DNA from: Propionibacteriaceae bacterium
Lineage (GTDB): Bacteria > Actinomycetota > Actinomycetes > Propionibacteriales > Propionibacteriaceae
Length of the DNA: 57,426 bases
NCBI GenBank assembly: GCA_031262485.1
Contig: JAISHO010000007.1
Coordinates: 1-57,426 of the forward strand
Direction: 5' to 3'
This document shows positions 1 to 57,426 of the stretch, in pieces (position 1 is the first letter of the stretch; every line of letters starts with the position of its first letter). The notes beneath the pieces were generated by a model. It was not told the origin of the DNA and ran no database searches. It saw nothing but the letters and a program-made list of their open reading frames with translations. The position numbers and the translations under genes were made by a program.

Positions 1-146
1 ACCTGAAAAACTGGAAAATACTCCACACCGACTACCGCCGACCACACCGAACGTATCCCCAAACAATTACCGCAGTCATATCACTCCACTTTTACAAACT
101 CTCATTATGAATAAGCCTCTATCAATGGAATCAACGAGAAACGTAT

Positions 147-175
147 TTGACTCTTATGCTGGAAAGAATTGGATA
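147..175 (+). promoter_or_regulatory. Candidate promoter of the I36-M23 peptidase gene
   Basis: A TTGACT -35-like hexamer (147-152) is followed after 17 bp by TGGATA (170-175), about 85 bp upstream of the peptidase start. The surrounding 1-259 stretch is AT-rich and holds no convincing gene. The -10 match is only partial, so this is a weak call. Confidence 0.3.
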
Positions 176-259
176 GCGGGAAGGTAGATATTCTGGGAAA
201 ATATAGAAATGAACGCAGATAAACTATTAAGATGATGAAAATTTTCAAAGGAGATAATA

Positions 260-1177
260 ATGGTTTCATCAAGGAAATTGGCGATGTTGGCAGGGTCGGT
301 CTTGCTTGCCGTCGGATTCTCTTTTTCGGGTATGCCCTCAGCTCAAGCAGCGTCACGGAATGGTGTATGTGATAATGGAGAATTTTGCTATTCTTACAAC
401 AGCGGGTTCAAAGGATCAGTGTCTGATTTTACGGGATCACTGGCCAATTATGGTACAACTCAGCCCTCTTGTTATGATTTTAAAGGAGCGGGAGCCGGAA
501 AAGGCCGCTGTATAAAAAACGATGCTGCATCGGTATGGAATAGAACTGGCCAGACCGTTCGCGTGTATTATAATTCAAATTATGGCGGTTCCTATCAAGA
601 CTTTGCTCCCGGAGTTCAGGGAAATTTGAATTCAACGTTGAAGAATAATAATGCCTCCCATAAATTGATCGGTTCAAGTTCGTCTGGATCGGGATCGTCG
701 AGTTCTGGTTCTACGAATAACTGCCTTTCGTCGGTTCTCTATGGAACAAATAGCTCACGACTAACCTGTGGATTCGATGGTTACACAACAACTTCAGGCA
801 GGCATGAGGGGATTGACATGGCTCGATCTGTCGGAGCGCCAATCTATTCTTTGACAAATGGAGAAGTAATCAGTGTCAGGGAAGGAAAAACAGGCAGTGG
901 TGGATTGTCGACAATTGCAATATATGCCGCAAGAGAGAATAAGACAGTTATTTATCTTCATGCAGATCCAAATATTTCTGTCGGTCAAACGGTAACTAAG
1001 GGAACGCGTATAGGTTATGAATCTTGGCGTGGTGTAAGTGGGTCATCTGGAGCTCATACCCATGTTGAGGTACGTAATGGACGTCAGACCTATGCGGCTA
1101 AGAGCGTTGGTGACTATACGCTCCAGAATTCTAATCCAACATCGTGGTGGACTGGATTAGGATATAGAATTTGTTGA
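260..1177 (+). CDS. Secreted M23 peptidase with N-terminal I36-like domain
   Basis: Predicted secreted zinc endopeptidase of the lysostaphin/M23 type, acting on peptidoglycan cross-links or other Gly-rich peptides outside the cell. A signal peptide (about residues 1-31, ending AQA-A) is followed by a Cys-rich domain (about 36-135) resembling the peptidase-inhibitor I36 / Streptomyces metalloproteinase-inhibitor family. A Ser/Gly linker (about 138-152) leads to the M23 domain. Zinc ligands are visible: H182 and D186 in HEGID, and H268 in the HTH triad, with catalytic-type H234 and H266. An AAGGAGA ribosome site sits just before the ATG. The gene is clearly richer in A+T than the rest of the window, which suggests transfer. 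The I36 part could be an inhibitor or a binding domain; the family assignment of that half is less certain than the M23 half. Confidence 0.88.
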   Translation: MVSSRKLAMLAGSVLLAVGFSFSGMPSAQAASRNGVCDNGEFCYSYNSGFKGSVSDFTGSLANYGTTQPSCYDFKGAGAGKGRCIKNDAASVWNRTGQTVRVYYNSNYGGSYQDFAPGVQGNLNSTLKNNNASHKLIGSSSSGSGSSSSGSTNNCLSSVLYGTNSSRLTCGFDGYTTTSGRHEGIDMARSVGAPIYSLTNGEVISVREGKTGSGGLSTIAIYAARENKTVIYLHADPNISVGQTVTKGTRIGYESWRGVSGSSGAHTHVEVRNGRQTYAAKSVGDYTLQNSNPTSWWTGLGYRIC

Positions 1178-1262
1178 CAATTGTGGAAAAGGTTGTGGGC
1201 AGGGCTTGATTGTGATACGCGCGAAAACAAGGAAGCGCTAAATTCAGCCCAAATAGACCCAA

Positions 1263-1274
1263 AGTTGTACAACT
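1263..1274. promoter_or_regulatory. 12-bp palindrome AGTTGTACAACT
   Basis: A perfect 12-bp palindrome lies in the AT-rich gap after the M23 peptidase and about 60 bp before the hairpin-rich region. It is a plausible dimeric regulator site; nothing else supports a specific regulator. Confidence 0.3.
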
Positions 1275-1323
1275 AAACTCCGATATCTAGCATGTTGTTG
1301 AGATTGCGAGTATTAATTACTTA

Positions 1324-1650
1324 ATGCTGTCTCTCCTCCAGTATCGGATGTGGCGACCCCGAAAACCCTTCGGGTTCGGTGGTGGTGAGGTCGGTCATGT
1401 GACCGTCTGGCCCACGCGAGTGGGCGCCTATGGATTACGGAACTCTGACCTCGTCGGAGCGGTTTCCCCTAGCCGTGACGACGAGGTCAGAGCCGTGTCT
1501 CCACCAGTGGTGTGTCCGCGGTTGTCTGATGTCGAGAAGTGGAGTGAGCTGGCGGCTAGTATCAATGTGCTTGCTCTTGGCACAGGGGTCCACGTCGACC
1601 GCATCGGGAGTTCTGAGAGCGAGCATGTGTCCTCCTTCTCGCCCCTCGGA
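1324..1650 (+). ncRNA. Candidate structured RNA or long structured leader
   Basis: This gap upstream of the MerR-type gene has no good reading frame but is packed with stable stems. Seen: CGACC 1354-1358 closing with GGTCG 1389-1393 around an inner AACCC/GGGTT stem (1364-1376); GGTCA/TGACC (1393-1404); a six-pair stem GCCCAC/GTGGGC (1410-1425) capped by a GCGA GNRA tetraloop; and a perfect 13-bp inverted repeat (1443-1455 with 1480-1492). The density of stems and the GNRA loop suggest a folded RNA on the + strand, either an independent ncRNA or a cis-acting 5' leader of the regulator gene that starts at 1665. I could not match it to RNase P, tmRNA, 6S or a known riboswitch by eye. Confidence 0.42.
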
Positions 1651-1664
1651 AGGGAGCTCCTGCC

Positions 1665-2546
1665 ATGAACACGTACTCGACCAGTGAGATGGCGAGACTC
1701 GTCGGAGTCACGCCACGGACGATCCAGTATTGGGCGAACTACGGCCACGAGGACGAAGACGAGGACATCCGCAAGGAGAAGGAGATCCAACGGGATCCTG
1801 AGAAGCAGCGGTACAGCAAGAAGAGGGCCGTCAAGGGGGTTCGCAAGCAACTTCTCCCGAAAGTGACGCGCCGAGAATCGTTCGATGGGCGAACTAAAGG
1901 GAAACGGATTTTTACCGATGACGATCTGGTCCGGTGCCGGCTGATCAAGAACCTCCAAGATAGCGGGCTCGGGCTTGAGAAAATCGCTGTGATTCTCAGT
2001 GATCCGAGCCATGTTGATCTTGAAGTGATCGTAAAAGATTCTCTTAGGGACATTCACGAGCAGCTATCCGAGTTGGAAGAGAAAGCGAGAAATCTTAGAA
2101 CGATCGAGGAGGAGAATTCTTTTTTAGGGAATTTCGTCGATCGAATGGCTCATTTGCGCGAGATTGGAACTCCCCAGGAAGCCATTGATGCCGCTTTGAG
2201 GTTGCTCGTGATTTCTGCGCAAAACGTCTCTCCCCATTATCGGAGGATCGTCGAGCAGCTGGACGAGCTGTCTGATCGTCCTGTGGCGAAGGAAAACGAG
2301 CGACTCTGCCTAGAACTTTCCGAAGATGCGTCCGATGCTGAGATCGAAGAGCTGGGTCGAAGAATTGGCCGTGATAATATCGCCCTCTATCAATCTCACC
2401 GGGAGTTGTATAGCCAATATTTAGACAGTCCTCCGGGAAATTTGATTAGGCAACTGTTTAGGAATACGCTGAATGAACCACAGCGGCGTGTGGGTGATCT
2501 GGCTCGAGGGATCCTTGACGATTACCGGCGAAATCAGTCCCAATGA
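1665..2546 (+). CDS. MerR-like transcriptional regulator with charged insertion
   Basis: Predicted DNA-binding regulator. The N-terminus (residues about 3-26: YSTSEMARLVGVTPRTIQYW) is a MerR-type helix-turn-helix, and RIFTDDDLVRCRLIKNLQ (about 80-97) followed by SGLGLEKI resembles the second half of the MerR winged helix. Between them lies a roughly 50-residue insertion very rich in Asp, Glu, Lys and Arg that normal MerR proteins lack. The C-terminal 180 residues look helical and coiled-coil-like, without recognisable ligand residues. An SD-like GGAAGGGAG stands 8 nt before the ATG. It lies directly behind the hairpin-rich region and ahead of the peptidase/holin genes, so it is a natural candidate to control them, but no direct link is visible. 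The ligand is unknown. Confidence 0.72.
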   Translation: MNTYSTSEMARLVGVTPRTIQYWANYGHEDEDEDIRKEKEIQRDPEKQRYSKKRAVKGVRKQLLPKVTRRESFDGRTKGKRIFTDDDLVRCRLIKNLQDSGLGLEKIAVILSDPSHVDLEVIVKDSLRDIHEQLSELEEKARNLRTIEEENSFLGNFVDRMAHLREIGTPQEAIDAALRLLVISAQNVSPHYRRIVEQLDELSDRPVAKENERLCLELSEDASDAEIEELGRRIGRDNIALYQSHRELYSQYLDSPPGNLIRQLFRNTLNEPQRRVGDLARGILDDYRRNQSQ

Positions 2547-2675
2547 AGGGGTCCGTGTACTGTAAAACGACGATAGTGCTCGTCAGAGTCTGACTGATAG
2601 TCTGTAGTTTTGTGGGAAGTTGGTGAGTCGACGTGGAGGCGACACTACATCTAAATCAGGTTTCAGGTCTTGTCC

Positions 2676-2690
2676 ATGACGTTACGTCAT
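2676..2690. promoter_or_regulatory. Palindromic operator, copy 1
   Basis: A 15-bp odd palindrome ATGACGTTACGTCAT lies 16 bp before the C1 peptidase start. The 16 bases from 2677 to 2692 (TGACGTTACGTCATAG) recur exactly at 5865-5880, before the LPXTG metalloprotease. Exact recurrence upstream of two functionally related genes argues for a shared regulator binding site. Confidence 0.6.
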
Positions 2691-2706
2691 AGAAGACCAT
2701 TCAGTT

Positions 2707-4185
2707 ATGTCTCTCCTCCTTCGGGGCGTCGCATCTCAACGGACCGGCGCCCAAAATGTGCGTACCCTGTCACGTTCTGTCGATAGACATGCCATGTCCT
2801 TGGCGAAGGATGCCGCCGCCTTGGTGGTTGGGGTGGTGGTTCTTCTCACCTCTGCCGGAGGACTATTCACCCTCCTGAGCGATCGGAATCCGACCGGTGC
2901 CGCACCTGAAAGCGTCGTAAAGCAAGCTGATCTTCCCAAGAAATTTGATCTTCGTGACGAAGGGTGGGTGACCCCGCCACGTTATCAAGAGATGTTCAAT
3001 ACTTGTACGGTGTTCGCTGCGGCTGCCTCCATGGAATCGGCACTGTTGCGTAAGGGGCTCCGATCCTCCCCTGACCTCTCGGAATGGCATCTCTACAACG
3101 CGGTTTACAACGAAGAGTCGATGGCGGAGCAGACGGACCCCATGATGGAGGGCACGACATTTATGGATGTCGCTCAGGCTCTATCAAAATGGTATGGAGC
3201 TGCAGACGAGGTCCCGTTCCCTTACGGGGAAGCGCCCGCTGAGCTGTGGATAGAAGCTATCAAGATTAGTTCTTATCGACTCGAGGGAGCCGTCTTTTTT
3301 CAAAGTCCCCATGACGATGAGAGTCGTGAGGATCTGAAAAGGGAGATCATAGCCCGCGGGGCGCTCGCGACCACGATAAGCGGTGATAGTTGCCGGGTCG
3401 GTGGTGACACCTGTAACACCTTGGGCCTTGGGGAGAGTAGGCATGCTATTGCGATCATTGGTTGGGATGATAACTACGATCGCAGCAAATTCACCCCGGC
3501 ATCTCAGAACGACGGTGCTTGGATCATCAAGAATTCCGATTGGAATCCTGATGGCAGTGGCGGATTTCGATATCTTTCCTATGAAGATGTCAGTATAGAA
3601 GAAGCGTGGGCGTTCGATGTCGACCTTGCGGGTGACGGCTTCGGGAAGGCATATTTTTATGACACCACAGAGATAATGCCATATAGCAGCGCTTACGGAT
3701 CAGTGGAGAACGGAGAGAAAGCGAGGATAACGCTGGCGAATCAATTTGAGGCAGATGATGACACGGTAACTATTCTTGATTCGGTGTCGTTCGTAACTGG
3801 TGATCCTCACTTGAGCTATGAAGTTGATATCTACCTCACTGAAGACAGCGACGACGGTGAGCTTATGTTAACTGAAAGAGTGCCGGTGGGGTCGAATGGT
3901 GCGATGTCGATCTCGGGGGAGTTATCCCATCCTGGCCTTCACGTTATCGATCTTCATGGTAATCCCTCTATCCCTCCAGATCATCGGTTCGCCGTTGTGA
4001 TCACCTTGACATCTCAGGACGATGGGCGAGCGATCGATATTTACCGAGAACACAAGAAATCCTCTGAGGATAACTTTAAGATTAATTCCGGAGAGTCGTT
4101 CATTTACGATGACGACTGGGAAGATATTGCTAATTATAATAGTGACTACTGGGGAAATCTCCCCATTAAGGTGTACACATCATGA
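2707..4185 (+). CDS. Membrane-linked C1 (papain-family) peptidase with C-terminal lectin-like domain
   Basis: Predicted cysteine endopeptidase held at or exported through the membrane. A hydrophobic segment (about residues 33-58) acts as signal-anchor. The papain fold follows: FDLRDEGWVTP (about 78-88), oxyanion Gln94 exactly six residues before catalytic Cys100 in NTCTVFA, His246 in SRHAIAIIGWDD, and Asn276 in WIIKNSDWNPDGSGG. All four catalytic positions are present, so activity is expected. The last 170 residues are beta-rich and match the lectin-like domain usually found at the C-terminus of this C1A subgroup. The start is uncertain: no clear SD precedes 2707, and an in-frame ATG at 2794 would give a shorter N-terminus just before the hydrophobic segment. 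Its stop overlaps the next start (ATGA), so the two products are translationally coupled. Codon use is less G/C-biased than in the core genes. Confidence 0.82.
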   Translation: MSLLLRGVASQRTGAQNVRTLSRSVDRHAMSLAKDAAALVVGVVVLLTSAGGLFTLLSDRNPTGAAPESVVKQADLPKKFDLRDEGWVTPPRYQEMFNTCTVFAAAASMESALLRKGLRSSPDLSEWHLYNAVYNEESMAEQTDPMMEGTTFMDVAQALSKWYGAADEVPFPYGEAPAELWIEAIKISSYRLEGAVFFQSPHDDESREDLKREIIARGALATTISGDSCRVGGDTCNTLGLGESRHAIAIIGWDDNYDRSKFTPASQNDGAWIIKNSDWNPDGSGGFRYLSYEDVSIEEAWAFDVDLAGDGFGKAYFYDTTEIMPYSSAYGSVENGEKARITLANQFEADDDTVTILDSVSFVTGDPHLSYEVDIYLTEDSDDGELMLTERVPVGSNGAMSISGELSHPGLHVIDLHGNPSIPPDHRFAVVITLTSQDDGRAIDIYREHKKSSEDNFKINSGESFIYDDDWEDIANYNSDYWGNLPIKVYTS

Positions 4186-5297
4186 GTACTGATAAAATCA
4201 TTTCTGCTGCGGCTGATATTATGCTCGGAAAAAATAAAGATGGCTCCCTAGATTCTTATGTCATTGGGCAAGACGGCGTTTTCTATAGCAGATCCCAGGT
4301 CAAGGGTGGAAAATGGGGAACATGGGCCCCTGGATCGGACGCCGGATTATTTGCTCCTGGCTCGTCAGTGACATCCGTCCTCGATGGGAACGGCAAACTC
4401 ATTAATTTTGCCGTAGCCACTAATGGACATGTTTATAGTCGGGAGCAGCAAAATCCTGGCGGAGACTGGACGTCGTGGAGCGACCAAGGATCCTCTCAAA
4501 TATTTGAGCCTGGATCCGTAGTCAACCCTTTTGCTGATTCCACTCACCGTATTGACCTGTACGTCATCGATGCGAAGGGGACCCTCCACACTCGTTCTCG
4601 AACGGTCGGATCCACGTGGAGCGACTGGTCGGCCGATAGCGACGAGGGGAAATTTGTTCCTGGTTGTCGCGTGTCGTCCATGGAGACGCCGACGCGAGTT
4701 CTCAATGCTGCTATCGGAGTCGATGGCTGTCTCTACGTGCGTCAGAGGCTTGACGACGGTCTCGGGTGGGGTGTCTGGGAAGCGCGAAGCGACTCCCGGT
4801 TCCCAGCAGGAGCCGCGATCTCAATGATCGCGGATGCACCGGGAACCCTCTGGATCCAGATCGTTGGTAAAGATGGAGTGATGTGGTTTTCCTCTATGGA
4901 TGCTCAGGGAGAATGGAGTGAATGGCTAGCGACCAGTGATGAAAAACAGTTCATTCCGGGCTCTCCGGTGACCTTGACTTCTCAAGGGAATCGAATCTAT
5001 GGGACGGCCGTGAATGCTAAGGGTCGAGTCGTAGCAGCAGATGGCACGAATCCGGAAACATGGACCGCTTCGTCATGGAAGGAAGTCGGAAATATTGTCA
5101 CGGCGCCTGGGACGATGGTCTCAGCGGCTTCAGACTTATCTGGAAAATTGTTCATGACGGTCGTCGACGCGGCAGAAAAGATCAGAAGTCTCCTTGGGTT
5201 TGATGATTCGCAATGGAGCAAGGATGACCCGTCAGCGCCAACGATGCCACGTCCCTCTCAAGAGAAGCGCCCTGGCGTCACAACATGGGCTTGGTAA
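4182..5297 (+). CDS. Seven-repeat beta-propeller (PLL-like lectin fold), no signal peptide
   Basis: The 371 residues consist of seven consecutive repeats of about 48-52 residues, each with a DG/KG turn, an SR or R-rich strand, a W-x-x-W motif (for example WGTWAPGSD, WTSWSDQGS, WSDWSADSD) and a closing F-x-PGS. Seven such units are what a closed seven-bladed propeller needs, as in PLL/PHL-type fucose lectins and tectonin-like proteins. The sequence starts almost directly with the first blade, with no signal peptide, lipobox or membrane segment. Start and previous stop overlap in ATGA, so synthesis is tied to the C1 peptidase. Likely role by family is carbohydrate binding; sugar specificity cannot be read from sequence. 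If it works outside the cell it needs a non-Sec exit, and the next gene is a holin. Confidence 0.72.
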   Translation: MSTDKIISAAADIMLGKNKDGSLDSYVIGQDGVFYSRSQVKGGKWGTWAPGSDAGLFAPGSSVTSVLDGNGKLINFAVATNGHVYSREQQNPGGDWTSWSDQGSSQIFEPGSVVNPFADSTHRIDLYVIDAKGTLHTRSRTVGSTWSDWSADSDEGKFVPGCRVSSMETPTRVLNAAIGVDGCLYVRQRLDDGLGWGVWEARSDSRFPAGAAISMIADAPGTLWIQIVGKDGVMWFSSMDAQGEWSEWLATSDEKQFIPGSPVTLTSQGNRIYGTAVNAKGRVVAADGTNPETWTASSWKEVGNIVTAPGTMVSAASDLSGKLFMTVVDAAEKIRSLLGFDDSQWSKDDPSAPTMPRPSQEKRPGVTTWAW

Positions 5298-5431
5298 TTG
5301 GTGCGATATAGATTCCGGTCTTTGGACTTCGATGATGAGAGATAGCGCCGAGTCTTTGCCGATGTCAGCTATGAATTATTCTTGTTCATTTGGCTAGTGG
5401 GCAGATTTTTCTTTTCATAACGGGAGATACT

Positions 5432-5782
5432 ATGCAGAATAATTGGTTCACCAAACAATTCTGGGCAGCGACTGTGGAGCGTGCTATCAAAACCTTCGCT
5501 CAGTCGATGGCCGCGTTACTCACGACGAGTGCGGTCGGCCTCTTCGAGATCGACTGGCTGAACTTTCTCTCCATCTCGGCGGTTGCGACGATCGCATCCG
5601 TGCTGACATCGGTGGTGTCCGGCAGTATGACGGGAGGGGAGACATCAGTCACTCGCGCTGAACTCATCGCCACCCCAGCAGTCGTCACAGCGCTCAAAGA
5701 GACTGACGAGAACAAGACGGATGAGAAGGTACCTGAGACCGCGGAACCTGAGTCTGAAGTGGAGACAACGGTTACTGTCTGA
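5432..5782 (+). CDS. r1t-type phage holin
   Basis: Small membrane protein (116 residues) matching the phage r1t holin family: an amphipathic N-terminus with WAATVERAIKTFAQSMAALL, a first hydrophobic segment ending in AVGLFEIDWL, then LNFLSISAVATIASVLTSVVSG as the second segment, and a charged C-terminal tail rich in Glu and Thr. Such proteins oligomerise into lesions in the cytoplasmic membrane. ATG 5432 is chosen because GGGAG stands 5 nt upstream; an ATG at 5390 would add 14 unlikely residues and has no SD. No other phage genes (capsid, integrase, terminase) are nearby, so it is a stand-alone or domesticated holin behind the propeller gene. It ends just before a strong terminator, making it the probable last gene of the peptidase-propeller unit. 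Confidence 0.83.
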   Translation: MQNNWFTKQFWAATVERAIKTFAQSMAALLTTSAVGLFEIDWLNFLSISAVATIASVLTSVVSGSMTGGETSVTRAELIATPAVVTALKETDENKTDEKVPETAEPESEVETTVTV

Positions 5783-5787
5783 GAGAT

Positions 5788-5835
5788 GATCTGGGGGTGG
5801 TGTCCTGCGAATGGCCGCCACCCACCAGATCTTTT
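5788..5835 (+). terminator. Intrinsic terminator after the holin gene
   Basis: GATCTGGGGGTGG (5788-5800) pairs with CCACCCACCAGATC (5818-5831) with a one-base bulge and is followed by a short T run. It starts 6 bp after the holin stop and separates this unit from the metalloprotease gene. Confidence 0.75.
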
Positions 5836-5864
5836 CGCCATTATTTCGTGTCGTTGGTTGCGCG

Positions 5865-5877
5865 TGACGTTACGTCA
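5865..5877. promoter_or_regulatory. Palindromic operator, copy 2
   Basis: TGACGTTACGTCA, a perfect odd palindrome, lies 51 bp before the metalloprotease start. With the following TAG it is identical over 16 bp to the site before the C1 peptidase (2677-2692). Confidence 0.6.
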
Positions 5878-5928
5878 TAGCCGGGAATAGGGATATCCAC
5901 CCGTCTCTCTCACGAGAAAGTCCCCCGG

Positions 5929-8900
5929 ATGATGACCTCTCCCTCTCGTCGTATTCGTTTCGCCTTCTCGCTGGTCGCGTTCGCCACCACCACGGCACTG
6001 TTTCTCGCTGGATCGATCGCCGGTGCGCCATCGGCGAACGCGGATGAGCCGCCCCCAGGTTCCAGCAGCGTCGACGCCGCCCTTCCCCCCGTTGGGATGA
6101 CTGGAGCCGAAACTGGAGCCGGCTCCCTCACCGGCCAGCTCGACCTCACCGGTCTCGATCCCCTCGCCGCTCAGCGGTTGAGCAGCATGGAGAACGACAT
6201 CGACCTGCGCTACATGCAGCCGGTCAATCAGCTGCGCACCATGGCCGCCTCCACCGATACCGGCATCGTCGAGCCGGGAACGTATGTGCCGCATCAATTC
6301 GACGTAGCTGTCGTCACCTACGTCGATGACGCCAGCCAGATCCCAGCCGAGGGCACCTGGCCCGAATGGATCGACGAATCGACCATCACCGACTGGCTCT
6401 CCGCAGCCGAACAGTGGTGGTCGCATAACAGCGGCCTCGATTTCGATTTCATCACGGGGTTACGGTTCAAACCGGTCTACGTCGTGCAGAAGGAGACGGA
6501 CGCTGTCGGTATCGACGCATGTGTCGAATCAACGGGAACCGCTCTCGACGGAGCCATGGAAATCCTAGGGATGGAACGGCCCGAAGGAATGGTTCATTAC
6601 CAGACTAATCCCGCCGATTTGTTGATGATTCATGAACCTGGGAACTTGTGTGGCGGATTGGTTTCTGGGATGGCACTCTCGGTCGCTCAAAGGCCGAACG
6701 TGTTCTCCGGCGGCGTTTTCAACCTCTATCCCGATGAGGGAACGTATGGGACACCGGCGACTGATCCGATATGGGCCGGCATCCTCGCCCATGAGTTCGG
6801 CCATACGCTCGGTCTGGGTCATAGCAACATGATGAACTGCTACGGGGCGACTCCGCTGGGCGATGACACGATCGGACTCGATTACAGCGTCACTCAAGGG
6901 TCTGAGATCTGCACGGAGAATGGTTATGGAGACACTTGGACGATCATGGGCCTGTCGTCGGCCCAACCAGCGGATGCCTACTCGCTGAGCGCCGACCAGC
7001 GCTGGCGGCTCGGACTCGTGGCTGATGGGGTCGGGATCGACGTGCTCGATGAGCCGACGGATGAGACGGTGACGATTCATCGCGGCGAGGCTGCGGAAAC
7101 TTCGAATACTCGCGCCGTCATCATTCCTGAGACGACGACAGATGCGACGATCCCTTCGTCGTCATATCATGTGGCGGTCGAGTACCGTTCGGCTGGCCCG
7201 GCCTTTTTCGGGGGCGAGGCTCCCGCCGGCGTGTATGCGACCCTCGTCAAGAACGTCGACGCTTCCGAGACCATGCTTCTCGATGATGAGATCTCTCCTT
7301 TCAGGCCGAAGGAATCGGTGCTGATCCAACCGTTAGGCGCTTCGGAACGCCTACGCGAGAACGGCGTCATTCCCCTTGTGAACGGCGATCATTTCACCAC
7401 CCCGGACGGGCGGGTCTCTCTTGAGATCGTCGACGTGTCGGAGGAGTCGGCCGCGATCAAGGTACGTGTGTTGGGGGATCGCGGCGTCCCCGGGCAAGTG
7501 TGGATCGAACGCGATGAGACGCGGCCGGATCTTCTCCACGCGCGGATCGCCACCGGCAACGAAGGGGCGACGGCGACGTATCAGTGGTATCGCGACGGCG
7601 GCATCATCGAAGGAGCGACAGCCGCGTCGATCGACGCCTCACACGCTGAGGGTTCGATATATCGGGTCGAAGCTGTCCTCAGCCAACCGGGACGGACGGA
7701 CACGATTCGTAGCAGCATGGGAATCCTCGTTGGTGGCGAACAACTGACGATGACGACACCACCCGTCCCCGCCGACGGGGTGTCGACGCACACGATCTCC
7801 TATTCAATGCTGGAGAATGACGGGCCGGCCGTTGGAAATCTCCCAGAGGAGATCCCCGTCATCGTCACACTCACCACCGCGACGGAACCTGTGGCGACTC
7901 AGCAAGCCATTACGATTCTCACACGCGTCTCCGACCATCGCTACGAGGGTTCTTTCCCCTCGACGGTGCCGGGGAGGCACACGGCGTCTGTCCGCATCGC
8001 CCAGAACCTTTCAGCGGTTTCGGCATATTCGAGCGCGTATCTCGGGGCGGATCCGGTGATTCTTGGAGAAGCCGTCATCGACTTCCTTCCCGTCGCCGGT
8101 TCGAACGTCTCCATCGCCTACCCCACATTCATGCGGGGGATCGCGACAACCGATAACTCAACCACGAGCAACGACCTTCAGTCGCAGACCGCGACGATCG
8201 TCGTCTCCGCTAGAGACAGCGCTGGCAACCCTGTCGCTGGGGCGCCTGTCGAGATTGCCGCCTCAGCGCCGCTGGAATTCAATGGTTTCCCGGCGGTGAC
8301 GCCCCTAGAACAGAACCAGGAATCATCCGCTGGTGTTTCCAGTAGCGACGATGGCGTCACCGCGACTTCGGTGACGGACAGCGACGGACGGGCGCTGATC
8401 GTCGTCTCCTGGGGCGGGCCTCGATTCGAACAGGGAACATGCCAAGAAATTCCCCTGATGGCGACCGTCGCAGGGGAAACGGTGGAAGCGCCTCCTGTCA
8501 ACGTTTGTGATCCGCAAAACGTTGTCGAGCCCACACTCAATGCCACCGGGTGGGCCAGCCCGTCCACTGGCGTCCCGGCAGACGGTCACAGTGCCTACGA
8601 GATCCGCTTCCGCGTCTTTGACGACGAGGGGAACCTGATCACCGATCGGGCTGATTCCTATGCAGTCGTCTGCGAGACTGGTTATGCCACCTGCGATGCC
8701 CCGAAGTGGGACCCGACGACCGAATGGTATGTCTCCTACGCTCGTTCCACGACCGGAATGCCGTTGATGCTCGACAACCTGGGGCTATATCTGTTCAATG
8801 ATTACGTGACGGTCGTCGATCGAACGACGGGCGGATATGCCCGCATCGGATCGGTTTCCTTCACTGCGGGAGCGGATTACGGCTATCCCGCACCTGAGAT

Positions 8901-10002
8901 CTTCGTCAGTGACGAGGGCCCCTTCGCCAGCGAGTCCGGCGGCTGCTCGGTCGACACCGATTCGACAGCGGTTATCACCGTTGCCTTTCCTCGGGACAAC
9001 GATGTCACAGGGCCTGGCCACATGCTTGACGTGCCGCTCTATGCCACCGCTGATCCGGAGCTGACCATCGAAGAGGGTCCCTTCATGGGGCTCAACCATT
9101 ACGACGAAGCCGCGACCATCCAGGTCTCTTCCTCCAGTGCCGGTACGTTCAACGTCTACCTTCACGTCGTCGATCAACTAGGCAGGATGGCTGCTCAATC
9201 CGACCCGATCGTCATCCCCGTCACCTTCTATGACGCTCCTCTGAGTGTCGAGAAATCTTTGGTTGCGGTGAGTGACGGCGCGCGTCTCTCTGATGGCGCT
9301 GACGCTCATACGGTGACGGTGTCGTTGATAAGCCAATGCGGGGCCCCGATCACGGGGGCAGCGGAGAAAATCAGCCTTTTCCTCACGGTTGGCCCACCAC
9401 CAAGCCAGTCAGAGAGCGACACCCGTTCCGAGAGCGCCGTCCCGCCGCGGGATGAGAACGATATCGACGCTCCATCATCCGGTGAGGCGGCCGAGGAATC
9501 GACAACGGATCCGTCTCGACTCGAGAGCAAGAACGGCGGATCGCGGGACGTTCCCATGGGGATCTCCATCTCTCAGATCACCGAGCAGTCCCCGGGTGTT
9601 TACACGGCCACGGTCACGTCGACGGGAGCCGGTTCTCCCTACACCGTGAGGGCGTTCTACGAGAACCAACTGATAGGAGCCCCCCAGGAGATCGTGTTCG
9701 CCGCCGATCCCGCCTACGAGCCGCCGGTCGAACCGGCCCCGGAGCCGGAGCCCGTCTACGTCGATCCCGACGTCGACGGGAACGGTGATGGGACGAATGA
9801 CGATTGGTCCGAGGACGACCCGTCGCAGGACCCCTCCGGCGATCCTGGGAAGATCGGGTCGAAGGAATCCACCGGCGCATCCGGCCGTCTCCCGTCGACC
9901 GGCCCCGGCGAGGCGTTGACCTTGGCCGCGCTGCTGGCCTTGTTCTTCGCGACGATCGGGCTGATCACCATCCACATCGCGCATCGCAAGAACGTTTCCT
10001 GA
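5929..10002 (+). CDS. LPXTG-anchored secreted zinc metalloprotease
   Basis: A 1357-residue cell-wall protein. Signal peptide about 1-38 (cleavage after ANA). The catalytic region (about 120-380) has the metzincin zinc site HEFGHTLGLGH with H288, H292 and H298, and a Met-turn-like TIMG at M340. Cysteines around 303-328 may form a disulfide. Downstream are several beta-sandwich segments of the Ig/invasin type (for example VSARDSAGNPVAGAPVEI near 765, and a second near 1110), then a Ser/Glu-rich and a Pro/Glu-rich wall-spanning stretch. The C-terminus is a sortase signal: LPSTG at 1321-1325, a hydrophobic helix and HRK. It should be covalently attached to peptidoglycan and cleave extracellular proteins; the substrate is unknown. 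The shared palindrome upstream suggests co-regulation with the C1 peptidase. It could belong to an M6- or M43-like group; subfamily is unresolved. Confidence 0.87.
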   Translation: MMTSPSRRIRFAFSLVAFATTTALFLAGSIAGAPSANADEPPPGSSSVDAALPPVGMTGAETGAGSLTGQLDLTGLDPLAAQRLSSMENDIDLRYMQPVNQLRTMAASTDTGIVEPGTYVPHQFDVAVVTYVDDASQIPAEGTWPEWIDESTITDWLSAAEQWWSHNSGLDFDFITGLRFKPVYVVQKETDAVGIDACVESTGTALDGAMEILGMERPEGMVHYQTNPADLLMIHEPGNLCGGLVSGMALSVAQRPNVFSGGVFNLYPDEGTYGTPATDPIWAGILAHEFGHTLGLGHSNMMNCYGATPLGDDTIGLDYSVTQGSEICTENGYGDTWTIMGLSSAQPADAYSLSADQRWRLGLVADGVGIDVLDEPTDETVTIHRGEAAETSNTRAVIIPETTTDATIPSSSYHVAVEYRSAGPAFFGGEAPAGVYATLVKNVDASETMLLDDEISPFRPKESVLIQPLGASERLRENGVIPLVNGDHFTTPDGRVSLEIVDVSEESAAIKVRVLGDRGVPGQVWIERDETRPDLLHARIATGNEGATATYQWYRDGGIIEGATAASIDASHAEGSIYRVEAVLSQPGRTDTIRSSMGILVGGEQLTMTTPPVPADGVSTHTISYSMLENDGPAVGNLPEEIPVIVTLTTATEPVATQQAITILTRVSDHRYEGSFPSTVPGRHTASVRIAQNLSAVSAYSSAYLGADPVILGEAVIDFLPVAGSNVSIAYPTFMRGIATTDNSTTSNDLQSQTATIVVSARDSAGNPVAGAPVEIAASAPLEFNGFPAVTPLEQNQESSAGVSSSDDGVTATSVTDSDGRALIVVSWGGPRFEQGTCQEIPLMATVAGETVEAPPVNVCDPQNVVEPTLNATGWASPSTGVPADGHSAYEIRFRVFDDEGNLITDRADSYAVVCETGYATCDAPKWDPTTEWYVSYARSTTGMPLMLDNLGLYLFNDYVTVVDRTTGGYARIGSVSFTAGADYGYPAPEIFVSDEGPFASESGGCSVDTDSTAVITVAFPRDNDVTGPGHMLDVPLYATADPELTIEEGPFMGLNHYDEAATIQVSSSSAGTFNVYLHVVDQLGRMAAQSDPIVIPVTFYDAPLSVEKSLVAVSDGARLSDGADAHTVTVSLISQCGAPITGAAEKISLFLTVGPPPSQSESDTRSESAVPPRDENDIDAPSSGEAAEESTTDPSRLESKNGGSRDVPMGISISQITEQSPGVYTATVTSTGAGSPYTVRAFYENQLIGAPQEIVFAADPAYEPPVEPAPEPEPVYVDPDVDGNGDGTNDDWSEDDPSQDPSGDPGKIGSKESTGASGRLPSTGPGEALTLAALLALFFATIGLITIHIAHRKNVS

Positions 10003-10057
10003 AAATGGTTGTCGTCCGTCGCCCGGTCCGGGGCGGTACTGAGCATGCGGAGAGAGA

Positions 10058-10080
10058 CGCTCCCCGTCCTCCTGGGAGCG
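10058..10080. terminator. Stem-loop 1 after the metalloprotease gene
   Basis: CGCTCCC (10058-10064) pairs with GGGAGCG (10074-10080) about 55 bp behind the metalloprotease stop. There is no T run, as is common for actinobacterial terminators. Confidence 0.4.
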
Positions 10081-10187
10081 ACGCATGCCGACGGGCTGAG
10101 CGACGGACGACACCGACGAAGACGAGGGCGCGCCTCGGGGTCGCCGCATGGGCGGCGAGCTGGGAACCGAGGCGCGCTCCAAAACCG

Positions 10188-10219
10188 GGGGTGGGGCTAT
10201 GGAGAGACGGCCCCACCCC
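10188..10219. terminator. Stem-loop 2 between converging genes
   Basis: A perfect 10-bp stem GGGGTGGGGC / GCCCCACCCC with a 12-nt loop lies in the 377-bp gap (10003-10379) between the metalloprotease and the converging YpfJ-like gene. It may terminate either transcript. The rest of this gap shows no gene. Confidence 0.5.
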
Positions 10220-10379
10220 TCTTCGCGCCGTTATCCGTGTCCCGATGAGGAAAGCGATGACGCTCATGCGCGAAAGGCCGACCTTCTCCCGCTCGATCTG
10301 AAAGAAGACGAGAACGCTCTCCTCATGGCTCCGCTGAGCGACGATAAGCGTGCGCTCTAGGGAAAGCGACGAAGGAAGT

Positions 10380-11273
10380 TCACAACTCCTGAGCGTCCAG
10401 CGCGTTGCAGGACTCCACGGTTCCGCCGTTGTAGCCCGTTTGGAACCAGCGCATCCGCTGGTCGCTGGTGCCGTGGGTGAACCCTTCGGGGTTGACCTGC
10501 CCGGTGGCTTGTTCTTGGATGTGGTCGTCGCCGACGGCGGAGGCGGCGGAGAGGGCGTCGCGCAGCTGGTCGTCGGTGATGGGGTTGAGGAAGGTCGTCC
10601 CGGTGTCGGGGTCCACAGTGGTGGCGGCGTTGCCGGCCCACATGCCGGCGAGGCAGTCGGCCATGAGTTCGACGCGCACCGAATCCGAGTCGGCGCCCTG
10701 ATCGTTGGCGGCGCGGCTCAACACTCCGAGTTGGTTCTCGATGTGGTGGCCGAGTTCATGGGCGACGACGTATTCCTCGGCCAATGGCCCGCCGGAGGAG
10801 CCGTAATCGCGCTCCAACGTGTCAAAGAATGAGACGTCGATGTAGATCGTCTGATCGGCCGGGCAATAGAACGGGCCCGTCGCCGCCGAGGCCGTCCCAC
10901 ACGGAGAGGAGGTGGCGCCGTCATAGCTGACGACGGGCGGCTGCACATACGCCACACCGGATTGTTGCGGCAGGGCGGTTTGCCAGTAGGCGTCGAGGGA
11001 TTGGACGGTGGCGTTGAGCCGACATTCGCGATCGGTGTTGGCTTGGTCGGCGGTGCAGCTCTCCACATAGGCGGCTTGGCCGTCCCCGACGTCTCCGCCG
11101 CTCGAGCCGCCACCGGTCAACCCGGAGACGAAGTTGGCGGCGTCCGACCCGCCGAGGAGATAAGCCACCGCGACGATGAGCAGCGCGCCTGCGCCGCCGC
11201 CGACCGCGACCTTGGCGCCGCCGCCCTTGCGGACGCGCCCGCCCTCGAATTTTCCGCCTGTGCTGAACGTCAC
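10380..11273 (-). CDS. ypfJ: YpfJ/KPN_02809-family neutral zinc metallopeptidase
   Basis: Membrane-anchored predicted zinc metallopeptidase of the YpfJ (Zn_peptidase) family. The protein begins with a Gly-rich basic segment, then one membrane helix (about 24-42), a Gly/Ser linker and the extracytoplasmic catalytic domain. The family signature AHELGHHIENQLGV places the HExxH zinc site at H172-H176, with the downstream RVELMADCLAGMWA motif supplying the third ligand. Length (297) fits the family. Physiological substrates of this family are not established. It converges on the LPXTG metalloprotease gene and appears monocistronic. Confidence 0.9.
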   Translation of the reverse strand: MTFSTGGKFEGGRVRKGGGAKVAVGGGAGALLIVAVAYLLGGSDAANFVSGLTGGGSSGGDVGDGQAAYVESCTADQANTDRECRLNATVQSLDAYWQTALPQQSGVAYVQPPVVSYDGATSSPCGTASAATGPFYCPADQTIYIDVSFFDTLERDYGSSGGPLAEEYVVAHELGHHIENQLGVLSRAANDQGADSDSVRVELMADCLAGMWAGNAATTVDPDTGTTFLNPITDDQLRDALSAASAVGDDHIQEQATGQVNPEGFTHGTSDQRMRWFQTGYNGGTVESCNALDAQEL

Positions 11274-11503
11274 CGCTCATCCCTCCCACACGCTCGCGCC
11301 CCGAACAGGACGAACACGCCGAACCCGCTCCGCACGCTAACGAGCGGAACCCGCGCCCACGAAGAGGACGCCGTTGGTATCAAGTCTAGATCGCCTCAGG
11401 TCCAGATCCCCCATAGGAACGGGAGAGGAGCAGCTCAAGGCGCTTCACCATCGGCCTGACGCCCGCGATAGCTCGACGGCGATCACAGGGTTGCCCGTAA
11501 CGA

Positions 11504-11758
11504 TCAGCGCTCTTTATATTGCACCAAGACGGACCGCAGCTGGAACTGCACCGAGATGACCTCGATCTTCGGGTCGGAGACGAACTTGTTGACCATCTTC
11601 TCGAGCTTGGCCTCGTTCGGGTGGGCGAAAATCTTGACCTTCACAGCATCTTTCCCTTCTGCGATCATCTCGCCTGCGATCTTCCCCAGGCCTGAGGGCG
11701 CCGCCTCCGATTGGACCGACGCGGAATCATCCTTGGACCGACGTGAGAACAAACCCAT
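11504..11758 (-). CDS. Cse60-like small protein
   Basis: An 84-residue protein starting MGLFSRRSK. The first half is variable and charged; the second half (VKVKIFAHPNEAKLEKMVNK...) looks like the Cse60/DUF2758 small-protein family of about 60 residues, which has no firmly known function. The frame is open further upstream, but ATG 11758 is chosen because GGGAGGG stands 7 nt before it and the protein similarity begins there. It lies 28 bp behind the RHH gene on the same strand, so it is probably the third gene of an SPFH-RHH-Cse60-like operon. Confidence 0.68.
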   Translation of the reverse strand: MGLFSRRSKDDSASVQSEAAPSGLGKIAGEMIAEGKDAVKVKIFAHPNEAKLEKMVNKFVSDPKIEVISVQFQLRSVLVQYKER

Positions 11759-11786
11759 CGTGATCCCTCCCTTCTCTGCCTCGATC

Positions 11787-12017
11787 CTAACCGTCGCTCG
11801 CCGCGCCGTCTCCTTGATCCTCCTTGCGCGGACGCCCCGCGCTGCGGATCGGGGCCGCGTCACGGGGCAGTCGCCCGGCGCGCTTGAGCGCGTCGCGCAA
11901 GAGGACTTCGATCTGGGCGTTGACGGAGCGTAAATCGTCACTCGCCCATTGAGCGATGGCCGCGTGGACGGCTGGGTCGAGCCGCAGCGGCACCGCTTTG
12001 CGTTCGCGGGCGGTCAC
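11787..12017 (-). CDS. Ribbon-helix-helix (Arc-like) DNA-binding protein
   Basis: A 76-residue protein with an N-terminal ribbon-helix-helix fold: KAVPLRLDPAVHAAIAQWA forms the strand and first helix, and SVNAQIEVLLRDALKRAGRL the second. The C-terminus is a charged tail. Such proteins bind DNA as dimers and are often autoregulators or antitoxins; no toxin gene is next to it. The start is GTG at 12017, 4 bp behind the SPFH gene stop and without its own strong SD, so it is probably translated by coupling. Small RHH proteins next to SPFH genes are common in actinobacteria. Confidence 0.8.
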   Translation of the reverse strand: MTARERKAVPLRLDPAVHAAIAQWASDDLRSVNAQIEVLLRDALKRAGRLPRDAAPIRSAGRPRKEDQGDGAASDG

Positions 12018-12021
12018 GGCA

Positions 12022-12969
12022 TCAGCTGTAGAGCGTGCCGGTGTTGATGACGGGGGAGGCTTGGGAGGATCCGCAGAGCACGACGAGGAGGTTGGAGACC
12101 ATGGCGGCGCGCCGTTCGTCGTCGAGGACGATCGTGCTGTCGGATTCGAGGTCGGACAACGCGGCCCGAGCCATCGAGACGGCGCCTTCGACGATCTTCT
12201 CGCGGGCGACGATGATCGCTTCGGCCTGCTGGCGTTGCAGCATGGCGTGGGCGATCTCCGGGGCGTAGGCGAGGCTCGTGATCCGCGTCTCGAGCACCTC
12301 GAGGCCGGCCACCTGGATGCGCCGGTCGACCTCCTCGGCCAACTCGTCGGCGACCATCTCGGTCGAGCCGCGCAGCGTCTCCTCGCCCGGATCGGCGTTG
12401 TCGTACGGGTGGCTCGAGGCGATGTGGCGCAGGGCCGACTCCGACTGCATGGTGACGAACTTGTCGTATTCCTCGACGGAGAAGACCGCCTTAGCGGTGT
12501 CGGCGACCTGCCAGACGATGACGGCGCCGATGGTGATGGGGTTGCCGTCGGCGTCGTTGACCTTGAGCTCCTGGGTCTCCATGTTGCGCACCTTGATCGA
12601 GACCTTCTTCGCGTTCGAGAAGGGGACGATCATGCGGATGCCGTTGGTGCGGATCGTGCCGGTGTAGCGGCCGAAGAATTGCACGACGCGGGTGTCGCCC
12701 GGGCTGACGATGACGATCGCCGCCAACAGGATCGTCGCGATGACGATGAGGAGGCTGCCGGCGATGATGAGGACGGCGAGGAGAGCCCCTTGAGCGCCCT
12801 GAACACCGGCGACGACGTAGAGGACGACGCCCACCACCGTGAAGATGAGCATGCCGAACAACGCCGGCCAGCCCGACATCGACCACGCTTCGTGCTCGGA
12901 GATGGTGACCCTGGATTCAGCTCGCATCGCCTTGGCGTCAGAGGGTGATGCGGGTGCGGTGGTGCTCAT
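12022..12969 (-). CDS. SPFH/band-7 domain membrane protein
   Basis: A 315-residue stomatin/prohibitin-like protein. Two hydrophobic segments near the N-terminus (about 32-85) anchor it, followed by the SPFH domain beginning IVSPGDTRVVQFFGRYTGTI and including ETQELKVNDADGNPITIGAVIVWQV, then a long helical region (about 190-290) typical of oligomerising SPFH proteins. Members of this family organise membrane microdomains and scaffold other proteins. GAGAGGA stands 5 nt before the ATG, and a good promoter with an overlapping dyad is just upstream. It leads the small operon with the RHH and Cse60-like genes. Confidence 0.9.
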   Translation of the reverse strand: MSTTAPASPSDAKAMRAESRVTISEHEAWSMSGWPALFGMLIFTVVGVVLYVVAGVQGAQGALLAVLIIAGSLLIVIATILLAAIVIVSPGDTRVVQFFGRYTGTIRTNGIRMIVPFSNAKKVSIKVRNMETQELKVNDADGNPITIGAVIVWQVADTAKAVFSVEEYDKFVTMQSESALRHIASSHPYDNADPGEETLRGSTEMVADELAEEVDRRIQVAGLEVLETRITSLAYAPEIAHAMLQRQQAEAIIVAREKIVEGAVSMARAALSDLESDSTIVLDDERRAAMVSNLLVVLCGSSQASPVINTGTLYS

Positions 12970-12988
12970 GACCGTCCTCTCGGAAAAG

Positions 12989-13028
12989 TGATATCAGAAT
13001 AATATCAATGATCCTGGACGGAACACAA
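12989..13028 (-). promoter_or_regulatory. Promoter and overlapping dyad of the SPFH operon
   Basis: Read on the - strand, TTGTGT (13028-13023) and TATTAT (13004-12999) are spaced by 18 bp, a fair -35/-10 pair, 30 bp upstream of the SPFH start. A perfect dyad TGATAT-N7-ATATCA (12989-13007) overlaps the -10 element, where a bound dimer would block transcription. The RHH protein of the same operon is one candidate binder. Confidence 0.5.
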
Positions 13029-13109
13029 GGGACGACGCCGTCACACCAGCGATTTAATGCGGGAGGACGGGAGAACGAACGAGCGAGGGGAGGAGAACGA
13101 CGTCGCCGC

Positions 13110-14303
13110 TTACCGAGCGACCGCGTCGATCCAGGCGTTCGCCAACGCGGCGGCGCCCTGGGCGCCCGGGTGGACGCCATCTTCGGCCACAGCCCAGGGG
13201 CCGATCTCGGCGGCCAATTGATCGAGGGCCGTGTTCGTGTCGACGAGGAGGGCGCCGTATTCCCCGGCCAACCGCTTGACGATGTCGATGCGGGCGTCGA
13301 GATCGGGCAACCAGGAAGTTTGCTTCTCGTCGATCGGGGTGAGCACCGGGGTCATGAGGACGACGCGGGCGCCGATCTGATCGCGGATCGCCGACAAGAC
13401 TGTCCGATACTGGGCTTCGAACTGCTCGAGCGAGACGGGGTTGCCCCAATCGGTCGTCGCCATCGTGTCGTTGACGCCGATGAGGATCGTCACGATCGTC
13501 GGCTCAAGGGCGAGGCAGTCGCGGTCGAAGCGATAGACGAGGTTGACGATGCCGTCACCGTTGATCCCCCGGTTCATCACGGTGATCCCGGACAAGGCCG
13601 GATCGGTGGCCAACGTGGCGGCGATGTCGGCGACATACCCGTAGCCGAGGTCGGTGGGATTCGCCGTGTCGCGGCCGGCTTGGGTGACGGAGTCGCCATA
13701 GAAGAGGAGACGGTCGGAGGCCGTCAGTTGCGGGAAGAGACGCGGCGGGGTGGTCTCTGCCACCGGGGAATCAGTGGTCTGTTCGCTGGAGGAGGACGGT
13801 GCGGGTTCCGTCGTGACCCCGGCGACGGAGGGTTTCCCCGTGGTTCCACCGGACGAGGCGCTGGGAGCAGTGGCGCCCTCAGCGGTGTGAGCGGATCGCG
13901 TGTTTCCCGGCGAGGGCTTCGCCGATGGATCGTTCTGCCTTCCGGCTGACGAGTCGGCTGTCGGCACGTTCGTCGAGACGATCGCCGGCATGGCCGCCCC
14001 CGAGGGGAAGGTCGATCGTGACGAGGAGGGAGACGACGGCGCGGTGCTCGGCGGCGTCGTGAGATACGAGGGCGCCGCGATCGTGGAGAGGATCGTGCCC
14101 CCGCCAGTGTGGGCCTGTTCGCCGGTGAAGAGGAAGAGCAACGAGGATGCGATGAACGCGACGATCGAGAGGAGCAAGGCGCTGACGGCGCCGACGGAGA
14201 CCGGCCGGGCCCCCGGTGAAGAAAAAATTTCGATGTCACGGTGCGGCGGCTGTTCCCCCACTGAGTCCCCCTGGTTCTTCGTCGTCAGATCGATGCGTTT
14301 CAT
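13110..14303 (-). CDS. Membrane-anchored SGNH/GDSL-family hydrolase
   Basis: Predicted extracytoplasmic esterase or acyl hydrolase. The N-terminus is cytoplasmic (1-35), followed by a single membrane helix (about 37-60), a long Ser/Thr/Pro-rich linker (about 65-190) and the SGNH domain. Block I FYGDSVTQ gives nucleophile S205, block II is MNRGINGDGIV, block III is ILIGVNDT, and block V EDGVHPGAQG supplies the Asp-x-x-His pair. All catalytic blocks are intact. By family it may remove acyl groups from glycans or lipids at the cell surface; the natural substrate is not readable. It stands alone between an AT-rich gap and the SPFH operon. Confidence 0.88.
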   Translation of the reverse strand: MKRIDLTTKNQGDSVGEQPPHRDIEIFSSPGARPVSVGAVSALLLSIVAFIASSLLFLFTGEQAHTGGGTILSTIAAPSYLTTPPSTAPSSPSSSRSTFPSGAAMPAIVSTNVPTADSSAGRQNDPSAKPSPGNTRSAHTAEGATAPSASSGGTTGKPSVAGVTTEPAPSSSSEQTTDSPVAETTPPRLFPQLTASDRLLFYGDSVTQAGRDTANPTDLGYGYVADIAATLATDPALSGITVMNRGINGDGIVNLVYRFDRDCLALEPTIVTILIGVNDTMATTDWGNPVSLEQFEAQYRTVLSAIRDQIGARVVLMTPVLTPIDEKQTSWLPDLDARIDIVKRLAGEYGALLVDTNTALDQLAAEIGPWAVAEDGVHPGAQGAAALANAWIDAVAR

Positions 14304-14625
14304 TGCGCCCTTGATGAGAGAGAGTCGTTCGCAAGCACGTCCATGCCGATTTCACGGGGCGCCCGGGGAGAGGAGAGCCCCGACAAAGAGGGGCCATGAG
14401 AAGAATACGGCAGAAGACGGCCTATCGCCGAACCGACAAGCGAAACTGGCAAGAAAAAATAGAGAACGTCTCAACGGGGTGGTCGGGAAGGGGAGAGACC
14501 TGGAGATAACGGTCAGACGATGACCGTCACTCGATGACGTGGAGAAGGCCCCGACCGGAAGCGGTGACGCCACCCGCCCAGAGGGTCAGGGGACCCACCA
14601 TGAAAAAGAGCCAGTCTCGGCGCCG
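14304..14625. other. Intergenic gap without recognisable gene
   Basis: 322 bp between two genes on the same strand. One small stem GGGTC/GACCC (14583-14596) near the right end could serve the acyltransferase transcript as terminator. No other feature was seen. Confidence 0.4.
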
Positions 14626-15456
14626 TCACGCGTCCTCGCGCGGCGGGAATTCGATCGATCGATCCCATGTCACCCCGCGCTTGACGACCTTGGCGGGGAA
14701 CCCAGCCAAGACGACGCCGCTCTCGTCGCACGACTTCGTCACGAGCGCCCCGAACCCGATGATCGAGTCGGAGGCGATGTGAACTCCCTTGAGAACGGTC
14801 ACTTTGCCGCCGAGCCACACGTGGTCGCCGAAGCTGACGTCCTCGGGATGATTGATGACCTTCCGGGTCTCCGCGTCAAGCATGAGATGTTGATCGGAGG
14901 TGCGGATGTCGATGTCGTAGGACATCATGCAATCTTCCCCGATCGTCAAACGGCTGTGCGGGCCGATGACGAGGTTTGCTTTGAGGATCGTCGTGTGCTG
15001 GCCGATCTCGACAGCCCCGCCCTCGCCTTCGAGAAGAATGAGGATCCACTCCTCGAAATCGACGTTCTCCCCGATCGTGATCGAGCAGTTGTCGCCGTGG
15101 ATGATGAAGGAGCCGTTGCGCACATGGGTCCCCGAGCCGATCCGGATCGTGTTATTGCTGCCGCGGATCTCGAAGGTGATGATGTCGAGGCGCACGCTGT
15201 CGTCATAGATGATGACGTTGTTGTCCCCGTGGATGGCGCGGTGGATCGGCGGCTCGCCGCGTCCGTTGAGCCTCGCTTCGGTGAACTTCGTCAGTTCGTC
15301 GAGTCGTTTGACCTCGTCGCGCAGGGGATCGATGTTCTCGTACCAGAAGGGGAAGAGGCGGCGTTTGAGGGGGGCGATTGTGCTCTTCAGGGGGGCGAGT
15401 TTGTCCGTATAGGAAGAAAGTTTGTGCGCGAAATCGCTTGGCTGCATCGTCCGCAC
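14626..15456 (-). CDS. Left-handed beta-helix (hexapeptide) acyltransferase
   Basis: A 276-residue protein with a helical N-terminus (1-70) and then a long series of hexapeptide-type coils: irregular ones first (NNVIIYDDSVRLD, NNTIRIGSGTHVRNGSF, CSITIGENVDFE), then the classical block from about 170 with IGEDCMMSYDIDIRTSDQH, VSFGDHVWLGGKVTVLKG, SDSIIGFGALVTKS and AGFPAKVVKRG. The conserved H in TSDQH and the GFPAK end are typical of maltose/galactoside O-acetyltransferase relatives that use acetyl-CoA. The likely job is acylating a sugar of a surface glycan. The extra N-terminal coils are also found in capsule-locus acetyltransferases. It stands outside the main polysaccharide cluster. Confidence 0.86.
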   Translation of the reverse strand: MRTMQPSDFAHKLSSYTDKLAPLKSTIAPLKRRLFPFWYENIDPLRDEVKRLDELTKFTEARLNGRGEPPIHRAIHGDNNVIIYDDSVRLDIITFEIRGSNNTIRIGSGTHVRNGSFIIHGDNCSITIGENVDFEEWILILLEGEGGAVEIGQHTTILKANLVIGPHSRLTIGEDCMMSYDIDIRTSDQHLMLDAETRKVINHPEDVSFGDHVWLGGKVTVLKGVHIASDSIIGFGALVTKSCDESGVVLAGFPAKVVKRGVTWDRSIEFPPREDA

Positions 15457-15730
15457 TCCTCTGTCGGCCCGCTAGGGAGAAATCGCCCGCACCCCGATCC
15501 CTGCGGACGGACATCACAGTACTTGACGATGCCAAGAGAAACGGGAATATCCCCGCCATTCGGGAAGACAACGCGTCATTTTCTAGATTTCCCGGGGAGC
15601 GGGGGAAGCCAGGCCGTGAGAGATCGTCACGACCGGGACGACAGGTCAGCCAAACGCGAAGCCAGGCGACGAGGACGCTCCACAAACGGCAATGGTGTGG
15701 ACGGGGATGAGGAGCTGTGAGAGCAGGGGC

Positions 15731-16999
15731 TCAGGGGACGACGGTGAGGAAGATGAAGGCGAAACAGATGATGAGGTGGAGGGCGCCGTGGAGAGATTTA
15801 GCGCGTCCGGGCACGACTGTGAGCACGGAGACGACCGCCGAGGTCGCGAACAGCACGAGGTGGACGGGTTGGAGCCCCAGCACGAGGTGCTCCTCGAGCC
15901 AGATCGAGGCGATCGCCATGGCGGGGATGGTGAGCCCGATCGAGGCCATGGCGGAGCCGTAGCCGAGGTTGAGGGAGATCTGGGTGCGATCGCGCAGTGC
16001 CGCTTTGACGGCGGAGATCGACTCGGGCAGGAGGATGACGAGGGCGATGACGACGCCGATGACCGCCTTGGGGAGATGGAAATGGTCGACGACCGATTCG
16101 ATGGCCGGGGTTTCGATCTTGGCCAACCCGACGACGGCGACGAGCGAGGCGAGGAGGAGGACGAGGCTGATGACGGTGGTCTGCACCGACGGCTTGGCGG
16201 CGTGGGCGGTGTCGCGCGGCCGTTGCCGAGTGGGCCGCCGCGCCGGTTCGGCCCGGCGCACCCAGCGCGCGGCCGTGAGAGGGCTGTCGCCGGCGACGAC
16301 GCTCGAGGAGGCCTCGTAGGAGTCGAGCAAGGCGTCGTCGATGCGATCAAGCAAAGTGTCCTCTTGCTCACGCTGGGCCTTGCGGGCCTTCGGCTTCGGC
16401 GGAGCGGGCGGCAAGAAGAAGTCACGGTGACGGACCGTCTGGGTGAAGATGAACATGCCGTAAACGGCGAGGGAGGCGACGGCGGCGAAGACGAGCTGGG
16501 AGGAGGAGAATTCGCCCTCTTCGGCCGAACTGGTGAACGACGGGATGACGAGGGTGAGCCCCGTCAAGAGGATGACAGATCCGAGGGCGGAGCCGGCGCC
16601 TTCGGAGTTGAAACGGGCGAGGTGGAATTTCGAGGCCGAGACGAACAGCGATAAGCCGACGATGCCGTTCATCGTGATCATGACGGCGGCGAAGACGGAA
16701 TCACGGGCCAATTCAGAATTATCGCCCGAGCCCGTCGTCATGAGCATGAGAATGAGGCCGACTTCGATGATGGTGACGGCGATGGCGAGGATGAGCGAGC
16801 CGAAGGGCTCACCGACCCGGTGGGCGACGACCTCGGCGTGTTGGACGGCGGCCAAGACACTGGCGACGAGGAGGATGGCGAGCAATCCCAGCACGAAGCC
16901 CGGCAGGTCGTGCCGCCCCCACACGAAGAAGAGGGAAGCACAGGAGATGAGCGGGATGACCTTCGTCCAGAGAGAGGAATAGATGATATTTCTCACCAT
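15731..16999 (-). CDS. chaA: Ca2+/H+ antiporter (ChaA type)
   Basis: A cation/proton antiporter of the CaCA superfamily in the cytoplasmic membrane, with about 11 membrane segments over 422 residues. The two inverted alpha-repeats are visible: HRVGEPFGSLILAIAVTIIEVGLI in the first half and LVILLPESISAVKAALRDRTQ followed by LNLGYGSAMASIGLTIP in the second, each with the conserved transport Glu. Between the halves lies an acidic cytoplasmic linker (about 205-270), longer than in E. coli ChaA. It should export calcium (possibly also Na+ or K+) in exchange for protons. A GGGGGGAGAG sequence precedes the ATG, and the gene follows the PGPGW gene by 13 bp. Confidence 0.9.
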   Translation of the reverse strand: MVRNIIYSSLWTKVIPLISCASLFFVWGRHDLPGFVLGLLAILLVASVLAAVQHAEVVAHRVGEPFGSLILAIAVTIIEVGLILMLMTTGSGDNSELARDSVFAAVMITMNGIVGLSLFVSASKFHLARFNSEGAGSALGSVILLTGLTLVIPSFTSSAEEGEFSSSQLVFAAVASLAVYGMFIFTQTVRHRDFFLPPAPPKPKARKAQREQEDTLLDRIDDALLDSYEASSSVVAGDSPLTAARWVRRAEPARRPTRQRPRDTAHAAKPSVQTTVISLVLLLASLVAVVGLAKIETPAIESVVDHFHLPKAVIGVVIALVILLPESISAVKAALRDRTQISLNLGYGSAMASIGLTIPAMAIASIWLEEHLVLGLQPVHLVLFATSAVVSVLTVVPGRAKSLHGALHLIICFAFIFLTVVP

Positions 17000-17012
17000 C
17001 TCTCCCCCCTAG

Positions 17013-17489
17013 TCACATGGATATATCGCTCCCCTTGATCCTATCAACGTCAGCCAAGTTTTCTGAAGAGGGTGGTGTGGAATTGTCAACTATTTCCACG
17101 GGGTTTTCTGCTGTGTTCACACTAGTGTCATCGTCGTTGCCATCAGGTGTGACGCCACGATGCCCCCATGCTTTCTCCTTGGCCACATCGATGGCTTGAC
17201 GGGTGCGTCGCTTGACCCAGTTCATGAGCCGCAGCGCCCACGAGAACTCCGTCGAGAGGATGAGCAGGCCGAGGATGATCGTCGCGATGCCCGGCCCGGG
17301 CACGACGCACATGATGAGCCCCGCCAGCACGACGATCCCGCCGACGATCGTGACGATGACACGATAGGTCTGAAAAAGGGGCGGATAATCTTTGATCTTG
17401 TTCCGGGTGCGGGTGGCCGTCCGGCCGGTCGAATGCGCGACAGAGCGCAGGCGGCGACTGAGTGATGACAACCAGCGTGGCATCGCCAT
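17013..17489 (-). CDS. PGPGW/TIGR02611-family membrane protein
   Basis: A 158-residue membrane protein. Two hydrophobic helices (about 38-60 and 62-80) flank the family motif VVPGPGIATIILGLLILSTEF, followed by LRLMNWVKRRT, as in the TIGR02611 / PGPGW transmembrane family common in actinobacteria. The N-terminus is strongly basic and the C-terminus acidic and probably disordered. Function is unknown for the family. GGAG lies 4 nt before the chosen ATG. It is 13 bp upstream of chaA on the same strand, which suggests co-transcription. Confidence 0.83.
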   Translation of the reverse strand: MAMPRWLSSLSRRLRSVAHSTGRTATRTRNKIKDYPPLFQTYRVIVTIVGGIVVLAGLIMCVVPGPGIATIILGLLILSTEFSWALRLMNWVKRRTRQAIDVAKEKAWGHRGVTPDGNDDDTSVNTAENPVEIVDNSTPPSSENLADVDRIKGSDISM

Positions 17490-17674
17490 TGAACTCCATC
17501 CTCGGCATCGTCGGTCTCCCCAAAGTAGCGCGGGGCGCCAGGCGATGTCGTCTCAGCGTCGAGACTGTCGGGTCGAATCGGGGATGTGGCTCAGGGGTGG
17601 ACCGGGGTGGTCAAGACCACCGTGCGGACGTCCGGAATCTCCGGCGCCCGCACGGTGAAGCGAAGGAGGGCGGC

Positions 17675-17875
17675 TCAGTCAGCCTGCCCGCCGATCGATT
17701 CCTTGATCTTGTCGGTCGCCATGTCGACCTGGCTGGTGAACTTGCCACCGGTCTTCTCGTCAATGAATTCTTCGGCCTTGTCGAGGAAACCCGAGACCTG
17801 CTCCTCGTTCTGAGAAACGTAGTCCTTGCCCTTCGTGGCCAGATCGTTGAGATCGACGTTGTCCATGAGACCCAT
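17675..17875 (-). CDS. Small MT0933/Rv0909-like acidic protein
   Basis: A 66-residue acidic helical protein (MGLMDNVDLNDLATKGKDYV onward), with a pattern DKAEEFIDEKTGGKFTSQVDMATDKIKE like the MT0933 antitoxin family. That family is named after a proposed toxin-antitoxin pair in Mycobacterium, but most members, like this one, have no toxin gene next door, so a general stress or membrane role is equally possible. ATG 17875 is preferred because GGAG lies 6 nt upstream; the ATG four codons earlier (17887) sits only 2 nt behind its SD. The gene stands alone. Confidence 0.68.
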   Translation of the reverse strand: MGLMDNVDLNDLATKGKDYVSQNEEQVSGFLDKAEEFIDEKTGGKFTSQVDMATDKIKESIGGQAD

Positions 17876-17971
17876 GTTGTTCTCCATTCTCCTCAGAGAT
17901 CGTTGTTTGCCCGCCCCCCGACCGACGGCCCGGCGTCGGGCGATGACGCTCAGTCTAAGGGGTTTTCCCGG

Positions 17972-20900
17972 TCAGACGTCCAGCAGTCCGCGGATATCGT
18001 CCGCTGTCAACGAGCCGGAGAAGGCTTGATCGTCCATGATGGCGTCGAAGAGGGCGGCTTTCGATTCCTTGAGCGCCATCACCTTCTCCTCGATGGTGCG
18101 TTCGGCCACGAGCCGGGTGACGAGCACGGGGCGGGTCTGGCCGATCCGGTGGGTGCGGTCGATGGCCTGGTTCTCCGTGGCCGGGTTCCACCAGGGGTCC
18201 ATGAGGAAGACGTAGTCGGCCTCGGTCAAGGTCAGGCCGAAGCCGCCGGCTTTGAGCGAGATGAGGAACAGCGGCGCGTCCCCCTCGCGGAACCCGCGGA
18301 TCACCTGGTCGCGGTGGGTCGTCGCGCCGTCGAGATAAGCGTAGGCGACCTTCTCCTCGTCGCAACGCTGGGCGATGAGCTTGAGGTAGCTCGTGAACTG
18401 GCTGAAGATGAGCGCCCGATGCCCCGAGCCGAGAACGTCCTCGAGGTTCTCGAACAAGACGTCGAGCTTGCTTGAGGGAACCCCGGTGTTGCGTTCGTCG
18501 ACGAGGGAGGCGTCGAGGGCGAGACGGCGCAGGAGGGTGAGCGTGCGGAAGATCTCGAACCGGTTGGCCTCGAAATCGTCGAGCAGGCCGAGCATCCGGG
18601 AGCGTTCGCGCTGCAAGACGGTGTCGTAGATGCGACGATGCTTGTCCGCCAGGTCGACGTGGACGACCTGTTCGATCCGGGGCGGCAGTTCCGGGGCGAC
18701 TTGCTCCTTGGTCCGGCGCAAGAGGAGAGGACGCAGGCGGCGGCGCAAGAGCGTCAGCGACGAACGGCGCGCTTCAACGTCGTCACCGGTGATCGGTTTG
18801 ACGTAGTCCTCGCGGAAATGCTTGAGCGAGGGGAAGAATCCGGGGGCGACGATGGCGAGGATCGCCCACAGCTCCGTCAGGTTGTTCTCCATCGGGGTGC
18901 CGGTGATGGCGAGCTTGAAAGGAGCGTCGAGCTTGCGGGCGACCTGGTTGACCTGGGTGGCCGGATTCTTCGCGAATTGGGCCTCGTCGAGCAGGAGCCC
19001 AGCCCAGTCCTGGTCGATGAAGTCCTCGCTGTCAAGGCGAAAGAGGGTGTAGCTCGTGACGACGACATCGGCGCCGGCGATCGCTTCCCTCATAGGGACG
19101 CCGTCGCGCTTGCGGGTGTTGGTGAGCGGGCGGATGTCGAGCTGCGGGGTGAAGCGGCGGGCTTCGTCGACCCACGTCCCCACGACCGAGGCCGGGGTCA
19201 CGACGAGGAAGGGGCGACGGTCGCTGGCTAGGCGAGACGATGGATGCGCCGAATTCGACGGATCCGCCGGGTTCGTCAGGTTCTTCGTCGATGTCGTGGC
19301 CGGGCCCGACGCTGCGGAGCTGTCGTCCTCCCTAGCCGGAACGTCCTCGTGGTCGCGGACGTGTTGGATGAGAGCGAGGGCCTCTAAGGTTTTGCCGAGG
19401 CCCATGTCGTCGGCCAAAACCCCCCCGAGACGATGCTTGTGGCAGAAGGCGAGCCAATCGAGCGCCCGGCGTTGGTAATCGCGCAACGTCGCCTCGACGT
19501 GCGGGGACGGTTCGACCGGAACCGGTGTGGCGCCCGTCTCCGTCAACTGGCGCAAGGCTTCGAGGGTGGCCCGGTGCCGGGGGTCGATGACGATCTCGTC
19601 GGCGAGGTCTTCGAGATCCCACAGCAGTGAGGCTTGATAGGGGGAGACGCGGGTGCGCGAGGGGGAGTCGCTGAGGCGGCGGGCCTCCTCGATGAGGGCG
19701 CGCAGACGGGTGAACTCGGGCTGGTCGAGGCGCAGATACGTCGCGTCCGGCAGGAGGAGGAACTCCTCGTCGCGCGCCAAGGCTTGGAAGAGCGCGGCGA
19801 AAGGGATGTGGCGCCCTCCGACCTCGACGATGACCTCGAGGTCGAGCCAATCGTGGACGTCGGAATCGGCCGTCGCGGCGATCGTCAACCGGGGCGCCTC
19901 CGTCAACTCCTGCGGCGTGGGCATCTCCCCGTCGACGGCGACCCGCACCCCCTCGGTCGCCTCGAGGACGGGCAAGGCGTCATGGGCCAAGGTGACGATG
20001 TCGAACCCGCCCAACCGCGGATGGGTCCCACGGCGTGGATCCCCGAGGAACCCCCAGCGTTGGCGAAGCGGGCGGATCCGCTCGAGGATCGCCTCCTCGG
20101 CCATCGGATCGCGCGCGAGGTCGTCTTCAGCCGGTGCCGCTGGATCGGCGGTGGCGCCGGCGTAATCCCAGCTCCAGGCCAGCGAAGCCTCGGGTGTGGC
20201 GCCCGAATCCTCGCCCGCCGTCTCGTCTCTCCTAGCGGCGACGGTGAGCACGAGGACCGGGGAGATGGGCTCCGGCAAGGTGAGAGAGCCGTCCGCGTTG
20301 CCGACCGGCGCGAGTCGGCGCAAGGCGGGCAGATAATCACGGGCGAAATCGTCGGAACCCTCGGATGGAATCGTCAGAGGCAGTGAGGCGACGAGGCTGG
20401 TGAGGGCCGGGGTGACCGGTGTGGCGAGCGGGCCGAGCCAGATGCGGCACCCCTCCTCTTCGGGGATCGTCGCCGCCAGGCCGCCGCCGACGCTGGCGAG
20501 GGCATCAGCCTCCGCGGTCATCTCGTCGAAACGCGGAGACGCTGTCAGCCGCCATGCCCCCTCGGGGGTGGCCGCCACGTCGAGGGTGAGCGTCGCCTGC
20601 TCGGCCAAGCCGACCGGCAGCGGGGGATTCGTGCCGACGAGCGGCACTCCGGCCTCCTCGGCCCGGCGCAAGACGTCGAAGAGGAGCGTTCCGTCGGCGA
20701 TCCCGAGATCGAGCCAGGTCGGGCGGCCGTAGATGTGGGGGTAGAACAGGCGCGTCAACGTCGTCAGCCAAGCCATGGCCCGGGGCGGGTAGTGGCGGGC
20801 GTAGATGCTGCCGCGGCTGATGTCGTCCCACGACAGATCCGACGTGATCCATGGCTTGCTGGCTCGTCCCGGTTTGACGATCCGGGCCAAGGCGAGATGG

Positions 20901-21391
20901 CCGAAACCGGTCGATCCGGAGCGGGTGTCGGCGGCCACGTCGATCTGGACGGCGAGCGGTTCGATGTCGGAGGCCGTCGGGGCGGGCCCGGCGCGTCGGC
21001 CGGCGCCGAGGGTCGACGTCAGGATGCGTTGCCAGGCGGGGGAGTCGGCGGTGAGGTGGTGGCGCGGTGAGATCCCGTCGGTGGAGCGTTCGGCTAGGGA
21101 ATGAGCGGCCAACAAGAGGGCGGCGACGTGTTTGCAGTCGAGTCCGACCGGGCAGGAGCAGCGCGAGGCGGTCGGACGGAGCCCCTCGCCCCGGTCGGCG
21201 TAGTAAACGACGACGGTGTACGGCGTGGGCCGGTTCCCCTTGACCCGTCCCGACAGCCGGCGGGCGTCGTCATCCCAGGCGACGGAGGATTCGTCGACGT
21301 GGCCTGAGCGGGCGTAAACCTCGCCGCGAGCGAACGCGGCCGGCCCGGTCAGGTCGAAGATTTGGTCAACGGGTGTCAGCGGCAACATCAT
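17972..21391 (-). CDS. SWIM zinc-finger SNF2-family helicase
   Basis: A 1139-residue Swi2/Snf2-type ATPase. The N-terminal SWIM zinc finger has CSCPVGLDCKH at about 78-90, which should bind zinc and DNA. A long middle region (about 130-640) has no recognised fold. The helicase core follows: Walker A LADDMGLGKT near 660, DEAQ box near 800, TGTPMENNLTELW as motif III, FSQFTSYL, KAGGFGLTLTEADYVFLMDPWWNPA as motif V, and DRTHRIGQTRPV as motif VI. A Ser/Asp-rich insertion interrupts the core after the Walker A motif. These proteins translocate on double-stranded DNA and remodel nucleoprotein; the bacterial SWIM-SNF2 group's exact role is unsettled, and some belong to defence systems. No partner defence genes are present here. 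Confidence 0.9.
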   Translation of the reverse strand: MMLPLTPVDQIFDLTGPAAFARGEVYARSGHVDESSVAWDDDARRLSGRVKGNRPTPYTVVVYYADRGEGLRPTASRCSCPVGLDCKHVAALLLAAHSLAERSTDGISPRHHLTADSPAWQRILTSTLGAGRRAGPAPTASDIEPLAVQIDVAADTRSGSTGFGHLALARIVKPGRASKPWITSDLSWDDISRGSIYARHYPPRAMAWLTTLTRLFYPHIYGRPTWLDLGIADGTLLFDVLRRAEEAGVPLVGTNPPLPVGLAEQATLTLDVAATPEGAWRLTASPRFDEMTAEADALASVGGGLAATIPEEEGCRIWLGPLATPVTPALTSLVASLPLTIPSEGSDDFARDYLPALRRLAPVGNADGSLTLPEPISPVLVLTVAARRDETAGEDSGATPEASLAWSWDYAGATADPAAPAEDDLARDPMAEEAILERIRPLRQRWGFLGDPRRGTHPRLGGFDIVTLAHDALPVLEATEGVRVAVDGEMPTPQELTEAPRLTIAATADSDVHDWLDLEVIVEVGGRHIPFAALFQALARDEEFLLLPDATYLRLDQPEFTRLRALIEEARRLSDSPSRTRVSPYQASLLWDLEDLADEIVIDPRHRATLEALRQLTETGATPVPVEPSPHVEATLRDYQRRALDWLAFCHKHRLGGVLADDMGLGKTLEALALIQHVRDHEDVPAREDDSSAASGPATTSTKNLTNPADPSNSAHPSSRLASDRRPFLVVTPASVVGTWVDEARRFTPQLDIRPLTNTRKRDGVPMREAIAGADVVVTSYTLFRLDSEDFIDQDWAGLLLDEAQFAKNPATQVNQVARKLDAPFKLAITGTPMENNLTELWAILAIVAPGFFPSLKHFREDYVKPITGDDVEARRSSLTLLRRRLRPLLLRRTKEQVAPELPPRIEQVVHVDLADKHRRIYDTVLQRERSRMLGLLDDFEANRFEIFRTLTLLRRLALDASLVDERNTGVPSSKLDVLFENLEDVLGSGHRALIFSQFTSYLKLIAQRCDEEKVAYAYLDGATTHRDQVIRGFREGDAPLFLISLKAGGFGLTLTEADYVFLMDPWWNPATENQAIDRTHRIGQTRPVLVTRLVAERTIEEKVMALKESKAALFDAIMDDQAFSGSLTADDIRGLLDV

Positions 21392-21427
21392 CGCCGCCCA
21401 TTGTCGCAGGTCGATCCTAAGGCGTCG

Positions 21428-22906
21428 TCACCGGCCCATCGTCACTTCGGAAAGCTCCGTATCTTCGGGGACAGCCTCGCCGGAGGCCGCCGAACTGTCA
21501 GTGCTGGGGGTGTCCGCCCTAGCGGCGCTGATGTCGGAGGCTGGGCGGCTGGCGGGGCCAGCGGAGTCGGCGGCCGAACTCGTCGTGTCCCCCAACGACC
21601 AACCGACGATGACCCGCCTCCCCTTGGGTCGTTCGATGTGGCGAGCCAGGAGCGCCAAGGTGGCGACGATGAGCGCGGACATCGGCGCCGACAGCCAACG
21701 TGGTTGGATCGCGCTGAGGAAGGGGAGCATGACGATGGCGACGCTCAACCACAGCGCCGTCGCGCGCTCGGGGCCGCCCCACGGCAATCCCGGGGTGCGG
21801 AGGAAGCGTTGGAGGGCCCACCGCAGCACCCCGAGGAAACCGAGGAGGAGGACCACCGCCACACCGAGGCCGTACTCGGCGGCCAACTCCGTCAAGGCGA
21901 AATAGGGCGCCGAATGGCCCGTCGGATGGGCGACGTCGCCCACCCAGATGGCCCGGGTGAAGTTGCCGGGGCCGACCCCGAGGAACCACGAGTCGCGCAG
22001 CAAGGTCATCGCCGTGTCGATGAGTCCGATGCGGATCTCCCAGGTGACGGGCGCCTCAAAGCCGAAATCCTCCCAGAACAAGGGGAAGTGACGGCGCCAG
22101 GGGCTGAGCGCGACGCCGAGGGCGATGACGGCGACCCCGGCCGCGACCCAGCGCCCACGCCGGTGGAGGAGGGCCCACAAGGTGACGATGACGACGCAAC
22201 AGCCGAGCGCGATGCTCTGGTGGGTGCACCACACGACCCAGCAGGCCAGTGCGCCCGTGACGGGATAGGCCCAGCGTCGGAGGCGGTCGTCGTCGAGAGA
22301 GTGGCCGAGCGGCATGAGGAGCAGTCCGAAGGTGGCCGCGGCGGCGAGATAACCCGGGCTGGGGAAAGGACCTTGGAGCGCCGGCAGATCGCGGGTCAGG
22401 CGCTGATAGAGGGTGATGACGGCGAGGCTCACGACGAGGTAGATCCATCCTCGAGCCAGGGTGAGGACCGTCTCCTCGCCGCGATAGAGCTGAACGAGCG
22501 CGAGGGCGAGCGCTCCGCCGGCGAGGACCATGAGCAATTCATCAACGGCCGGGACCAAGGGCGGACGGTTGGCGAGGAGCGCGACGGCTCCGGAGACGCC
22601 GGTCGCCGCCATCAACCCGAGGACCCCGGTGCGGGTGCGGGAGCGATCCTGGAAACGCCACCAATCCCAGATCGCCACGACGAGGAGCGTGGCCGCGAGA
22701 AGGAGGAAGAGGGGGAACCGCCCGACGAGCCAAGCGCCGAGCAATCCTAGCGTCGGAATGACCAGAACTACTCCTCGCAACCAACTCGGAGTAGGTCTTT
22801 CTTTGGCCTGGTATACAGGTTTCGTGAGAGGCCGAGCCAAGGCGCCCGGGCCTTGGGGGATTCCCTGCAGGGAAGCCGCTCGGGGGCGTGGTGGCTGGCG
22901 TTTCAT
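21428..22906 (-). CDS. O-antigen ligase/polymerase-like membrane protein
   Basis: A multi-pass membrane protein (492 residues, about 11-12 helices) of the O-antigen ligase (Wzy_C/WaaL-like) superfamily. The diagnostic periplasmic loop is visible around residues 305-345: WFLGVGPGNFTRAIWVGDVAHPTGHS, followed by YFALTELAAEYGLGVAVVLLLGF. It should join or polymerise undecaprenyl-linked glycans on the outer face of the membrane. The C-terminal 60 residues are hydrophilic, Ser/Ala-rich and low complexity. It lies 36 bp upstream of the helicase gene on the same strand but 17 kb from the main glycan cluster. The start has no clear SD, so the first 30 basic residues are uncertain. Confidence 0.78.
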   Translation of the reverse strand: MKRQPPRPRAASLQGIPQGPGALARPLTKPVYQAKERPTPSWLRGVVLVIPTLGLLGAWLVGRFPLFLLLAATLLVVAIWDWWRFQDRSRTRTGVLGLMAATGVSGAVALLANRPPLVPAVDELLMVLAGGALALALVQLYRGEETVLTLARGWIYLVVSLAVITLYQRLTRDLPALQGPFPSPGYLAAAATFGLLLMPLGHSLDDDRLRRWAYPVTGALACWVVWCTHQSIALGCCVVIVTLWALLHRRGRWVAAGVAVIALGVALSPWRRHFPLFWEDFGFEAPVTWEIRIGLIDTAMTLLRDSWFLGVGPGNFTRAIWVGDVAHPTGHSAPYFALTELAAEYGLGVAVVLLLGFLGVLRWALQRFLRTPGLPWGGPERATALWLSVAIVMLPFLSAIQPRWLSAPMSALIVATLALLARHIERPKGRRVIVGWSLGDTTSSAADSAGPASRPASDISAARADTPSTDSSAASGEAVPEDTELSEVTMGR

Positions 22907-23185
22907 GACAACGGATGTCTCTGTGTGGAGGGGTTGAGGTGAACAAGTGGTGGACGGGATATCGGAAAGACTATTTTAGTGTTTCAAATCTTGGCCTGTC
23001 ACGCAAGGCTTAGGTATGAATACTTCTTTCTATTTTTTCCATGTCTCGCCAGTTTCAACCGGTCAGCATCGTGCTTACACGGAAACATCATACCCAGGGG
23101 GCTGTGTAGAAACATGTGGTCAGCGAGTATGAGATTATCCTCATGTTTGGTTTTTTCGTGATCTAATGGCTACAGTAGTTACGAC

Positions 23186-23244
23186 GTTGGCAACTCCACT
23201 CTGTATTTACCCATTAAACGGTAATGCTGAGTTGTCAACTCAGC
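23186..23244. promoter_or_regulatory. Paired GTTGNCAACTC sites before the small HTH gene
   Basis: GTTGGCAACTC (23186-23196) and GTTGTCAACTC (23231-23241) are direct copies 45 bp apart; the second is the core of a perfect 19-bp palindrome (23226-23244). They lie 47-105 bp before the start of the small HTH gene and are candidate binding sites, perhaps for that protein itself. The rest of the 384-bp gap (22907-23290) is AT-rich and holds no gene. Confidence 0.45.
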
Positions 23245-23290
23245 CCTATGGAGAAAATGGCCCTGTAGAAAGAGAAGAAGGAGAATGGCC

Positions 23291-23524
23291 GTGGCAGAAA
23301 AGGGAGGTGCCGTGAGCCCAGTTCGCGGCAAAGATGTGACCACTTCGGAAGTCCTCAAGTCGATCAAGAAGCACAATGACGAGAAGAAGGTCGCCCAAGA
23401 CGCGACTGATCAGGCCGTCATCCAGGCTCGCGAAGAGGGCTACTCGTGGGTCCAGATCGCCGGCGCGCTCGGCATTTCGCCGCAGGGCGCCCGCCAGAAG
23501 TACCTCGCCAAGGTGCCCCGCTGA
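23291..23524 (+). CDS. Small helix-turn-helix protein
   Basis: A 77-residue protein with a C-terminal helix-turn-helix: ATDQAVIQAREEGYSWVQIAGALGISPQGARQKYLAKV, where SWVQIAGALGISPQGARQKY resembles the HTH of AsnC-type and sigma-4-like proteins. The N-terminus is a charged helix. It has no other domain and probably binds DNA as a dimer. GTG 23291 is chosen over ATG 23285 because AAGGAG ends 7 nt before the GTG but only 1 nt before the ATG. A strong terminator follows at once, so it is monocistronic. Its palindromic upstream sites suggest autoregulation. Confidence 0.77.
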   Translation: MAEKGGAVSPVRGKDVTTSEVLKSIKKHNDEKKVAQDATDQAVIQAREEGYSWVQIAGALGISPQGARQKYLAKVPR

Positions 23525-23569
23525 CGACGAGGCGAACGGGGGAACGAGAACGTTCCTAACATTGATGGA

Positions 23570-23614
23570 AAAAGTCCCGGCGGTGAAGATTGAGAGCTTC
23601 ACCCCGGGACTTTT
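23570..23614. terminator. Strong bidirectional terminator after the HTH gene
   Basis: GTCCCGG and GGTGAAG (23574-23588, one C bulge) pair with CTTCACC and CCGGGAC (23597-23610), flanked by AAAA on the left and TTTT on the right. It lies 46 bp behind the HTH stop and could work in both directions. Confidence 0.85.
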
Positions 23615-23773
23615 CCGTGCCTCAAACAAATTCAGGGCTAAATTATTACACCGTTTCCGTTACTTTCCTTAGATGTTTGCCGAGAGGATTGTGACATATC
23701 CATCAATGATGGTTTGTTTGATCCAATGACAAACATGTTTGCTCGGGCTACGACACGCGCGAGTCATGGTGAG

Positions 23774-23800
23774 GATTTTGTGAGAAGACGCCACAAAATC
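23774..23800 (-). terminator. Stem-loop behind ilvD
   Basis: A perfect 9-bp stem GATTTTGTG / CACAAAATC with a 9-nt loop starts 9 bp after the ilvD stop. It has no long T run but is well placed as the ilvD terminator. Confidence 0.5.
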
Positions 23801-23808
23801 ATAGTTGG

Positions 23809-25647
23809 TCAAAGACGGCGTCGGGCCGCGCCTTTATCGGCCGACTGGGCGAGGAGAGCGTACACTTTCAACGCGTTCGAGACTGGTCGCACGCGATGGG
23901 CGGGAACCCATCCGGCCTCGTCCTGGGCGGCGCGACGGCGGGTCAATTCCTCGTCGTCGACGAGCACATTGATCGTGCGATCAGGGATCGAGATGGCGAT
24001 GATGTCGCCGTCGCGGATGAGCCCGATCGCTCCGCCCTCGGCCGCCTCGGGGGAGATGTGGCCGATCGACAGGCCAGACGATCCGCCCGAGAAGCGCCCG
24101 TCGGTGATGAGCGCGCACTGCGGGCCCAGGCCCACCCCCTTGAGGTAGGAGGTCGGATAGAGCATCTCCTGCATGCCCGGGCCGCCCTGGGGGCCCTCAT
24201 AGCGGACGACGACGACGTCGCCGGCGACGATCTTGCCGCTGAGGATCGCCTCGACCGCCTCGTCCTGGGACTCCGTCACCTTGGCCGGCCCCTGGAAGAC
24301 CCACTGGCTCTCGGGCACCCCGGCCGTCTTGACGACGCATCCGTCGAGGGCGATATTGCCGGTCAACACGGCCAAGCCGCCGTCAGTGGTGTAAGGGTGC
24401 TCAGTCGAGCGGATGCAACCGTTCTCAGCGTCGAGGTCGAGACTGGCCCAGCGCTGCGTCGAGGAGAAGGGCTCGGTCGTGCGCACGCCACCGGGCGCGG
24501 CGGAGAACAGTTCGGTGGCTTCGGGGACGGCTGAACCTCCCCGCACGTCCCATCGGCCCAGCCATTGGTCGAGGTCGGGCGCATGGACGGCGTGGACGCC
24601 GCGTTCGAGCAGCCCGCCGCGGTCGAGTTCTCCGAGGATGGCCGGGATGCCGCCGGCCCGGTGGACGTTCTCCATGTAATAGGTGTGCGAGTTCGGCGCG
24701 ACCTTGCAGACGCAGGGCACGCGTCGGGAGAGCGCGTCGATGTCGGGCTGGGTGAAGTCGACCCCGGCCTCGTGGGCGGCCGCCAGGAGGTGGAGGACGG
24801 TGTTCGTCGAGCCGCCCATGGCGATGTCGAGAGTCATGGCGTTGAGGAAAGCCGACCGGGTCGCGATCGAACGGGGTAGGACGGAGTCGTCGTCCTCGTC
24901 GTACCAGCGCCGGCACAGATCGACGACGAGGCGCCCGGCTTCGGTGAAGAGGCCCCGGCGGGCGGCGGCGGTGGCCAGGGTCGAGCCGTTGCCCGGCAGG
25001 GCGAGGCCGATCGCTTCGAGCAGGCAGTTCATCGAGTTGGCGGTGAACATGCCGGAGCAGGAGCCGCAGGTCGGGCAGGCGCTCCGCTCGATCCGTTCGA
25101 TGGCGTCGTCGGAGACCTGCGGGTCGACCGAGGCGATCATGGCGTCGATGAGGTCGAGGCTGGTCGCCTCCTCGCCGTCCCGCACGACGGCGCGGCCGGA
25201 TTCCATCGGGCCGCCGGAGACGAAGACGGTCGGCAGATTGAGGCGCAGCGCGGCGAGGAACATGCCGGGGGTGATTTTGTCGCAGTTCGAGATGCAGACG
25301 AGGGCGTCGGCCTGGTGGGCGTTGACCATGTATTCGACGGAGTCGGCGATGATCTCGCGGCTGGGCAGGGAGTAGAGCATGCCGGAATGGCCCATGGCGA
25401 TGCCGTCGTCGACGGCGATGGTGTTGAACTCTCGCCCGACTCCGCCGGCCTCGGCGATCGCCCCGCTGACGAGGGCGCCCATGTCCTTGAGGTGGACGTG
25501 GCCGGGCACGAATTGGGTGTAGGAGTTGGCGACCGCGACGATCGGCTTGCCGAAATCCGACTCCGTCATCCCGGTGGCGCGCCAGAGCGCCCGGGCTCCG
25601 GCCATGACACGCCCGTCGGTCGTCGTACGGGAACGCAAAGTTGGCAT
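23809..25647 (-). CDS. ilvD: Dihydroxy-acid dehydratase
   Basis: IlvD catalyses dehydration of 2,3-dihydroxy-isovalerate and 2,3-dihydroxy-3-methylvalerate, the fourth step in valine/isoleucine synthesis and on the way to leucine and pantothenate. The 612-residue protein starts [26 protein letters not shown], typical of the family. Iron-sulfur ligands and signatures are visible: C122 in [12 protein letters not shown] and the C191/C194/C197 group in [17 protein letters not shown]. The Mg-binding DD at 80-81 and the second signature [25 protein letters not shown] near the C-terminus are also present. AGGAAG precedes the ATG. No other branched-chain genes are in the window. Confidence 0.97.
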
Positions 25648-26019
25648 AGTGTCTTCCTTTGTGGGCCTTCGCGAATCCCCCCAGCCTAGGACGTTCTCCC
25701 TAATCCCGCTCTTGATTCCGCTTCAGATCGACCGTTTCGGGCACGACCCTGCCGGGGGCGGTTCCGCGTTTGCGCTAGAGGACGAGGATGGGAGTAGAGT
25801 TGATCGCGTCACTGGGGCGTGGAGAGCCCGCTCCGAGCCGTCGATCTCAACAAAGAGTGTTGTAGGTCAAACGGCTCGTAGAGATTTTTCTCACTTCTTC
25901 GTAATGTTCCGCATCGGCTGCTGTCTTGGGGTCAGCGGCAGGTCTCTGCCGTCAGGTGGCTTTCGTGTGAGGGGCTACGGGGCCGCTCGAAGTCATCGTA
26001 AGAAAGGGGTTAACATCTT
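25648..26019. other. Long upstream region between ilvD and the giant surface protein
   Basis: A 372-bp gap between divergent genes that must hold both promoters. It contains a small stem GGCAG/CTGCC near 25940-25955 and an AAAGGGG element (26003-26009) 10 nt before the giant gene. No convincing -35/-10 pair and no gene were found. The giant gene may have a long leader. Confidence 0.35.
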
Positions 26020-29000
26020 ATGACTCATCCGTCCGCCAGCGGGGATCGTAGATCCTCGCTCACGACGCCGAGGAGAGGGGTGCGTGCGAGCCGGTGGTGG
26101 CCTGTCACGATTCTCGCCTCCTTCGCTCTGGCGTTATCCAGTGTCGCTGGTCTCAGCGGCATTGTGAGCCCGGCGCCGGCGGCTGCTGATGGTCCGGTCG
26201 TTTCCGGCCAGCTCGGCAGTCACGCGACACCGGGGTGGAGACAGTACGCCGATCCGACGTACAACGTCTTCTTCTATTCCGAAGAGGATCTGGGCATCAC
26301 CCTCGCTTCCGGATGGGAGTCTCTCTACCCGTCCGGCGCCGCCAAGGTCGATGGTTCCGGCTTCTACTTCTTCGCGCTCAACCGTTCCACCGGCCAGGCC
26401 GCCGTCCTCACGTACGACGCCTCCGGCCAGATCGTCAGCACGGACATCATCAACGGATTCAGCAACGACGGCGCGCAGCCGTTGCGCAAGCTGACCGGTC
26501 TGGCGACGCTCGGCAGCAATTCGTCCGAGGCGGCGAGCACGTGGCTGTACTTCACCCACGACACCGCCAACGCCAACGGCGTCTGGTCGATCACGCTGCA
26601 GAACACGACCCAGCAGGTCGAGCAGCGCGGTTCCCAGCTGGTTCAGGGCTTCACCTTCTCCAGCCGTGACGTTCGCGCCGACGCCGTCTCCGCCAACGTC
26701 TACGCCGACGTCCTCAACTCGAACGGCATCGTCGTCGGTTCCGTGGTCGCCGCCCGCACCGCCACCGGCATCGATCCGGCGTCGATCCAGGTCACGCCCG
26801 CGACCACGTCGCAGGCCAACCTGCTCGACGTCATCACGATGCAGTCGATGGCTCAGGCGATGGCTCGCCTCGAGGCCGACAAGCAAGCCGTTCTCTCGGC
26901 TGACGGCGGCCAGAAGTTCATCCTCGTCTCCGATTACGACGATCTGACGGACACGCTCTCCGAGACGGCCGCCTACGTTCCCGGTTCCTACCGGTGCGGC
27001 TCCGGCCCGATCAACGCTCGTGACACCTCGACGTTTGGCTGCCCAGCCCCTGGCCAATACCGCGAGATGACTTACATGAAGCGTTTTTTCGTGTCCAATG
27101 GCATGACGCTGGATCTCCCGCTCTCGCTGCCGAACCCGGCTCTGACGGTCGCGGGCGACACCACGTACGCTTCCGCCGGCACGATCGCCGCGGGCTCCTC
27201 GCTCGACGCCCTCATCGGCACCTATAACGTCTCTGATTTCGATCGCGATGGCGATGTCGATCTCAACGACATGGGCGCCGAAGGCTGGACGATCACCCTT
27301 CACGCCGCCGTTTACGAAGGCGCGTGGTATATCGCCCCGTCGTACGTCCTGGCCCCGCCGTCCCCGGCGACGACGACTGAGCTCGCCGTCAACGGCGGCC
27401 TCTCGCCCCAGGTCCTCGTCTCCATGCCGAAGCGCACGAGCCCCTTCGTGAGCACGACGACGCAGACGACCCGCAACACCACCCGGGCTTACGGCTACGG
27501 GTTCTCGCTGTCCTGCTGCGGCTTCGGCTACGGCGGCTACGGCTGCGGCTCCGACGTCCCGTCGACCTCCACCACGGTGGCCGGCGCCGTCAAGGACTGG
27601 CTGCCCTCGTCGATCGGTCGCCCCAAGGCGGATCCGAACGCGTCGGCCGACGCCCTCTTCCAGGTCAAGATCCGCGCTCATGAGAACGTGGTCTACGTTG
27701 ACAACGACGGCAACCCGATTTCTGGGGACGCCGGGAGCTATCTGACCGATCAGCTCAAGGAGATCGACGGCCTGCTCGGCGACGACTTCACCGTCACCAT
27801 CACCGATGGTGGCAACTCCGTCGTCGTCCGCTGGACGGACGAGAACGGCAACCCGCAGGAGAAGGTCATCGACGCTCCTGACGGCTACACCTTCACCAAT
27901 GTCGGTCAAGACGACGGCGTCGCCATCCTGACGGATCCGTCCGGCACGACGACGATCGTTCTGACGCCGGAGAACCCGCCGACGCCGCCGACCGAGCCGC
28001 CGACTTCGCCGACCCCGTCGCAGCCGGTCCCGCCGACTGAGCCGACTCCGTCGCAGAACACGCCGGCCCCGGATCAGCCGACCCACGAGGACTTCGTCTA
28101 CGTCGACCGCGATGGCAACACGGTTGTCGTCGAGGGCCCGACGATCGAGGACGGCGCCTTCGGCACGCCCGGCACGCCCGGCATCCCCGGTTACGTCGGT
28201 GACGACTTCACCGTCGTCATCAACGACGGCGGCGACTCCGCCACCGTGACCTACCCGGATCCCAACAACCCGGGCCAGAACATCACGGTCGTCATCCCGG
28301 CTCCGCCGGGCTACGAGTTCGTCGATGTCACGACGGACCCGTCGCCGAACAACCCGAACGACGGCTACTTCACCGACCCGTCGTCCGACACGGTCTTCGT
28401 CCTCCAGCCGGAGACGCCGACCAACCCGCCGGCTTCGCCGACGCCGACCCCGTCCAACCCGACGAGCCCGCCGTCCCAGCCCACGGAGCCGACGCCGAGC
28501 GAGACGCCGACGAACCCGCCGGCTTCGCCGACTCCGTCGCCGACCCCGAGCAATCCGGCTTCGCCGACCCCGACTCCGTCGCCGACGCCGTCGCAACCGG
28601 CCCAGGAGATCACCGACGAGTTGGTGGCCTACCGCATGGCCGACGGCTCGCAGGTTCCGGCCGACGTCGCCAACGCGCTGTTCACCCAGACCCCGCGTCT
28701 CGGCGACGGCACGCTCGGCTTCACCGGCATCGAGGGCGAGAACTTCACCGTCACCCTCAATGACAACGACGACGACGAGACGAACGGCGCCCCGTCGGTG
28801 ACGATCACGTGGACGGACGCCAACGGCGTTCCGCAGTCCCGCGAGATCCAGGCTCCGGCTGGCTACCACTTCGTCAACCCGGTCGACGACGGCTCCATCG
28901 AAGGCTTCATCTTCGAGCGCCCGGCCGACCGCACGACGATCTTCCTCGCCAAGGACAACGTCCCGCAGCAGCCGACGGCGGAGTTCATCCGTTACGTCAA

Positions 29001-32000
29001 CGCCAAGACGGGCGAGGAGATGAACCCGGCCGATTACACCGGTTCGCTCTCCGAGACCCCGAACCTCGGCGACATCCTCTGGGGTATCGCTGGCTACGAG
29101 GGCAACGACTTCACCTTCACCGTCTCGCCCGACGGCAAGGAACTGACCGTCTCGTGGGTCGGTCCTCTGTCTGAGGCCGATCAGGCGATAGAGCAGCGCA
29201 CCGTCACCGTCCCGGCTCCCGATGGCTATGTCTTCGGCGCCCCGGACAGCGGCGAGTCCGGCCCGGTCTTCACGGTCCCGGCTGGCACGACGGTCATCCC
29301 GCTCATCCCGGACGCGACCCAAGAGAACTTCGCTTACGAAGGTCCCGAGGGCCCGATGAACCCGGCCGATTTCCCGGCCACGGTCAACGGCACCCCGATC
29401 GAGGGTGGTTTGGAGCAGATCTTCGGCGAGATCGGTGACAACTTCACCGTCACCGTCAGCCCTGACGGCAAGTCCGCCGTGGTCAGCTACCCGGATCCTG
29501 AGACGGGCCAGACGACGACCATCGTCGTCACCCCGCCGGATGGCTACACCTTCACGCCGACGGTCGATCGCGGTCCTGACGGCCAGTCCGTCTTCCTGCG
29601 TCCGGCCGACACGACGACCTTCACGGTGACGAAGGACCTCCCGCCGCTCCCGCAGCGTGCGAACGAGGAGATCCTCTTCCAGCTCGAGACCGGTGAGTGG
29701 CTGAACCCGGCCCTCTTCCCCGGCTCGCTCGACCAGACGCCGCGTCTCGGCAATGATCTCTGGGGCATCTCCGGCCTCAAGGATCAGCCCTTCACGGCCA
29801 CGGTCTCCGAGGACGGCACCTACGCCACTCTGACCTGGAACCAGCCGGTCATCGACGCCGAGGGCAACCCCGTGCGCAACCCGGATGGCACCTGGCAGAC
29901 CGAAGAGCGCTCCGTGACGATCCCGGCTCCCGAGGGTTACCTCTACAGCCCGGTCATCGATGACAACAACGATGGCACGATCTTCGAGATCCCGCGTGAC
30001 CGCACGATCTTCACGCTCATCAAGCAGGAGCCGCCGGCCCAGCCGACGCACGAGGACTTCACCTATGTCGACACCGATGGCAACCCGGTTGTCGTCGAGG
30101 GCCCGACGGTGGAGAATCCTGACTTCGCCACGCCTGGCACGCCCGGCATCCCCGGTTACGTCGGTGACGACTTCACCGTTGTCATCAACGACGGTGGCGA
30201 TTCCGCCACGGTGACCTACCCGGATCCGGACAACCCCGGTGAGAACGTCACGGTCGTCATTCCGGCTCCGCCGGGCTACGACTTCGTCGAGGTCAACACC
30301 GATCCGTCGCCGAACAACCCGAACGATGGTTACTTCACTGATCCGTCGTCTGAGACGCAGTTCGTTCTCCAGCCCGAGCCGCCGGCTCAGGTCTCCACGG
30401 AGGAGAACTTCGCCTACGAGGGTCCTGACGGCCCGATGAACCCGGCCGACTTCCCGGCCACGGTCGACGGTCGTCCCGTCGACGGCGGCCTGACGGTCAT
30501 CCCCGGTTACGTCGGTGACAACTTCACCGTCACCTTCGGCGACGACCCGACGACGGTTCTCGTGACCTACCCGGATCCGAACGCTCCTGGCCAGACCATC
30601 ACGGTCGAGGTCAAGGCGCCGGACGGCTACCAGTTCACGACGATCGACCGCGGCCCGGACGGCCAGTCCGAGTTCCTGCTCCCGCCGGACACGACGACCT
30701 TGACGGTCGAGCCGATCACCCCGCCGGTGCAGGTCACCGACGAGAAGATCGTCTACGTCGGTCCGAACGGCCAGCAGATGGATCCGTCGGACTTCCTCAA
30801 CAGCCTCGGTGTCACCCCGCGTGACGCTGACGGTGGAGCTTGGGGTCTGTCCGGTCTCGAGGATCAGCCCTTCACCGTGACGCTCTCCGAGGATGGTTCC
30901 TCGCTCGTCATCACCTGGACCCCGGCCGATTCCACCGAGCAGCGCTCGGTGACGGTCCCGGCTCCGGCGGGCTACCTCTTCGACACGGTCACCTACGGCG
31001 AAGATGGCAACAACCTCTTCATCGTCCCGGGTGACACGACGACGATCACGCTGAAGAACGCTCCGGCTCAGGAAGTCGTCGTCTACCGCGTCGACTCGAT
31101 GGACGGCCAGATCCTCAATCCGGCTGACTTCCTCGACAGCCTCGGTCTGACGCCGCAGGACGCCGCCAATGGCGCCTACGGCATGGCCGGCTTCCTCAAC
31201 CAGCCGTTCACCGTCGAGGTGGCGGACGACGGCGCTTCCGTGACGATCCGTTGGACGGATTCCAATGGCGCGTCCCGTATGCAGACGATCCCCGCTCCTG
31301 AGGGCTACGCCTTCATGACGGTCGTCAACTTCGGCCCGGACGGTCGCGCCGTCATGGTCGACAAGTACGGCACGAACACCGCCAACGGCACGACGACGAT
31401 CCTCCTCACGAAGAAGGCGACTCCGGCTCAGGAGTACATCGCCTACGTCGATGAGGCGGGCAATGTCATCAACCCGGCCAACTTCAACGGCCTCGTTGGT
31501 GCGACCCCGGCCCTCGTGTCCAACCCGGGCGCGAACTACGGTCAGGTTGACGTCAGCGACTTCGGTCTCAACGGCGTCGAGGGCGCGAACTTCGTCGTCA
31601 CGCTTGATCCGGAGGGCAAGACAGTCGCCTTCCAGTGGACGACCTCCGCTGGGCAGACGCTGAGCCGCACCATCACGGCCCCGGCTGGCTACAAGTTCAC
31701 CAAGGTTCAGAGCAAGACCGATGAGGCCTTCACGTTCGCCGTTCCGACGGACACGACCCTCATCACGCTCGTTCCGGACAAGCAGCCGCCGCTCAAGGTC
31801 GCGATGCGCAAGACCTCCGACCCGGTCACGACCTCGCAGGTCGAGGCCAACCAGGAGATCACCTACACCGTCACCTTCACGAACAATGAGGGCTCGCAGG
31901 TCGTGCGAGCGGAGATCTGGGACAACCTCCTCCGCAGCGACTGGACGTACCCGGCTGGCCACTACGGTGTCCTCGAGTACGCCGACCTCATTGAGTCGTC

Positions 32001-32481
32001 GATCACGACGGCGTCCGGCTCGGCCATCTTCACTCACGAAGAGGGTTCGAACGACCCGATCATCCTGTGGACGACCGGTGCGGTCGCCCCGGGCCAGTCG
32101 GTGACGGTCTCCTACACGGTCAAGGTTCACGCCGATGTTCCCGGCAATGTCGCTCTCGACAACCGGATCTGGGGCAACGCCTACCGTGTGGCTCAGACGC
32201 AGAGCGCCGAGCTGCCGATGCTTCGTGCGGGCTCCGCTCCGGCCGAGGAAACCTTCGCGGCGATCGATTGCGACGCGCGGGATTCCGAGTGCGTGACGAC
32301 CCACTATGTCGATGAGACGCCGATCGAGGAAGAGGTCGAGTACCCCTCCTTCGTCGTCGACCCGACCCCGACCGCTCCGGCGGCTGAGGAACCGGCTGAG
32401 GCCGCTCCTGCTGCCACCGGTGGTTGGTTCAGCAGCTGGCTCACCAGCCTTGGCTCTAGCTTGTCCAAGGTCATCCGGTGA
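26020..32481 (+). CDS. Giant secreted repeat protein (2153 residues)
   Basis: Predicted surface or extracellular structural protein. Signal peptide about 1-56 (cleavage after APAAA). The N-terminal domain (about 57-490) includes YNVSDFDRDGDVDLNDMG (about 403-420), an EF-hand/dockerin-like calcium loop, and ends in a curious Cys/Gly/Tyr cluster SCCGFGYGGYGCG (about 498-512). From about 555 to 1930 there are eleven repeats of 105-135 residues, joined in the first part by Pro/Thr/Ser-rich linkers. A DUF11-like beta-sandwich (about 1930-2075, TYTVTFTNNEGSQVVRAEIWDN) follows, and then an acidic Pro/Ala tail ending GGWFSSWLTSLGSSLSKVIR. There is no LPXTG, SLH or lipobox, so attachment is unknown; the amphipathic tail may matter. 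Codon use is extremely biased towards a few C- and G-ending codons, which suggests very high expression, as for S-layer-like proteins. Two terminators follow directly. Confidence 0.82.
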   Translation: MTHPSASGDRRSSLTTPRRGVRASRWWPVTILASFALALSSVAGLSGIVSPAPAAADGPVVSGQLGSHATPGWRQYADPTYNVFFYSEEDLGITLASGWESLYPSGAAKVDGSGFYFFALNRSTGQAAVLTYDASGQIVSTDIINGFSNDGAQPLRKLTGLATLGSNSSEAASTWLYFTHDTANANGVWSITLQNTTQQVEQRGSQLVQGFTFSSRDVRADAVSANVYADVLNSNGIVVGSVVAARTATGIDPASIQVTPATTSQANLLDVITMQSMAQAMARLEADKQAVLSADGGQKFILVSDYDDLTDTLSETAAYVPGSYRCGSGPINARDTSTFGCPAPGQYREMTYMKRFFVSNGMTLDLPLSLPNPALTVAGDTTYASAGTIAAGSSLDALIGTYNVSDFDRDGDVDLNDMGAEGWTITLHAAVYEGAWYIAPSYVLAPPSPATTTELAVNGGLSPQVLVSMPKRTSPFVSTTTQTTRNTTRAYGYGFSLSCCGFGYGGYGCGSDVPSTSTTVAGAVKDWLPSSIGRPKADPNASADALFQVKIRAHENVVYVDNDGNPISGDAGSYLTDQLKEIDGLLGDDFTVTITDGGNSVVVRWTDENGNPQEKVIDAPDGYTFTNVGQDDGVAILTDPSGTTTIVLTPENPPTPPTEPPTSPTPSQPVPPTEPTPSQNTPAPDQPTHEDFVYVDRDGNTVVVEGPTIEDGAFGTPGTPGIPGYVGDDFTVVINDGGDSATVTYPDPNNPGQNITVVIPAPPGYEFVDVTTDPSPNNPNDGYFTDPSSDTVFVLQPETPTNPPASPTPTPSNPTSPPSQPTEPTPSETPTNPPASPTPSPTPSNPASPTPTPSPTPSQPAQEITDELVAYRMADGSQVPADVANALFTQTPRLGDGTLGFTGIEGENFTVTLNDNDDDETNGAPSVTITWTDANGVPQSREIQAPAGYHFVNPVDDGSIEGFIFERPADRTTIFLAKDNVPQQPTAEFIRYVNAKTGEEMNPADYTGSLSETPNLGDILWGIAGYEGNDFTFTVSPDGKELTVSWVGPLSEADQAIEQRTVTVPAPDGYVFGAPDSGESGPVFTVPAGTTVIPLIPDATQENFAYEGPEGPMNPADFPATVNGTPIEGGLEQIFGEIGDNFTVTVSPDGKSAVVSYPDPETGQTTTIVVTPPDGYTFTPTVDRGPDGQSVFLRPADTTTFTVTKDLPPLPQRANEEILFQLETGEWLNPALFPGSLDQTPRLGNDLWGISGLKDQPFTATVSEDGTYATLTWNQPVIDAEGNPVRNPDGTWQTEERSVTIPAPEGYLYSPVIDDNNDGTIFEIPRDRTIFTLIKQEPPAQPTHEDFTYVDTDGNPVVVEGPTVENPDFATPGTPGIPGYVGDDFTVVINDGGDSATVTYPDPDNPGENVTVVIPAPPGYDFVEVNTDPSPNNPNDGYFTDPSSETQFVLQPEPPAQVSTEENFAYEGPDGPMNPADFPATVDGRPVDGGLTVIPGYVGDNFTVTFGDDPTTVLVTYPDPNAPGQTITVEVKAPDGYQFTTIDRGPDGQSEFLLPPDTTTLTVEPITPPVQVTDEKIVYVGPNGQQMDPSDFLNSLGVTPRDADGGAWGLSGLEDQPFTVTLSEDGSSLVITWTPADSTEQRSVTVPAPAGYLFDTVTYGEDGNNLFIVPGDTTTITLKNAPAQEVVVYRVDSMDGQILNPADFLDSLGLTPQDAANGAYGMAGFLNQPFTVEVADDGASVTIRWTDSNGASRMQTIPAPEGYAFMTVVNFGPDGRAVMVDKYGTNTANGTTTILLTKKATPAQEYIAYVDEAGNVINPANFNGLVGATPALVSNPGANYGQVDVSDFGLNGVEGANFVVTLDPEGKTVAFQWTTSAGQTLSRTITAPAGYKFTKVQSKTDEAFTFAVPTDTTLITLVPDKQPPLKVAMRKTSDPVTTSQVEANQEITYTVTFTNNEGSQVVRAEIWDNLLRSDWTYPAGHYGVLEYADLIESSITTASGSAIFTHEEGSNDPIILWTTGAVAPGQSVTVSYTVKVHADVPGNVALDNRIWGNAYRVAQTQSAELPMLRAGSAPAEETFAAIDCDARDSECVTTHYVDETPIEEEVEYPSFVVDPTPTAPAAEEPAEAAPAATGGWFSSWLTSLGSSLSKVIR
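27690..31790 (+). repeat. Eleven tandem protein-domain repeats in the giant gene
   Basis: Each unit has the plan: x-YV-x-DG-x-NPADF ... TP ... GI-x-G-x-x-G-DDFTVT ... T-W/YPD ... VTVPAPDGY-x-F ... TTTI-x-L. Copies start roughly at residues 557, 685, 865, 987, 1105, 1218, 1345, 1461, 1575, 1686 and 1803. Copies 2 and 7 are nearly identical (GTPGTPGIPGYVGDDFTVVI in both), as are copies 5 and 8 over NFAYEGP and GPMNPADFPATV, which points to duplication or gene conversion of internal blocks. Confidence 0.8.
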
Positions 32482-32500
32482 TCAGTTGAAGGAAACTAAC

Positions 32501-32592
32501 TCCTAGCCTCTGCGCCCCCCTGAAGGCGGGCTAGGAATTCCCCCCGAAGCGGCGGCTGTGTGAGAGTGATCTCACTCAGCCGCCGTCCTTTT
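32501..32592 (+). terminator. Tandem terminators after the giant gene
   Basis: Stem 1: TCCTAGCC (32501-32508) with GGCTAGGA (32529-32536). Stem 2: CGGCGGCTG (32550-32558) with CAGCCGCCG (32577-32585), extended by TGAG/CTCA and followed by CCTTTT. Double termination fits a very strongly transcribed gene. Confidence 0.82.
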
Positions 32593-32640
32593 CTCCCCCG
32601 TCATGATGGTGATGTCAGACCTCGCCTCTAGAATCCACCC

Positions 32641-34758
32641 ATGAGTTCAGCTGAGGATTTCCGCTCGATCCACCGCCATGGGTTTCTCCGCGTCGCCGCC
32701 TGCGTCACCCCGGTGCGGGTGGCTGATCCTGCGGCCAACGTCGCCCACGTCGTCGATGCGGCCCGCCAGGCTGACGTGGAGGGGGTCGACGTCGCTGTCT
32801 TCCCCGAACTGTGCTTGAGCGGCTACGCCATCGACGACCTCGTCCTCCAAGACACCCTCCTCGAGTCGGTCGACGCTGCCGTCGGCGAACTCCTCGCCCT
32901 TTCACAGAGCCTTCGCACGGTTCTTGTCGTCGGCGCCCCTCTCGCCTGGCGCAACCGCGTCTATAACGCCGCCGTCGTCATCCATCGCGGCGAACTCGTC
33001 GGCGTCGTGCCGAAGAGCCACATGCCGACCTACCGCGAGTTCTACGAGCGTCGCTGGTTCGCGCCCGGCGACGACGTCGCCGACACGATCACCCTCGCCG
33101 GCCAGGCCGCCCCCTTCGCGCCCGGTCTCATCGTCGAGATCGCCGACGTGCCCCACGCCGCCTTCGCCGTCGACATCTGCGAGGACATGTGGGTGCCGAT
33201 CCCGCCCACCGCCCGGGCCGCCCTGGCCGGTGCGACCGTCCTGCTCAACCTCTCGGGTAGTCCCATCACCGTCGGCCGGGCCGACGACCGTCGACTCCTC
33301 GCCCAGTCGGCCTCGCTGCGCTGCCTCGCCGCCTACGTGTACGCCGCCGCCGGCGCGGGGGAGTCGAGCACCGATCTCAGCTGGGACGGCCAGACGATGA
33401 TCTTCGAACTGGGCCGCTCCCTAGCCGAGGGGCCCCGTTTCGCCGACGACGCCCAGATCACCGTCGCCGACATCGACGTCCAGAAGATTTGGCAGGAGCG
33501 CCTCCGCGTCGGCACCTTCGACGACAATCGACGCGCCGACGAGGATCGCCACACCAACTACGACCGTCTCAACTCCTTCTCCGTCGATGTCACCCTCGAC
33601 CCCCCCACCGCGGCGGGCGAGACCACCGGCACCCAGCCGGCCCACCGTGCCCTGCGTCGCCCCGTCGACCGGTTCCCCTTCGTGCCCGACGACCCGGCCC
33701 GCTTGGCCCAGGATTGCTACGAGGCCTACACGATCCAAGTCTCCGGGCTCATCCAGCGGATGCGTTCCATCGGGAGCCCCAAACTCGTCATCGGCGTCTC
33801 CGGCGGCCTCGATTCCACCCATGCGCTCATCGTCGCCGCCCGCGCCATGGACGCGCTGAAACGCCCCCGCTCCGACATCCTCGCCTTCACTCTGCCCGGC
33901 TTCGCCACCTCGACCATGACGAAGAGCTCGGCCCTCGCCCTCATGGAGGCGGTCGGCGCGACGGCGGAGACGATCGACATCACCCCGGCGGCCCGGCGCA
34001 TGCTGACCGACCTCGGCCACCCCTTCGCCGACGGCGAGCCGGTCTACGACGTCACCTTCGAGAACGTCCAAGCCGGCCTGCGCACCGATTATCTCTTCCG
34101 CGCCGCCAACCAGCGCGGCGGCATCGTCGTCGGCACCGGCGACCTCTCTGAACTGGCGCTCGGCTGGTGCACCTACGGGGTGGGCGATCAGATGAGCCAT
34201 TACGCCGTCAACACGGGCGTGCCGAAGACGCTCATCCAACACCTCATCCGCTGGGTCGTCTCCGAGCGCCTCTTCGACGACGGCGTCAACGAGGTGCTCC
34301 TGCGCGTCCTCGACCAGGAGATCTCCCCTGAGCTCGTGCCCCCGGCCGACGGCAAAACGATGCAATCGACGGAGTCGATCATCGGCCCCTACGCCCTGCA
34401 CGACTTCTTCCTCCACGAGACGCTGCGCCACGGCTCGCGTCCCTCGAAGACGGCCTTCCTGGCCTGGAGCGCTTGGCACGACCAGAACGCCGGCGCCTGG
34501 CCGCCCGGATGGCCCGAAGGCAAACGCGTCTCCTACGACCTGGCGACGATCAAGCACTGGTTGGAGTCTTTCCTGCGCCGCTATTTCGCCAACCAGTTCA
34601 AACGTTCCGCCTTGCCGAACGGTCCCAAGGTGAGCGCCGGGGGAACGCTCTCGCCGCGGGGCGATTGGCGGATGCCGTCGGACGCCTCACCGGCCGCCTG
34701 GCTGACCGAATTGAAGGAGAATGTGCCGGATGAACTCGAGCTCGACGGTGAATTCTGA
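32641..34758 (+). CDS. nadE: Glutamine-dependent NAD+ synthase
   Basis: The last step of NAD synthesis: ATP-dependent amidation of nicotinic acid adenine dinucleotide using ammonia released from glutamine. The 705-residue protein joins an N-terminal nitrilase-type glutaminase domain to a C-terminal synthetase. The glutaminase triad is visible as E56 (FPELCLSGY), K125 ([14 protein letters not shown]) and C180 (VDICEDMW). The synthetase P-loop SGGLDST is at 387-393, and the later [16 protein letters not shown] and [13 protein letters not shown] motifs fit. The length is usual for the actinobacterial glutamine-dependent form. It is transcribed after the giant gene's terminators and probably has its own promoter. 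Confidence 0.95.
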
Positions 34759-34769
34759 GAAATTCTCAG
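34755..34769. promoter_or_regulatory. 15-bp palindrome CTGAGAAATTCTCAG before the HSP90 operon
   Basis: A perfect odd palindrome overlaps the nadE stop codon and lies about 85 bp before the HSP90 start. It could be an operator of the chaperone operon or a weak nadE terminator; there is no T run. Confidence 0.35.
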
Positions 34770-34854
34770 GTACGATTCTTCACTTCTGCGTCTGATGGTG
34801 TAGTCAGGTAGCGTGAGGGAGCCGGGGGGTTCCCCGTCAATGAGAAGGAGCACC

Positions 34855-36735
34855 ATGGAAGAGCGCGGATCTGCGTTCCGGGTCGACCTCAGGGGGGTCG
34901 TCGACCTGTTGGCCCGGCACTTGTACTCGGGCCCGAATGTCTATGTCCGCGAACTGTTGCAGAACGGCGTAGACGCCATCACCGCCCGCCAACAGATCGA
35001 TCCTGGCGCCCCGGGCAGCATCAGGATCCGCGCCTGGCAGGACAACGGGTTGGAGATCGTCGACACCGGCGTCGGGTTGACGACGGAGGAGGCGCGCGAG
35101 TTCCTCGCCACGGTCGGCCGCTCTGCTAAGCGCGACATCGACCTCAACGTCGGCCGGGCCGAATTCCTCGGCCAGTTCGGCATCGGGCTCTTGTCGGCTT
35201 TCATGGTGGCGGACAGCATCGAGCTGGTCGCTCGTTCGGCCCGTGATCTGTCGGCACCCACCGTCACGTGGACGGGTCATGACGACGGCCGCTACGACTT
35301 GACGGAGGCTCCGCGCGATCCGGCGGATCCGCCCGGATCGATCGTGCGCATCCTGCCCCGGCGCGGGATGGAGCACTGGTTGGCGGTCGAGACGGTCGTC
35401 GCCTTGGCCAGCGAGTTCGGCCAGTTCCTCCCCGTCGACATCGAGATCGAGGTGCCGCTCAACAACGGCGAGATGGCCTGGCGCCGGGTCTCCGAGGAAG
35501 ATCTTCCCTGGGCCAAGGAGTATCCCCACACGCTGGCCCGCCGCGAGGGGCTGGCCCAGTTCTGTGAGAAGACGATGGGCTTCACGCCGATGGCGACGAT
35601 CGACCTGTCGGTGCCGATCGCCGGTTTGACGGGTGTCGCTTTCGTCTTGCCGCACACGACCCCGCCCGGATCGGGCGGCTACCACCGCGTCTACCTCAAG
35701 AAGATGCTCTTGGGCAGCCGGGTGACGGGGCTGGTGCCGGAGTGGGCCTTCTTCGTCCGCTGCGCCGTCGACGCCACCGGTCTCGCTCCGACGGCTTCGC
35801 GCGAGCAGCTCTACGCCGATGACACTTTGCTCGCCACCCAGGAGGCCTTGGCCGCGACGATCCGCCAGTGGGTCGTCGACACGCTGACCGACCAGTCGAC
35901 CGGGCAGAAAGAGTTCGTCCACACCCACCATCTGGCCTTGCGCAGCCTCGCCCTCACCGACGACATCGTCCTCGATCTGTCGGCCGAGGTGCTGCCGTTC
36001 GAGACGACCGACGGCATCCACACCTTGCGCGAGGTCATGGATCAAGCCGACGAGGTCGTCTACACCTCCAGCCTCGAGGAGTATCGCCGGGTCGCCCCGG
36101 TGGCCCGCGCCCAGGGGCTCCTCGTCGTCAACGCCGGATACGTCTACGATTCGGATTTCTTGGCCAAGCTGGCCGAGCGTCCGGGCTGGACGATCCGGGC
36201 TTTGACGACGGCGGACATCTCCCAGGTCCTCGCTTTCGTCGAGCCCTCGCGGGAGTTGGAGACGTTGTCGAATCTGTCGATCGCCGCCGACATCCTCGAC
36301 GAGATGGAGATCGACCCGGTGCTGCGCCGCTTCGAGCCCGAGGGGCTGCCGGCGATGATCCTCGACGATTCCGACACCTCCTTCCAGCGTGAGGCGGCTG
36401 AGGCGATGGAGGAGGCCGACGACGTCTGGTCGGAGGTTCTCGCCGAGCTGACGGACACCTCCGAATCGCGGCGCAAGCTCGTCTTCAACGACGCCAACCG
36501 CACGGTGCGCCGTCTCATGGAGCTCGACCCGTCGGGCCCCTTCTTCAAGGCCGGTGTGCAGACGATGTATGTCAGCGCCGTCCTCGTCTCCGGGGAACCG
36601 TTGCGCCCTCCGGAGGCCGCGCTCATGAATGACTCGTTGGAGACGTTCCTCAGCCTCGGCCTCGGCGGCGATGCTGCGGGCCCGGAGGATGGCCCTGACG
36701 CGAAGGGGTTCGGCGATGGCTCGATCCATCCCTGA
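34855..36735 (+). CDS. HSP90-family chaperone
   Basis: An ATP-dependent chaperone-like protein of the GHKL superfamily (626 residues). The N-terminal ATPase shows the Bergerat-fold motifs: VRELLQNGVDAI (N box), VDTGVGLT (G1), and GQFGIGLLSAFMVAD (G2). The middle domain includes VTGLVPEWAFFVRCAVDATGLAPTASRE, with the catalytic-loop Arg. It is divergent from E. coli HtpG and belongs to the shorter actinobacterial HSP90 group, so I give no symbol. ATG 34855 is chosen because AAGGAG stands 4 nt upstream; an ATG at 34813 would add 14 residues without an SD. It overlaps the next gene by 20 bp, so the two are translationally coupled. Confidence 0.9.
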   Translation: MEERGSAFRVDLRGVVDLLARHLYSGPNVYVRELLQNGVDAITARQQIDPGAPGSIRIRAWQDNGLEIVDTGVGLTTEEAREFLATVGRSAKRDIDLNVGRAEFLGQFGIGLLSAFMVADSIELVARSARDLSAPTVTWTGHDDGRYDLTEAPRDPADPPGSIVRILPRRGMEHWLAVETVVALASEFGQFLPVDIEIEVPLNNGEMAWRRVSEEDLPWAKEYPHTLARREGLAQFCEKTMGFTPMATIDLSVPIAGLTGVAFVLPHTTPPGSGGYHRVYLKKMLLGSRVTGLVPEWAFFVRCAVDATGLAPTASREQLYADDTLLATQEALAATIRQWVVDTLTDQSTGQKEFVHTHHLALRSLALTDDIVLDLSAEVLPFETTDGIHTLREVMDQADEVVYTSSLEEYRRVAPVARAQGLLVVNAGYVYDSDFLAKLAERPGWTIRALTTADISQVLAFVEPSRELETLSNLSIAADILDEMEIDPVLRRFEPEGLPAMILDDSDTSFQREAAEAMEEADDVWSEVLAELTDTSESRRKLVFNDANRTVRRLMELDPSGPFFKAGVQTMYVSAVLVSGEPLRPPEAALMNDSLETFLSLGLGGDAAGPEDGPDAKGFGDGSIHP

Positions 36736-38842
36736 GGCGACGATCGCCGTCGGGCGGATCCGTTCGATGCCGCTCGGCCAGGCCCGCAACGAGGCCGCCG
36801 AGCGGGAGGTCCGTGTCATCGAGACGGAGGGCCCCGACGAGGTCCGGGCCTATGCCCTGGAGAGCCTCGTCGAAGCGCTCAGTTGGACGGGCCAGGCTGA
36901 GAAGTCGGTGGCGGCCTTCGTCCGGTTGCTGCGCTGGTGGGACGCCCACCCGGAGCACTTCGACGAAGCCGATCAAGACATCATGTTCTGGGAGTTCGGC
37001 TGGATCGTCTCCGACTTGGCCCGCCTGGTGACGGTGCCGCGTTCGCGAGTCGAGGCGACGTTCGCCGATATGGAGCGACGGTTCGCGGAGGCCGACCGGG
37101 GCATGGAGCGGGTTTGGGCCCACAAGCTCGACTGGGCGTTGTTGCGCGGCGGAGACGACGTCGACGACATTTTCCGTTCCTGGCTGACGCAGCCGATCGA
37201 CGAAGCCGATTCCTGCGACGCCTGCCACGGCGAGCGTCACGCCGACTATCTGCTCTGGAAGGGGCTGCGCGGCGAAGCGATCGCCATCTTGGAGCAGGGG
37301 GTCGAGTCGGGGGTGTCGTGCACGCGCGAACCCGCTTCGATGATGTGCGAGCTCGTCATCGCCTATCTCAACGAGGGGCGCGCTGACGAGGCCGAGCGGA
37401 TGCTCCCGAAGGCTCAAGCCGAGTTGAAGCGGGCGACCTCGCTCAATCTCGCCGTCTCGCACGCGCTCGTCGTCGAAGCTTTGGCTCGCGGCCACCAACT
37501 CGGCCCGGCTTTCGCGGTGGCCACCGAGCAATTGAGCGACGACAGCCGGTGGACGACGTACACCAAACTCGTCGTGGCGCGTCATCTCATCGCCGCGCTC
37601 TCCGCCCTCGAGCGGGCCGGGTTGGGCGAGTCGATCGTGCCCTTCCCCCAAGCGGAGGAACGGACGGTGTCGCGCTATCTGCGTCATCTCCTCGACGAAT
37701 ACGAGCCGCTTTCGTTGGCCTTCGACCACCGCCATGGCAACGACGAACAGGCTCAACGCCTGACCCGAGCTTTGGCGACCGAACCGACGGAACGTCCCTT
37801 CACTCTTCCGGGCGACGCTCGGGAGCGCCAGTCTGTCTCCCGTACGCCGGCGGCCGTTTTCACCGTCTCCGGCGGGTCGAATCCCACCTTGTCGCCGGTC
37901 GATTCGGTCAAGGTGTTGGAGCCGCCGGCCAGCGCCGAGGTGCTCGCCGCCGCCGATGTCGCCCGGCATGAGAACACGGCCCGTTCCGCGCTCGACGACA
38001 TGCGGATCGCCGCCGATGAGGCCTTCCAGGACGGCGATCACACGACGGCCGCCCGGCTCTACCGCCATGCCGCGGCCGTCGCCCAAGCCGATTCACGGTT
38101 GCGTGATTCGGGCTGGTGTTGGGCTGAGGCGGCTCGTAACGCCCAGGAGCTGGGGGAGTCTTCCGTTGCCGCTCATGATTACCGTGAGGCGTTGACGCGG
38201 TTGCGCGCCGCCGGGGTCACGCTTGAGGAGATCGCCCCGGTCTTCACCGCTTGGGCGCCCCATGTCGGGCCGTCCGATTACGCCCTGTTCATCGAGTCGG
38301 CGACGACGCCGTATCCCTCACCGGCCGATCCGGCTTTCGGCGAACGGCGGGAGGCGATCATCACCGCGATGCTCGGTCCTTCGATGGTCGGCACCCCGGT
38401 GCTGCGCCGCTACCTGCTGGCGTGGTCGGATCTCAACGACGCCGTCGCCCGGGTGCTCGCCACCCATGGCGGAGCCGAGCAGATGACGGAGGCGATGACT
38501 CTGGCCGAGACGTGCGCCGAACGCTACGAGATCCTCGGTCGCACCGACGACGCCGCCCATTCCTGGTGGCTGGCCGCGGCGCTGTCCGATCAGATCGACC
38601 GGGCCGAGAAGGAGACGCGGACTGATTTCGACAAGGCGCTGACGGGTTTCCGCTCCAGTGGTCGTCGCAACATCATGCTTCAGGCTCAAGTCGCCCGCGC
38701 TTACGCCCGTTACCTCATCGAACGCGGCCACAACGACGAGGCGATCGGGGTGCTCAAGGATTTGGCGGGGGAGTCGGGGCGGTTCTTCGTCACCCGTTCC
38801 AAGCCCCCCGAGGCGTCCAGCTTCCCGATCCTGGAGCCGTGA
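36716..38842 (+). CDS. TPR-like helical repeat protein, HSP90 partner
   Basis: A 708-residue protein built almost entirely of helical hairpins, with TPR-like patterns such as EEVRAYALESLVEALSWTGQ-type and LYRHAAAVAQADSRLRDSGW, ending ARAYARYLIERGHNDEAIGVLKDLA. A Ser/Pro-rich break near 395-420 separates two helical halves. A CDACHGE Cys motif lies near 162. By context it probably serves as co-chaperone or client scaffold of the HSP90 protein: the start (36716, with AAGGGG 7 nt before) lies inside the HSP90 gene, and the gene pair is recurrent in actinobacteria. No enzymatic domain is visible. Confidence 0.78.
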   Translation: MARSIPEATIAVGRIRSMPLGQARNEAAEREVRVIETEGPDEVRAYALESLVEALSWTGQAEKSVAAFVRLLRWWDAHPEHFDEADQDIMFWEFGWIVSDLARLVTVPRSRVEATFADMERRFAEADRGMERVWAHKLDWALLRGGDDVDDIFRSWLTQPIDEADSCDACHGERHADYLLWKGLRGEAIAILEQGVESGVSCTREPASMMCELVIAYLNEGRADEAERMLPKAQAELKRATSLNLAVSHALVVEALARGHQLGPAFAVATEQLSDDSRWTTYTKLVVARHLIAALSALERAGLGESIVPFPQAEERTVSRYLRHLLDEYEPLSLAFDHRHGNDEQAQRLTRALATEPTERPFTLPGDARERQSVSRTPAAVFTVSGGSNPTLSPVDSVKVLEPPASAEVLAAADVARHENTARSALDDMRIAADEAFQDGDHTTAARLYRHAAAVAQADSRLRDSGWCWAEAARNAQELGESSVAAHDYREALTRLRAAGVTLEEIAPVFTAWAPHVGPSDYALFIESATTPYPSPADPAFGERREAIITAMLGPSMVGTPVLRRYLLAWSDLNDAVARVLATHGGAEQMTEAMTLAETCAERYEILGRTDDAAHSWWLAAALSDQIDRAEKETRTDFDKALTGFRSSGRRNIMLQAQVARAYARYLIERGHNDEAIGVLKDLAGESGRFFVTRSKPPEASSFPILEP

Positions 38843-38858
38843 TGGAGAGGAAGAGTTG

Positions 38859-39329
38859 ATGGGTTATTTCACGCGGCCGGACGGTTCGCTCAAGACGAGC
38901 GACCTCGCCCCCCTGACGACGTCGCGGGTCACCGCCTGCCTCGATTCCCACGAGTGGCACTACGAGGTCAACGAACGCGGCGACATCGGCGGCTGGTGGG
39001 ACGGCTACTGGTTCATCTTCGCCTTCCGCGGCCAAGATAAAGCGACCTTCTTCCCCCACGCGGTGTGGCGCCGTGGCGTTCCCGCCTCGAAGATCCAAAC
39101 GGTCCGCCGCTACGCCAACGAATGGAACAACGACCACCTCTGGCCCCGCGTCTGCGTCGTCAAGGATGATAAATCTGTCATGGCGTTGGCCGATTTCGCT
39201 GTCGATTATTCCTTCGGCCTGACCGACGAGCAGTTGGATCTCCATATCCGTTGTGCCATCGACACCATGGTTTCGGCCTTCCAATGGTTGGACGGCAAGT
39301 TCCCGGAGTACGCCAGCAACGAGATCTGA
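38859..39329 (+). CDS. YbjN-domain protein
   Basis: A 156-residue protein of the YbjN fold, related to type III secretion chaperone-like folds. Typical features are LTTSRVTACLDSHEWHYEVNERGDIGGWWDGYWFIFAF, the conserved Trp-rich strand, NEWNNDHLWPRVCVV and the final helix AFQWLDGKFPE. It has no known catalytic role; YbjN proteins are thought to help folding or stress adaptation. ATG 38859 has GAGAGGAAGAG upstream. It follows the TPR gene by 16 bp and completes the HSP90-TPR-YbjN operon, so a shared protein-quality-control task is likely. Confidence 0.85.
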   Translation: MGYFTRPDGSLKTSDLAPLTTSRVTACLDSHEWHYEVNERGDIGGWWDGYWFIFAFRGQDKATFFPHAVWRRGVPASKIQTVRRYANEWNNDHLWPRVCVVKDDKSVMALADFAVDYSFGLTDEQLDLHIRCAIDTMVSAFQWLDGKFPEYASNEI

Positions 39330-39601
39330 CGAACGCCGCCCCCGGGCCGATGTCGAAGGTGGAGAACCAGGATTCAGGGGCCAGAGACGAGAGTGACGTT
39401 GCCCAACGCTGTCGTCAGCGCGTTATGGGGGGCGTCCAGCAGAGAAAATTCACTTATATCATCACAGAGTAGATGTGTTTTGATAGCAATTTCGGGCATA
39501 GATAAACGATCGTTCATGAGCGAGAATGGGTCGTCCTCGGCGCGAAGATCCGTCCTGATCCGGGGAGCTGCTGATTGACGGCAGAAAAATGTAGGTATCA
39601 C

Positions 39602-39696
39602 AAGTGTAAATAAACTAACACGAAAGAATTCAACACATAAGCTGCCAAAAATTATTTCTTCTATCATGGAGAAACTAGCACGGTATATTTACACTT
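39602..39696. promoter_or_regulatory. Distant inverted repeat before the polysaccharide operon
   Basis: AAGTGTAAATA (39602-39612) and its exact reverse complement TATTTACACTT (39686-39696) lie 73 bp apart within a strongly AT-rich part of a 679-bp gap (39330-40008). Centre-to-centre spacing is 84 bp, about eight helical turns, as expected for a looping repressor or two sites of one regulator. The gap otherwise holds no convincing gene and must contain the promoter of the glycan operon. Confidence 0.42.
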
Positions 39697-40008
39697 TGTT
39701 CACGACTGACCTTGCATTTTGAGGATGCTGTGTTGAGTGTTAGTGTCTCCTAAGGTGGTCATGAGAGAGCAGAGAAAAGAAACTGCCTCTAGATCGCTAA
39801 AGAAATTTTGAGCCCATCCCCCTAGGCTCGGGTTGTCATCCTCCTTTCGCGACGATGGTGTGAAGGGTGTGGTGAGCGCCCCGGCTTGGTCGATGTCGCC
39901 CAAACCATGATGAGGCAGTGGTGTGTCTCCCCGTGGCAAAGCCATGTTCACTCCTGTCTATTAACGTTGTTGTTAGTTCTCGCGTGCCCCCGGCGCGAGA
40001 GGGGAGAT

Positions 40009-40719
40009 GTGTCTGCTGTGTCCTCGGATGTCCTTTCACTCCACCGTGCGAACTATGCCTATCTCAGCGCACCGGAGGGGTCGCCACCTTTGGTTCAGCC
40101 TGTGCTCGAGTCTCGTGTCAGTGTGTTCGCCAAGCGCGCGCTCGACATCGTCGCCTCGGCCGTCGCTCTCGTGCTGCTCGCGCCGGTCATGCTGGTCATC
40201 GCTCTCATCGTCAAGGTGAGCGAGCCGGACGCTCAGGTCATTTTCAAGCAGGAACGCGTCGGAACACGCGGAAAGCTCTTCACGATGTACAAGTTCCGCT
40301 CGATGTGGCAAGACGCTGACGCGCACGCCGACGCGCTCATCGCCGCCAACGGTGGGCAGAAGACATTGTTCAAATTGATTGATGATCCCCGGATCACGCC
40401 GGTCGGGAGGATCCTGCGGAAGTACTCCCTCGATGAGATCCCTCAGTTCCTCAATGTGTTCTTCGGGCAGATGTCGCTCGTCGGCCCTCGACCGGCCTTG
40501 CCGCGCGAAGTCCGTGTCTACAGCGCGCGTCAATGGCGTCGCCTCGAGGCGAAACCCGGTCTGACGGGGAGTTGGCAAATCAGTGGGCGATCCTCCCTCG
40601 AGCATGATCAGGCGATGGAGATCGATCTCGACTACATCGATCATCACAGTTTCCTGGGGGACATCAAGATCCTCATGAAGACCCCCAGTGTCGTCCTCCA
40701 AGCGAAGGGCGCCGCCTGA
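40009..40719 (+). CDS. Undecaprenyl-phosphate sugar-1-phosphate transferase
   Basis: The initiating enzyme of surface polysaccharide synthesis, transferring sugar-1-phosphate from a nucleotide sugar to undecaprenyl phosphate. The bacterial sugar transferase domain is complete: one membrane helix KRALDIVASAVALVLLAPVMLVIALIVK, then QERVGTRGKLFTMYKFRSMWQDAD, RITPVGRILRKYSLDEIPQFLNVF, and SLVGPRPALPREV. It is the short single-helix form. GTG 40009 is preferred because GAGAGGGGAG lies directly upstream, but the exact start is uncertain: the frame is open to ATG 39886, which lacks an SD. It opens the + arm of the glycan cluster. Confidence 0.88.
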   Translation: MSAVSSDVLSLHRANYAYLSAPEGSPPLVQPVLESRVSVFAKRALDIVASAVALVLLAPVMLVIALIVKVSEPDAQVIFKQERVGTRGKLFTMYKFRSMWQDADAHADALIAANGGQKTLFKLIDDPRITPVGRILRKYSLDEIPQFLNVFFGQMSLVGPRPALPREVRVYSARQWRRLEAKPGLTGSWQISGRSSLEHDQAMEIDLDYIDHHSFLGDIKILMKTPSVVLQAKGAA

Positions 40720-40890
40720 CCGGATTTGGCGAATCGCCCCCAACGTCGACCACGCCGTCGGTCCCGCTCTCCACATCAACCAACGTGGGGCAACGGAGAA
40801 GTCTCGTCACCTCTCTCTTATGAAATCTCCGTTGCCCCTCTCCATCTTTGTATTCCTCATGTCCTTCAACCTTCGCCAGGAGGCTCTCCC

Positions 40891-41673
40891 ATGGACCACA
40901 CCATTGAACACATTCCGGATCTCGATGTCCTCGTCACGCCCGCCACGGCTGACGATGTCCTGAACGCGATCAGAGCCCAAGTCGGCTCCGGTCGGCGCTT
41001 CCTCATCGCGGCCCACAATCTCCACTCAAGTTTCCTGTATCACAGCGATGATGAATTTCGTCGTCTCTACGACGAGGAGGCCGACCTCATCGTCATCGAC
41101 GGGCAACCCGTCCGCTGGCTCCTCAACCGTGTCGGAGGAGCGCTGTCGGAAGAGTACCGCATCGGGTCGGTCGATTGGCTGACCAAGATCAGTCCGGAGT
41201 TGGGGCTGGGCCGCATCGCCATCGTCGGCGGCGGAGAAGAAGCCAACTCCATCACCACTCAGCGGATCGCCGACGCCACCGGTGCGGTGGTGCGGGGCTT
41301 CCCCTGCGATCCGCTGACCCCTGAACGCGAGGACCAAGTGATTGCTAGTTTGGGAGAGCTGGCTCCTCACTTGGTCCTCGTTGGCCTCGGCATGCCCCTC
41401 CAGGAACGGTTCTATCTCCGTAACCGGGATCGGCTCCCCGTCGGGGTTCACGCGCTCGTCGGTGGGGCCATCGACCAGTTGGCGGGCGTCCAGAAAAGAG
41501 CTCCGGGGTTCCTCGGACGGATGGGGCTCGAGTGGCTGTGGCGCTTGGCGCTCAGCCCGAGCCGGTTGGGACACCGTTACCTCATCGAGCCCGCCCAACT
41601 GGCGACGTTACGCCTGCGACAGCGTCAAGCGCGGGAGAACGCGCTCTACGCGTCGATGCCGCTCCATCGCTGA
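40891..41673 (+). CDS. WecG/TagA/CpsF-family glycosyltransferase
   Basis: A 260-residue glycosyltransferase of the WecG/TagA family (GT26), which adds the second sugar (often N-acetylmannosamine or its uronic acid) to the lipid-linked first sugar. Signature regions: HNLHSSFLYHSDDEFRRLYDEEADLIVIDGQPV, GRIAIVGGGEEA, LVLVGLGMPLQERFYLRNRD, and VGGAIDQLAGVQKRAPGFLGRMGLEWLWRLALSP. ATG 40891 is chosen since CAGGAGG stands 7 nt before it and the family similarity begins there. Nineteen base pairs separate it from the polymerase-like gene. Confidence 0.92.
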   Translation: MDHTIEHIPDLDVLVTPATADDVLNAIRAQVGSGRRFLIAAHNLHSSFLYHSDDEFRRLYDEEADLIVIDGQPVRWLLNRVGGALSEEYRIGSVDWLTKISPELGLGRIAIVGGGEEANSITTQRIADATGAVVRGFPCDPLTPEREDQVIASLGELAPHLVLVGLGMPLQERFYLRNRDRLPVGVHALVGGAIDQLAGVQKRAPGFLGRMGLEWLWRLALSPSRLGHRYLIEPAQLATLRLRQRQARENALYASMPLHR

Positions 41674-41692
41674 ACCGATGGTGGGGCCTGGG

Positions 41693-43429
41693 ATGATCGT
41701 GTGGCCACGATCACATCGTGTCGCAGCCGTGTCTTCCGCCACTCGGACGGAATGGTGGCTACGCGGCTTCATCGTCGCTTGCTGGGGCTACAGCTTCATT
41801 CCTGCCGCCGCCAGTTTGGTGACGGTCGGCCCGGGGGTGGCGGCGGGCACCGAGACACTGCGTTACATCGTCCAAACCGGGCTGTATTGGGCGTTGAGCG
41901 ATCTCTTTCTCCTGACCGCAGCGATCTGCGGAGTCATGCTCATCGCCCGCGGCTGTCGGAACCGCACGATCGTCGTCGGAATTGAGCCCTTCCTCCCGCT
42001 CCTCTTCGTCGGGGGGGTCATCGCCGTCTCGCTCATCCGCGGAGGAATCATCGGCCAGCCGGTCTTCCTCGCCCTCCTCGTCGCCTTCGTCTGCCTCTTC
42101 TGCCGCCTCAGCGATGCCGTCTGGAACACCTGCGGGTGGCTCACGGTCGCGACCGCCGTGCTCTCCCTCGTTCTCGGGCTCCAAGGCTCGGGGATGGCCT
42201 CACTGTGGGAATACGGCAACGAGAAGACGCTCATCGGATCCTCCGCTCTGGCCGGTCCCTTCCAGCACCCCAACTCGCTCGGTGTCATTCTCGCCGTCGG
42301 GTTGCCCTGCGTCGTGACGATCGAACGGCCGCGACTGCGCGCCGCCGGTTTGGCGATCAGCGCCTTCGCCCTCGTCTGGTCGGGATCGAGAACGAGCATG
42401 TTCGCCTGTCTCGTCGGCCTCGTCGTCGCCGCCCTCTGTCTCACTCCGCAGTTTCGCCGCTGGTTGCCGGCCATCATCATGGGCCTCCTCGCCGGGACGG
42501 CTTCCTTGCCCTTCCTCGGTTTGAACGACAGCGCCTTCACCGGGCGGGGATACATCTGGCGGGTCACCCTCGAGGCGATGAGTGGACAGTGGATTCACGG
42601 GCCCTTCGGCAACTGGATGCTCGGCGTCGGCGAGTATGTCTTCCTTCAGCAGGGGATCATCTCACGGCTCATCAACTTCATTCCGGTGACGGGCCATAGC
42701 TTCCTTTTCACCATCATGGTCCAGTACGGCCTCGTCGTCGCCGCGGTCGTCGTCGCCATGGTCTTCGTCTGGTCGCAACGCCTGGCTCCGGGTACTTTTC
42801 GAACGACAGCCGCGACGGTCACCACCGCCTGGTTCATTCTCACCTTCGTCCTCGTCGGCTCCGTCGAAAGCATCCCTCTCGAGCAGGTCGGCACTCTCGG
42901 ATGGCTCATCCCCCTGTGCTTCCTCCTCACGACGACCCCGGCCGGGCCGACGTCCTCCGCGCAGCATCGCCCCACAGCCACCCAAGCACCGGTTCTTGTT
43001 GAGGCCCCTGAGCCTGTCGTAAAAAAGCCATTCTTGGTGCCACTCGATCTCTTCCGGGGCGCCACAGCCGACTACGACCACACCGTTCTCGTCTCGTCCC
43101 ATCGTGTCAGCCGTAGTGAGACCCGCATCATCGTCCCGCCCTTGCCGGAGGGGGAAACCTACGACGAGCACTCCGCCCACCCGTGGACGCCGGTGGCCGA
43201 GGAGACGAGGCGGCGCGGACTCCCTTCCCACACGGGCGAATCCCACGACAACGCCTTCGCCCGCTCGGTTGGGATGCACGCGGGGCTCAACTATCTCAGT
43301 GTCATCGAGCGAGAACCGCTCGTCTTCGAGATCGCCGATTGGGGTCTCGGACGCGACTTCGACGACACCTTCCCTTTGACCGCCGAGGAACTCGACCGCA
43401 TGGAAGGCGGTCGTGCCCTCCCAGCCTGA
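41693..43429 (+). CDS. O-antigen polymerase-like membrane protein with long soluble tail
   Basis: A multi-pass membrane protein (about 578 residues). The first 410 residues contain some 11-12 helices and an O-antigen ligase/Wzy-like arrangement: LAGPFQHPNSLGVILAVGLP, VWSGSRTSMFACLVGLVV, and the loop GNWMLGVGEYVFLQQG followed by VTGHSFLFTIMVQYGLVVAAVVV. It probably polymerises the lipid-linked repeat units made by its neighbours. Unusually, a hydrophilic tail of about 155 residues follows, starting near TTTPAGPTSSAQH and ending FPLTAEELDRMEGGRALPA; I recognise no fold in it. The start is uncertain: ATG 41693 is used, with ATG 41678 also possible; neither has a strong SD. Confidence 0.76.
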   Translation: MIVWPRSHRVAAVSSATRTEWWLRGFIVACWGYSFIPAAASLVTVGPGVAAGTETLRYIVQTGLYWALSDLFLLTAAICGVMLIARGCRNRTIVVGIEPFLPLLFVGGVIAVSLIRGGIIGQPVFLALLVAFVCLFCRLSDAVWNTCGWLTVATAVLSLVLGLQGSGMASLWEYGNEKTLIGSSALAGPFQHPNSLGVILAVGLPCVVTIERPRLRAAGLAISAFALVWSGSRTSMFACLVGLVVAALCLTPQFRRWLPAIIMGLLAGTASLPFLGLNDSAFTGRGYIWRVTLEAMSGQWIHGPFGNWMLGVGEYVFLQQGIISRLINFIPVTGHSFLFTIMVQYGLVVAAVVVAMVFVWSQRLAPGTFRTTAATVTTAWFILTFVLVGSVESIPLEQVGTLGWLIPLCFLLTTTPAGPTSSAQHRPTATQAPVLVEAPEPVVKKPFLVPLDLFRGATADYDHTVLVSSHRVSRSETRIIVPPLPEGETYDEHSAHPWTPVAEETRRRGLPSHTGESHDNAFARSVGMHAGLNYLSVIEREPLVFEIADWGLGRDFDDTFPLTAEELDRMEGGRALPA

Positions 43430-43486
43430 CCTCGGGCTCCACCCCCCCGTCTCATCGAGAGAACCCCATTGAGAAAGAGAGAGTTC

Positions 43487-44785
43487 ATGTCATCGCCGTC
43501 AGACCCTCGTGTCGTCGTCATCCTCAGTTCGATCCGCTGGGGTTTCACCTGGCAGCGTCACCAAGCGATCGCCCGGGCCGCCGCCCAAGCCGGCTGGACG
43601 GTCATCTTCCGCGAGAGCCATCCCCGTCGTCCTGGCCAAATCGCCCTCTGGGTCCAACGCAAGATTCGCGGCAAGCTGGGCCTCAAAGTCGACAACCATG
43701 AGACGTCCCCGCACGCCATCCCCGAGGGAGCCCACGTCATCTCCGCCGAGGAGGCGCCGACGGTGCGCTCGTTCTGCCGCCGCGTCGACCGGATCACCGG
43801 GGGTCGGCCCGTCGATCTCGTCGTGGCCTATCTCCCCTCCGGCCAATCGTGGCGGATCATCGAACGGCTCGGCGCCCCCGCCCTGTCCTACGACGACGTC
43901 CTCGACTGGGCCGAGGTGCCGGCCGATTGGTTCCCCCCGCCCCACTACGACCTCTACCAGGAGCGTTTCCTCGCCCCCAAGCCCGGGCGGATCTCCCGTT
44001 TGACGAGCGATTCCGCCGTTCTGCTCGACATCTGGCGCGAACGCGGCCACGACGGGGTGCTCATCCCTCCGGCGGCCGACGACGAGTACCTCGACGTCGA
44101 TTGGGGGGCCGACGCCATCGTGCCGAGGCGGATCGGCTATTTCGGCGCGGTGCTCCACACCATGGTCGACGTCGACCTGCTCGTCAAGCTGGCCGAGCGT
44201 TACGAAGTGGTCGTCGCCGGCCCGGCCGACGAGGTGGCCTACGGGAAGCTGCGCAAAGCCGGGGCGAGCATCATCGGCCCCTTCGAGTTGCCGGAGCTGG
44301 TGGAGAATCTCAGGACCTGGTCTGCCATCCTTTTGCCTTATCAGACGAATCGGGCCAACACCCTCGTCCCGGCGAAGATCTGGAACGCGATCGCCACCGG
44401 GCGTCCCGTCTACACCTCCGGGCTCATGCTCGGCGAGGAGCTCGTTCCTTTCACCCGCGACATGACGGAGTTGTTCGAGGACGGATACGAGATCCCGGCG
44501 CCGCAACCGCGCGACAACGTGCCGGTCTGGGGGGATCGCTGGGCCACGCTCATCGGCGCCTTTGGCGATTCGCTCGCCGGCGCGGCCGATGAGACAGTTC
44601 CGGCGACCGCTCTCGCTGACGAGCCACCAGTCGACCACAGCGAAGACACCTTGCCGAGGGGAGCGTTGTGGACGACCGTGCCACGATCGGCGGCCAGCCC
44701 GGTCACTGCGGACATCCTCGACGCCGTCTCCCCGGTGTCGAACACGGCTGGCGCCGCTGTCTCCGAGACGACGGGAGGGCGGTGA
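43487..44785 (+). CDS. GT4/GT1-like glycosyltransferase
   Basis: A two-domain (GT-B-type) glycosyltransferase of 432 residues. The N-terminal half begins with a Rossmann strand VVVILSSIRWGFTWQRHQAIARAAAQAGW, typical of family 1/4-like transferases that start with a 'house of the rival' strand; the C-terminal half has IGYFGAVLHTMVDVDLLVKLAERYEVVVAGP, GPFELPELVENLRTWSAILLPYQTNRAN and PAKIWNAIATGRPVYTS, the nucleotide-sugar-binding region. The sugar is unknown. Residues after about 365 are low complexity and vary in composition. ATG 43487 is preferred over TTG 43469. The next gene starts 2 bp after the stop. Confidence 0.83.
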   Translation: MSSPSDPRVVVILSSIRWGFTWQRHQAIARAAAQAGWTVIFRESHPRRPGQIALWVQRKIRGKLGLKVDNHETSPHAIPEGAHVISAEEAPTVRSFCRRVDRITGGRPVDLVVAYLPSGQSWRIIERLGAPALSYDDVLDWAEVPADWFPPPHYDLYQERFLAPKPGRISRLTSDSAVLLDIWRERGHDGVLIPPAADDEYLDVDWGADAIVPRRIGYFGAVLHTMVDVDLLVKLAERYEVVVAGPADEVAYGKLRKAGASIIGPFELPELVENLRTWSAILLPYQTNRANTLVPAKIWNAIATGRPVYTSGLMLGEELVPFTRDMTELFEDGYEIPAPQPRDNVPVWGDRWATLIGAFGDSLAGAADETVPATALADEPPVDHSEDTLPRGALWTTVPRSAASPVTADILDAVSPVSNTAGAAVSETTGGR

Positions 44786-44787
44786 CG

Positions 44788-46023
44788 ATGGTCGTCGACC
44801 AACCGGCCCGAGAACCGTCCCGCCGCCCTGAGCCTGAGGCGCTCTTGGTGTCGGTCGTGGTGCCGGTGCACGACGCCCTTGAGGGGCTGGATCGTTGTGT
44901 TGAGAGTCTGCTCGGCCAAACTCACCGTCGTCTCGAGATCATCCTCGTCGACGACGGCAGCACGGACGGGTCCAGTGGATTGTGCGATTGGTACGCCGAG
45001 CGGGACGAGCGGATCATCGCTCTGCACCAATCGAACGCTGGTCCGTCGCGGGCCCGCAACGTCGGGCTCTCCCGGATGACCGGCGATTATGTCACCTTCG
45101 TCGATTCAGATGACCTGGTGTCGCCGCACTACGTCGAACGGTTGCTCGGCGAAGCGCTCGACTCCGAGGCGGATTGCGTCGCTGGCGGGTACTCGCATGT
45201 CTCGTCAGGCGGAGACGAACCGCCGGTGGCGAAAATTCCGACCTTTTCCTTCCCCGAGGCGGGTGGGATCGGTCCGGTCCGCCGCCTCCTCGTCGACGCC
45301 GATCTCCTCGGGGTCGTCGCCGTCAAGCTGTATCGCGCCGCGTTCATTCGCCGTTATCGCTTGTTCTTCCCTGAAGACATTTGGGCTGGGGAGGATATGT
45401 GTTTCAACCTGACGGCGTTCGGCTTGGCCGCCCGGGTGGGGTGGGTCGGCGAATCGCTCTATAGCTATATCCAGCGCCCGGGCAGCCTCGTCAACCAACC
45501 GCTCGGGCCGCGCACGACCGGATCCCGTCTCGCCTGTGTGCGGCGAGTCAGCGATTACGTGACGATCAACTATCCCCAACTCGACCGTGAGCTGACGTAT
45601 TACCGAACCAACGCTTTGCTCAGCCTCATCAACGGCATGGTCGACGAAGGCGTCGAGCCGGTCTCGCTGTGGCATGACGTCGCCGATGAGTTGGCCCGCG
45701 GGCGCGAGGCCGCCCTGGCTAACCCCACCATCGACACGAAAGCGAAACGACGGCTGCGCATTCTCCGCTTCGGGCGCGCGCCCTATCTCCTCTCAACCCA
45801 CCTTTACCGCCTCATGACCCGAGCTCCCCGCCGATCCGAGGACAACTCACGATCAGACGCTCCACGATCGGGCGGCCCGGCGTCGCCCGCCGAGATCCCC
45901 GTGTCGTCCGCGAAAGTCTCCGCCCGCCCCGTCGCGGTGAGCGGAGTCATCGTCCCCCTGGCTGCGCAGGCCGTATCCCCCCGGCGAACCAGTGGGTTCG
46001 TCGTCACGACAGGAGAGTCATGA
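44788..46023 (+). CDS. Family 2 glycosyltransferase
   Basis: A GT-A-fold glycosyltransferase (411 residues). The family 2 signature is complete: SVVVPVHDALEGLDRCVESLLGQTH, IILVDDGSTDGSSGLCDWYAE, SNAGPSRARNVGLSRMTGDYVTFVDSDDLV with the metal-binding DSDD, and an FPEDIWAGEDMCFNLTAF acceptor-side motif with the catalytic ED pair. The last 90 residues are Ser/Pro/Ala-rich and probably disordered. GGGAGGG precedes ATG 44788 by 8 nt. Its stop overlaps the galE start (ATGA), so the two are coupled. It adds one sugar of the repeat unit, possibly the galactose made available by GalE. Confidence 0.9.
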   Translation: MVVDQPAREPSRRPEPEALLVSVVVPVHDALEGLDRCVESLLGQTHRRLEIILVDDGSTDGSSGLCDWYAERDERIIALHQSNAGPSRARNVGLSRMTGDYVTFVDSDDLVSPHYVERLLGEALDSEADCVAGGYSHVSSGGDEPPVAKIPTFSFPEAGGIGPVRRLLVDADLLGVVAVKLYRAAFIRRYRLFFPEDIWAGEDMCFNLTAFGLAARVGWVGESLYSYIQRPGSLVNQPLGPRTTGSRLACVRRVSDYVTINYPQLDRELTYYRTNALLSLINGMVDEGVEPVSLWHDVADELARGREAALANPTIDTKAKRRLRILRFGRAPYLLSTHLYRLMTRAPRRSEDNSRSDAPRSGGPASPAEIPVSSAKVSARPVAVSGVIVPLAAQAVSPRRTSGFVVTTGES

Positions 46024-47018
46024 GAGTTCTCATCACCGGCGGCGCCGGATACATCGGCAGCCACACCGCGGTCGAATTGCTGAGCGAGGGTCACGAAGTC
46101 ATCATCTTCGACAACTACTCGAACAGCAGCACGACGGTGCCTGAACGCATCGCCCGGATCACCGGCGGACCTTTGACCTGTTTCCGCGGTGATCTTCTGC
46201 GCCCCTCCGACCTCGACCTCGTCATCCGCGACCAGGGCATCGACGCCGTCATCCACTGCGCCGGCTTCAAAGCGGTGGCCGAGTCGGTCGAGGACCCGCT
46301 CATGTATTACCGCAACAATCTCACCGGGCTCATCAATCTCCTCGACGCGATGGCGGAGCATGATGTGCGCAACCTCGTCTTCAGTAGTTCAGCGACGGTG
46401 TACCACGCCAGCGGAGAATCGCCGTATCAAGAAGACAGCCTTGTCGGAGCCAACAATCCTTATGGGCGAACGAAGGAGATGTCGGAGCGGGTGCTGGCCG
46501 ATCTCGTCGCTTCGGATCCCACCTGGGCGGTGACGATCTTGCGCTATTTCAATCCGATCGGCGCTCATCCCAGTGGCTTGATCGGCGACGATCCGGAGGG
46601 GATCCCCGCCAATCTTCTGCCCTACGTCGCCCGGGTCGCGGCTGGCGAATTGCCCGCGGTCCAGATTTATGGCGACGACTACGACACCCCAGACGGCACC
46701 GGAATCCGTGATTACATCCACATCATGGATCTCGCACGCGGTCATGTGCTCGCGCTCCTGGAGAACCGTGAACCGGGGATGCGCGTCTACAACCTCGGCA
46801 CCGGGCGGGGCACCTCGGTCAAGGAACTGATCGCCGCCTTCGAAGCGGCCAACGGATGCGTCGTCCCCAGCGTCGTCACGGCGCGGCGTCCCGGCGATCT
46901 ACCCGTCGTCTACGCCGATCCGACCCTGGCCCGTCAGGAGCTGGGTTTCACCCCCCGCTATTCGCTCGAGGAGATGTGCGCTCACGCCTGGGCATGGCAG
47001 CGCCTCCGACAAGGCTAG
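46020..47018 (+). CDS. galE: UDP-glucose 4-epimerase
   Basis: A short-chain dehydrogenase that interconverts UDP-glucose and UDP-galactose with tightly bound NAD. In the 332-residue protein the NAD loop GGAGYIGS is at 7-14, catalytic S124 in SSSATVY, and the YxxxK pair Y148/K152 in NPYGRTK. DGTGIRDYIHIMDLARGH and the FNLGTG-like YNLGTGRG motif are also as expected. Being coupled to the GT2 gene and placed last in the + arm, it supplies UDP-galactose (or UDP-GalNAc) to the polysaccharide pathway. It converges on the acyltransferase gene at 47204. Confidence 0.96.
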   Translation: MRVLITGGAGYIGSHTAVELLSEGHEVIIFDNYSNSSTTVPERIARITGGPLTCFRGDLLRPSDLDLVIRDQGIDAVIHCAGFKAVAESVEDPLMYYRNNLTGLINLLDAMAEHDVRNLVFSSSATVYHASGESPYQEDSLVGANNPYGRTKEMSERVLADLVASDPTWAVTILRYFNPIGAHPSGLIGDDPEGIPANLLPYVARVAAGELPAVQIYGDDYDTPDGTGIRDYIHIMDLARGHVLALLENREPGMRVYNLGTGRGTSVKELIAAFEAANGCVVPSVVTARRPGDLPVVYADPTLARQELGFTPRYSLEEMCAHAWAWQRLRQG

Positions 47019-47203
47019 GGGATCAAGGGGCGCAGGCCTCGCGGATCAGAGATCGCACGGTCGAACCGTCGTAGCGGATGGCTCCGGTGGCGCAGATCGT
47101 CGACGTGGTCTCTCGGCGAGTCTCACTCGTCGCATCCCCCGTCCGCGGGGCCTGTCCCACGCTCCGGCGCCGTTCGCCGATGTCGTTGATCGGTGTCGCC
47201 CGC

Positions 47204-48478
47204 TCAAATCGAGGATCGGCGCGTCTTCGCTGGGACGTAAGCGCGTTGCCCGAGGAAGGCCCAACTGATCCAGCTGATCCGCCCCAAGGTCACCTCGAAG
47301 ACGACGGGCAGCGCGATGCCGCAGATCAGCCCGGTCACGAAGACAGCCACCTCGTTCTCGACGCCAAGCGCGCTCAGCGCCACCCGTGATCCGGCCACGC
47401 CGAAGACGTGGAGGAGATAGATCGCGAAGGAGAAGTAGCCCAGCCGCGCCAGCGGGGCCCAGGTCAGGCGTTGACGGAAGCAGATGAGGGCGGCGATGCC
47501 GCTGAGCCCGAGCAGCGTCCCTAAGATCCCCGATTGGAGGGCGGTCAGGTCGACGTCGAGGAAGATGTCGGCGAAGCGGGCCAGGAACAGCACGATCGCG
47601 GTGGCGAGGAAGACCCAGCCGGCCCGCCCGGTCCCTCCATCGAACCAGCACAGCGCCCGACCGACGAGGAAGAAGGGTCGATCGCCCTCTCGGCGGCTCC
47701 GGTGTCGGCACAGCGCCCGCCCGACGAGGAAGAAGGGGAGCAACTCGACCGCCCGGTCGAGGGAGAAGACGTAGAACGGGAAGCCATAGACGGTCACCGT
47801 CAGGCTGAGCAGGCCCGTCCCGGCGATCCAGAGCGCCGAGGTCACCGGCCGGTCGTCGAGTCCGAGCAGGTCGATGAGGGCGACGACGATGAGGATGACG
47901 AAGACGGCTTGGAGGAACCAGAAATGCGCCGTCTCGACGACATAGACGGTCCACCACCGTGACAAGGGCGCGTTCGAGTTCGCTCCGGGCAGGAGCGCCT
48001 GGGTCACCATGAAGACGGTTCCGACGGTGACGAGGGGCACGAGCAGACGGCGGACCTTCCCGAGGAGGAAGCGGGGGAAGGCCTCCTTCGAGGAGACCGG
48101 TCGAAGCGCGTAGACGAATCCGGACAGCGCGGTGAACAGTGGCATCCGCAGGTCGGCGAAGAGGGTGTAGAGATGGCGCCAGAGCGAGTCGTCGGCCACC
48201 GTCATGCCGTTGTCAGCAGTGCTGCCGACGACGTGGCCCGCCACCATGGCGATGACGGCGATGCCGCGCAGCGTGTCGATCGACTGGTCGCGTCGGGGGG
48301 TCCGAATCGTGGGGGTTGGCAATGAAGTGACGGTGCGTTTGACGGTGGTCGTCAGGTCGACAGTTTCGCCCGGGGGGACGAGTCGTCTTGTCGGATCCGA
48401 CGATGATGACGGTGGCGGCGAGGTGACCAAGGTGGAGAGAGAGGGCATGACGCCGCGCCGGCCGGTGGAGGAGGTCAT
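47204..48478 (-). CDS. Acyltransferase 3 family protein (copy B')
   Basis: An integral membrane acyltransferase (about ten helices) of the acyltransferase 3/OafA group, expected to O-acylate a surface glycan. After a Ser/Thr/Pro-rich N-terminus of about 65 residues comes RRDQSIDTLRGIAVIAMVAGHVVG, with the family's Asp, Arg and His. It is a close paralog of the gene at 48679-49857 over the whole length. It differs by an insertion of about 20 residues near residue 250 in which FFLVGRALC occurs twice, which lengthens or disrupts one membrane segment. Its ATG follows directly on the stop of a decayed gene end (TGAATG). It is the last gene of the - arm of the glycan cluster. Confidence 0.85.
   Translation of the reverse strand: MTSSTGRRGVMPSLSTLVTSPPPSSSSDPTRRLVPPGETVDLTTTVKRTVTSLPTPTIRTPRRDQSIDTLRGIAVIAMVAGHVVGSTADNGMTVADDSLWRHLYTLFADLRMPLFTALSGFVYALRPVSSKEAFPRFLLGKVRRLLVPLVTVGTVFMVTQALLPGANSNAPLSRWWTVYVVETAHFWFLQAVFVILIVVALIDLLGLDDRPVTSALWIAGTGLLSLTVTVYGFPFYVFSLDRAVELLPFFLVGRALCRHRSRREGDRPFFLVGRALCWFDGGTGRAGWVFLATAIVLFLARFADIFLDVDLTALQSGILGTLLGLSGIAALICFRQRLTWAPLARLGYFSFAIYLLHVFGVAGSRVALSALGVENEVAVFVTGLICGIALPVVFEVTLGRISWISWAFLGQRAYVPAKTRRSSI
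47648..47737. repeat. 30-bp direct repeat inside acyltransferase B'
   Basis: Bases 47648-47677 and 47708-47737 are identical except for one base, offset by exactly 60 bp. The result is an in-frame 20-codon insertion that duplicates FFLVGRALC; the paralog at 48679 has the segment once. Confidence 0.8.
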
Positions 48479-48660
48479 TCAATGAAGCTTTCGTGCGATG
48501 AGGGATGTCAGTGAGAGAGGCGTCGACGACGGGGGAGATGGCGACGGCGACGAAGGCGACAAGGAAGGTTAAGTCGAGGACGTGCTCGGCGGCGGTCGAG
48601 AGGACGCACGGGGCGATGACGAGGGCGGTGAGGCGCCAGCGGCGCTCCCCTTTGAGGCGA
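48479..48660 (-). pseudogene. Decayed 3' end of a third acyltransferase (copy A')
   Basis: The gap between the paralogs B and B' has coding character on the - strand but no start. One frame gives a hydrophobic stretch (TALVIAPCVLSTAAEHVLD, then LTFLVAFVAVAIS), and after a one-base shift the end reads IARKLH-stop directly before the B' ATG. The intact gene A at 49857 ends VARKLI-stop at the same place before B, and the DNA CGCACGAAAGCT is shared. It is therefore the relic of a duplicated A gene. Confidence 0.66.
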
Positions 48661-48678
48661 TCAGTCGTTGAAGCGAGG

Positions 48679-49857
48679 TCATCCCTTCGTCGACCCTCCC
48701 GGGCTGGTGTAAGCCCGCTGCCCGAGGAAGGCCCAACTGATCCAGCCGATCCGTCCGAAGGTCACCTCGAACAGCACCGGCAGGGCGAGGCCGCAGATCA
48801 GCCCGACGACGAAGACGATGATGTCGGATTCGACGCCGAGCAGGCTGAGGCCCAGGCGGGATCCGGCCACACCGAAGACGTGGAGCAGGTAGATCGCGAA
48901 GGAGAAATATCCGATACGGGCCAGAGGCGCCCACGCCAACCGTCGGCGGAAGACGATGAGGGCGGCGACGCCGCTGAGCCCGAACAGCGTCGCGAGAATC
49001 CTGGTGGGAAGAATGGTCACGTCAAGTTCGAGGAAAATATCGGCCGAGCGGGCCGCGAGGAGGACGAGGGATGTCGCGAGGATCCACCAGCCGGTTCGGC
49101 CGATGCCGTTGCCGTAACGGCTCAAAGCCCTCCCGAGGAGGAAGAAGGGGAGTAATTCGAGGGCCCGGTCGATGGAGAAGAAGTAGAACGGGAAGTGTCC
49201 CGTCGTCACCACGAGGCTGACGAGGCTGGTTCCAGCGATCCACAGCGCCGCGGTCGCCGGGCGCTTGTCGAGACCGAACAGGTCGATGAGAGCGACAGCG
49301 ATGAGAATGAGGAAAATCGCTTGCAGGAACCAGAAATGGGCGGTTCCAACGACGTAGACCGTCCACCAGCGCGAAAGCGGAACATCGGAATTCGTCCCGG
49401 GGATGATCGCCTGGGTGATGGTGAAGATCGTGCCGACAGTGACGAGGGGCACAAGGAGGCGACGAACTTTTCCAACGACGAAACGCGGGAACTCATCCGC
49501 TTTCGTCAAAGGGCGGAGCGCGTAGACGAACCCTGACAAGGCGATGAATAGTGGCATTTTCAGGTCGTCGGAGAGGAGGGTGAGACGTCTCCAGAGCGAG
49601 TCGTCGGGCACCGTCATGCCGTGGTCCGCAGTGCTGCCGATGACATGGCCGGCCACCATGGCGATGATGGCGACGCCGCGCAAGGTGTCGATCGACTGGT
49701 CGCGTCGACGCCGACCGGGAGCGCTCACCGAACCGGCGGGAGGCGCGGTGGGGCCTTCCCCGACCTGTCGGGCCGGTGAGTCGGCGCTCCGAGGGGGAAG
49801 CGCGGTGGCGCTGATCGGCGGGGAGGATGAGGTGCGCAGGTCGGGGGGAGATGACAT
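48679..49857 (-). CDS. Acyltransferase 3 family protein (copy B)
   Basis: An integral membrane O-acyltransferase (392 residues, about ten helices). It has the family N-terminal motif RRDQSIDTLRGVAIIAMVAGHVIG after a proline-rich leader of about 50 residues, and the later SRWWTVYVVGTAHFWFLQAIFLILI and YFSFAIYLLHVFG helices. It is the intact counterpart of B' (47204-48478) and lacks that protein's internal duplication. Its ATG overlaps the stop of the preceding acyltransferase gene (TGATG), so the two are translationally coupled. Many open frames run on upstream, but this start fits the coupling and the paralog's N-terminus (MTSS versus MSSP). Confidence 0.88.
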   Translation of the reverse strand: MSSPPDLRTSSSPPISATALPPRSADSPARQVGEGPTAPPAGSVSAPGRRRRDQSIDTLRGVAIIAMVAGHVIGSTADHGMTVPDDSLWRRLTLLSDDLKMPLFIALSGFVYALRPLTKADEFPRFVVGKVRRLLVPLVTVGTIFTITQAIIPGTNSDVPLSRWWTVYVVGTAHFWFLQAIFLILIAVALIDLFGLDKRPATAALWIAGTSLVSLVVTTGHFPFYFFSIDRALELLPFFLLGRALSRYGNGIGRTGWWILATSLVLLAARSADIFLELDVTILPTRILATLFGLSGVAALIVFRRRLAWAPLARIGYFSFAIYLLHVFGVAGSRLGLSLLGVESDIIVFVVGLICGLALPVLFEVTFGRIGWISWAFLGQRAYTSPGGSTKG

Positions 49858-51041
49858 CAGATGAGCTTTCGTGCGACGGGCAGATGGGCGAGGAGGGCGG
49901 CGACGGCATAGGAGACGACGACGGTGACGAGGGCGACGAGGGGCACGGCGAGCAGAGGGAGGAAGGCGGTCGCGGAGAACCCGATGAGGCTGAGCGCCGT
50001 CAAGACGAGGGCGTGGACGAGGTAGACGCCGAAGCTGAGTTCGCTCAAGCGGCCCCAACGTCGATCCCAGCGCGGGGAAGGGACCCGCCCGGAGAGTCCG
50101 TCTTTGAAAGCCACGAAGACGGAGGCGGAGATGACGGCGATGCCCGGAGACAGGGGAGCGTAGAGCATGCCGTCGTGGCCGAAACTCTGAGAGAGCACGG
50201 TCGCGCCGGCGAGGATCGCGACGGCGCTCACGAGGGCGGCGCCGTGGAGGAGACGGCGGGCCCCCCGGCTCAGGTCGTAGCGGGAGAAATAGTGACCTGC
50301 GAGGAAATATCCGGCGTATCCCGTCACTTCGTCGAGGGGGAAGAAGAGCGTGCGCTCCACACCGCCGGCGCCCAGCGTCAAGAAATGATCGACGAGACGG
50401 ACGACGGTTCCGCTAAGGCAGAGCAGGAGGGCGTATTCGAGGACACGGCGGCTCGCTCCGGCGACGAAGCGGGCGAGGATCGGGGTGATCAGATAGAGCC
50501 CGATGATCATGTAGAGGAACCACAGGTGGTACCAGGCGGGTTGGAGGAGGAAGCGGGCGGGCAGCCCGAGCAGTTCGTCGCCGACCTCGGCCGGGGTGCT
50601 GCCGGGGATGCCGAGGGCGATGTCGAGGAGGTTGTAGAGCAACCCCCAGGCGATGAGGGCGGCGAGGATGCGCCCGGCCCGTTTCCGCACCCCGGCCCAT
50701 TCCTGGGTGAAGTCGTCCGGCAGCGGACGGGCGAGGAGGAACATTCCACTGACCATGACGAAGATGGGCACCGCCCACCGTGTCGCCACCTCGGCGACGT
50801 TCGTCACCTGCCAATCGAAGGAGCCGACCGGCAGGTCGGCCCAGGCTCCGTCGGCGGTGTGGAGGAGGACGACGGCGACGGTGGCGCACACCCGCAACGC
50901 GTCGGCGTAGAACAGGCGGCCGCGGGGTTGGGATCCACCGGTTGTCGGTCCGTCTGTGATCGTGCCCGGCGCGGAGGTGTCGCTTGACGGGGAGCCCGGA
51001 AGGGCGACCGGCGGTGGGGCGATGTCGGGGGGCTGTGGCAC
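49857..51041 (-). CDS. Acyltransferase 3 family protein (copy A)
   Basis: An integral membrane acyltransferase (394 residues, about ten helices) from a different branch than B and B'. After about 38 residues comes RLFYADALRVCATVAVVLLHTADGAW, with the family Arg and catalytic-type His, then WAVPIFVMVSGMFLL and LQPAWYHLWFLYMIIGLYLITPIL, and SFGVYLVHALVLTAL near the end. The start is GTG 51041: TAGGAGGT lies 6 nt upstream, and any longer frame would run into the flippase gene. It likely adds acetyl or another acyl group to the exported glycan. It is 23 bp behind the flippase gene and coupled to B. Confidence 0.85.
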   Translation of the reverse strand: MPQPPDIAPPPVALPGSPSSDTSAPGTITDGPTTGGSQPRGRLFYADALRVCATVAVVLLHTADGAWADLPVGSFDWQVTNVAEVATRWAVPIFVMVSGMFLLARPLPDDFTQEWAGVRKRAGRILAALIAWGLLYNLLDIALGIPGSTPAEVGDELLGLPARFLLQPAWYHLWFLYMIIGLYLITPILARFVAGASRRVLEYALLLCLSGTVVRLVDHFLTLGAGGVERTLFFPLDEVTGYAGYFLAGHYFSRYDLSRGARRLLHGAALVSAVAILAGATVLSQSFGHDGMLYAPLSPGIAVISASVFVAFKDGLSGRVPSPRWDRRWGRLSELSFGVYLVHALVLTALSLIGFSATAFLPLLAVPLVALVTVVVSYAVAALLAHLPVARKLI

Positions 51042-51064
51042 GGGGAACCTCCTAGTCGTACGCG

Positions 51065-52606
51065 TCAGCGGGGAGATCGGCTGAAGAAGCGGGGGGCGAG
51101 ACGGGTCGTCACGAGAGCGAGGATTCCCGCTAGCCGGCGGCGGCAGGAGGGCACGAGGAGGCAGAGGAGGGCGCCGGCGATCCAGAGGAGGGCGTCTGCG
51201 GCCAGTGCGGCGGTGGAGCCGAGCCCGAGGCTTCGTTCGGCCAGCGTCGAGAGCACGGGAGCGGCCACGGCGAGGACGATGAAGTACCAGGTGTTCTCCA
51301 AGCTGGTGCGCACCGCCGCGCGAAGGGAGACGCCGACGCGGGGGAGGGCGTAGAAGAGGTAGGAGAGGAACATGAGGAGTTGGAGGGTGGCCATAGCCGC
51401 GGCGACGGCGACGACGCTGACGCGGGCGCAGACGATGACGGCGGCGACGATGAGAAGCCGGGGGACGAGTTCGGAGCGCAGGAGGACGCCACCGTTGCCG
51501 GAGGCGGTGAGGATCCAATAGTTGAAATATCCCGAGATCTGCACGAGGGCCCCGAGGGAGAGGATCGTGATGATGACGCCCACGCCCGTCCACTGCGGGC
51601 CGAGGATGATCCGCCCGGCCAACTCGCCATTGGCCGCGACGGCGCTCATGAAAGCGGCGCAGACGAAGGCGATGGGCGCGTGCACGGCCTTGGCGGCGGC
51701 GAAACGGGCAGCCGGGTCGTCGCCGGCTTGGGCGATCCGGGGCAGGGCGAGGCGGGTGAGCGGCACGGCCGTCTGCTGGATCGGCTGCGACGATATCTGG
51801 TTGGCGCGGCCGTAAAAACCGACCATGGCGGCGGGTTGATACCAGCCGAGCGCGAGCGAGTCGATGTTCCAGTTGAGGGCGCCGACAAGGTGGGTGACGA
51901 ACAACATGGCGCCGAAGGAGACGATCGAGCGGGTGCCCACGCCCCGGCGGGGAAGGCCGGGGATCCACCGTTCATGGGCGACGATGATGATGAGCGCGAC
52001 GAAGGCGGTGACGAGTTGTTGGGCGGCCAGGGCGATGGCGCCGGCGTCGGTGGTGAGCACGAGGGCGACGGCGACGGCGAAACCACACAGAGATCCGGCG
52101 GCGTCGGCCACGGAGATCCGCCCGAAGAGGCCCATCCGGCTGGCGTTGACCTGATACTGCGCCCGGATGCCGTTGAGGAGGAAGACCGGCGAGATGAGAT
52201 GGCACAAGGCCCGCAGTTCGGGGTAGCCGAACAGTGTCGCGATCCAAGGTGCCGCTAGGTTGAAGAGGATGGAGAACGCGGCGCCGAGCCCGGTGTTGAT
52301 CCAGAAGAGATTCGAGCGCTGCTCGGTGGTGATGACACTGCGCTGAAGACAGGCCGTCGACAAGCCGAGATCCCCGACGATCGAGGCGAGGAGCACGATC
52401 CCCATGGCGATGGCGATGAGACCGAAATCTTCTGGCGCTACGAGGCGTGACAACGTTGCCACGGAGATGATTTGGACGATATAGCGCGACCACTGCCCAG
52501 CCAAGATGACAGCAGCGGCGCGGGCCCCGAAACGGGCTTGATGGGGGGTGTTTCCTGTCATAAAAGGACACTCGAAGCCGAGGGCAGGCCGTCGGCTCTC
52601 CTCCAT
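51065..52606 (-). CDS. Polysaccharide flippase (Wzx/oligosaccharide flippase family)
   Basis: A MOP/MATE-superfamily flippase (513 residues, about 12-14 helices) that moves undecaprenyl-linked repeat units across the cytoplasmic membrane. The N-terminus shows the family pattern AAAVILAGQWSRYIVQIISVATLSRLVAPEDFGLIAIAMGI, then QRSVITTEQRSNLFWINTGLG and the central GWYQPAAMVGFYGRANQISSQPIQQTAVPL. It leads the - arm, followed by three acyltransferase genes, and completes a Wzx/Wzy-type pathway with the + arm enzymes. The start may be ATG 52606 or the in-frame ATG 52561; neither has a clear SD. Confidence 0.9.
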   Translation of the reverse strand: MEESRRPALGFECPFMTGNTPHQARFGARAAAVILAGQWSRYIVQIISVATLSRLVAPEDFGLIAIAMGIVLLASIVGDLGLSTACLQRSVITTEQRSNLFWINTGLGAAFSILFNLAAPWIATLFGYPELRALCHLISPVFLLNGIRAQYQVNASRMGLFGRISVADAAGSLCGFAVAVALVLTTDAGAIALAAQQLVTAFVALIIIVAHERWIPGLPRRGVGTRSIVSFGAMLFVTHLVGALNWNIDSLALGWYQPAAMVGFYGRANQISSQPIQQTAVPLTRLALPRIAQAGDDPAARFAAAKAVHAPIAFVCAAFMSAVAANGELAGRIILGPQWTGVGVIITILSLGALVQISGYFNYWILTASGNGGVLLRSELVPRLLIVAAVIVCARVSVVAVAAAMATLQLLMFLSYLFYALPRVGVSLRAAVRTSLENTWYFIVLAVAAPVLSTLAERSLGLGSTAALAADALLWIAGALLCLLVPSCRRRLAGILALVTTRLAPRFFSRSPR

Positions 52607-52661
52607 GACACAACCACACCCTCAAATTACCACTTCGGTGTGAAGATTTGAATTCGACGTG

Positions 52662-52699
52662 GTGAGGGCGCCTCCCCACGGATGGGAAGGCGCCCTCAC
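52662..52699. terminator. Stem-loop between remnant and flippase
   Basis: GTGAGGGCGCCT (52662-52673) pairs perfectly with AGGCGCCCTCAC (52688-52699), extended by CCC/GGG around a six-base loop. It lies just behind the stop of the start-less remnant and just before the flippase gene. Confidence 0.65.
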
Positions 52700-52734
52700 G
52701 GTGATGCCCCCGAGCGGCGAAACCGCTCGTTCGT

Positions 52735-53070
52735 TTACTTCTTTTTCACGTTACCTTTGGCTTTGCCGTTACCGTTGTTGTTTCCCTTTCCCTGATTGCC
52801 CGAAGCGGCCGGTTCATTGGTCGGGGAGGTGACCTCGGCCGACGGGTCCGTCACAGGTTCGGTTGGGGTTGATGAGGGAGAACCTGCATCGGGGGGATAG
52901 GGAATGTAAGGGTGCTCGGGGGTGGACTGGAGCCAAGCTTGGAGGTAATCCCAGTTGGCGTCGTGGATCGTCTCGAAGTGAACCGCCCACGGCGTGCCAT
53001 GAATCTTCCTGTGAGTAGTGGGGGCCCAAGTGGTTCTTGGGCCCCCACCGGGGATGCCGTGATCGCGGCA
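52735..53070 (-). pseudogene. Start-less 3' remnant of a secreted-type protein
   Basis: On the - strand an open frame of 112 codons ends at TAA 52737-52735 but has no start codon: an in-frame TGA (53073-53071) precedes it and no ATG, GTG or TTG follows before recognisable protein. It encodes GTPWAVHFETIHDANWDYLQAWL and STPEHPYIPYPP, then a Pro/Ser/Thr/Glu stretch and a GNNNGNGKAKGNVKKK end. The codon use looks normal, so it was once coding. The family is not recognised. A perfect hairpin (53018-53048) lies inside its 5' part, where the upstream sequence was probably replaced. Confidence 0.6.
53018..53048 (-). terminator. 13-bp perfect stem-loop
   Basis: GTGGGGGCCCAAG (53018-53030) pairs perfectly with CTTGGGCCCCCAC (53036-53048) around a 5-nt loop. 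It lies about 130 bp behind the secreted-protein gene at 53175 and is its likely terminator, though no T run follows. Confidence 0.55.
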
Positions 53071-53174
53071 TCATGTGGTGGTGACTCCTGCCGCCGGACG
53101 GGCGTGGAGGAGAGCGGTCGGCTCGGCGGGCCGGGCCGGTTCCACCCAACGGCGGAGTCACCTCAAGTCGGTGA

Positions 53175-54023
53175 TCAGATGATCACGTCGTCGGTCGCCG
53201 GAGCGTCCTCGGGGAGGAGCGTGGCGGGGCCGATCGGCTGCTCGACGTTGTGACGGTCGAACGGGCAGTGCTCAAAGCCGAGTTCCTCGCTGGCGAAGCG
53301 GAAGTCGGCGTCGTAGTAATAGCCCGGAAGAGCGTCGGTCAGCATGGCCGCGACGGCGTTGGCGTACTCGCCCTTGCCCTTGACCTTGATATCGCCAGTG
53401 ACGACCTCGAGGAGGGTGGCATCGCCTTCAATGGTCACACCGTTGAACCAATCAGCGGCGACGAGTTCGTTGAAGGAGCCGTCCGGGCTGTAGCCGGTGC
53501 GGGCCCACACGTCAGACGTCGCGTGGAGGTCGATGTTCTTCCAGAAACCGGGCGAGCACCAGGCAGGATCCTCGGGCTCTTCCACCGGAGCGCATCCGTG
53601 GGAGACGTTGAGCTGCGGGTTTTTATCGCTCGTCGATTCGGCGTCATAGGTGACGTACACCTGGCCGAGGAGTTCATCGAGCGAGTAGTAGTCGCTGTAG
53701 AAGCCCCACGAGCCCTGGCCGCTCGCAGCCGGGTCCATCTCAACGGTGCCCCAAGGCCCCGTGATCGTCATCGCGACTTCAGTGTTAGCCGTGAACTTCC
53801 AGTAGAGGTAGGGGCCATCCGGAGCATTCTTGTCTTCGTTCTCGGTGCCCTCGCACTGCATTTTCTCGACGACATAACCAAGGCCATCCCCGTTATCTGT
53901 CCAGCCCTTAGCCTTGTCATACGTCACGACATCGTCATTGACAGCGGAGGCCTGGGCGGCCCCGAGCGAGACTGCCAACAACGCTGATGCGAAGACTGCG
54001 CCTACTTTCGTGATTGTTCTCAT
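53175..54023 (-). CDS. Secreted protein with WCSPGFWK motif (paralog 1)
   Basis: A 282-residue secreted protein. Signal peptide 1-27 (cleavage after ASA). Residues 28-147 form a beta-rich Cys-containing domain without a known match. From residue 153 comes the module PAWCSPGFWKNIDLH, VWARTGYSPDGSFNEL, NAVAAMLTDALPGYYYDAD and CPFDRHNVEQPIG, shared with the partial gene at the right edge of the window. The Cys pair may form a disulfide. There is no sortase or membrane anchor, so the protein should be released. ATG 54023 has GGGAGG 7 nt upstream; a longer frame to 54092 has no SD and no signal peptide start. Function unknown. Confidence 0.82.
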   Translation of the reverse strand: MRTITKVGAVFASALLAVSLGAAQASAVNDDVVTYDKAKGWTDNGDGLGYVVEKMQCEGTENEDKNAPDGPYLYWKFTANTEVAMTITGPWGTVEMDPAASGQGSWGFYSDYYSLDELLGQVYVTYDAESTSDKNPQLNVSHGCAPVEEPEDPAWCSPGFWKNIDLHATSDVWARTGYSPDGSFNELVAADWFNGVTIEGDATLLEVVTGDIKVKGKGEYANAVAAMLTDALPGYYYDADFRFASEELGFEHCPFDRHNVEQPIGPATLLPEDAPATDDVII

Positions 54024-54352
54024 GTGTGTTCCTCCCGTATAAGGGGTGGACCCCCGCCCTCTCAGCCTCCTGAGTGTCGGCCTGGAACCCAAGGGCGAGA
54101 TGTGATAAACCTAACATTGATCGACTGGACTGTGTGCTTGTCGCGATAACGTGAATGACAAAGGGTAATGCTGGTTTATTACCCGAAGTGGCCGGATCGT
54201 TAGGACATACAATCCAGGAGAAGCGAACTTCGTGGCTCAATTCTCATGGGAGAAAAGGCCACATCGAGACCAATGTTCGTTGGAAAAATAAATGACTCGC
54301 CGGGCGTTCGCTGTGGTGCGCCTCCTTCGGCCCGGCACGAGGAAGGAGCGCC
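54024..54352. other. Divergent upstream region
   Basis: 329 bp between the secreted-protein gene (-) and the DUF4143 gene (+), holding both promoters. A stem GGGTAAT / ATTACCC (54163-54184) with an 8-nt loop is the only structure seen. Confidence 0.35.
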
Positions 54353-55315
54353 ATGGAACCCCCGATCCTGGCCGATCTTGACGCTTGGCGAATGAGCCTT
54401 GAGCGTCGCCCGTTCACCTTCGACGCCGTCATGCGGCGCGAGCAGGGTGACGATTTTGTCGATGAGCTCGCCAAACTGAGACCGAACACCACAATCCCGG
54501 CCGCCTTGGCCGAACCAGCCAAAGAAGCATGGCTTCATTATAACTCCACGGGTGGGATGCCGGAAGCGGTCAACACCTGGGAGGACGAGCGCGACAACGA
54601 GCTCGTCCGGCAGGTGCAACGCTCGATCTGGGATTCCTATGAACGAGATCTGACCCACTATGCGCCGATGCAGTGGATGAAAATGGAGAAGATCCTCCTG
54701 TCGGTGCCCCACCAACTCGTCGAGAAGAACCAGAAGTTCACCTATAACCGGGTCAAAGACGGGTGGCGGGCCGGCGATCTGCGGGCCCCGATCAACACTC
54801 TCGTGCGTTCCGGCGTCGTCGTCAAAGTGCCTCGCGTCGAGAACCCCACCCCACCCTTGGCCGAGGTCTCCAACCGGCGCAATTTCAAGCTGTACACCCC
54901 CGACGTCGGCTTGCTGCGCGGGCTGGCCAGCTTCACCTTCCCTCTCTCGAGTGATTGGTTCCCCCGTGACGACCCCCGTCTCGACGCCATCGTTCAGACG
55001 TATGTCCTCTCCCACCTGCTGTCCTTCGGGATGACGCCGTACTTCTGGCATTCGGGGAACACCGCCATCATCGAATTCCTCGTCGAGTTCCAGGGCCACG
55101 CCATCCCCATCAAGGTGGAGTCAGCCGACCGCTCGGCCAGCAAGTGCCTGTCGGCGTATTGCGAGAACACGTGTCCGCAACTGGCGGTGCGGATGACGCC
55201 TAACGGGCCGTTCGATATCACGAAGAAGTTCGGCACGAGAATCCTCACGATGCCGCTCTACTTGGCCTGGAATCTGCCCGCTTATCTGGAAGAGGCAGTT
55301 GAGGACAACCACTGA
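54353..55315 (+). CDS. DUF4143 protein lacking its AAA ATPase core
   Basis: A 320-residue protein. From about residue 55 it matches the DUF4143 (PD-(D/E)XK-like) half of AAA_14-DUF4143 ATPases: WLHYNSTGGMPEAVNTW, ERDLTHYA, KILLSVPHQLVEKNQKFTYNRV, RSGVVVKVPRVENP, NFKLYTPDVGLL and AIIEFLVEFQGHAIPIKVES. The first 20 residues (ILADLDAWRMSLERRP) resemble the very start of these ATPases, where the P-loop should follow within ten residues; instead the sequence jumps to FTFDAVMRREQGDDF. The Walker A, Walker B and sensor regions are missing, which suggests an in-frame internal deletion of about 150-180 residues. GGAAGGAG before the ATG is intact, so it is probably expressed. Activity, if any, would not depend on ATP. 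Confidence 0.78.
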   Translation: MEPPILADLDAWRMSLERRPFTFDAVMRREQGDDFVDELAKLRPNTTIPAALAEPAKEAWLHYNSTGGMPEAVNTWEDERDNELVRQVQRSIWDSYERDLTHYAPMQWMKMEKILLSVPHQLVEKNQKFTYNRVKDGWRAGDLRAPINTLVRSGVVVKVPRVENPTPPLAEVSNRRNFKLYTPDVGLLRGLASFTFPLSSDWFPRDDPRLDAIVQTYVLSHLLSFGMTPYFWHSGNTAIIEFLVEFQGHAIPIKVESADRSASKCLSAYCENTCPQLAVRMTPNGPFDITKKFGTRILTMPLYLAWNLPAYLEEAVEDNH

Positions 55316-55340
55316 GGGGGCCGTGTCTTAGACTGACCCC

Positions 55341-56618
55341 ATGATTGATCCTAAGTTGTTGCGGACGGACGCCGACCGCCTCCGCCATGCCCAGGAGATG
55401 CGGGGCGAATCGCCGGATCTCATCGACCGGCTCATCGCCGCCGACGAGGATCGCCGTGCCGCCATCGGGACGTTCGAGCGGGTGCGCGCCCGGCAGAAAG
55501 AAGTCGGCAAGGAGGTCGCCAAAGCCTCGGCTGAGGAGCGCCCCGCCAAGCTGGCCGAGGCGAAGAAACTGGCCGAGGAGGTCAAGGAGCTCGAAGCCGG
55601 ATCCTCGCTGGCCGAGAGCCGATTCGACGAGATGATGGCCGAATTGGCCAACCCGGTCTTCGACGACGTCCCACCCGGCGGCGAGGAAGACTTCGTCGTC
55701 AAGGAGACGATCGGGCGGCCGCGCGATTTCGCCGCCGAGGGGTTCACCCCGCGCGACCACGTCGAACTCGGTGAGATGCTCGGCGCCGTCGACATCGAAC
55801 GCGGCGCCAAGGTCTCCGGCTCCCGCTTCTACTTCCTCACCGGGCCGGGCGCTCTATTGGAGTTGGCGCTCACCCAATACGCCATCGCCAAGGCGCTCGA
55901 GTGGGGCTTTCGGCCCATGCTCGTGCCCGCCCTCGTCAAGCCTTCGGCCATGGAGGGCACCGGCTTCCTCGGGCAGGCCGCCCAGGACGTCTATCACCTG
56001 CCGGCCGACGACCTCTACCTCGTCGGCACCTCCGAGGTCGGCTTGGCCGCCTACCACAGCGACGAGATCCTCGACGGCGCGACGTTGCCCTACCACTACG
56101 TCGGCTACAGCCCCTGCTTCAGGCGTGAAGCCGGCTCTTACGGCAAGGACACCCGCGGCATCTTCCGCGTCCACTGGTTCGACAAAGTGGAGATGTTCGT
56201 CTACTGCGCCCCGGAGGAGTCCGAAGCCGAACACGCCAAGCTCCTCGCTTTCGAGAAGGAGTTCATCGAATCCCTCGAGATCCCCTTCCAGGTCCTCGAA
56301 GTGGCCGCCGGCGACCTCGGCCTCTCCGCCGCCCGCAAATACGATTGTTACGGCTGGGTGCCCTCCCAGGAGCGCTACCGCGAGATCACGTCGACGTCGA
56401 ACTGCACCGAGTTCCAAGCTCGCCGCCTCGGCATCCGGATGCGCCGCGAGGACGGCACGGTCGGCCCCGTCGCCACGCTCAACGGCACCCTGTGCGCCAT
56501 GCCGCGCATGATCATCATGCTGCTCGAGAACCACCAGAATCCGGATGGGTCCGTCACCGTTCCGGCGGTGCTGCGCCCCTACCTCGGTGGGATGGAGACG
56601 ATCGCTCCGACGGCCTGA
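55341..56618 (+). CDS. serS: Seryl-tRNA synthetase
   Basis: Charges tRNA-Ser with serine (and tRNA-Sec where present) in the cytoplasm. The 425-residue class II synthetase has the N-terminal coiled-coil arm (about 25-105: [37 protein letters not shown]). The catalytic domain follows, with motif 1 region [26 protein letters not shown], motif 2 [28 protein letters not shown], and motif 3 [19 protein letters not shown]. Length and order are standard. It starts 25 bp after the DUF4143 gene. Confidence 0.97.
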
Positions 56619-56633
56619 GAATTCAGATTCAAC

Positions 56634-56671
56634 GACGAGGGGAGAGGCGCCAGGCGTCTCTCCCCTTCGTC
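56634..56671 (+). terminator. Stem-loop behind serS
   Basis: GACGA and GGGGAGAG (56634-56646) pair with CTCTCCCC and TCGTC (56658-56671) with one bulged T, starting 15 bp after the serS stop. Confidence 0.65.
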
Positions 56672-56816
56672 ATGTCGGGCACGAGAGCGAGGGGACGGAC
56701 GGAGTCGCTGCGATCTTAGGCGACCGGGCTTCGCTGGAGCTGGGGTGATGGGGGGTCATGGGGACGCGAACCGGCTCAATTCCGGTTTCTTCGAGACGAG
56801 GGCTCTGAGACGGGGA

Positions 56817-56856
56817 GCGGCCCCGGTCCAGCGTGGAGGCGCTGGGCCGGGGCCGC
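56817..56856 (-). terminator. Long stem-loop behind the right-edge gene
   Basis: GCGGCCCCGG and CCAGCG (56817-56833) pair with CGCTGG and CCGGGGCCGC (56840-56856) with one T-G wobble and a six-base loop. It lies 25 bp downstream of the stop of the - strand gene at 56882. Confidence 0.65.
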
Positions 56857-56881
56857 ACATGGTGGGGTGTGATGGGCGCTG

Positions 56882-57426
56882 TCACTGCTCGATCATGGCG
56901 CCGATCGTCTGTTCGTTGTTCTGACGGTCGAACGGGCAAGCGACGAACGACTGATCTTCGTTGCCCTTCAACTGTTCGGCGTAGTAGTAGCCGGGCAGGG
57001 CGTCGCTCAGCATCGCCGCGACGGCGTTGGCCGCGTCACCCTTGTACTTGTTCGGCTTCTGCATCACCTGGAGGATCGTCGGATCGTCATCGAAGGTGAC
57101 GCCCTTGAACCACTCCGCGGATACGACCTCGTTGAAGCGGGCGTCCGGGCTGATCCCGGTGCGCGCCCAGACCTCAGAGGTCTTGTGGAGGTCGTACTGC
57201 TTCCAGAACCCAGGCGAGCACCAAGCCGGGCTGTCGCCCGAATCGATCGGCGGGCCGATGATCGGATCGTCCGGGTTGACCGGGTCGACGGGCTCAGGTT
57301 CGGGCTGAGGCTCGGGTTCGGGCTGTGGCTCGGGTTCGGGCTGTGGCTCGGGTTCGGGCTGTGGCTCGGGTTCGGGCTGTGGCTCGGGTTCGGGCTGTGG
57401 CTCGGGTTCGGGCTGTGGCTCGGGTT
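56882..57426 (-). CDS. WCSPGFWK-motif protein (paralog 2), 5' end outside window
   Basis: The C-terminal 181 codons of a protein continuing beyond the right edge. A run of PEPQPE repeats, a VDPVNPDDPIIGPP spacer and then the module PAWCSPGFWKQYDLH, VWARTGISPDARFNEV, NAVAAMLSDALPGYYYAEQ, and CPFDRQNNEQTIG are visible. The module is clearly homologous to the C-terminal half of the protein at 53175-54023. The Pro/Glu repeat probably forms an extended stalk between an unseen N-terminal part and the module. It is likely secreted like its paralog, but the signal peptide is outside the window. Function unknown. Confidence 0.82.
   Translation of the reverse strand, partial: PEPQPEPEPQPEPEPQPEPEPQPEPEPQPEPEPQPEPEPQPEPEPVDPVNPDDPIIGPPIDSGDSPAWCSPGFWKQYDLHKTSEVWARTGISPDARFNEVVSAEWFKGVTFDDDPTILQVMQKPNKYKGDAANAVAAMLSDALPGYYYAEQLKGNEDQSFVACPFDRQNNEQTIGAMIEQ
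57293..57426 (-). repeat. 18-bp tandem repeat encoding PEPQPE
   Basis: Seven full 18-bp units and part of an eighth (starting 57293, 57311, 57329 and so on) run off the window edge. The first unit differs by two bases; the others are identical, so the array can change length by slippage without losing frame. Confidence 0.9.

Follow-up and report, generated by a model that had tools for sequence, protein, structure and literature searches.

At the very start of a contig from a Propionibacteriaceae bacterium, a phage-type holin gene follows genes for a peptidase and for a propeller protein, and the question this locus raises is whether the holin could be the route by which the propeller leaves the cell. 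The original prediction was that it is: the propeller would be a lectin cargo released through holin lesions, and the peptidase would be exported and act at the cell surface. The window analysed here is the whole stretch of 57,426 nucleotides (GCA_031262485.1, contig JAISHO010000007.1), and its start is base 1 of that contig (C9). The parts that had been named, a C1 peptidase gene overlapping a signal-less seven-repeat propeller gene, an r1t holin and a terminator, are all present on the plus strand. The likeliest reading of the locus is a peptidase-lectin pair under regulation, lying in acquired DNA beside a captured holin that would be either the way out for the propeller or a bystander.

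The first gene (2707-4185, plus strand) encodes a papain-type C1 peptidase with a C-terminal Lectin_like domain. Pfam scores were 38.6 bits for Peptidase_C1 (PF00112, cut-off 20.7) and 65.7 bits for Lectin_like (PF18560, cut-off 27). Alignment with L119 and L061 showed that the papain active-site Gln, Cys, His and Asn are kept, with two oddities beside the active site, namely Thr for the Trp that follows the Cys and KNSD for KNSW. A single N-terminal hydrophobic stretch, near residues 39-57, represents either a signal peptide or a membrane anchor.

The ATG of the second gene (4182-5297, plus strand) overlaps the TGA of the C1 gene in the sequence ATGA, and its product is a PLL/BP39L-like propeller of 39.7 kDa. 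Lectin profiles NF052349 (BP39L) and NF052348 (general propeller lectin) matched it with E-values of 6e-31 and 8e-30, both under the curated cut-offs (107.6 bits of 400 and 104.1 of 200), and its sole PDB sequence match is the BP39L lectin 6gxr (E 6.6e-5). The propeller is thus related to the PLL/BP39L lectins without being filed as a member. Like them it has seven W-rich repeats, counted by eye, and no signal peptide, since no 19-residue hydrophobic window exceeds 1.23; BP39L is also its best profile match. Unlike them it falls below the curated thresholds and lies behind a peptidase gene, and its sugar binding is putative. It is probably a lectin.

Single-sequence searches for orthologues of the propeller found the window alone in 147 genomes of the family and 19 of the genus. 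A pattern scan of named genomes gave no relatives, and three plasmid records matched at less than 60% identity. The lectin profile is a more sensitive probe: with our own genome counted, it has matches in 35 of the 394 genomes of the class and in 59 of the 391 of the order, and 11 of those 59 (again with our own) belong to the same family. The original prediction had named propellers that normally stand alone and carry signal peptides as evidence against release through a holin; among 38 frames from other genomes only nine looked exported (7 of 20 in the class set, 2 of 18 in the order set), under a crude rule of a 14-residue mean hydropathy of at least 1.7 in the first 60 residues, with starts uncertain and some frames cut. 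Signal-less propellers are therefore common in the family, and a missing signal alone is no sign of holin export. In one alternative a stray prophage holin sits beside an ordinary MerR-controlled pair that does not need it, the propeller leaving by chance lysis or by some other route, as Photorhabdus PLLs may. No signal peptide was recognised in the tails of the latter, and two of them, PLL2 and PLL3, were nonetheless detected in an extracellular fraction (PMC12203525).

The relationship between the first two genes is best seen in other genomes. We examined 40 propeller frames, comprising 20 from 18 of the 34 other class genomes that had a match, 18 from 18 of the 58 other matching order genomes and two plasmid matches; flanks were thus taken for 36 of 91 other genomes with lectin-profile matches plus the two plasmid matches, and all counts are part of what exists. 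A peptidase domain scored over the Pfam cut-off within 12 of the 40 frames: matrixin (L106, L109), astacin (L111, L218), C1 (L119, L224, L225), trypsin (L122), M23 (L124), M43 (L232, L233) and C70 (L044), the C70-propeller fusion being carried by a Nocardia plasmid. Three other class genomes thus encode a papain-type C1 domain joined to a propeller in one protein. Two of these fusions (L224 and L225) belong to the family of the window and show neither a hydrophobic start nor a signal peptide; L119 is cut at a contig edge. The fusions combine the same two kinds of part as the window, which differs in splitting them over two overlapping genes, in carrying a Lectin_like domain and a hydrophobic N-terminus on the peptidase, and in the holin that follows. 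Because C1-propeller fusions occur elsewhere, the peptidase and propeller are probably partners in this organism too, and the gene pair has the appearance of a recurrent peptidase-propeller fusion in split form. Such fusions also lend weight to the stray-holin alternative: no r1t holin was found in the fetched flanks of L224 and L225, and as these proteins are signal-less, a pair of this kind seems able to work without a holin.

The third gene (5432-5782, plus strand) lies 134 bases beyond the propeller gene and encodes a phage holin of the r1t type, which ends in a long acidic tail, scoring 76.8 bits against Phage_r1t_holin (PF16945, cut-off 26.9) and also matching a PHROG holin. Its start is likelier the ATG at 5432, which has GGGAG in front, than the listed TTG at 5390. 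The r1t holins have two transmembrane segments; hydropathy gave one clear segment at residues 40-66, and a second, near residues 22-38, that stays below 1.6 in 19-residue windows. The frame is intact, the core common to 14 aligned relatives is kept, and long tails also occur in the relatives L056, L057 and L058. Beyond our own genome, relatives were located at 12 places among the 147 family genomes, spread over 11 of them, and at 17 places among the 394 class genomes, spread over 14. Endolysin, tail or integrase neighbours were recognised by eye in every family stretch except L053 (11 of 12) and in about 11 of 16 class stretches, as would be expected if the window's holin were a prophage stray. 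Four stretches (L171, L176, L184 and L185) showed no such neighbours, and the window is therefore not alone in having an r1t-type holin outside recognisable prophage surroundings.

No second case of the three genes together was seen in the flanks examined, contrary to the co-occurrence that had been proposed as a check. Neither C1-peptidase-like nor holin-like genes were found by phmmer in the 40 propeller stretches, nor propeller-like or holin-like genes by tblastn, at moderate distances, in 15 stretches around C1-Lectin_like relatives, nor C1-peptidase-like or propeller-like genes by phmmer in 30 holin stretches (16 class, 12 family and two viral contigs). These screens reach moderate distances only, cover part of all matches and include stretches that are short at contig ends; phmmer with the window's C1 peptidase misses distant C1 domains, those of L119, L224 and L225 being seen by Pfam alone. 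No close relative of the whole unit was found in the genomes searched.

Within the window, transcription of the three genes as a single unit is feasible, as had been proposed, because an operator stands in front (described below), a terminator behind, and no terminator-like fold before the holin. The intrinsic terminator (5788..5835, plus strand) has its main stem at 5788-5831, followed by UUUU, and the segment 5770-5850 folds at -35.5 kcal/mol (z -3.6, with none of 200 shuffles as good). It is missing from the output of a consensus terminator scanner, which needs five T. Between propeller and holin, the segment 5280-5440 folds no better than shuffles. A promoter of the holin's own was considered and rejected: the sole promoter-like match there overlaps the start codon, and the scan gave 5 matches in all, against 5.6 in shuffles.

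Base composition and neighbouring genes suggest where the unit came from. The GC content is 0.48-0.53 across bases 1-6000 and 0.60-0.71 in the remaining windows of the GC profile, and this stretch is therefore probably acquired DNA. A frame open at the contig edge (3..110, plus strand), of which the last 35 codons remain, has two unnamed translated matches in Streptomyces plasmids and no named match; it resembles the tail of an insertion-sequence transposase. Third-position GC is 0.542 in the C1 gene, 0.524 in the propeller, 0.667 in the holin and 0.719 in the downstream gene, so the holin is nearer to the downstream gene than to its two companions, a hint, and with only 117 codons not proof, of separate origin. 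No integrase or structural phage gene was recognised by eye among the called ORFs of the window, in keeping with the claim that other phage genes are absent; yet in a PHROG scan of 11 window proteins an M23 peptidase (260-1177) matched phage endolysin families. A prophage origin of the whole unit was set aside and retained for the holin alone, as the propeller had no relatives in phage records or viral contigs, nor the C1 peptidase or MerR protein in viral contigs, the viral-contig scans using short exact peptide patterns that reach close relatives only.

The odd third-position GC and the contig edge with its transposase-like tail fit a holin that is a mere neighbour of the pair. Against this stand its intact frame and conserved core, and its placement behind the propeller and ahead of the terminator, on the strand of both other genes, with no other phage gene recognised nearby. 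That the holin is a prophage leftover which the pair does not need is quite possible, if appreciably short of even.

How the unit is controlled can be approached through a repeat in front of it. Repeat and pattern searches identified a promoter-like operator, TTGTCC-A-TGACGTTACGTCA-TAG, before the C1 gene (2670..2692, plus strand), and a second copy, TTGCGC-G-TGACGTTACGTCA-TAG, before the gene at 5929 (5858..5880, plus strand); the repeats are TTGTCCATGACGTTACGTCATAG at 2670 and TTGCGCGTGACGTTACGTCATAG at 5858. In its exact form the palindrome TGACGTTACGTCA is present three times in the genome (2.84 Mb), against 0.04-0.08 expected, and the reversed control is absent. The third site (C39:37791) lies in a low-GC stretch at a contig end, before the gene for a small protein with a signal-like N-terminus, which had no Pfam or PHROG match, and then that for an M23 peptidase. 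The GC of that end (0.43-0.46, against 0.48 at the window start) is suggestive of a join, while no common end of at least 11 bases was found in the orientation tested. Eighteen other genomes of the genus contain two exact sites, one each in G089 and G099, which represent two other species; at that rate at least three sites in one genome would have p ~3e-4 in a rough Poisson estimate with rounded sizes. The sites in G089 and G099 have the same TTG spacing and then TAG, and lie between two MerR genes or frames. TTG stands four bases before the palindrome in all five exact genus sites, from three genomes, two of the five being corresponding places. Of three one-mismatch sites in our own genome only C22:28938 keeps the TTG, and a MerR gene follows this site at a distance of about 0.8 kb; C22:19172 and C34:15045 do not have it.

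Promoters controlled by MerR proteins carry a palindrome between -35 and -10 elements that are separated by a long spacer (19-20 bases). With TTG as the -35 and a 19-base spacer, the C1 transcript would start at about 2707, that is at the ATG, and may be leaderless; the -10 hexamers of the operator sites are weak. A MerR-family regulator (MerR_1, 46.9 bits) is encoded upstream of the unit (1665..2546, plus strand), and in alignment it has an insert of about 35 residues between the helix-turn-helix and the wing. The MerR protein near C22:28938 is 23% identical to it, whereas those of G089 and G099 are 33-41% identical over parts to the C22 protein and only distantly like that of the window. From the arrangement of these sites we infer that the unit is probably under MerR control, each of the MerR proteins being no more than a candidate for the one that binds.

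All three operator-headed units encode a putative exported peptidase, that at 5929 by motif only. The latter gene (5929..10002, plus strand) specifies a surface protein with Ig-like repeats in which a metalloprotease-like motif, HEFGHTLGLGH, and an LPSTG sorting signal were seen by eye; peptidase profiles match it below cut-off only, and a paralogue is present on contig C35. It would belong to the same putative regulon as the C1 unit.

These peptidases invite another reading of the holin, in which it collapses the membrane potential and unleashes the exported M23 peptidases of the stretch and putative regulon, so that lysis of a subpopulation frees all cytoplasm, following the logic of type 10 secretion with exported hydrolases. 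The M23 peptidase at 260..1177 (plus strand; GC 0.449) carries an N-terminal I36-type domain by Pfam and, by eye, a signal-like N-terminus, and the M23 peptidase on C39, under the same operator as the unit, likewise matches phage endolysin families. Lytic type 10 systems release signal-less cargo (PMC10847048). However, both M23 genes lie outside the holin's transcription unit, no operator was found before that of the window, and the unit itself has no spanin or classical endolysin. Lysis of this kind is improbable.

A protease, a putative pore and a regulator encoded together could also make up a suicide or defence unit, in which regulator, peptidase and propeller would answer stress and the holin kill or open the cell, as in protease-and-pore systems, and in one class genome (L113) an Effector-associated domain is fused to a propeller. 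The N-terminal hydrophobic segment of the peptidase argues against this, as the enzyme should act outside, and so do the exported products of the other operator-headed units. A PADLOC search with eight proteins gave one weak match (mad1, E 3e-4, to the DNA-binding part of MerR). With so little PADLOC support we rejected a defence system, and the broader reading is very improbable.

In the explanation we prefer, a MerR-type regulator would switch on a short operon that lies within acquired DNA. The C1 peptidase, encoded first, would be membrane-held or exported; the second product, the propeller, would be a probable lectin and the targeting partner of the peptidase, in a split form of the C1-propeller fusions; and the third would be a phage holin, acquired together with the pair or later, that makes an opening in the membrane, whether in every cell or only in some. 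The 40-kDa propeller, having no export signal, would leave through the opening and join the peptidase outside. Taken whole, with the holin as the exit for the propeller in a MerR-switched operon, this explanation is tentative and lies slightly below even. What had been predicted is thus partly supported, in the probable link between peptidase and propeller and in the possible single unit, and is weakened by the missing co-occurrence of the three genes in the flanks examined, by holin relatives that are, judged by eye, mostly prophage genes and by signal-less C1-propeller fusions whose fetched flanks have no r1t holin. Peptidase and propeller as a regulated pair have good support.

Holin-mediated export has been described in clostridia and some Gram-negative bacteria. 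Release through holin lesions is plausible here because of the gene order, in this one genome and with no comparative support, together with what is known of how TcdE and type 10 systems work. In Clostridioides difficile, TcdE is likewise a holin-type protein encoded beside genes for signal-less proteins (PMC12150058, PMC9527704); the window differs in its small propeller as would-be cargo, the exported or anchored peptidase that leads the unit, the r1t family of the holin and the MerR-type operator, and dependence on the holin is putative. Type 10 systems (holin, endolysin and spanin outside phages) resemble the window in combining, within one chromosomal unit, a holin of phage type and a product that has no signal peptide (PMC10847048). 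They are recognised by a holin clustered with an endolysin outside a prophage, whereas the unit in the window has a holin alone, with neither endolysin nor spanin, and the nearest M23 gene ends 4.3 kb upstream in another unit. A review (PMC9527704) puts the limit for diffusion through the cell wall at about 50 kDa; the propeller, at 39.7 kDa, lies below it, and an endolysin is therefore not strictly needed.

A more specific proposal, that an endolysin-free, MerR-controlled unit uses a domesticated r1t holin to export a signal-less lectin subunit, so that the peptidase and lectin halves meet only outside the cell, is rather unlikely. Among the titles and abstract beginnings of the open-licence literature searched, there was no description of a propeller cargo or of an r1t holin turned to export, nor, among the open-licence records returned for a holin with a lectin or protease, holins of Actinobacteria, r1t holins, or MerR with a holin, of any such system.

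The C1-propeller fusions account for the pairing of the first two genes, and the operator predicts which genes switch on together. If release through the holin is true, a lectin-like cargo whose partner is exported would add to the kinds of cargo served by holins, in a small and testable system.

A shortened copy of the window MerR gene is found on contig C8 of the source genome (70770-71330, or L140:12771-13331; 62-64% identity over about 155 residues), and the two versions have an insert in the DNA-binding domain in common. By eye, no C1 peptidase, propeller or holin gene was recognised adjoining this copy. In two other species of the genus, the palindromic operator, putatively MerR-bound, sits between paired MerR genes or frames, the second of which is short (L187:6308-7597 and L188:2382-4017).

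The operator of the window is also carried by a low-GC contig end of the source genome (C39:37791-39348, or L046:9792-11349), which encodes an M23 peptidase and a 156-residue protein with a signal-like start, the latter without a match in Pfam and PHROG searches. Within the window, the gene upstream of the MerR regulator (260-1177, GC 0.449) encodes an M23 peptidase that carries an I36-type domain in its N-terminal part. The metalloprotease-like surface protein (5929-10002) has a 40% identical paralogue at C35:46921-50577, a contig on which no operator was found with up to one mismatch allowed. At the right contig end, a frame with PEPQPEPEPQ repeats is located at 56882-57424.

Matches to the r1t-type holin in four stretches from other genomes of the class (L171, L176, L184 and L185) had no phage neighbours recognisable by eye, and are possible further non-prophage holins.

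Two propeller fusions were noted in other stretches. In the C1-propeller fusion at L225:6614-8710 the reading frame abandons the propeller repeats midway, so that a disrupted gene or an assembly error is possible. At L113:8306-9619 an Effector-associated domain 1 is fused to the propeller frame, which hints at an intracellular role for some propellers of this kind.
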